This document shows positions 1 through 32,459 of a DNA stretch of 32,459 nt, one piece after another; within the stretch, counting starts at the first letter, position 1, and the number at the start of each line of letters is the position of its first letter. The position numbers were made by a program, and so were the translations under genes. The stretch comes from Spartobacteria bacterium AMD-G4 (GTDB lineage: Bacteria; Verrucomicrobiota; Verrucomicrobiia; Chthoniobacterales; Terrimicrobiaceae): assembly GCA_002290555.1 (NCBI GenBank), contig NEUK01000012.1, positions 1 to 32,459 on the forward strand, read 5' to 3'. Below the pieces are notes generated by a model, which was not told the origin of the DNA, did not search any database, and saw only the letters and a program-made list of their open reading frames with translations.

Positions 1-436
1 AAAACTCCGCTCCGCTCCGTCTTCCGCAAGTCAGGAATGATTCGGTGATGTTGGCAATTTACAGACGAATTGTTGCACTACCCGACCAATCCGCCCGAAT
101 ACTCGGCCAACGCAATGGGAGCGTCTCAATTTTTGAGAGGCGATTGCATATATTTTCTTCGCTTTATGTTTTTTCACATAGACTTATTGGTAAGCATTAA
201 GCAGACTACGCTGTTCTGATGAAGTGGCAAGTATCCAATCCTATTCCGTCCACATTCTATCCAGATGGGCGGGTGTCCGATCCTGCAAATCTTTCAGGAG
301 AGAGCCCAAGAGCCACGAACTTCCCCCCCATGGCTGGCGGGCGTTTGTTTTTGCATCAAGAATTTTCGAGACCGCCCCTCTTGACTCGAAGCGAAGCGCC
401 CATGCAGGTCTTGACCGAGGGAAGCAAAATTGTTCT

Positions 437-2002
437 ATGAATCGCATGCCAGTAAACAAGAAGACCCTTCCCTCCAACGGGCCATTGGAGAGCCTTAACG
501 AGACGGATCGGGAGCTACTGAGCTCTTTTGGGAGTTTTGAAACCGCCAACCCGGGAAAAATACTGATTCAGCAGGGCAAGCCCCACGGTGTGCTCATTTT
601 TACGATGAGCGGATTATTTTGCGCAAAGCGTTTGAAGGGTGGCAAAACGGATGTTCTTGGTTCTATACACCCCGGGGAGTGGGTCGGAGAGATCAACCTT
701 TTTAACCCATCCAGTGCCGTCTGCTCGGTAGAGGCTGTGGAGACTTCGGATTACTGGATCATCACGCGGGACAGTTTCGAGAATTTCATCAACAAACACC
801 ACGCCGCAGGGAGTGTTCTGCTCATTGGTCTTGCCATGACCCTCGGCCAGCGCGTGAGGGAACTCACGGAAAATCGCTCCCCTGCGACTAAGTCCAAAGG
901 AAACCCTTTGCTTCCGGCAGGAATTGCCGCTATCGCGGCTGCCGGAATCGTGGCAGGGCTAAGCTGGGTGATTGGCGAAAGCCATATCGCGGAGGTGCGA
1001 AAGGCAGGCCAAGCGCGTGTCGAGCAAGCCGAGCAATCGATGAGTGATTCGGAGATTAAAATCCGAACGCTCGAGCTCGAAGTCCAGCGGCTTCAGGGTG
1101 AGCTGGACTGGGTCATGGGCGATGCCGAGAGGAAGCTGGCGCAACCGGCTCCCGTGACGAGCCCCGAACCAAGCGCCTCCACGCCAGTGAATCCAGAGGA
1201 TGCCCAAGATCACTCTCCAGCGCCTGCAAGTTCGCAGGATCAAAATCAAGCCTCCGAGCAGGCTCCGAGCATTCCTGTGGAAAACAACGAAGTGCGCTCT
1301 GGTCTGGAATACCCGCCGGAAATTGTTCTCACCAAGGAAACAACGGTGCCACTCAGCGTGGCGGGGAGAGTATCGGGTAGCGCGACTCTTGCCACAGGCA
1401 AGACATTCAAGGTTCTGGGAGTCGATGGTGCCGATGTGATCGTCGCTATGGGCGCCTCGAGCGTTCGGGTTCCCATGGAAAATTCCAATTTCGAGGAAGC
1501 GCTGGTCGCAGCCAACTTGGCGGCTAAAAAGGAAGCCAAGCGTCTGGATGCGTCGCGGGCTCTAGCAGCGAAGCCCTCCCCGTCCGCAACGCCTACTCCC
1601 AAGAAAGTGGTGGCCTCAAAAGCTGAGACAACTACCGCCACCGCCGGCTCGCCTTTTGAACAGGTCGAGAAGATCGTCACTATGGTCGAGCCTCTGAAAG
1701 CGCTTGAGGAGATGAAGGAATTGCAAAAGTCGGGCAAGGAAAACGCGAGGTTGGCATTCATGAGAGCCAAGGCCAACACCTGGAAAAAAGCCGCCGAGGT
1801 CGCCAAAGAAAGCCTTCTGGGTCAAGATTTGGATCAACGTTCCAGCAAGTGGATGAGGGATGTTATGTTGACCTCGGAGTTATTTGCAAACGAGAGGTTT
1901 GAAGGCGTCCAAGCCAAACTTAAAGATTTGGACTCGGGGTGGATCAATCTCAAGATAGATTTTAATATCTACGGCCCTGAGGGCGCTCCGAAAGAACGGT
2001 GA
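437..2002 (+). CDS. Cyclic nucleotide-binding (Crp-like) domain protein with internal TM segment, coiled coil, SH3-like segment and Ala/Lys-rich C-terminal region
   Basis: ORF 224..2002. ATG at 437 (MNRMPVNKK...) is preferred because the upstream extension looks non-coding. cNBD-like region 'GKILIQQGKPHGVLIFTMSGLFCAKRL...IHPGEWVGEINLF', then TM 'LLPAGIAAIAAAGIVAGLSWVIG', then a heptad-like coiled coil. Confidence 0.75.
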   Translation: MNRMPVNKKTLPSNGPLESLNETDRELLSSFGSFETANPGKILIQQGKPHGVLIFTMSGLFCAKRLKGGKTDVLGSIHPGEWVGEINLFNPSSAVCSVEAVETSDYWIITRDSFENFINKHHAAGSVLLIGLAMTLGQRVRELTENRSPATKSKGNPLLPAGIAAIAAAGIVAGLSWVIGESHIAEVRKAGQARVEQAEQSMSDSEIKIRTLELEVQRLQGELDWVMGDAERKLAQPAPVTSPEPSASTPVNPEDAQDHSPAPASSQDQNQASEQAPSIPVENNEVRSGLEYPPEIVLTKETTVPLSVAGRVSGSATLATGKTFKVLGVDGADVIVAMGASSVRVPMENSNFEEALVAANLAAKKEAKRLDASRALAAKPSPSATPTPKKVVASKAETTTATAGSPFEQVEKIVTMVEPLKALEEMKELQKSGKENARLAFMRAKANTWKKAAEVAKESLLGQDLDQRSSKWMRDVMLTSELFANERFEGVQAKLKDLDSGWINLKIDFNIYGPEGAPKER

Positions 2003-2838
2003 TTCGCTGGTGCAGTTTTTTTGAATCCCGCAAGCCAAGCGCCCATGATACATGCCAGTTTTTCGTGCGGCATCAGACCGGTGCGTTTTTGGAAGACAGG
2101 AAATTTTTCCCTCTCCATTCGATCGAGTATCCGCTGGTAAACGGCGCTCATAATGCGAGCTGGCAGGAGTCGCTCGAAGTCTTTTTCGGGAGGCACGGCT
2201 GCGGCAAATCGCGTGCGGGCCTGTGAAGCGGTGTAGCGCAGAAGGGCAAAAATTCCCGGCCCGGGCTGAAGGCTCAGGATTTCCTCCTCCGTGACTTTGA
2301 AGCGCGCCAAGTCCTCCAAGGGAAGATAGATTCTGCCTTGGCGTGCATCCTCGCCGATGTCGCGCAGGATATTTGTGAGCTGCAGGGCGTGGCCGAGATG
2401 AACCGCGTAGGCTTCGCTGCAGGAGTCATGACAGCCAAAGATTTTTAGGGAGACGAGACCGACCGCGCAGGCGACTTGCCAACAATACCGCTCCAGAGCG
2501 GTAGCGGAATCAAAGCGCCTCGGCTCGATGTCGGAGGCACAGCCTTGGATAATCTCGCCAAGAAGCGCCCGGTCGATGGAGTGGCGCTCCACGAGAGCCT
2601 CCAGCGGAGACGGGAGACCGGTTTCGATCGCCAAGAACCATGCAGCGAGGGTGGCTTTTTTTTCTTCAAGCCCGAGGCTCGGCCGATCCGCGATATCGTC
2701 GATCGTGCGGCAGAATCGGTAAAAAAGTATGGCGTCCGCACGCCTCCCGCGCGGCAAACAGAGGAGCGCGAAGGCCAGATTAGACGACCGGGCACTGGAG
2801 GCGGGAAGAATCTCCAAGGCGCTCATGGGAGCGCACAT
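1969..2838 (-). CDS. Squalene/phytoene synthase family protein
   Basis: Motifs 'FYRFCRTIDDIAD' and 'LTNILRDIGEDARQGRIYLP'. The track start at 2871 is a TTG; in-frame ATGs lie at 2838 and 2826, so the start is uncertain. Confidence 0.88.
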   Translation of the reverse strand: MCAPMSALEILPASSARSSNLAFALLCLPRGRRADAILFYRFCRTIDDIADRPSLGLEEKKATLAAWFLAIETGLPSPLEALVERHSIDRALLGEIIQGCASDIEPRRFDSATALERYCWQVACAVGLVSLKIFGCHDSCSEAYAVHLGHALQLTNILRDIGEDARQGRIYLPLEDLARFKVTEEEILSLQPGPGIFALLRYTASQARTRFAAAVPPEKDFERLLPARIMSAVYQRILDRMEREKFPVFQKRTGLMPHEKLACIMGAWLAGFKKTAPANHRSFGAPSGP

Positions 2839-3128
2839 CGACTGGAGGGCGGATTCAACGCGATCATGCAATCCGCCATCGGAAGCATACCATTACCTGT
2901 GGCATTCCACGCTGCCGAAAAATCTTCCACCCCAACATGCCGCTGAGGATTCGCAGCACTGCGGCGACAACAAATATTGATGCAGCGGAGAGGAGTCATG
3001 AGGCGGCGGATTTCAAACTGACACCGGAGCACGGTGGCAGCAATAGCGAAATCCACCATAGGCAGCGGATTGGCGGGTCATTTCAAATCTTGCTGGATGA
3101 GGTGGGTGGGCGGGCTTAATGTGCTTGG

Positions 3129-4904
3129 GTGAGTTACCGAGTTTTCGCCCGCAAGTATCGTCCGCAAACCTTCGCCGAAGTGGTCGGACAAGAACACATC
3201 ACACGCACGCTTCAGAATGCCGTCAACTCAAGCCGACTCGCCCAGGCCTATCTCTTCGTCGGTCCGCGGGGCATCGGCAAAACATCGACCGCCCGCATTC
3301 TGGCAAAGGCGCTGAACTGCGAGGCGGGGCCCACTTCGGAGCCCTGTGGCAAGTGTCCCGCTTGCCTCGAAATCGCGGAAGGCAACAGCTTGGATGTGAT
3401 CGAAATCGACGGGGCCAGTAACAACGGAGTGGACAATATCCGCGACCTCAGAGAGAGCACTGCCTACGCGCCCACGCGCGGGAAATTCAAAATCTACCTC
3501 ATCGACGAAGTGCACATGCTCAGCACGGGAGCGTTCAACGCCCTTCTCAAAACGCTCGAGGAACCTCCGCCGCATGTGAAATTCATCTTTGCCACGACCG
3601 AGGCGCAAAAAGTTCCCGCCACCATCACGAGCCGCTGCCAGCGCTTCGACCTGCGCCGTATTCCCGCGCCCCTCATCAAAAAACATCTTCTGTTCATCGC
3701 GGAAAACGAAAAAATCCTACTCGACGGGGATGCGGCGGATGCCATCGCGCGCGGAGCCGAGGGCGGTCTGCGCGACGCCGAGAGCATGCTCGATCAGATG
3801 GTCGCCTTCTGCGGTGACCATATCCGGGCGAGTGATGTGATGGATGTCTTCGGCTTCACTCCGCATGAGGTCGTCGTCCGCCTCGCGGACAGTCTCTTCG
3901 CGGGAGATGCCAGCACGGCCCTGGACTCTGTGGCGGAACAGTCCGGCCTCGGCAAGGATCTCTCACGCCTCACGGCCGAACTCGTCTCCCACCTGCGCGA
4001 CCTTCTTGTCAGTCAGGCGACGGGCGGCGAGTGCGCTGTTCCCCAAGGGAAGCTACTGGATCTGGTCGATCATTTTAGCGCGGCGGAAGCCGCAATGAAG
4101 TGGGTCTCCGACAAAAAACTTCAGCTCGATGTCGCAGTCATCAAGGGCCTCCACCTGCTGGATGAAACAAGCCTCACCGATGTGATCGACGCCCTATCCG
4201 GGCTCTACAACGGCGAAGCGCCTGCACCACGGATGGAGCGCGCACCACGGAGCGTAGCACCACAAACAGCGGCGCCCACGCTGGCCGCGGTGCCTGTTTC
4301 AATGCCGAGCCCTGTCCTTGAGCCCAAAGCCCCCATCGCAAGCCCGCCAGTCGAGCCTGTGCTGGAGCCTCTGCTGGAGCCTGTGCTGGAGCCAGAGATT
4401 TCCAAGCCTGCACCTGTGGTTGTTCGCACCCCGCCGCCTGTTGTGCCAAAGGCCACGCCTGCTCCGACTTCCTCACCCGCTGCGCCGGTGGATGCCGCCC
4501 TCTGTTGGGAGCGGATCGCCGCAGAGTTTTCAAAGAACTCGGTCATCCGTTTTGGCTGGTTTCGCGAAGGTGTTTTCGACCGCATCGAGAATGGGCGGAT
4601 GACCGTTCGTTTTCCCGCAGTCCTGCGCGAGGCGGGCAGCTCGATGTTCATGGAAAAAGGCATCAAGGACATCGAAGCCCGACTCCTTCAGGATTTGGGC
4701 CAACCGACAAAGATCGTGTTGGAATTTGACGAGGCCCTCCAGGCGGCAACACCGGAGCCTGATCCCGCGCCGGAGGCTCCACAGCCAGTCGAACCCGTGG
4801 AGGAGACGCCTGCGGAAGATCCCATGGCGGAGTTCCTCAACGACCCACTCATCGAAAAAGCCCTCGAAATCTTCAAGGGCACTCTCCAAACTCAAAAAAC
4901 ATGA
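3129..4904 (+). CDS. dnaX: DNA polymerase III subunit gamma/tau
   Basis: 'MSYRVFARKYRPQTFAEVVGQEHITRTLQNA', Walker A 'GPRGIGKTS', Zn-binding cysteines, 'LIDEVHMLSTGAFNALLKTLEEPP'; GTG start. Confidence 0.97.
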   Translation: MSYRVFARKYRPQTFAEVVGQEHITRTLQNAVNSSRLAQAYLFVGPRGIGKTSTARILAKALNCEAGPTSEPCGKCPACLEIAEGNSLDVIEIDGASNNGVDNIRDLRESTAYAPTRGKFKIYLIDEVHMLSTGAFNALLKTLEEPPPHVKFIFATTEAQKVPATITSRCQRFDLRRIPAPLIKKHLLFIAENEKILLDGDAADAIARGAEGGLRDAESMLDQMVAFCGDHIRASDVMDVFGFTPHEVVVRLADSLFAGDASTALDSVAEQSGLGKDLSRLTAELVSHLRDLLVSQATGGECAVPQGKLLDLVDHFSAAEAAMKWVSDKKLQLDVAVIKGLHLLDETSLTDVIDALSGLYNGEAPAPRMERAPRSVAPQTAAPTLAAVPVSMPSPVLEPKAPIASPPVEPVLEPLLEPVLEPEISKPAPVVVRTPPPVVPKATPAPTSSPAAPVDAALCWERIAAEFSKNSVIRFGWFREGVFDRIENGRMTVRFPAVLREAGSSMFMEKGIKDIEARLLQDLGQPTKIVLEFDEALQAATPEPDPAPEAPQPVEPVEETPAEDPMAEFLNDPLIEKALEIFKGTLQTQKT

Positions 4905-5212
4905 ATATTGCAAAAATGATGAAGGAAGCGCAGCGCATGCAGGAACGCATGGCGGAAGCGCAAGTGGCACTGGCCGGCCGCACAATCGAAGCCAGCACCG
5001 GCGGCGGCAAGGTAAAGGTCACAGCCACCGGAACAGGTGAGGTGACATCCATCAAAATCGACCCGCAAGTCGTCGACCCGACCGATGTCGAAATGCTCGA
5101 GGATCTCGTGCTCTCCGCCGTGCAGCAGGCACTCGAGGATGCGAAGAAACTGGGTAGTGATGAAATGGGCAAACTCACAGGCGGGATGAAAATTCCAGGC
5201 CTTTCGATGTAA
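4901..5212 (+). CDS. YbaB/EbfC family nucleoid-associated protein
   Basis: '[21 protein letters not shown]...[33 protein letters not shown]'. Overlaps the dnaX stop (ATGA). Confidence 0.95.
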
Positions 5213-5781
5213 TGTCTGTTTGCTCCGACCAATGGATTCGCCGCATGGCGGTCGAGCGAGGCATGATCGAACCGTTCGTGGACGGTCAGATCAAAGAAAA
5301 CGCATCAGGGGGACGAGTTATCAGCTACGGCCTCTCGAGCTACGGGTATGACCTGCGCGTCTCCGACGAGTTCAAGGTTTTCACGAATGTTTTCAGCAGC
5401 GTTGTCGACCCGAAAGCTTTCGACGCCCGCTCGTTTGTGGATATGAAGACCGATGTGTGCGTCGTGCCGCCAAACTCCTTCGCCCTCGCACGCAGCGTCG
5501 AATATTTCCGCATACCCCGCGAGGTGCTCACCATATGCGTCGGCAAATCCACCTACGCCCGCTGCGGTATCATTGTAAATGTGACGCCCTTTGAGCCCGA
5601 GTGGGAAGGGCATGTGACCCTGGAAATCTCAAACACTACGCCGCTGCCCGCACGCATCTATGCCAATGAAGGCCTCGCGCAGGTGGTCTTCTTCGAAGCC
5701 AAAGAGACCTGCGAGACCAGTTACGCCGATCGCGCCGGAAAATACATGGGCCAGCGCGGCATCACGATTCCAAGGATGTAG
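5212..5781 (+). CDS. dcd: dCTP deaminase
   Basis: '[20 protein letters not shown]', '[51 protein letters not shown]'. Overlaps the ybaB stop (TAATG). Confidence 0.95.
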
Positions 5782-5825
5782 AAACCTCCTGCGGCAACGC
5801 GGAGAGGTAGGCGGTTTTTTTCAAT

Positions 5826-7226
5826 ATGGAATACGATTTTATCGTCGTCGGTGGAGGCAGCGCGGGGTATGCCGGCGCGAGAACCGCTGCGGGCCACGGA
5901 TTGCGTGTCGCGGTAATCGAAGGCGGCCGTGAGGTCGGCGGGTTGTGCATCCTGCGAGGGTGTATGCCGAGCAAGACGCTACTTGAATCCGCACGGCGTT
6001 TCCGTGTCTTAACCCGTGCGGCTGAATTTGGCCTCGCATGCGACAACCCCCGGTTTGACGCCTCCGCCATCATTGCCAGAAAACGACGCCTCATCGCCGA
6101 ATTTGCAGACTACCGCAAAGGCCAACTGGAATCCGGCCGGTTCGATTTTTTCAGGGGCCGAGCCGAATTTTCGAGTGCCGACGAGATCCGCATTTCCGCA
6201 GCCGACGGATCGTTGACGACCCTGCGAGGAAAATCCTTTCTCATCGCCACGGGATCTCACATTTCCAAGCCGCCCGTGCCGGGTCTCGACCATTGCCTGA
6301 CGAGTGACGACCTTCTTGATCTCGAAGCCATTCCGCAGTCGATCATCGTCCTTGGTGCGGGTCCGGTTGCACTCGAGATGGCCTCCTACTGCCGGGCTTT
6401 CGGAGCGGAGACGACGATCGTGCAGCGAAGCCCGCAGATTCTGAGTGGCAGCGACCTCGACGCAGCGGCCGCATTGGACGAGGGGTTGCGGGCGGATGGG
6501 ATTACGGTCCACACTGGCACCCGGCTTGTGCAGATCGAAAAAACAGGCGATGGCATGTGTGTCCTTTTTGAAAAGGACGGGTCTGCGATCACTCTGCATG
6601 CAGACTGCGTGCTCAACGCCTTGGGGCGCACGCCGGCTTCAGAGGGCCTCGAAGCGCTTGGATTGGAAACCGCGAACGGCCGCATTCAAGTCGATGCCAC
6701 CCAGGCGACATCCATCCCGCATATTTTCGCGGCGGGCGATGTGTGCGGCGGTCTCGAAGTCGTCCATGTAGCCATCCAACAGGGAGAGATCGCGGCCACA
6801 AATGCCGCAGCCCGTATCGGCCGTTATTCGGGCAAGCTGCCGAGGATGGATTACCGCCTGAAACTCTTTGCTGTTTTCTCCAACCCGGAATTTGCGAGCG
6901 TCGGCGCCACCGAGGCCGAATTGAATGCCACGGGCGTTCCCTTCTATACAGCGACCTACCCATTCAACGACCATGGAAAATCGCTCCTCATGGGGGAGAT
7001 GCACGGATTTGTGAAGCTCACGGCATCACGAACAGACGGGTCGATTCTCGGCGGCGTGGTGATCGGCCCTCATGCCTCAGAGCTTATTCATGAGATCGTT
7101 GTGGCGATGCGCTACGGAGCCACTGTGTCGGAATTCGCCGCCATCCCGCATTACCACCCCACACTTTCCGAGATCTGGACCTACCCGGCCGAGGAGATAG
7201 CGGAGCGACTCGTCACAGTCCGTTGA
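5826..7226 (+). CDS. Dihydrolipoamide dehydrogenase-like FAD/NAD(P) pyridine nucleotide-disulfide oxidoreductase
   Basis: 'FIVVGGGSAGYAGA', redox motif 'GGLCILRGCMPSK' (CxxxxC), C-terminal 'HYHPTLSEIW'. Confidence 0.9.
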   Translation: MEYDFIVVGGGSAGYAGARTAAGHGLRVAVIEGGREVGGLCILRGCMPSKTLLESARRFRVLTRAAEFGLACDNPRFDASAIIARKRRLIAEFADYRKGQLESGRFDFFRGRAEFSSADEIRISAADGSLTTLRGKSFLIATGSHISKPPVPGLDHCLTSDDLLDLEAIPQSIIVLGAGPVALEMASYCRAFGAETTIVQRSPQILSGSDLDAAAALDEGLRADGITVHTGTRLVQIEKTGDGMCVLFEKDGSAITLHADCVLNALGRTPASEGLEALGLETANGRIQVDATQATSIPHIFAAGDVCGGLEVVHVAIQQGEIAATNAAARIGRYSGKLPRMDYRLKLFAVFSNPEFASVGATEAELNATGVPFYTATYPFNDHGKSLLMGEMHGFVKLTASRTDGSILGGVVIGPHASELIHEIVVAMRYGATVSEFAAIPHYHPTLSEIWTYPAEEIAERLVTVR

Positions 7227-8214
7227 GCAAGCCGAGCAAGTGCCGGGGGATGGATTGCAGGCCGCGCGAGTAGCGATTGTTCTGAATGCCGTCCAGCTGG
7301 GCGGTGGCTTCGCCAATGAACCTGCGGGCGATTGCCTTGGCATTTTCAATCGTGCCAGCGTCTTGCAAAATGGCTGCCAGAGCGCTTGGAGCCGTTGGCC
7401 CATCCTGAAGCAACATATCCCGCAGCGCGTTCACATCCTTACCGGATTGGAGCATAAGCAACACGGGAAGTGTGAATTTTCCTTTTTGAAGATCCGTGCC
7501 AAGGGTTTTGCCGGTCTCTTCTTCATTTCCGGCCAAGTCTAAAATGTCGTCGTAGATCTGATAAGCCACGCCGAGCTTGGTTCCAAAGGTCTTCAAGGAT
7601 CCAATGATAGCGGGGCTGGCTTCGCTGATGAAGGCCCCGAGCTCGCAGGCGGCCGTGAAGAGTGCGGCCGTCTTCATCTCAATGATACGATAGTAGTCTG
7701 CCGTGGTGAGTTTGAGATCAAAACGACGCTGGGTCTGAATAATCTCGCCCGAACAGACCTCGGCGGCGGCATCTGCGATGCGACGGCAGATGTCGCTGTT
7801 GCTAAAATTTGTGGAGAGCTTGAGCGCGTGGGCGAAGAGCACATCGCCGAGGAGGACGCTAATGGAGTTCCCCCACTTGGCGTTTGCCGAGGGCTGGTCG
7901 CGCCGGAGATCCGCCCCATCGATAATATCGTCGTGCACCAATGTCGCGATGTGGATGAGTTCCAAGATGACCGCGAGATCCACATGCGAAGGAGTGATTT
8001 TGCCCGTGGCGCCGGCAGAGAGTAGCGCCAAGGCAGGCCTCAGGCGCTTGCCGCCTGCTCCACAGATATAGGCGATGTATCCTTCCACCGCAGGATCGAA
8101 CGACTTTGCCTGCGCGCGGATGCGTTCCTCAACAGTGTAGAGGTGAGGGTTGATGAGTTCAAACGCCTCGGCAAAGCTGAGGGATTCGGTGTGGCTCGTG
8201 GTGGATGTGGGCAT
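7213..8214 (-). CDS. Polyprenyl (trans-isoprenyl) diphosphate synthase
   Basis: 'GGKRLRP', 'LVHDDIIDGADLRR', 'AYQIYDDILDLAGNEEETGKTLGTDLQKGK'. Confidence 0.94.
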   Translation of the reverse strand: MPTSTTSHTESLSFAEAFELINPHLYTVEERIRAQAKSFDPAVEGYIAYICGAGGKRLRPALALLSAGATGKITPSHVDLAVILELIHIATLVHDDIIDGADLRRDQPSANAKWGNSISVLLGDVLFAHALKLSTNFSNSDICRRIADAAAEVCSGEIIQTQRRFDLKLTTADYYRIIEMKTAALFTAACELGAFISEASPAIIGSLKTFGTKLGVAYQIYDDILDLAGNEEETGKTLGTDLQKGKFTLPVLLMLQSGKDVNALRDMLLQDGPTAPSALAAILQDAGTIENAKAIARRFIGEATAQLDGIQNNRYSRGLQSIPRHLLGLLNGL

Positions 8215-8226
8215 CGGGCTGATTTT

Positions 8227-9039
8227 CTAAAAGGAAGAGGCTTTCGCAGCAAGGATGCGGCGGATGATGAAAAAGGGAACGACTAGGGCGACGGAAACCG
8301 CCACCGCAAGCAAGGGGTTCGGAATCACGCGGGCACGATCACTTGCAACGGCACGCAGGCCCTCCCGCACGGCTTCTGTGGCAGAGACCACAAAGGCGGG
8401 GAAGGTTTTAAAATGGGACTCCCGATCTGCCTCGCCGGGGCGCGTCGCAATATCGAAAAATTCTGTAGGAACCGGGCCGGGGCAAAGCGCCGTGACGGTA
8501 ATGCCTCTGGGGCGCAACTCCATAGCAAGCGCCTCCGAAAAGCTCGTGACATAGGCTTTCGTAGCCGAGTAAACCGCCATGTTGGGTAGCGGGAAAAACC
8601 CGGCCACGCTGCTGACATTCAGAATGGCGGCTCGGCCTCCGACGATCATTTTTCCGACAAGAAGATGGGTGAGATGCGTGAGGGCGGAGATATTGACATC
8701 GATCATCGACTGCACGCGGCTCCACTCGCTGGATTCAAAGGGCCCGTGGTCTCCCAGGCCGGCATTGTTCACCAGAAAATCGACATCGATTTTTTCGTTC
8801 AGCAGCCAGCCAGCCAGCGCATCGCGTCGAGATGGATCGGCGAGGTCGGCTGGAAAGATTCGGACATCGAGCTTCGGGTGGACACCGCGCAGAGTGGCGG
8901 CGAGTTCCTCAAGACGGTCCGTGCGTCGTGCCACGAGAACGAGGCGGGAAGCCACGGGCGCGAGTTGGCGCGCAAATTCCGATCCCAGCCCTGAGGACGC
9001 GCCTGTGATCAATGCCGTGCAGCCGGTGAAAAATTTCAT
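8227..9039 (-). CDS. Short-chain dehydrogenase/reductase with C-terminal hydrophobic anchor
   Basis: 'ALITGASSGLGSEFARQL', 'VNNAGLGDHG', 'NVSSVAGFFPLPNMAVYSATKAYV'; hydrophobic C-terminus 'LLAVAVSVALVVPFFIIRRIL'. Confidence 0.93.
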   Translation of the reverse strand: MKFFTGCTALITGASSGLGSEFARQLAPVASRLVLVARRTDRLEELAATLRGVHPKLDVRIFPADLADPSRRDALAGWLLNEKIDVDFLVNNAGLGDHGPFESSEWSRVQSMIDVNISALTHLTHLLVGKMIVGGRAAILNVSSVAGFFPLPNMAVYSATKAYVTSFSEALAMELRPRGITVTALCPGPVPTEFFDIATRPGEADRESHFKTFPAFVVSATEAVREGLRAVASDRARVIPNPLLAVAVSVALVVPFFIIRRILAAKASSF

Positions 9040-9145
9040 TTTTGGTGGGAAGATGGTTTGTCTTCGAGCGTACGTGTCAGATGATATACGCTTCGGCTTC
9101 GAATTGGGTTTCTAAGTAATGCGAAAGGGTGGCCGAGGTGCTTGC

Positions 9146-9994
9146 TCAGCCAACTTTCTCCACCGAGATCGTTGTGGCGAGGCTACTGGCCACAGTGGCG
9201 TTGCTGTAGTAGGCGCCGCTGATCGGTGCCACATCTTCATGCCGACGGCCGACTGCGGTGGCGACAAAGTGGTGGTCCGTGAGCACACCGTTGGTGGGGT
9301 CGATACCGACCCATCCAGCGCCCGGCAGGCAAGCTTCCACCCACAGGTGCATGGCGCTGGAGGCGCGTCTTTCCGACTCCGCCTTGTCGCCCTCCCACAC
9401 AAATCCACTCACAAGGCGAGCGGCCACACCGTTCCGCCGAAGCGCCTCGGTGAGAAGCGCCGCAAAATCGCGACATGAGCCGGAGCCCCGTTGCAGGGTT
9501 TCTTCCGCAGTGTGCGGCAAACCATCCGGCCGCACCTCATATTCCATATTGTCGTGGATCCAGTGGTTGAAATTCAAGATCGTCTCGACCGTGGGGCGCG
9601 GGCCACAGGGGGCGAGTGGTGGCGGTAGCGCGCAATCGCCCACGGGTGTGAGGTAGGGGGAAAGAATGATGCGTTCATTTTCGGTATATTGCAGAGGAAT
9701 CTGCAGCCCATGTGGTTCCAAAAGAAAATGGAAGGGATTTTTCTCGATCACCTCGAGTTCGAGTTCCAGCCGAAAAGGCAAAACGGACGACATTTCCGGA
9801 TAGAAACAATACGCGATGTGGTTGTTGAACAAGTCTTGGCGGAATTGAACATCTGCGGAGGCTTGCGTTTCAAAGCGCATGCTTGCGACTTTAACGAGGA
9901 GGTCGATGCGAGGAAAAATCCGCGCGTGGTGGGGTGAGAACGACACCTTGCCCTCGTAGGTGTAAACCGATTCCTTGGTGATTTTGAGTTTCAT
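9146..9994 (-). CDS. Transglutaminase-like cysteine protease (second of pair)
   Basis: Catalytic-triad contexts 'GSGSCRDFAALL', 'SAMHLWVEACLPGAGWVGIDPTNG'. ATGA overlap with the upstream gene. Confidence 0.9.
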   Translation of the reverse strand: MKLKITKESVYTYEGKVSFSPHHARIFPRIDLLVKVASMRFETQASADVQFRQDLFNNHIAYCFYPEMSSVLPFRLELELEVIEKNPFHFLLEPHGLQIPLQYTENERIILSPYLTPVGDCALPPPLAPCGPRPTVETILNFNHWIHDNMEYEVRPDGLPHTAEETLQRGSGSCRDFAALLTEALRRNGVAARLVSGFVWEGDKAESERRASSAMHLWVEACLPGAGWVGIDPTNGVLTDHHFVATAVGRRHEDVAPISGAYYSNATVASSLATTISVEKVG

Positions 9995-10872
9995 AGTTTT
10001 TCAGGAATTCTTTGCATGCTCACACGCGCTTTGAGTTTTTGCGAGGCCGAACCTTTGAATGTTCCCCGCACGGGTGCTGCATCGAGGAAGTCGCGGCCTA
10101 CGGCAACCGTGATGTGCTGCTCCCCGCACCACTGGTTGTTTGTGGGGTCGAGGGCCACCCATGCCATGCCGGGAACGAGCACCTCCACCCAAGCATGCGT
10201 GGCGAGGGATCCGACAAGAGGTCTCTGGGCGGGATGAGCGGGAACGGCAGGCTCGGATTCGATATAACCACACACATAGCGGCAAGGGAGGTGTGCCGCG
10301 CGAAGGATGCCGAGCATCACATGGGCGAAATCCTGGCAGACACCCTCTCGGGTTTTCCAAATATGGGAGAGCGGAGTCTCAATCTCGGTCGAGCCGGAGC
10401 GGTATTTGAACTCGCGATGGATTGTTGCATTGAGCGCCTCCAGACACTCACGCAAGGGACAGTTCTCACGAAGAATTTCGCGCGCCCAAGCGGTGGACTC
10501 GGACGCCGACGGAATGGCTTCGGTGGGTTGCAGATAGTCAAAGACGCCTGTGCCGGCCGTCTTCAAAATCTGCCGCGCCTCGGCCACGCTGAGTGAAAGA
10601 CCGACCTCGGGCAAAACGCGGGGTCGCGTCCGAACAGTCAATCGGTTCGTGACCTTGAGCTGACGGTGGCGCAGCGTCATCGAATAGAATGTTGTTTGGT
10701 TTCCAAAATAATCGAGGTAGTCGGAAACCTGGGCGGCCGGCAGGAATTCGATGCGATGACGCACGATCTCCTGCTCCGCGCGCACCGGCGGCGTAAGCCT
10801 CACCTCGAGGTAAGCTTCCATGGCCGTGTCCACATAGTGGTAGCCGGTGGTGTGCACGACATGGAAAAGCAT
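9991..10872 (-). CDS. Transglutaminase-like protease with bacterial transglutaminase N-terminal domain (first of pair)
   Basis: 'GVCQDFAHVMLGILRAAHLPCRYVCGY', 'THAWVEVLVPGMAWVALDPTNN'; N-terminal 'LFHVVHTTGYHYVDTAMEAYLEVRLTP'. Confidence 0.92.
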   Translation of the reverse strand: MLFHVVHTTGYHYVDTAMEAYLEVRLTPPVRAEQEIVRHRIEFLPAAQVSDYLDYFGNQTTFYSMTLRHRQLKVTNRLTVRTRPRVLPEVGLSLSVAEARQILKTAGTGVFDYLQPTEAIPSASESTAWAREILRENCPLRECLEALNATIHREFKYRSGSTEIETPLSHIWKTREGVCQDFAHVMLGILRAAHLPCRYVCGYIESEPAVPAHPAQRPLVGSLATHAWVEVLVPGMAWVALDPTNNQWCGEQHITVAVGRDFLDAAPVRGTFKGSASQKLKARVSMQRIPEKL

Positions 10873-10874
10873 AA

Positions 10875-13397
10875 TCAGTCTTTGAAAAGGGGCTTCGTTT
10901 CGCTGTGCATGAGAACTTGGTGGTTCAGAAAACTGTCACAAATCACCGTATGCAGGCCGAGCAGACTTTGAAGAAGGATTTCCGAGTGGGTCTGAAGCGG
11001 AGATTTGGTGTTCGGCCGTTTCCTGGCGCCAAGCAAGCTCTCCCAATCACTCGAGCGGATGGCCTGAATGAGATTTTCCATGGTGGCCAAGGCGCGGTCG
11101 GTCGCGGGAGATATCACACTGCCTCTCTCCCGGATGCGGGCCGCACAGCCCTCCAAACAACGCACCACCGAGCGCGGGGCCACGGGATTCGTCCAGAGGA
11201 GATCCAGCAGCGGAAGCGGCTCGATGCGCATCTGATAAACCCGCCGGTAGATGTCCCGGCTGTTTAAGAGGCGGAGGAAAGCGGAAAGCCTAATCTCGAC
11301 AGCATGCGGGCCGAGGCTTTTTCCGGAGGATTGCATGAGAGGTCCGGCAATCGAGGCGACCGCATTGGCGGTGATCGCGGCGCGCTCCAACAACTGGCCG
11401 ATCTCACAAAAGTTCCACCCATCATCGGCCAACATCGTGCACTTCGCTGTGCCAAAAAACCGGGGAATCATCTCACGGGCCAAGAGGCAAAACTCGCGGC
11501 TGGCATTGGCAAGCACCTCGGCGGGGGCATCGGGCTGGAAAAGCACGGCATCGAAGCGTTCGCGCAATCCACTCATGACGGCCCACGCGTCGAGACTCAG
11601 GGTTTCCAAGACGGACTCCGCATTGCCAAAGGCGCGGTGGATGGTGCTGACGATGGATCCAGCCTCGGCGGGATCGAAGGCCAGGCGGTAGCGGCCCTCG
11701 GGACTCGATATCGTGCGGCGGGAGCTTGAGCCCGCGCCCTCAAGCATGGGAAGAATGCGGTTCCAGACGGGCCGGTAGTTCATGCGCTCGGTCGGGTTCA
11801 GCTCCTCCAACTCAAGCGACTCGATGGCCCCCACCATTCCGGCCAGGTCGTAAGCGCGCTGCAGATAGCGACCGAGCCAGTAGTAGGCCTCCGCCACGCG
11901 GCTGGTGACGCCGTGGAGCGCGACTTTGGAGTCCACTTGGCGCGTGGCATCCCACTGCTCGGCTTCCTTGTTCAGGCCGACGCCCACCCAAGTGTCCTTA
12001 CTTCCACCGCCAAGCTCGGAGGAGGTGTATTCAGAGCTTTTCGTGGAGACGCGGGTGAGGGCGCCGGGAAAGACCTCAATGTCGCCACCGCTTTTTCTAA
12101 GGGCAAAAAGAATATGGTCTTGGCGGCTCTTACGGCGCTCGCCGTCCTGAAAGGTAATCGTCTGGGCATCGCATTCCTGCGGTTGGGCGACAAAGCGTCC
12201 GGGCGACTTGAGGATTTCCCTGCGGACTTCAGCAATCGATGCCTCCGAGGGCAGCCGGCCATCGCCGCCCAGGTAAATTTTTTCACCGTAGAGGCCGCGA
12301 ATTGTGAAATTTTCGATGTCGGCAAGCACATGCTCGCGCTGATCGTGATCACCCAGCCAGTGGGTGGCGAGCGTGGGCAAAAGCGGTTGCTCACCCAGAT
12401 AGTATCGAATGATCTGTCCGGAGAACGGCAGCAGGGAGCGGTCGTCGGAGAGCTGTGAGCCGATCGCATTGACCACAGCCACGCTTTTTTTTCGGATGCA
12501 GTGGACGAGGCCGGGCACTCCCAGCATGGAATCGCGGCGGAAGACCAGGGGATCCAACCAGCGGTCGGTGAGACGGGAGTAGATCACATCCACCTTGCTT
12601 AGGCCGGAAACGGTTTTGAGATAGACCTCGTCGTTGAGCACGAGCAGATCACCACCCTGCACGAGGGGAATGCCCATGCGCCGGCCGAGAAAGCTGTGCT
12701 CGGAATAGGCCGGACTCAACGGACCGGGAGTCAGAAGCACGACCATGGGGTCGGGCTCGCTGGAGTGGGCGCGGAGCATTTCCAGGATGCCCGTGGGAAC
12801 ATCCGATATCGAGTGGATGCCGGTGTCATGGAAAGATTGGGGAATGATCCGCGTGAGGGCGCGACGGTTCTGGATCATGTAGGACATGCCGGAAGCGTGG
12901 CTGAAATAGTGGTGCTTCACGGCAAGCGCTCCATCCGGCAGGCGGCAAACGGCGACTCCGCTCAAATGCAGAAAGGCCTCGCCCGGCAAAGGCAGGCCCG
13001 CCGCGGAGCGCTGGAAAAATTCACTGCCAAGGACGAGTGGGACCGGCAGCACGCCATCAAGAAGGATTTGCTTCGAGCCGTAGATGTCTTTGAGAAAACA
13101 CTCAAACGCGCGCATGCGTTGGCGAACCCCTTCTTCCAAGGGTCTCCACTCGGCCGGGGTGAAAATTTGGGGGAGAAGATCACAGAACCACGCGCGTGAG
13201 CCCCAAGGGCGGTCGCGGTCGATGTCGAAGGTGACGCCCATCTCGCGCATGGTGGCCTCGAGTCGATCGTCGAGGCTGCGCACTTGGGCGAGGGGCATTT
13301 TGTTAAGCCGCTCGAAGAGGGACTTGTAAACTTCGCGCGGGCGGCTATCCGGACCGGACATTTCGTCGTAGGCGCGGAAATGCCATGCCGAGCTCAT
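10875..13397 (-). CDS. Circularly permuted ATP-grasp (DUF404/407-type) fused to C-terminal alpha-E (DUF403-type) domain
   Basis: N-terminal half: 'GVTFDIDRDRPWGSRAWFCDLLPQIFTPAEWRPLEEGVRQRMRAFECFLKDIYG', 'VVLLTPGPLSPAYSEHSFLGRRMGIPLVQGGDLLV'. C-terminal half: 'SRVAEAYYWLGRYLQRAYDLAGMV', typical of alpha-E. Confidence 0.9.
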   Translation of the reverse strand: MSSAWHFRAYDEMSGPDSRPREVYKSLFERLNKMPLAQVRSLDDRLEATMREMGVTFDIDRDRPWGSRAWFCDLLPQIFTPAEWRPLEEGVRQRMRAFECFLKDIYGSKQILLDGVLPVPLVLGSEFFQRSAAGLPLPGEAFLHLSGVAVCRLPDGALAVKHHYFSHASGMSYMIQNRRALTRIIPQSFHDTGIHSISDVPTGILEMLRAHSSEPDPMVVLLTPGPLSPAYSEHSFLGRRMGIPLVQGGDLLVLNDEVYLKTVSGLSKVDVIYSRLTDRWLDPLVFRRDSMLGVPGLVHCIRKKSVAVVNAIGSQLSDDRSLLPFSGQIIRYYLGEQPLLPTLATHWLGDHDQREHVLADIENFTIRGLYGEKIYLGGDGRLPSEASIAEVRREILKSPGRFVAQPQECDAQTITFQDGERRKSRQDHILFALRKSGGDIEVFPGALTRVSTKSSEYTSSELGGGSKDTWVGVGLNKEAEQWDATRQVDSKVALHGVTSRVAEAYYWLGRYLQRAYDLAGMVGAIESLELEELNPTERMNYRPVWNRILPMLEGAGSSSRRTISSPEGRYRLAFDPAEAGSIVSTIHRAFGNAESVLETLSLDAWAVMSGLRERFDAVLFQPDAPAEVLANASREFCLLAREMIPRFFGTAKCTMLADDGWNFCEIGQLLERAAITANAVASIAGPLMQSSGKSLGPHAVEIRLSAFLRLLNSRDIYRRVYQMRIEPLPLLDLLWTNPVAPRSVVRCLEGCAARIRERGSVISPATDRALATMENLIQAIRSSDWESLLGARKRPNTKSPLQTHSEILLQSLLGLHTVICDSFLNHQVLMHSETKPLFKD

Positions 13398-14335
13398 ACC
13401 TCAGCTTTGCTGTTTTGGAGCCGTGCGCGCACCAGGCCGATATCATGGTGAATTTGCGCGCAGAGGGCATCCTGATTCTCAAATTTTTGCTCTGGCCTCA
13501 TGAACTGGAGGAAGGAAACTTCCATTTCAGAACCATAGAGATCTTCGCAAAAATCCAGAAGATGGATCTCAAGCACGCGGCGGCCGTCTCCCGACACGGT
13601 CGGTCGAACGCCTATGTTTGCAACGCCGGGACGCTTGTTCCCGTTCCATCCTGCTTCGATGGCGTAAACTCCATCCGGCGGATACTGCTCATTTCCTGTC
13701 GCGATATTCGCAGTGGGGAAGCCCATTTGCCTGCCCCTGCCGGCACCGTGCACCACATGGCCGCGAATCGAAAAATCCCGGCCGAGGAGTCGCGCGGCCT
13801 TGGCAAGATTGCCCATTGCGAGGGACTCCCGAATGAGCGTGCTGCTGACAACTTCGCCATCGACGAGAACGGGAGCGATAGCACTCGTAAAGAAACCGTT
13901 TTTCATCCCAAGGGTCTGAAGCAAGCGGGCATTTCCCCTGCGGGCGTGGCCAAAAACCCAGCCTTCACCGATACAAATCCCCTCCAACTGAGGGGCCGTG
14001 CGGCAAAGTTTCAACACAAATTCCTCGGCCTCAATCGCGGCGAAGGCGCTATCGAAAGAAATGACAAGGGCGTGCTGGATGCCCTGCCGCTCCATCAGGC
14101 AGAGCTTGAAGTCGAGAGGTGTCAGGAGGCGGGGGGCATTTTCCGGGCGCAGAATGCAAGCGGGGTGAGGATCAAAGGTGAGAGCAACGGGAATACCACC
14201 GATGCGCACGGCGGAGTCCACCGCAGCCTGCAAGACGGCCTGATGGCCGAGGTGCATTCCGTCAAAGACTCCAATAGCCAACACCAAGGGCGCGTCGATT
14301 TTCGCGAGGGCGTCGATGGCGTGCAGAGTTTTCAT
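13394..14335 (-). CDS. ribF: Bifunctional riboflavin kinase/FAD synthetase
   Basis: 'LAIGVFDGMHLGHQAVL', 'VVSSTLIRESLAMGNLAKAARLLGRDFSIRGHVVHGAGRGRQMGFPTANI'. Confidence 0.94.
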   Translation of the reverse strand: MKTLHAIDALAKIDAPLVLAIGVFDGMHLGHQAVLQAAVDSAVRIGGIPVALTFDPHPACILRPENAPRLLTPLDFKLCLMERQGIQHALVISFDSAFAAIEAEEFVLKLCRTAPQLEGICIGEGWVFGHARRGNARLLQTLGMKNGFFTSAIAPVLVDGEVVSSTLIRESLAMGNLAKAARLLGRDFSIRGHVVHGAGRGRQMGFPTANIATGNEQYPPDGVYAIEAGWNGNKRPGVANIGVRPTVSGDGRRVLEIHLLDFCEDLYGSEMEVSFLQFMRPEQKFENQDALCAQIHHDIGLVRARLQNSKAEV

Positions 14336-15057
14336 CAGGCACCACGCAGCCTCGAGACGGCTGGAAGAGAAAGGATGCGCTGGGCGATGGCTTCAATCGG
14401 TCCGGTCTTCAGTTCCGCCACGGTCACAGCACCGTCCACACTAAAGCGTCCGGATTTTGTGCGCCGCAGGGACTTGAGATGTGCGCCGCAGCCGAGCTCT
14501 TCGCCAATATCGTTGGCGTAGGTGCGGACATAAAATCCCTTGCTGCAAACAACACGGAAATCGATTTCGGGTATTCTCACACCTTGGATTTCATGAGCGT
14601 AAACATGAACAAAGCGGGGCTCGCGCTCGACGGTTTTGCCTTGGCGCGCGAGCTTGTAGAGCGGCACGCCGTCTTTCTTGATAGCACTGACCATTGGCGG
14701 CATCTGATAAAAATCGCCATGGTATTTTGCAAAAGCTGCGTCGATTTGTTCCCGAGTTAAATCAGGAACCAAGCGCGTCTCGGTGATCTGTCCATCCGAG
14801 TCCTGGCTGTCCGTGACTTCGCCCAAACGCAGCGTGCCGACATACTCCTTGTCTTCGCTCATGAGGAGATCTTGGATTTTTGTTCCTCGCCCGATTGTAA
14901 TAATCAGGAGACCGGTGGCCAGCGGGTCGAGCGTGCCGCAGTGGCCGACTTTTTTCGTGTTGAGTGCCCGACGCGTGATCGCCACGACATCGTGCGATGT
15001 CATGCCAGCGGCTTTGTCCACGAGCAGGACGCCATCAATTTCAGTTCCGGATTTCAT
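14335..15057 (-). CDS. truB: tRNA pseudouridine(55) synthase
   Basis: 'GVLLVDKAAGMTSHDVV', 'KVGHCGTLDPLATGLLIITIGRGTK'. Confidence 0.96.
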   Translation of the reverse strand: MKSGTEIDGVLLVDKAAGMTSHDVVAITRRALNTKKVGHCGTLDPLATGLLIITIGRGTKIQDLLMSEDKEYVGTLRLGEVTDSQDSDGQITETRLVPDLTREQIDAAFAKYHGDFYQMPPMVSAIKKDGVPLYKLARQGKTVEREPRFVHVYAHEIQGVRIPEIDFRVVCSKGFYVRTYANDIGEELGCGAHLKSLRRTKSGRFSVDGAVTVAELKTGPIEAIAQRILSLPAVSRLRGA

Positions 15058-16015
15058 CAGAGAGAGCTTTCAGAAAGTCGTTTTTTACTTGTTCGAGCGT
15101 GCCATCCACGCGAGCGCCAGAGGCCATGGGATGTCCGCCGCCATGGAATTTTTTGCAAACCTTGCAGACATCGATTCTGGGAAATTTGGAGCGGGCGCTC
15201 ACGCGCACCTTACCTTCGGGGAGTTCCTCAAAAAATACAGCGGCCTCGACGCCCTCGACAGAGCGCAGGTGATCAATAATGCCTTCGTTGTCCTCCGGAA
15301 GGACTTTGAGTTTTTCAACCAAATCCAGCGGGAGGGAAAAAGTGGCGATGCGGTCGGCGCAGTGGAACTCGGCCGAGTTAAGCGCGTGCCGGAGAAGCTC
15401 GAAGCGACGGCGCGGCTGATTGTCGTAAATCGCACGGGAGAGCCCAGGCACATCCACACCACAACTGATGAGATGCGAGGCGGCGGCGAAGGTGCGCTCA
15501 TTAGTGCCAGCATACTGGAACGAACCGGTGTCCGTGGAAATGGCCGCAAAGAGATTGGTCGCCATCTCGGGAGAAATACGCGCGCCAACACGCTGGAAAA
15601 ATTCCAGCAGAATCTGCCCCGTCGCAGGCGCCGAGGGATCGATGTAGTTCACATCCCCAAAGTTTTCGTTGCTGATGTGATGGTCGATATTAAGGATCGG
15701 CGTGCCAGGCGCGATGGCCTCGAGGACGCTGCCAAGGCGATTTTTCACCGAAGTGTCGAGCGCGACAAAGGCATCGAATTTTTGCGGTGCGGTGGGGGGA
15801 AGGCTGATGATTTCGTGGCACGGCAGATAATGGAATTTTGAAGTGGATCCCTCTTCGTTATAGGCCACGACTTCCTTGCCGCAATCGCGCAGCCACAGGG
15901 CAAACGCAATGGTCGACCCGAGTGCGTCGGCATCGGGGCGAAGATGGCTGGCGACGCCCACAGTGCGCGCATCGCGAAGTGCATCGGAGATGGTGTCAAA
16001 GTTCAGATTCATCAT
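15041..16015 (-). CDS. nrnA: DHH/DHHA1 phosphoesterase (NrnA-like nanoRNase/pAp phosphatase)
   Basis: 'VGVASHLRPDADALGSTIA', 'ILNIDHHISNENFGDVNYIDPSAPATGQI', 'FHGGGHPMASGARVDG'. Confidence 0.9.
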   Translation of the reverse strand: MMNLNFDTISDALRDARTVGVASHLRPDADALGSTIAFALWLRDCGKEVVAYNEEGSTSKFHYLPCHEIISLPPTAPQKFDAFVALDTSVKNRLGSVLEAIAPGTPILNIDHHISNENFGDVNYIDPSAPATGQILLEFFQRVGARISPEMATNLFAAISTDTGSFQYAGTNERTFAAASHLISCGVDVPGLSRAIYDNQPRRRFELLRHALNSAEFHCADRIATFSLPLDLVEKLKVLPEDNEGIIDHLRSVEGVEAAVFFEELPEGKVRVSARSKFPRIDVCKVCKKFHGGGHPMASGARVDGTLEQVKNDFLKALSDEIRN

Positions 16016-16364
16016 CAGGTAATTCCTCCTTGAGACCCAGTTCGTCCATAATATCGATCACCCGTGTGCCTCGCTGTATGGCATCGTCGAGACGAAAATT
16101 CAAATGCGGCGTGTGTTTCATGTGGACCCGTCGGGCAACCTCATTCTGAAAAGTGACCCGGTGCTCCTCGAGCGCCTCCATGGCCTTGCGGCGCCCAGCC
16201 GGCGAGCCCAACGCGGAAATGAAAACATGGGCTTGTTTGAGGTCGGGAGTGATGTCCACTCCGCTCACGGTAATGAGGGTATCCTCAAATTCCATCTCGC
16301 GGCGGATGATCATGCCGAGTTCCCTTTTGAGAACTTCGCATACCCTGACAAGTCTGTTTTTCAT
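15996..16364 (-). CDS. rbfA: 30S ribosome-binding factor A
   Basis: 'MKNRLVRVCEVLKRELGMIIRREM...LITVSGVDITPDLKQAHVFISALG'; sits between infB and nrnA. Confidence 0.92.
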   Translation of the reverse strand: MKNRLVRVCEVLKRELGMIIRREMEFEDTLITVSGVDITPDLKQAHVFISALGSPAGRRKAMEALEEHRVTFQNEVARRVHMKHTPHLNFRLDDAIQRGTRVIDIMDELGLKEELPDDESEL

Positions 16365-16506
16365 GGAGCGTGTGGTCTGAGCAGGCGTTAGGCTTCCCTG
16401 CGAGCGAAGTTTCTAAGTTTTACGAGATTCGAGAGATAAAGGTTCGACAAAACTCACTGACGGCAGGTTGATTACCGGGCGCTGCCGATGTTGGAGCAAG
16501 AACTTT

Positions 16507-18645
16507 TTACAATTGCTGGGCGATTTTTTCCAATGTGTAGCACTCGATAATGTCCTCGGGCAGGTATTCCGTGAAGTCACCGAGCTTAATACCGCACTCC
16601 AGACCTGAGCGCACTTCCTTAACCTCATCGGCGAAGCGGCGCAGGGTGGCCATGCCTCCGTCGTAAATGGGTTGGCGGCGGCGCAGCACACGGGCGCGGG
16701 CGCTGCGGGCAATGCGGCCGTCCGTAACGATACAACCCGCGACTTTACCCTTCGTGAGGTCGAACACTTGCTTGACCTCCGCATGGCCGATAATGGCCTC
16801 ACGAAGTTCAGGTGCGAGCAATCCGCTCATGGATTCACGGACCTGATCGAGCAATTCATAAATAATGCTAAACAGCTTAATCTGAACGCCCTCGCGCTTG
16901 GCAGCTTGCGCCGCGCTATTCTCGGTTTTCGTGCCAAAACCAATAATGACGGTATTTGAGGCGCTGGCGAGCATGACATCGGATTCCGTGATCGGACCGA
17001 CAGCACTGTGAATGATATCGAGAGAGATTTTCTTCTGCGGAATTTCCTTGAGCGAAGAAACAACAGCCTCGAGCGAACCTTGAACATCGCATTTGATGAT
17101 TGCTTTCAGGGTCGGCTTTGCATCGGAAGCAATACTGGCAAAAAGGTTCTCCAGCGTGGTGCGCTGCGGCGAGGAAAGTTTGGTGTCGCGCAGGTCGGCC
17201 AACCGCTCCTCGCTCAGAAAACGGGCGGATTTCTCGCAATCCATCACCACAAGCTCGTCGCCTGCATTTGGAATACCGCTCAGGCCAAGAATTTTTACGG
17301 GCGTTGAGGGACCTGCTTCCTTGATGGGTTTCCCAAGATCGTTGGTGAGTTGCTTCACCTTGCCCCACTGGCTGCCGCAGATAAAAATATCGCCCGTTTT
17401 CAATGTGCCCATCCGAACGATGACTGTGGCTGTGGGGCCTCGGCCCTGCTCGACTTGAGCTTCGATAACTGTGCACCGTGCATCCAGCGTCGAGCTTGTC
17501 TTCAACTCCAGCATCTCAGCTTCAAGAAGCATAGAGTCGAGAAGGTCGCTGATGCCAGTTCCCTTCGTGGCGCTCACCGGAATACAGATGGTATCTCCTC
17601 CCCAATCCTCGGGTGTGAGGCCTTTCTCCTGCAGCTGCGTGCGAACACGGTCGGGGTTTGCCGAGGGCATATCGATCTTGTTGATGGCCACCATGATTTT
17701 TACCTTGGCAGCCTTGGCATGCGAGATCGCTTCGAGCGTCTGCGGCATGAGTCCGTCATCCGCCGCCACAACAATGACAACGATGTCCGTGATATTTGCT
17801 CCACGGGCGCGCATGGCCGTGAAGGCGGCGTGGCCGGGGGTGTCGAGGAAAGTGATTTTTTGGCCGTTACGCTCCACGCTGTAAGCCCCGATATGCTGCG
17901 TGATGCCGCCAGCTTCACCGGCTGCGACGCGGGCCTTGCGAATCGCATCAAGAAGAGAGGTTTTGCCGTGGTCGACATGGCCCATGAAAGTGATAATCGG
18001 AGCGCGCAGCTTGAGTTCATCGATCTTGGCAGGCTCGGGTGCCTTGGGAACCTCCACTTTGGCTTCGACCTTGTGGTGCCCCTTGGAGGTGTCCTTGCGC
18101 TCGCGTTCGAACACAAATCCATGCATTTCACAGATTTTCGCAACGACATCGGATTCCACCGATTGGTTCAGATTTGCAAATATCTGAAGCGACATGAGGT
18201 CTTTGATCAGCTGGAAGGGCTTCAAGCCAAGCTCTTCAGCAAGAACCCTCACGGCGATCGGAGGCTTGATATTGATGACTTTTTTTCCTGAGTTCTCGTG
18301 AACTTCAGCGTCTTGCTCCATGGCCTCGGGCGTTTCCTCCTGCGGAGCAGGTTCCAGAACAGGCTCCGGTGGAGGTGGTAGTGGCGTCTTTGAAGCCGGT
18401 GGAGCTACAAGGGGCTTAATGAAAGGCTGTATCCCCGGACGATCCGAGGTTTTTCTGACTTTTTTAACCGGTTCGAGCAGATCCACCGTCGGAGCTTGGA
18501 CTTTAGGCTCGGGGGGTGGTGTGGCTGGCGGAGCAGGAGATTCAGCTGTGGGACGTAAATTGCGCGTGGAGCGCGAGGTTCCTACCGGACGTCGTGTCGC
18601 GGTCGGCTTCTCCTCGATTGTTTTTTTCTTTGTTTTCTCTGCCAT
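16507..18645 (-). CDS. infB: Translation initiation factor IF-2
   Basis: '[40 protein letters not shown]', '[16 protein letters not shown]', '[13 protein letters not shown]'. Confidence 0.97.
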
Positions 18646-18681
18646 GGTGAATTACGAGCCGGGGGAACGTTTTCATACCCC

Positions 18682-19941
18682 TCAGGCGGCGGGAGTTTTT
18701 TGTGTAGCCTGTGCTGCCTCGAGGATTCGCTGTCCGGTCTCGATATCGGAACCAAGCGCGTCGGCAATATCCTCGGCTCCCGCTAATTGGACGACCTCGA
18801 TGGAATTCATGCCGCCGGCCGTGAGTTTGAGAGCGTCATCTTCGGAGATTCCAAGAACCTCAGCAAGCGAGTGGGCGGCCTCGTCGGTCTTGTTTTTGAG
18901 AGCCTTTTCTTCGCGCTTGTCTTCTTGGATATCCACTTCCCAACCACACATTTTGGCCGTGAGGCGGGCATTTTGCCCTTTGCGTCCGATGGCGATGGAA
19001 AGATCCTCCTTCGGAACAAGAACCTGAATGGTTTTTCTCGCCTCGTCAGCTGTGATGGCTTTGATATTTGCGGGCTTGAGTGCAGCGCTTACGAACTTCA
19101 GCGGATCAGCATCCCAGCGGATGATGTCGACTTTTTCGTTATTGAGTTCGCGGACGATGTTTTTCACACGGGCACCTCGCATGCCGACACAGGCACCCAC
19201 AGGATCAACCTTCGGGTCAGCACTGTGCACGGCGACTTTCGTGCGGAAACCAGCCTCTCGGGCAAGAACTTTAAGTTCAACCGTGTGGTCTGCGATCTCA
19301 CTGACCTCGAGTTCGAAAAGGCGGCGGACGAAATTGGGGTGGCTGCGGGAAAGAATAATCTCCGGACCGCGGCTACCGCTCTCCACGGCCACAACGTAAG
19401 CGCGCAGCCGGTCTCCGATATTGTATTCTTCGGTGAGCACCCGCTCGCGAGATGGCATGATGCCTTCGAACTTGCCAAGATCGATAATAACATCCGAACG
19501 CTCAAATCGACGAACAGTGCCGGTCACGATCTCGCCGGCCCGATCTTTGAACTCATCGTAAATCATTTCGCGCTCGATCTGGCGGAGGCGCTGGTTGATG
19601 GCTTGGCGCGCCGCTTGGGCAGCAATGCGGCCGAAATCACGCGGCGTGACTTCGACTTCTATCTCCTCACCAGGGAGCACATCCGGTTTGATGGCTTTCG
19701 CTTTAGAAAGTTGTATTTCTTCATGAGGGCAGGTCACTTTTTCTGCAACAATGAGCTTTGCCATGGCGCGAATGGCGCCACTCTGAGGATTGATTTCGAT
19801 GCGAAGCTCTCGGGTGCCCGAGGTGAAACTTTTCTTTGAAGCCGTCAGGATGGATGTGGATATAGCATCCACCAAGACATCGCGTTTGATGCCCTTCTCA
19901 CGCTCCAGCAGGTCTAGCATTGTGATGAGTTCGGAATTCAT
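18682..19941 (-). CDS. nusA: Transcription termination/antitermination factor NusA
   Basis: 'MNSELITMLDLLEREKGIKRDVLVDAI', S1 and KH regions ('GMRGARVKNIVRELNNEKVDIIRW', 'IAIGRKGQNARLTAKMCGWEVDI'). ATG at 19941 is chosen over the 20385 extension, which has no homology-like sequence. Confidence 0.95.
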   Translation of the reverse strand: MNSELITMLDLLEREKGIKRDVLVDAISTSILTASKKSFTSGTRELRIEINPQSGAIRAMAKLIVAEKVTCPHEEIQLSKAKAIKPDVLPGEEIEVEVTPRDFGRIAAQAARQAINQRLRQIEREMIYDEFKDRAGEIVTGTVRRFERSDVIIDLGKFEGIMPSRERVLTEEYNIGDRLRAYVVAVESGSRGPEIILSRSHPNFVRRLFELEVSEIADHTVELKVLAREAGFRTKVAVHSADPKVDPVGACVGMRGARVKNIVRELNNEKVDIIRWDADPLKFVSAALKPANIKAITADEARKTIQVLVPKEDLSIAIGRKGQNARLTAKMCGWEVDIQEDKREEKALKNKTDEAAHSLAEVLGISEDDALKLTAGGMNSIEVVQLAGAEDIADALGSDIETGQRILEAAQATQKTPAA

Positions 19942-20008
19942 AAAGTCGTTTCTGCCGAAACAGAAAGCAACGAGCTGTAGCCGCAGCGCTTTCCTTCCGG
20001 AACCGAGC

Positions 20009-20037
20009 ACTATGGCGACACATCCAAGTCGGGTCAA
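20009..20037 (-). promoter_or_regulatory. Candidate sigma70-type promoter for the nusA-infB operon
   Basis: On - strand: TTGACC (20037-20032), 17-nt spacer, CATAGT (20014-20009), about 60 nt upstream of the nusA ATG. Confidence 0.45.
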
Positions 20038-20134
20038 GCGGCAAGGGCTTTTAATTTGCTCAAAATCCCGATCTCGTAAATCAGGCGGCCCGGGAGTTTG
20101 CATTCGAGCGTTCGCCGAGTATAGGATTCTCAAC

Positions 20135-20641
20135 ATGCGACCCAGTTGGCATGTGTCATTTTTTTTCTTTCTCACTACCTGCCTCCTGACATCAAACGCT
20201 TGCCGAAAAGTTCCCCCGCCGCCGGAACCTGACATTTCCCCAGTCATCCCAATTCCCAACACGGCACCAGTGCCAGATGTTGCTTGGCAAACTATCGAAA
20301 TCCACCGCGCATCCCAGAAAATGGCACTGGATGGTTTCCAATACGGAAAAACCACGCTGGGCTGGCCCTTTGAAATCCGCGCCACTTCGTCGCAGGCCTA
20401 TCTGGACCATCTTATCCACGAGAACTTCCTCCCGCCTGAAGCCGTCCGATGGATTGATCACCACTGGCGCATCGCCAACCTGAGCGACTCAGATCCAGGG
20501 GAAACTGTATTCCTCAAAGTCACGCAGCAGGATAAGAGTGTGGTCCTTGTCCGGAAGGACGGGCAACGAGCTGTTTTTCAAGATGAAGCTGCTGCCTCCT
20601 CCGTTAAGGCACCTCCCCGCGAGCCCGCTTGGCTGCCCTGA
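20135..20641 (+). CDS. Small secreted/lipoprotein-like hypothetical protein
   Basis: Within ORF 19790..20641. ATG at 20135 gives signal-like 'MRPSWHVSFFFFLTTCLLTSNACRKVPPPPEP'. Stop overlaps the next ATG (TGATG). Confidence 0.65.
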   Translation: MRPSWHVSFFFFLTTCLLTSNACRKVPPPPEPDISPVIPIPNTAPVPDVAWQTIEIHRASQKMALDGFQYGKTTLGWPFEIRATSSQAYLDHLIHENFLPPEAVRWIDHHWRIANLSDSDPGETVFLKVTQQDKSVVLVRKDGQRAVFQDEAAASSVKAPPREPAWLP

Positions 20642-21105
20642 TGAGTCGAAAAATCCGCATAGCCACAGTGCTGACGCTTCTTGCACTCACTGCCTGCACA
20701 GGCCAGCGGGAGAAGAGAGCGCCCGCACCGAGCGTTTCCTGGCTCGGCAACTTAGGTAAATTTCTCCCAAAAAAGAAGCCCGCCCCTCCCGTGGCCACGC
20801 CCGTCAATTGGGGGGGCACGATTCGCATGGTCAACAAAAACGAGAATTTTGCCCTTGTTGAGGCCGAATCGGCGACGCCTTGCGTAGTCGGAGAAAAATA
20901 CCTTTGCGTTCGGAATGGGCGCGAGTCCGGAACCCTGATGATCACCTCGCTGAGAGCCCATCCCTTTATCATAGCCGATATTTTAGGAGGCGATCCGTGC
21001 GATGGAGACAAGATTTACCTCCCGCGCCCATCGCCCCCAGGAGGAGCACCTATCGTTTCGGATTTGTCTCCCGCAGATACATCGGCGGCGCCCATCCCAG
21101 AATAA
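20641..21105 (+). CDS. Hypothetical lipoprotein
   Basis: ATG at 20641. 'MSRKIRIATVLTLLALTACTGQ' has lipobox LTAC, followed by a small beta-type domain ('NWGGTIRMVNKNENFALVEAE...GDKIYLP'). Confidence 0.7.
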   Translation: MSRKIRIATVLTLLALTACTGQREKRAPAPSVSWLGNLGKFLPKKKPAPPVATPVNWGGTIRMVNKNENFALVEAESATPCVVGEKYLCVRNGRESGTLMITSLRAHPFIIADILGGDPCDGDKIYLPRPSPPGGAPIVSDLSPADTSAAPIPE

Positions 21106-21190
21106 ATCCAGCCATGATCGATTCGATTTTCTTTTCAGCGGCTGTTTCTCGCCTAAAATGCCCGTCTTGTTCAAATTGCCTGCCCTTGCC

Positions 21191-23053
21191 ATGAAACCCA
21201 AATTCTCCACCTTTCTTTCCGCCGCCTTGCTTCTCCTTTCAGCTCTCCGACTTGGTGCACAGACCCCAACACCCACTCCGAGTCCTCAGTTCCAAGATTT
21301 GCCGCCACCGCCGCCACTTCCTCAATTCACCCCGCTGCCGCTTCCCTCGATCAGCCCGACCCCCACAGGCACACCTCTTCCAGACGGCACCCTGCCTCTT
21401 CCACTGCCCGTGATGCCTGCCGCTCCACCCCTGTCGTCGCCGAGCCAGATTTCCAGCGAGCTCGCCGCGCCACTGCCCGCACAATCCGCCGAGCCGCTTG
21501 CGCCAAGCCCCGCCACCCCTGTGCTGGAGCAAAGCTCCCGCGCCGCAGTGACAAAGGAAATGGCCACCACCGACTTCTACAAAGCCCTTAACGAACTCAT
21601 CGCCAGGCAAAGAAATCCCAAGGTCCCCGACTTGAAAATCGAGGACGCCCTCCAAACAGCCATCAAGCAAAACCCGGAAATCCTCGCTGCCGCCCAAGAG
21701 CTGAATTCCTCTTCCGGTCGCTTCATCAGCATCCGCTCAAAACTCATCCCCCAGGTTTCCTTGAATTCCAACTACGGCTTCACGAGCCGCGAGATCAACG
21801 ATGTGAGCTTCGGGGGGGGGAATATCAACAGTGAGGCTTGGAGCGTCAGCATAGAGTTTTCTCAGCTCATCTACGACGGCGGCGCTGTTGTCTCCGGCAT
21901 ACGCGCAGCCCTCTCGGATGAGCAAGAGGCCTACTATCGCCTGCGCAGCGTCATTGATACGGTCATCTCAAAAGTGAAGACCAACTTCTTCGAAGTCGTC
22001 CTGAATCGCGCCCTCATCATCGCCAACCAACAATCTGTCGATCTCCTTACAGAGCAATTGAAAGACCAGCAGAACCGCTACGAGGCCGGCACCGTGCCGC
22101 GCTTCAATGTTCTCCAAGCCGAAGTCGCACTTGCAAACGCAAAACCCCCGCTCATCCAAGCCCAGAACAACTACCGCGTTTCCATGTTTCGACTCGTGCG
22201 CCTGCTGGGCATGGACTACCCACCCGGCTTCCCGAGCGAGGTTCCGTTCAACATTGTTGGCAAACTCGACTATAAACCCCGCACCTTGAATTCCGACGAG
22301 TCCGTGCGCATCGCCGTCGCGCGCAACCCCGACCTCAAAGCCCAGCGCCAGCTCATCCTTGGCGAGGCCGCACGCGTCAACCAACAGGTCGCCGGCTACC
22401 TGCCTCAAATCAGCGCCAGTGCAAGACAGACAAACGAAAGCGACTTCCTCACAAACAACCTCACCGACATGGTCAACGGTTGGTTTTTCGGAGTCAGGGG
22501 CTCCTGGGCCATCTGGGACGGGCTCCTCACCTACGGCAATGTGAAAACCGCCAAGGCCCGCATGGAGCAGGGAAAAATCAATTACGACAACGGCGTGCGA
22601 GAAGTTATCCTTCAAGTCCAAGAGGCCATCTCAAAACTCCTCGAGGCCCGCGAAACCGTGGACAGCCAAGAGGCCAGCGTGGTGCAGGGAGTGGAAGCCC
22701 TTCGCCTCGCGCAGGAACGCCTCGATGCCGGCGCAGGCACGCAGCTCGATGTGTTGAACCAACAGACCTCACTCCTTCAGTCGCAGACATTCCTCCTCCA
22801 GGCCTACTATAGCTACATCCAAGGCATGGCGGAATACGACCGCGCCCTCTCGCTGGACACGCGCTTCCAAGATATCTTCGACGATCCGCTCACCAAGCCG
22901 CAGGCCAAGCGCTTCAACAAACTCAACGATCCCGAGCGCCCACAAGCGAAGCTCCCACGCCAATACCGCAAGCAAGACCCGATCAAACCGATCCTCGAAA
23001 AAGCTCCAGCTCCATCGCCGACCCCAACAGCGACCAAGAAAAAATCCAACTGA
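21191..23053 (+). CDS. TolC family outer membrane protein with Pro-rich N-terminal extension
   Basis: ATG at 21191 'MKPKFSTFLSAALLLLSALRLGAQ' signal peptide. Two OEP-type repeats ('LKIEDALQTAIKQNPEILAAAQEL', 'DESVRIAVARNPDLKAQRQLILGEAARVNQQVAGYLPQISASA'). Confidence 0.88.
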   Translation: MKPKFSTFLSAALLLLSALRLGAQTPTPTPSPQFQDLPPPPPLPQFTPLPLPSISPTPTGTPLPDGTLPLPLPVMPAAPPLSSPSQISSELAAPLPAQSAEPLAPSPATPVLEQSSRAAVTKEMATTDFYKALNELIARQRNPKVPDLKIEDALQTAIKQNPEILAAAQELNSSSGRFISIRSKLIPQVSLNSNYGFTSREINDVSFGGGNINSEAWSVSIEFSQLIYDGGAVVSGIRAALSDEQEAYYRLRSVIDTVISKVKTNFFEVVLNRALIIANQQSVDLLTEQLKDQQNRYEAGTVPRFNVLQAEVALANAKPPLIQAQNNYRVSMFRLVRLLGMDYPPGFPSEVPFNIVGKLDYKPRTLNSDESVRIAVARNPDLKAQRQLILGEAARVNQQVAGYLPQISASARQTNESDFLTNNLTDMVNGWFFGVRGSWAIWDGLLTYGNVKTAKARMEQGKINYDNGVREVILQVQEAISKLLEARETVDSQEASVVQGVEALRLAQERLDAGAGTQLDVLNQQTSLLQSQTFLLQAYYSYIQGMAEYDRALSLDTRFQDIFDDPLTKPQAKRFNKLNDPERPQAKLPRQYRKQDPIKPILEKAPAPSPTPTATKKKSN

Positions 23054-23084
23054 CAGCCGCCAGCGGGGGAATTCGCACAGCCAG

Positions 23085-23852
23085 ATGATTCGACAACTTC
23101 TAACGGCCACACTTGCATTGTCCTCCCTCGCGGCCCTGGCGTCCCCTGCCGAACTCAGCGATGCGCAGGCACTCGAAATCGGCCGCCGCATCTGGAAAAA
23201 CGAGTGCGCCGGCACAGTCAGCGGCCTCACCTCGTGGAACAAAGGCGAGGAGTTCCCATCCCTCGGCATCGCCCATTTCATTTGGTATCCCGCCGGACGC
23301 AGCGGACCGTTTGAAGAAAGCTGGCCCGGCCTCGCACGGTTCCTGAAAACACAAAACGCGCCGGTCGAAAATTGGATGCTTGGCGCCTGCCCTTGGAAAA
23401 CCCGCGATGCGTTCATGGCCGATCTCAATGGCCCCCGCCTCACCGCCCTCCGCGCCATGCTTTCCCAAACAGTCGCCCCACAGGCGCGCTACGCCGCGAT
23501 GCGCATGGAGGCCGCACTGCCGAAAATGCTCGCCGCCACACCGTCCGCCCAGCGTGCAAAAATCGAAGCCAACTTCCGCCGCGTCGCCGCAGAGCCCCTC
23601 GGCTTCTACGCGCTCATGGATTATGTGAACTTTAAAGGCGAGGGCGTGAACCCCGCCGAGCGCTACAACGGCCAGGGCTGGGGACTCCTGCAGGTTCTCG
23701 AAACCATGCCATCCGCTGGAAACGCCCTGCCGGAGTTCGCCCGGGCCGCCGATGCCGTCCTGACCCGCCGCGTTCGCAATGCCCCGCCCGCCCGCAACGA
23801 GGCCAAGTGGCTTCCCGGGTGGCGGAACAGGCTTCAAACCTACCTTCAATGA
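23085..23852 (+). CDS. Conserved secreted protein, possibly lysozyme-like (function unknown)
   Basis: Signal peptide 'MIRQLLTATLALSSLAALASPA'; strongly patterned core 'IWKNECAGTVSGLTSWNKGEEFPSLGIAHFIWYPAGRSGPFEESWP' and 'YVNFKGEGVNPAERYNGQGWGLLQVLETM'. Confidence 0.75.
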   Translation: MIRQLLTATLALSSLAALASPAELSDAQALEIGRRIWKNECAGTVSGLTSWNKGEEFPSLGIAHFIWYPAGRSGPFEESWPGLARFLKTQNAPVENWMLGACPWKTRDAFMADLNGPRLTALRAMLSQTVAPQARYAAMRMEAALPKMLAATPSAQRAKIEANFRRVAAEPLGFYALMDYVNFKGEGVNPAERYNGQGWGLLQVLETMPSAGNALPEFARAADAVLTRRVRNAPPARNEAKWLPGWRNRLQTYLQ

Positions 23853-25588
23853 ACAAAGACGAAATTGCCGGTGTCTTCGAAAACATCGCCCGCCTGCTGG
23901 AACTCAAAGGCGAGAATCCCTTCAAAGTCCGAGCCTACACGCACGCCGCCCGCGCGCTGGAGGCCCTCTCCGAGCCACTCGAGACGCTCATCGCCGAAGA
24001 ACGCCTCACAGCAGTTGACGGCATCGGCAAAGCCACTGGAGAAAAAATCACCGAGCTTTCCACCCACAACCGTCTCGACTACTACGACCACCTCCGCGAA
24101 GAATTTCCGCCCGACATTCTCACGCTTTTCGAGATTCAGGGCCTCGGCGCAAAAAAAATCAAAGCGCTCTGGGACACCTTGAAAGTCCACTCCGTGACAA
24201 GCCTCGAGCGCGCCTGCAAGGACGGATCCGTCGCCGCACTGCCGGGCTTCGGCGAGAAGACGGCCGCAAACATCCTCAAGGGCATCGAGCACATGCGCAG
24301 CCACGCCGGGGAATTCCTCTTCGGCGATGTCGCCCACATCGCCGAGGGTCTCCTGGACGACTTGCGCGGACATCCGGATGTCAACCTCGCCCAGATCGCC
24401 GGCAGCTTCCGCCGGAAAAAAGAAATCGTCCGCGACCTCGACTTCATCGTTTCCACCAAACAACCGGAAGCCGTCATGGCATTCTTCACCACCCATCCCT
24501 TGGTGGAAAATGTGCTCGCCCACGGCGCGACAAAATCCAGCGTCATCCTCAAGAGCGGCATCCAATGCGATCTCCGCGCCGTCACAGGCCCCGAGTTTCC
24601 CTTCGCCTTGAATTATTTCACCGGCAGCAAAGAGCACAATGTGCGTATGCGCTCCCGCGCGCTCTCGCGGGGCTGGTCGCTGAACGAATACCGCTTCAGT
24701 GCCGCCGAGGGACGCGAGCTCCGCGAACCTCTGCCCGAGGTTCACGAGGAGGCCGACATCTACCGCGCACTCGGCCTCGATCCCGTGGAGCCCGAGCTCC
24801 GCGAAGACCGGGGGGAAATCGATGCTGCCGAAAAACACAAACTCCCCCACCTCATCGAGTGGACGAACCTTCGCGGCACCTTTCACAATCACACGACCGC
24901 CAGCGACGGCCGAGCCACTCTGGAAAACATGGTCGCCGCCGCGAAGGAACTCGGGCTCGAATATCTCGGCATCGCCGACCACTCGAAGGCGTCATTTCAG
25001 GCAAATGGCCTCGACGAAACACGCCTCGCCGCCCAAGTCGCCCGCATCGCGGAACTCAATGCTGCCGACAAGGAATTCCGCATTTTCGCCGGCACCGAGT
25101 GCGACATTCTCAAGGACGGCTCGCTGGATTTTGCGGATGAAGTCCTCGCCACGCTCGATTATGTCGTGGCGAGCGTCCACTCGTCCTTCACCATGCCGGA
25201 GGCCGAGATGACTAACCGCATCATTCGCGCCATGGAAAATCCCCATGTCACCATGCTCGGCCACCTCACCGGCCGCCTCCTCCTCAGCCGCGAACCCTAC
25301 CAACTGAATATTCCCGCCATCCTCGATGCCGCTGCCGCCACGGGCACGATCATCGAACTCAACGCCAATCCCCGCCGCCTCGATCTCGACTGGCGCTGGT
25401 GGCCTCTCGCCAAAGAGAAAGGCGTGAAATGCGCCATCAATCCCGATGCCCACACGACCGCCGGCCTGCAGGATCTCCTCTTCGGCGTCGGCGTCGCCCG
25501 TAAAGGCTGGCTCACAAAAAACGATGTCATCAATACGCTTCCGCTCACCCGCATTGAGTCCATCCTCAAAGCCAAACGCTCTGCTTGA
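23849..25588 (+). CDS. PolX family DNA polymerase (HhH + Pol beta-like + C-terminal PHP domain)
   Basis: 'MNKDEIAGVFENIARLLELKGENPFKVRAYTHAARAL', 'GSFRRKKEIVRDLDFIVS', 'YFTGSKEHNVRMRSRA', PHP 'FHNHTTASDGRATLENMVAAAKELGLEYLGIADHS'. Confidence 0.94.
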   Translation: MNKDEIAGVFENIARLLELKGENPFKVRAYTHAARALEALSEPLETLIAEERLTAVDGIGKATGEKITELSTHNRLDYYDHLREEFPPDILTLFEIQGLGAKKIKALWDTLKVHSVTSLERACKDGSVAALPGFGEKTAANILKGIEHMRSHAGEFLFGDVAHIAEGLLDDLRGHPDVNLAQIAGSFRRKKEIVRDLDFIVSTKQPEAVMAFFTTHPLVENVLAHGATKSSVILKSGIQCDLRAVTGPEFPFALNYFTGSKEHNVRMRSRALSRGWSLNEYRFSAAEGRELREPLPEVHEEADIYRALGLDPVEPELREDRGEIDAAEKHKLPHLIEWTNLRGTFHNHTTASDGRATLENMVAAAKELGLEYLGIADHSKASFQANGLDETRLAAQVARIAELNAADKEFRIFAGTECDILKDGSLDFADEVLATLDYVVASVHSSFTMPEAEMTNRIIRAMENPHVTMLGHLTGRLLLSREPYQLNIPAILDAAAATGTIIELNANPRRLDLDWRWWPLAKEKGVKCAINPDAHTTAGLQDLLFGVGVARKGWLTKNDVINTLPLTRIESILKAKRSA

Positions 25589-25592
25589 TCCC

Positions 25593-27047
25593 ATGCGTCA
25601 CCGGTTTGCCATTTTTTCCACTGCGATTCTCCTACTGGCCCCCGTCTTTTTCCCTGCCCTCGCGCAGACGGTCGAGCCCGGCCTCGAGCGTGCGGTGAAA
25701 TGGAAGTGGAATGTCGCCCCACCGACCTCGGCCGCATGGGGACTGCCCACCCGCGAGATTCCCGTGCTCCAGCAACGGCCCTCCACCCAGTCCGGCAGCG
25801 CCGCCGCACTCCTGTCGGCGCAAGATATCTACACGGTTAAAAAAGGCGATGTCCTCATCCACATCGCCAAGCGGCTCCAACTCTCTGTCGCCCAACTCAA
25901 GGAATTCAACGCCCTAGAAACCGACTTTCTGAAAATCGGGCAACAACTGCGCATCCCCAGTCCAGAAGAAAAGCGCCTTCTGAAAAGCACACCCAAGTCT
26001 TCAGCAGCCCAAACCACCGCACCACCGCCAGCGGATATCGCATTGTCAGAAGTCCTCCTCCTCCGCGTTTTCTTGGACAACCAAGGCTTCGGCACTGGCC
26101 CGATCAGCGACATGCCAGACCCACTTTTCGGTAAGACGCTCCACCTCTACCAGACCGCCCGGGGCGAAACGCTCGATCACCCGACCCTGGTTGAGCGTGC
26201 CAAGGAATACACGCGCGATACGCTTGGCACATACACTCTGCGCGCGGACGACTTCCGCTTCATCGCCCCGCCGAAAGCCGCCCGCGCCGTAAGCGAACCC
26301 GCCGACAAGCCGAACCCGAAAGCCAAGCCCGCCCCCACTCCTCCCCCGACCTATCAGGAAATGGTCACAGCCGACTTCCTCGCCTACCGCTCCCCGTGGG
26401 AATTCGTCGCCGAGCGCTTCCATTGCGACGAGGCCTTCCTGCGAAAGCTCAACCCGTCGCTCGGCACCCAACCCGTTGCTGGGTCACTCTTCCGCGTGCC
26501 GAATGTGATGCCGTTTGAAATCGAAAAAATTCCTGCGACCGGTCTGCAACCCTCGGCAGATCCATCCCAGCCCCTCTCCGCAACGATCACCGATGTCTCG
26601 ACGCTCGAAATCTTCCGTTCCGGCCGGCTCATTGCCGTCATGCCCGTCGGTCGCGCCCGTCCCGGCCTGCGTGGCCGCGGCGAGTGGACGGTTCTCGATG
26701 TCATCGCCCACCCCAGACTCGCCACACTGCAGGAGGACCGCGTCGTCCAAGTCGAAAAACGGAGCCCCTTCTACACCAATCCCAACCCCACCCCCGCCAC
26801 GGTTCGCCCAGTGCTCGCGCAGGAACAATACCTGCCGCCAGGCCCCAATAACCCCGTCGGTGTCGTCTGGATCAATCTTGCCAAGGCCTCCGAGACCACT
26901 CCCCAATCTTTCGGCCTCCACGGATCCAGCGTGCCCGCCGCCATGCAAACGCTCGAGGGAATCGGCGGCTTCCGTCTCACCAATTGGGACGCCCTCCGCG
27001 CCGCCCGACTTCTCCCCACCGGCACAAAAATCCAGTGGAAACCCTGA
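25593..27047 (+). CDS. LysM domain protein with L,D-transpeptidase (YkuD)-like C-terminus, catalytic Cys apparently missing
   Basis: LysM 'IYTVKKGDVLIHIAKRLQLSVAQLKEFNALETDFLKIGQQLRIPS'; YkuD-like 'PNNPVGVVWINLA...FGLHGSSVPAAMQTLEGIGGFRLTNWDALRAARLLPTGTKI'. Confidence 0.82.
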   Translation: MRHRFAIFSTAILLLAPVFFPALAQTVEPGLERAVKWKWNVAPPTSAAWGLPTREIPVLQQRPSTQSGSAAALLSAQDIYTVKKGDVLIHIAKRLQLSVAQLKEFNALETDFLKIGQQLRIPSPEEKRLLKSTPKSSAAQTTAPPPADIALSEVLLLRVFLDNQGFGTGPISDMPDPLFGKTLHLYQTARGETLDHPTLVERAKEYTRDTLGTYTLRADDFRFIAPPKAARAVSEPADKPNPKAKPAPTPPPTYQEMVTADFLAYRSPWEFVAERFHCDEAFLRKLNPSLGTQPVAGSLFRVPNVMPFEIEKIPATGLQPSADPSQPLSATITDVSTLEIFRSGRLIAVMPVGRARPGLRGRGEWTVLDVIAHPRLATLQEDRVVQVEKRSPFYTNPNPTPATVRPVLAQEQYLPPGPNNPVGVVWINLAKASETTPQSFGLHGSSVPAAMQTLEGIGGFRLTNWDALRAARLLPTGTKIQWKP

Positions 27048-27124
27048 GCGAACCCTGAACAACCTACGGCAAAAGTTGCTTTTTTTTCCACTGACCCGTG
27101 CCATCTTCACCCATCCACCTTCGT

Positions 27125-27970
27125 ATGAGAATTCCGATGAAATCCGCATTCGCCCGCACCTTTCTTTTTTTCACAGTCGCTATCTGCCTAACATCTCACG
27201 CACCTGCCAAGGCCCAAATTCCCTCGCGCCCAGCTCCCCAAGCGCCTGTCGTGGTGGAGCCACAGCCAGTCATTAACCCTACGAACACCCCCTTGCTTGC
27301 GGTAGCCGCCCCCATGCCCGCTCCAGCCCCGACCACCCCGCGCAAGCCGGCCTACAACAGTTGCAATGTCGAGAGCAACACGGTGGCCATGACCTTCGAC
27401 GACGGCCCTCACCCGAAGCTTACCCCCCGTCTCCTCGACATCCTCAAAGAGCGCGGCATCAAGGCCACATTTTTCGTCATTGGAAAATGTGTCGCCGAGT
27501 ATCCCGACATCGCCAAGCGCATCGTCGCCGAGGGCCACGAGATCGCCAACCATACCTGGAACCACCCTCAACTCCCAAAGCTCAGCCCGACAGCCTTCGC
27601 CGCTGAAATCACCCAGACCAATGACGCCATCCAACAGGCCACCGGCATCCTCCCCGTGACCATGCGCCCGCCCTACGGAGCCATCAACGCGGGCATCACC
27701 AAACGCCTCAACGAGGAATACGGCCTCAGCGTCATCCTCTGGTCAGTCGATCCCCAAGACTGGAAAATCCGCAAATCTGATCATGTCTCCAGCCACATCA
27801 TCAAAAATGCCGCCCCAGGCGCCATCATCCTCGCCCACGACATCCACGCCTCCACCATCGACGCCATGCCCGCCGCCCTCGATGCCCTCCAAGCAAAGGG
27901 CTACAAATTCGCCACCGTCTCCGAGTTGATCGCGATGGACCGCCCCGCCGCTCCGAAAGCCACTCCCTGA
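27125..27970 (+). CDS. Polysaccharide deacetylase (NodB homology domain), secreted
   Basis: 'MTFDDGPHPKLTPRLLDILKERGIKATFFVIGKCV', 'EIANHTWNHPQL', 'LWSVDPQDWK', 'IILAHDIH'. Start could be 27125 or 27137. Confidence 0.93.
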   Translation: MRIPMKSAFARTFLFFTVAICLTSHAPAKAQIPSRPAPQAPVVVEPQPVINPTNTPLLAVAAPMPAPAPTTPRKPAYNSCNVESNTVAMTFDDGPHPKLTPRLLDILKERGIKATFFVIGKCVAEYPDIAKRIVAEGHEIANHTWNHPQLPKLSPTAFAAEITQTNDAIQQATGILPVTMRPPYGAINAGITKRLNEEYGLSVILWSVDPQDWKIRKSDHVSSHIIKNAAPGAIILAHDIHASTIDAMPAALDALQAKGYKFATVSELIAMDRPAAPKATP

Positions 27971-29058
27971 GCCGGTTCCGGGTGTTTTTGGACGCCGTCG
28001 AAATCAAAAACCATCTGGGCGCTCGGCGGCACGAGTCCAGACACGCCAAGCCCGATCAGGCGCAGAGGGCGGTCGACCACCCCCTCCCTCCGCAGGATTG
28101 CACAAGCGATCGCGTAGATCGTTTCCGCCGCCTCAAAAGGCTCCTCCACACTTGTCTGTCTGGTCACTGTCTTAAAGTCGCTGTAGCGGACCTTCACTTG
28201 AACAGTGCGGCCAGCAAGCCGCTCCTTGCCGAGCTTCGCGGCGATATCACGGGCCTGCTCCTTGAGCGCGGGGATGAGAATCCGGCGGTCGTCGGTATCG
28301 CGCTCAAATGTTTCCTCGGCACTGATGCTTTTCACCTCGCCATCGAGATCGAGGGCGCGTGCGTCGTCCCCGAACGCGTAGGCTTTGAGTTTCGTCGCGA
28401 ACGAGCCGGCGACGGCCCGCAGGTCGCCACCATAATCCTGGATGTCGCCAATCGTGCGCAGTTCCATTCTTGCGAGCGCCTCGGCCGTCACCTTCCCGAC
28501 CCCGTGAATGGCGGATGCCGGAAGCGGCCGCAGGAAGGCCACCTTCTCCTCCTCGGTGATGCAGAAGAGGCCGTTCGGCTTTCCATGGTCGCTGGCGATC
28601 TTTGCCAGCAGCTTGTTCGCCCCGATCCCGATGCTCGCCGTGAGCTGCCTCTCCGCGCGGATCAACTCCTTCATTTGCCTGCCCAGCTCGACCACGGCCT
28701 CCCGTGTGAACACTTCAAAGGCGTGGCTCATATCAAGGTAAGCCTCATCCACGGAAACCTGCTCCACCTGCCCGCCAAATGTGGCGAGCCTCGCCATAAT
28801 TTCTCGCGACTCGGCGCGGTAGACATCCATGCGCGGGCGAATGAACACGCCATCGGGACACAGCCGCTGGGCCGTGCGCGACGGCATGGCGGACCGCACA
28901 CCATACGCGCGCGCCTCGTAACTTGCCGCACACACCACCCCGCGACGCTCGGGGGACGCTCCAACAATCACAGGCTTGCCCGCCAACCGCGGATCGTCGC
29001 GCTGTTCGACCGAGGCGTAAAACGCATCCATATCGAGGTGGAAAATAACTCGCGGCAT
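27901..29058 (-). CDS. dinB: DNA polymerase IV (Y-family)
   Basis: 'MPRVIFHLDMDAFYASVEQRDDPRLAGKPVIVG', 'SVDEAYLDMS', 'ASIGIGANKLLAKIASDHGKPNG'; clamp-binding-like 'QMVFDF' near the C-terminus. Confidence 0.96.
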   Translation of the reverse strand: MPRVIFHLDMDAFYASVEQRDDPRLAGKPVIVGASPERRGVVCAASYEARAYGVRSAMPSRTAQRLCPDGVFIRPRMDVYRAESREIMARLATFGGQVEQVSVDEAYLDMSHAFEVFTREAVVELGRQMKELIRAERQLTASIGIGANKLLAKIASDHGKPNGLFCITEEEKVAFLRPLPASAIHGVGKVTAEALARMELRTIGDIQDYGGDLRAVAGSFATKLKAYAFGDDARALDLDGEVKSISAEETFERDTDDRRILIPALKEQARDIAAKLGKERLAGRTVQVKVRYSDFKTVTRQTSVEEPFEAAETIYAIACAILRREGVVDRPLRLIGLGVSGLVPPSAQMVFDFDGVQKHPEPAQGVAFGAAGRSIAINSETVANL

Positions 29059-29064
29059 TGTGGA

Positions 29065-29406
29065 TCAGGATATGGAGATTTGCTGCCCCTCCACGAGTTC
29101 GCGGAAGCGGCCCGGGATTGTGACGAGCGAGTCGTAGCTGCCAGCCTGTTGGATTTGGCCGTTGCGAAGGAAAAGGCTGCGCGGGCAGTTGCGGTCGGTG
29201 GCGAGGCGCGGGCCGCCGTTACGGTTTGATCCGCCCTCGCCGACACGCGTATCAAGCCCCTCGGCGAGCTTTGGGATGAATTCCCACGCCTTCGCTCGGC
29301 GGCAGGCGGACTCGATCTCAGCGTCGGTCAGCAGCGGCATGTGGGGACGGACAATCGGCCACAGGATTTCGCGGGTTGCTGTCTTGCTGGTGGGATTTAG
29401 GTTCAC
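29065..29406 (-). pseudogene. Remnant of ABC transporter nucleotide-binding domain
   Basis: 'LLTDAEIESACRRAKAWEFIPKLAEGLDTRVGEGGSNRNGGPRLATDRN...LFLRNGQIQQAGSYDSLVTIPGRFRELVEGQ' resembles exporter NBD sequence, but Walker A and Walker B are absent and the LSGGQ signature reads RNGGP. Confidence 0.7.
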
Positions 29407-29589
29407 GGGACCTCTGCACGAGGCGCGTAAGATTTGGAGATTTTCCGGTTTCTTACGATCATTTTTCCAGCACGGGCCGGATCAATGAGCGAGTGTCTTT
29501 GAAACGCTTCTCCTCCCGCTTGCTCCCACCACGGAAGCACCGTGAAAATTTCATCGCTGGATCTTGAACTCCCCTGAAAGACTACCCGT

Positions 29590-30549
29590 GTGAACTTCAA
29601 ACGCATTCTTGGAACGACTGTCGCGCTTTTCCCTGTGTGGATCATCCTCGGCTGCGTCTGGGCTTGGAACCAACCGGCGGCGTGGACCTGGTTTCAACCG
29701 CACATCGAAGTCGGCCTCGGCGCGATCATGCTTGGCATGGGGCTCACATTGCGCTTTGCAGACTTCGCGGCCGTGGCGCGGGATCCGAAAAATGTCGCCA
29801 TGGGCGTGGCGGCCCAGTTCCTCATCATGCCCGCTTCCGGATGGCTCGTAGCCCGCATGTTTCAGCTCGAAACCGGTCTGGCCATCGGCCTCATCCTTGT
29901 CGCCTGCTGCCCCGGTGGCACGGCTTCCAATGTGATCTGCTACCTGGCCAAGGCCAATGTGCCTCTGAGCGTTTTACTGACGATGTGTTCCACCCTCGTC
30001 GCCATTTTCGCCACGCCACTGCTCACCCATTGGCTTGCCGGGGCGTGGTTGCCCGTCGATGCCGCCGCGCTTTTCCAATCGATGCTGATTGTTGTCATGC
30101 TGCCCCTCCTGTGCGGCGTGGCGGCAAACACGCTTCTGGGGAAAATGCGCGACCCTGAAAGAATCCGCTCTTGGGTGGATACCATCGGCCCTCTGCTGAG
30201 CGCCGCGGTCATCGTTTTGATTGTCGGCTGCATCGTGGCCTCGAAGAAGGCGGAAATTGCCCGCGCCGCCCTGCCTCTTTTTGTCTCGGTCTTTTTGCTG
30301 CACGCCTTGGGGTTCGGAGTGGGTTACCTTTTCGCCCTGGCCAGCGGCTGCAAGGAGTCCCTCCGCCGCACCATCTCCATCGAAGTGGGCATGCAGAACA
30401 GCGGCCTCGGCGCCGCGCTCGCCACGCGCCACTTTTCCCAATTCGCGCTCGCCCCGGTTCCTGCAGCCATCTCCGCCGTTTACCATTGTCTGATCGGCAG
30501 CCTGCTTGCGGCTTGGTGGCGATCCTGCCCGCCGGCCTCCGAAAAATAA
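29590..30549 (+). CDS. Bile acid:sodium symporter (BASS) family transporter
   Basis: Multi-TM protein; 'HIEVGLGAIMLGMGLTLRFADF', 'LVACCPGGTASNVICYLAKANVPLSVLLTMCSTLVAIFATPLLT', 'SIEVGMQNSGLGAALATRHF'. Confidence 0.93.
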   Translation: MNFKRILGTTVALFPVWIILGCVWAWNQPAAWTWFQPHIEVGLGAIMLGMGLTLRFADFAAVARDPKNVAMGVAAQFLIMPASGWLVARMFQLETGLAIGLILVACCPGGTASNVICYLAKANVPLSVLLTMCSTLVAIFATPLLTHWLAGAWLPVDAAALFQSMLIVVMLPLLCGVAANTLLGKMRDPERIRSWVDTIGPLLSAAVIVLIVGCIVASKKAEIARAALPLFVSVFLLHALGFGVGYLFALASGCKESLRRTISIEVGMQNSGLGAALATRHFSQFALAPVPAAISAVYHCLIGSLLAAWWRSCPPASEK

Positions 30550-30550
30550 A

Positions 30551-30568
30551 ATTCAATTTGAATTGAAT
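30551..30568. promoter_or_regulatory. Candidate regulator operator: perfect inverted repeat ATTCAATT-TG-AATTGAAT
   Basis: 8-bp arms with 2-nt spacer, directly upstream of the GbsR/MarR-like gene and just after the BASS stop codon. Confidence 0.55.
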
Positions 30569-30599
30569 TATCACGCTGATTGTGAAACGCTGATTTCCG

Positions 30600-31142
30600 A
30601 TGAGCCTCGCCGCACCACTTCTTCCTGAAACGCAAGCCCCCGATACGGCTTCCCGCGAGCACTTTGAAAACACGCTCGTCGAGGTCTTTTCCGAGCTGGC
30701 TGATCTCTTCGGCAACCCCCGCTCCCACGGCCAGATCTACGGCATTCTCTTCGCCTCCCCCGAGCCGCTGACGATGGATGACATCGCCGCGCGACTCGAC
30801 ATCAGCAAAGGCTCCGCAAGCCAGGGCCTCCGCGCCTTGGAGACGCTCGGCGCCATCGAGCGCGACGCCAGCACGCGCACTGCCACCTACGCCGCAAAGC
30901 TTGAGCTGAAGCTCCTCATTTCCGGCTTTGTCCGCCAGCGCCTCATTCCCCGCATCGACTCGAGCAAAACCCAGCTCGCCGGCCTCAAGCCCCTCCTTGC
31001 CAGCCTACCCTCCGAGCACAACGCCGACTACCAACTCCGCCTCAAGCGCGTCACCCAATGGCACGACCGCGCCCTCCGCTTCCTCCCGCTCGCCCAAAAA
31101 CTCCTCGATACCGCCTCGAAGTTCCCTACCTCTATCAGTTAA
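30600..31142 (+). CDS. GbsR/MarR-like winged-helix transcriptional regulator
   Basis: 'LADLFGNPRSHGQIYGILFASPEPLTMDDIAARLDISKGSASQGLRALETLGAIER' matches the GbsR-type wHTH pattern. Confidence 0.9.
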   Translation: MSLAAPLLPETQAPDTASREHFENTLVEVFSELADLFGNPRSHGQIYGILFASPEPLTMDDIAARLDISKGSASQGLRALETLGAIERDASTRTATYAAKLELKLLISGFVRQRLIPRIDSSKTQLAGLKPLLASLPSEHNADYQLRLKRVTQWHDRALRFLPLAQKLLDTASKFPTSIS

Positions 31143-31387
31143 CGAAAACCGCGTGCTGGAAACGCCACCACCTGACTCCTCTCGCCATGGAACGGCCACA
31201 AAAGCCGTAACCAAAGGCGGCAGCATGGGTTGAAATAGTCAGCCGCCCTTCCTGAATGATTTTGCTGTCCATGGTTTTACCAAACCGCTCCCCTCGAAAC
31301 CTCTTGATTGTAACGCCGGCGTCCCGTCTGCGAGAGTAAAGACCTCGCTGACAGGCCAGACACCCTCGCCCCTCGCCCCTTCCCTGC

Positions 31388-32119
31388 ATGCCCACAACCC
31401 GCCGCGTCCTCTCCACCGACCTCGCCTGCACCGATTACGAGGCCCTCGGCGCGCACCTCTTAGCCCGCTGTCGTGAACCCGGCTCCTACGCCGTTGATTT
31501 TTCTAATACCCACATCGTTACGATGCGGCGGCATGAGCCAACATTCGCTGCCACCACAGCCAGCATCGACATCTTCATACCCGATGGCATGCCCCTCATT
31601 TGGTGCCTGAACCGCCAAGGTGCCGCGCTCCGAGACCGCGTTTATGGCCCCACCTTCCTGCGAAAATTCCTCGCAACCTGCCCCTCCAGTTTCTCGCACT
31701 ACTTCCTCGGCGGCAGTCCAGAATGCGGAAAAAAACTCCGAGAACGCCTGCTCGAAAAAAATCCGCAACTGAATATCGTTGGCTCACAGCATGGCTATTT
31801 CACAAGCGAGGAGGAGCCTAGTGTTTTTAACACAATCATCGCCAGTCGTCCCGACTTCATCTGGATCGGCCTTGGCACACCAAAGCAGCAGGAACTCCTC
31901 CAACGCCTCAAGCCCCTCCTCCCCAGCGGCATCCTCCTTGCCGTCGGCTTCGCCTTCGATGTCAATGCCGGCACAAAACCCGATGCCCCCGCTTGGATGC
32001 AACGCGCAGGCCTCACATGGACCTACCGTCTTGCCACCGAACCCCGCCGTCTCGCAGGCCGCTACTTCTATTGGAACTCGCTCTTCCTGTATTACTTGCT
32101 GAAAACCAAACGCCCATAG
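31388..32119 (+). CDS. WecG/TagA/CpsF family glycosyltransferase
   Basis: 'DIFIPDGMPLIWCLNRQG...RVYGPTFLRKF', 'FLGGSPECGKKLRERLLEKNPQLNIVGSQHGYF', 'ASRPDFIWIGLGTPKQQELL'. Confidence 0.92.
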   Translation: MPTTRRVLSTDLACTDYEALGAHLLARCREPGSYAVDFSNTHIVTMRRHEPTFAATTASIDIFIPDGMPLIWCLNRQGAALRDRVYGPTFLRKFLATCPSSFSHYFLGGSPECGKKLRERLLEKNPQLNIVGSQHGYFTSEEEPSVFNTIIASRPDFIWIGLGTPKQQELLQRLKPLLPSGILLAVGFAFDVNAGTKPDAPAWMQRAGLTWTYRLATEPRRLAGRYFYWNSLFLYYLLKTKRP

Positions 32120-32286
32120 CGTGATACGAGGAGATAGAACCGCGGAGGACAAGGAGGTTAAGAAACCTTTGCAACATCCCGTGCCTTCTGGACACTCAAC
32201 CTGCTCTTCCAAATCAAGATTTCCTCGACGACGCCATAAAAACTCACGCCCTCACAGACATCTGGTCCACAAACCAACAGCCACAA

Positions 32287-32347
32287 TAGCGGCGCGTCTA
32301 TGACCGCCGAAAGTCGCTCCAACCCCGGCGGTCACAGACCGCCGCTA
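32287..32347. repeat. REP-like palindromic element: two inverted 22-23 nt arms, one itself a perfect hairpin
   Basis: TAGCGGCGCGTCTATGACCGCCG (32287-32309) and CGGCGGTCACAGACCGCCGCTA (32326-32347). The second contains CGGCGGTC-ACA-GACCGCCG; its reverse complement closely matches the first. Confidence 0.6.
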
Positions 32348-32459
32348 CAAAAACCAGCCGCCAGTAACCCGCTACGGCTTTTCCGCTTCCTCCCACAAAT
32401 TGACTCGCCCTGCTCACCCTGCGGGCAAACTTCGTTTGTCGTTCTCCGCTACGCTCCGG

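Follow-up and report, generated by a model that had tools for sequence, protein, structure and literature searches.

A LysM/YkuD-like protein clade of Verrucomicrobiota without the catalytic cysteine: a probable pseudo-L,D-transpeptidase

The 484-residue protein encoded in the window, by which we refer to the whole analysed stretch of 32,459 nucleotides from Spartobacteria bacterium AMD-G4, is probably an ancient and selectively maintained pseudo-L,D-transpeptidase, which would be bound to the cell wall and most likely act there on another envelope enzyme, as its scaffold or regulator. On the evidence of the aligned sequences, the catalytic cysteine was lost and its absence has become fixed in one clade, and this clade has evolved under purifying selection, with the pocket residues and the predicted fold being retained. 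The gene is contained in an open reading frame on the forward strand (25446-27047) with Met 25593 as start, and is organized as follows:

25593..27047, forward strand: coding sequence of the Cys-less LysM/YkuD-like protein (P0001, 484 aa), defined by the open reading frame and its translation, with full-length orthologues aligning from the same N-terminus
25593..25664, forward strand: signal-peptide-like N-terminus, MRHRFAIFSTAILLLAPVFFPALA followed by Q, assigned by eye from a basic n-region, a hydrophobic core and ALA before Q
25674..25715, forward strand: clade-specific N-terminal box EPGLERAVKWKWNV, residues 28-41, followed by a conserved W49-G; kept in Cys-less orthologues
25830..25958, forward strand: LysM domain, residues 80-122 (Pfam PF01476, E 8.3e-13, 48.5 bits against a cut-off of 20.9)
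26049..26285, forward strand: PG_binding_1-like region, residues 153-231, aligned to active relatives
26352..26507, forward strand: second small domain preceding YkuD, residues 254-305, YRSPWEFVAERFHCDEAFLRKLN...VPNV, conserved and containing the only Cys (278)
26568..27041, forward strand: predicted YkuD-fold domain without nucleophile, residues 326-483 (AlphaFold and Foldseek)
26655..26675, forward strand: altered loop A-R-P-G-L-R-G, residues 355-361 (G-S-x-x-x-x-P in active relatives)
26919..26921, forward strand: His443, the retained catalytic general base, present in all aligned clade members except L028 (Thr)
26958..26975, forward strand: G-I-G-G-F-R (456-461) in place of (S/T)-x-G-C-h-R, with the Gly459 codon (26967-26969) at the nucleophile position

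The character of its N-terminus suggests that the protein is exported, and the LysM domain, which Pfam detects in 15 of the 16 clade members checked, points to an interaction with peptidoglycan. PG_binding_1 is detected by Pfam in some of the active relatives, with no match in the 484-residue protein itself, and the second small domain shares the residues Y265, E270, E274, F276, N287, V302 and P303 between Cys-less and active proteins. On the opposite strand, an open reading frame of 221 aa (26484-27149) overlaps the gene and similar antisense frames are found in many orthologous loci; we have treated this long frame as a probable artefact of codon usage and not as a gene.

The published signature of YkuD enzymes reads hGhHG(S/T)-X10-(S/T)XGChR(M/L) and their catalytic triad consists of a Cys, a His and a small residue (2025 review, PMC12729407). 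At the corresponding site, the protein shows the sequence FGLHGS-SVPAAMQTLE-GIGGFRL with exact spacing and only two mismatches, the replacement of (S/T) by Gly456 and of the nucleophilic Cys by Gly459. All other fixed positions fit, including the general-base His with the subsequent G(S/T) in H443-G444-S445 and the conserved Arg461. A sequence-only reading of this DNA had located the first His at 26919-26921 and the GIGGFR motif at 26958-26975 within an intact frame, which is exact to the codon. The same reading had regarded both the His and the nucleophilic Cys of the expected SHGC motif as gone, of which the second part stands, whereas the first requires correction, as the catalytic His443 is retained and the His that has disappeared, the second one, is not the general base. 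This assignment is illustrated in LDTGo, where catalysis involves C264 and H245 (PMC10864386) and where the spacing of 19 residues identifies the latter as the first His and not as the His of the SHGC motif. In many relatives that bear the Cys, among them the proteins L004 (SSGC) and L003 (SYGC) of the same genome, Asn, Ser or Tyr takes the place of the second His, whose loss thus carries little information. Judged from the alignment, it is the loss of the Cys that is the meaningful change. Another Cys positioned in the pocket, which the initial reading had named as a finding that would refute its proposal, was rejected, since Cys278, the sole Cys of the entire protein, is located outside the YkuD domain. 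In orthologues, Cys residues inside this domain occur only at the scattered positions 342, 375 and 445. A replacement nucleophile of a different kind was rejected as well, since none is conserved at positions 456-459, and at the nucleophile site of the orthologues no Ser, Thr, Asp or Glu has newly arisen and been conserved.

The assignment to the YkuD family is complicated by the weak score of the Pfam profile. The match of PF03734 to residues 394-480 reaches 12.8 bits and thus remains below the cut-off of 23.4, and any match was found in only 7 of 16 Cys-less clade members, with a best E-value of 0.0083. Because the profile misses the clade, its members have likely been annotated as LysM proteins only and overlooked. 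An alignment to PF03734, as proposed in the sequence-only reading, consequently does not pass the threshold, but homology is supported by other means. In a phmmer search of the PDB, the best sequence match was 8da2 (E 1.2e-15), and a Foldseek search with the AlphaFold model of the full-length protein (pLDDT 81.3) retrieved the same entry, an L,D-transpeptidase from A. baumannii (E 1.1e-12), followed by B. subtilis YkuD. When modelled on its own, the YkuD domain (pLDDT 77.5) finds L,D-transpeptidases as PDB matches, the best being B. subtilis YkuD (4a1i, E 1.9e-6, TM 0.56), and is thus still predicted to adopt the fold of the family, in answer to the question of structure that the initial reading had raised. 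The homology to YkuD thus rests on sequence search, alignment and predicted fold.

To define the distribution of the altered motif, orthologues were collected from 58 related genomes, a genome_contigs scan and samples of 384 genomes of the class and 388 genomes of the phylum. Among the 36 distinct orthologues with readable motif, including the copy in the window, none carries the Cys; 35 contain a Gly and one a Trp (L019, motif SIGWLR). Conversely, the Cys is found in 68 of 68 of the next homologues, proteins of about 30% identity from Verrucomicrobiota, Acidobacteriota, Sphingomonas and others, in the form of SHGC, SNGC or SSGC, a contrast for which chance does not account. It is also kept by the other five YkuD proteins that the genome encodes, as well as by the 28 other YkuD loci examined in the same genus. 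The shared loss on which the sequence-only reading had made its proposal depend is therefore general in the clade, with no SHGC-bearing orthologue among the readable copies, and a sequencing error or isolated mutation was rejected in light of the 35 other orthologues that share it. Since the loss is fixed in every readable copy across several families, we regard the protein as long-kept and probably non-catalytic and not as the product of a broken gene. Within the genus, 15 of 16 genomes contain the orthologue or part of it, and it also occurs in the majority of the genomes sampled from the family and in a few from the order. Luteolibacter marinus (L046), Verrucomicrobium sp. BvORR034 (L044) and additional genera of the class (L129-L139) carry it as well. 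Of the 384 genomes in the class sample, 25 were positive, and the phylum sample gave no orthologue match outside the class. A plasmid search returned only distant L,D-transpeptidase-like proteins, with less than 30% identity among the matches listed. In one same-genus genome (L045:4895-6236), the orthologue is split over two reading frames by a frameshift, either real or introduced during assembly. In two other orthologues the YkuD-like domain has drifted further: L028 has Thr instead of His443, and L030 has Gln instead of Arg461.

In a phylogenetic tree of 72 proteins, calculated with the motif columns left out and rooted at its midpoint, 33 Cys-less proteins occupy one side of a single branch (SH-aLRT 100), corresponding to one change of state. 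A single loss of the Cys is thus the simplest reading rather than proven, given the midpoint rooting and the length of the branch between the two groups. Ratios of dN/dS obtained for eight pairs by the method of Nei and Gojobori range from 0.04 to 0.20 for the whole protein and from 0.07 to 0.19 for the YkuD domain, with some of the pairs being near saturation at synonymous sites, and the latter range indicates that the dead domain is not relaxed. Together with the intact frames and the shared substitution, these low values agree with the initial view that the gene does not show random decay. The clade is also distinguished by residues of its own. In the loop comprising residues 355-361, Cys-less proteins share the pattern A-R-P-G-L-x-G, with R356, P357 and L359 found in 33 of 33 sequences, in place of the G-S-x-x-x-x-P of active relatives, where G355 and P361 are present in 39 of 39. 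Residues W269, E280, Q319, P475 and W482 are equally invariant in the Cys-less clade, and a box with the sequence EPGLExAVKWKW is conserved just after the signal peptide. Common to both groups are GPNNPxG, W426, H443-G444, R461, N464, W465 and D466.

The genomic surroundings were inspected for potential partners. The gene is followed by a deacetylase:

27125..27970, forward strand: secreted polysaccharide deacetylase, downstream of the Cys-less gene (PF01522, E 1.4e-41)

In most of the loci examined in the genus, this deacetylase comes directly after the Cys-less gene, and a gene for a PolX-type DNA polymerase, located upstream, usually precedes the Cys-less gene within the genus. In other families neither of them was seen next to the gene, whose neighbours there are unrelated and include a release-factor-3-like GTPase, OTCase, CPSase and LamB, among others. 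Synteny was thus rejected as a pointer to a partner, since the proximity of both genes is confined to the genus. Outside the genus, immediate neighbours differ from family to family and no candidate partner is conserved among them. A search of the gene's flanks for promoter- or terminator-like sites gave nothing above chance. Further upstream, the window contains a gene for an outer membrane efflux protein (OEP, PF02321; 20987-23050, forward strand). The same genome holds genes for PBP transpeptidases and the five Cys-bearing YkuD proteins, and is therefore equipped to build and crosslink peptidoglycan.

In the mechanism that we consider to be probable, the protein would be exported, its LysM domain would bind the glycan of peptidoglycan and the YkuD-derived pocket would probably bind stem peptides. 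Since the thiol nucleophile is absent, the acyl-enzyme that characterised YkuD enzymes require could not be formed, which strongly suggests that the protein does not act as transpeptidase. Most likely it would instead be held on peptidoglycan and serve a different envelope enzyme as scaffold or regulator. Any of the genome's five L,D-transpeptidases with Cys might be this enzyme, and candidate contact surfaces are the N-terminal EPGLExAVKWKW box, the RPGL loop specific to the clade and the dead pocket; the identity of this partner and the direction of regulation are speculative. The designation as L,D-transpeptidase pseudoenzyme in the sequence-only reading is thus borne out by the lack of both an SHGC-bearing orthologue and a pocket Cys, by the predicted fold and by purifying selection, and a scaffold or regulator, as it suggested, can reasonably be proposed. 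Counting against such a role, the retention of the general-base His and the Arg would seem to exceed the apparent needs of a pure scaffold, and the lack of a conserved neighbour beyond the genus also speaks against it.

Several other explanations deserve consideration. The YkuD domain could be a purely structural or stem-peptide-binding module of a peptidoglycan anchor, which staples envelope layers or strands of the sacculus and has no regulated partner. The combination of LysM, PG-binding-like region and retained pocket residues and the gene contexts in other families, which do not include a conserved partner, are compatible with this reading, but the invariant loop residues and the N-terminal box of the clade hint at a more specific contact than general attachment to the wall, and we thus view it as rather unlikely. 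Considerably less probable is a hydrolytic activity independent of the Cys, for example the cleavage of stem peptides by a water molecule activated by His443. Although this residue and Arg461 are kept in nearly all aligned orthologues, their respective losses in L028 and L030 argue against a preserved His-dependent chemistry, the nucleophile site offers no conserved alternative residue, and characterised YkuD enzymes are inactive once their Cys is replaced (PMC10864386; PMC12548408). A decaying gene or an assembly error might be invoked in light of the fragmented assembly (74 contigs, 82% complete) and the frameshifted copy of L045, but the same substitution is found in many independent genomes, isolates included, frames are intact and dN/dS is well below 1, so that this explanation, already refuted by the orthologues, has a negligible probability.

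Returning to the scaffold or regulator, we tentatively propose, as a conjecture that we would not favour over its converse, that the clade constitutes a dedicated Verrucomicrobiota family of pseudo-L,D-transpeptidases regulating 3,3-crosslinking, which might activate or restrain active LDT paralogues or shield stem peptides and would thus be the LDT counterpart of what EnvC and NlpD are for amidases. A search of open-access literature, which covers the field incompletely, brought up no description of a YkuD clade that naturally lacks the Cys; this silence does not prove novelty. That a lineage dropped the Cys and purifying selection then preserved the protein in several families suggests that a YkuD fold can have a task other than catalysis, and the cultured carriers Luteolibacter marinus and Verrucomicrobium sp. 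BvORR034 make this role testable.

A non-catalytic role, akin to that of degenerate LytM factors and of LdtJ, is our best reading by analogy. In A. baumannii, the LdtJ variants C390S and delta-YkuD restore growth of an ldtJ mutant, with the catalytically dead protein restoring growth and shape, and the authors propose a non-enzymatic role of structural or scaffolding nature (PMC12548408); our clade bears on the question of what L,D-transpeptidase scaffolds do besides chemistry. The entry 8da2 is probably LdtJ, since removal of a signal peptide would account for its Cys lying at about position 368 of the chain and not at 390, as in the C390 of the paper. Its PG-binding-like region, second domain and YkuD domain follow each other as in the Cys-less protein, but it contains SHGC, and LdtJ is an active enzyme. 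B. subtilis YkuD (1y7m/4a1i), the founding member of PF03734, likewise combines LysM with the YkuD fold, but it is much smaller, about 17% identical and equipped with the catalytic Cys (S-K-G-C in the alignment). The degenerate LytM factors EnvC, NlpD and ActS, although unrelated in fold and family, provide a precedent for a dead cell-wall enzyme fold that is kept in evolution, with EnvC reusing its deactivated LytM cleft for regulation by binding the autoinhibition helix of AmiB (PMC8416486). Finally, E. coli DpaA (LdtF) is also a YkuD-fold protein that is not a transpeptidase; it cleaves Lpp from peptidoglycan and does not contain the conserved Arg (PMC12729407), whereas the Cys-less protein has kept the Arg and lost the Cys.
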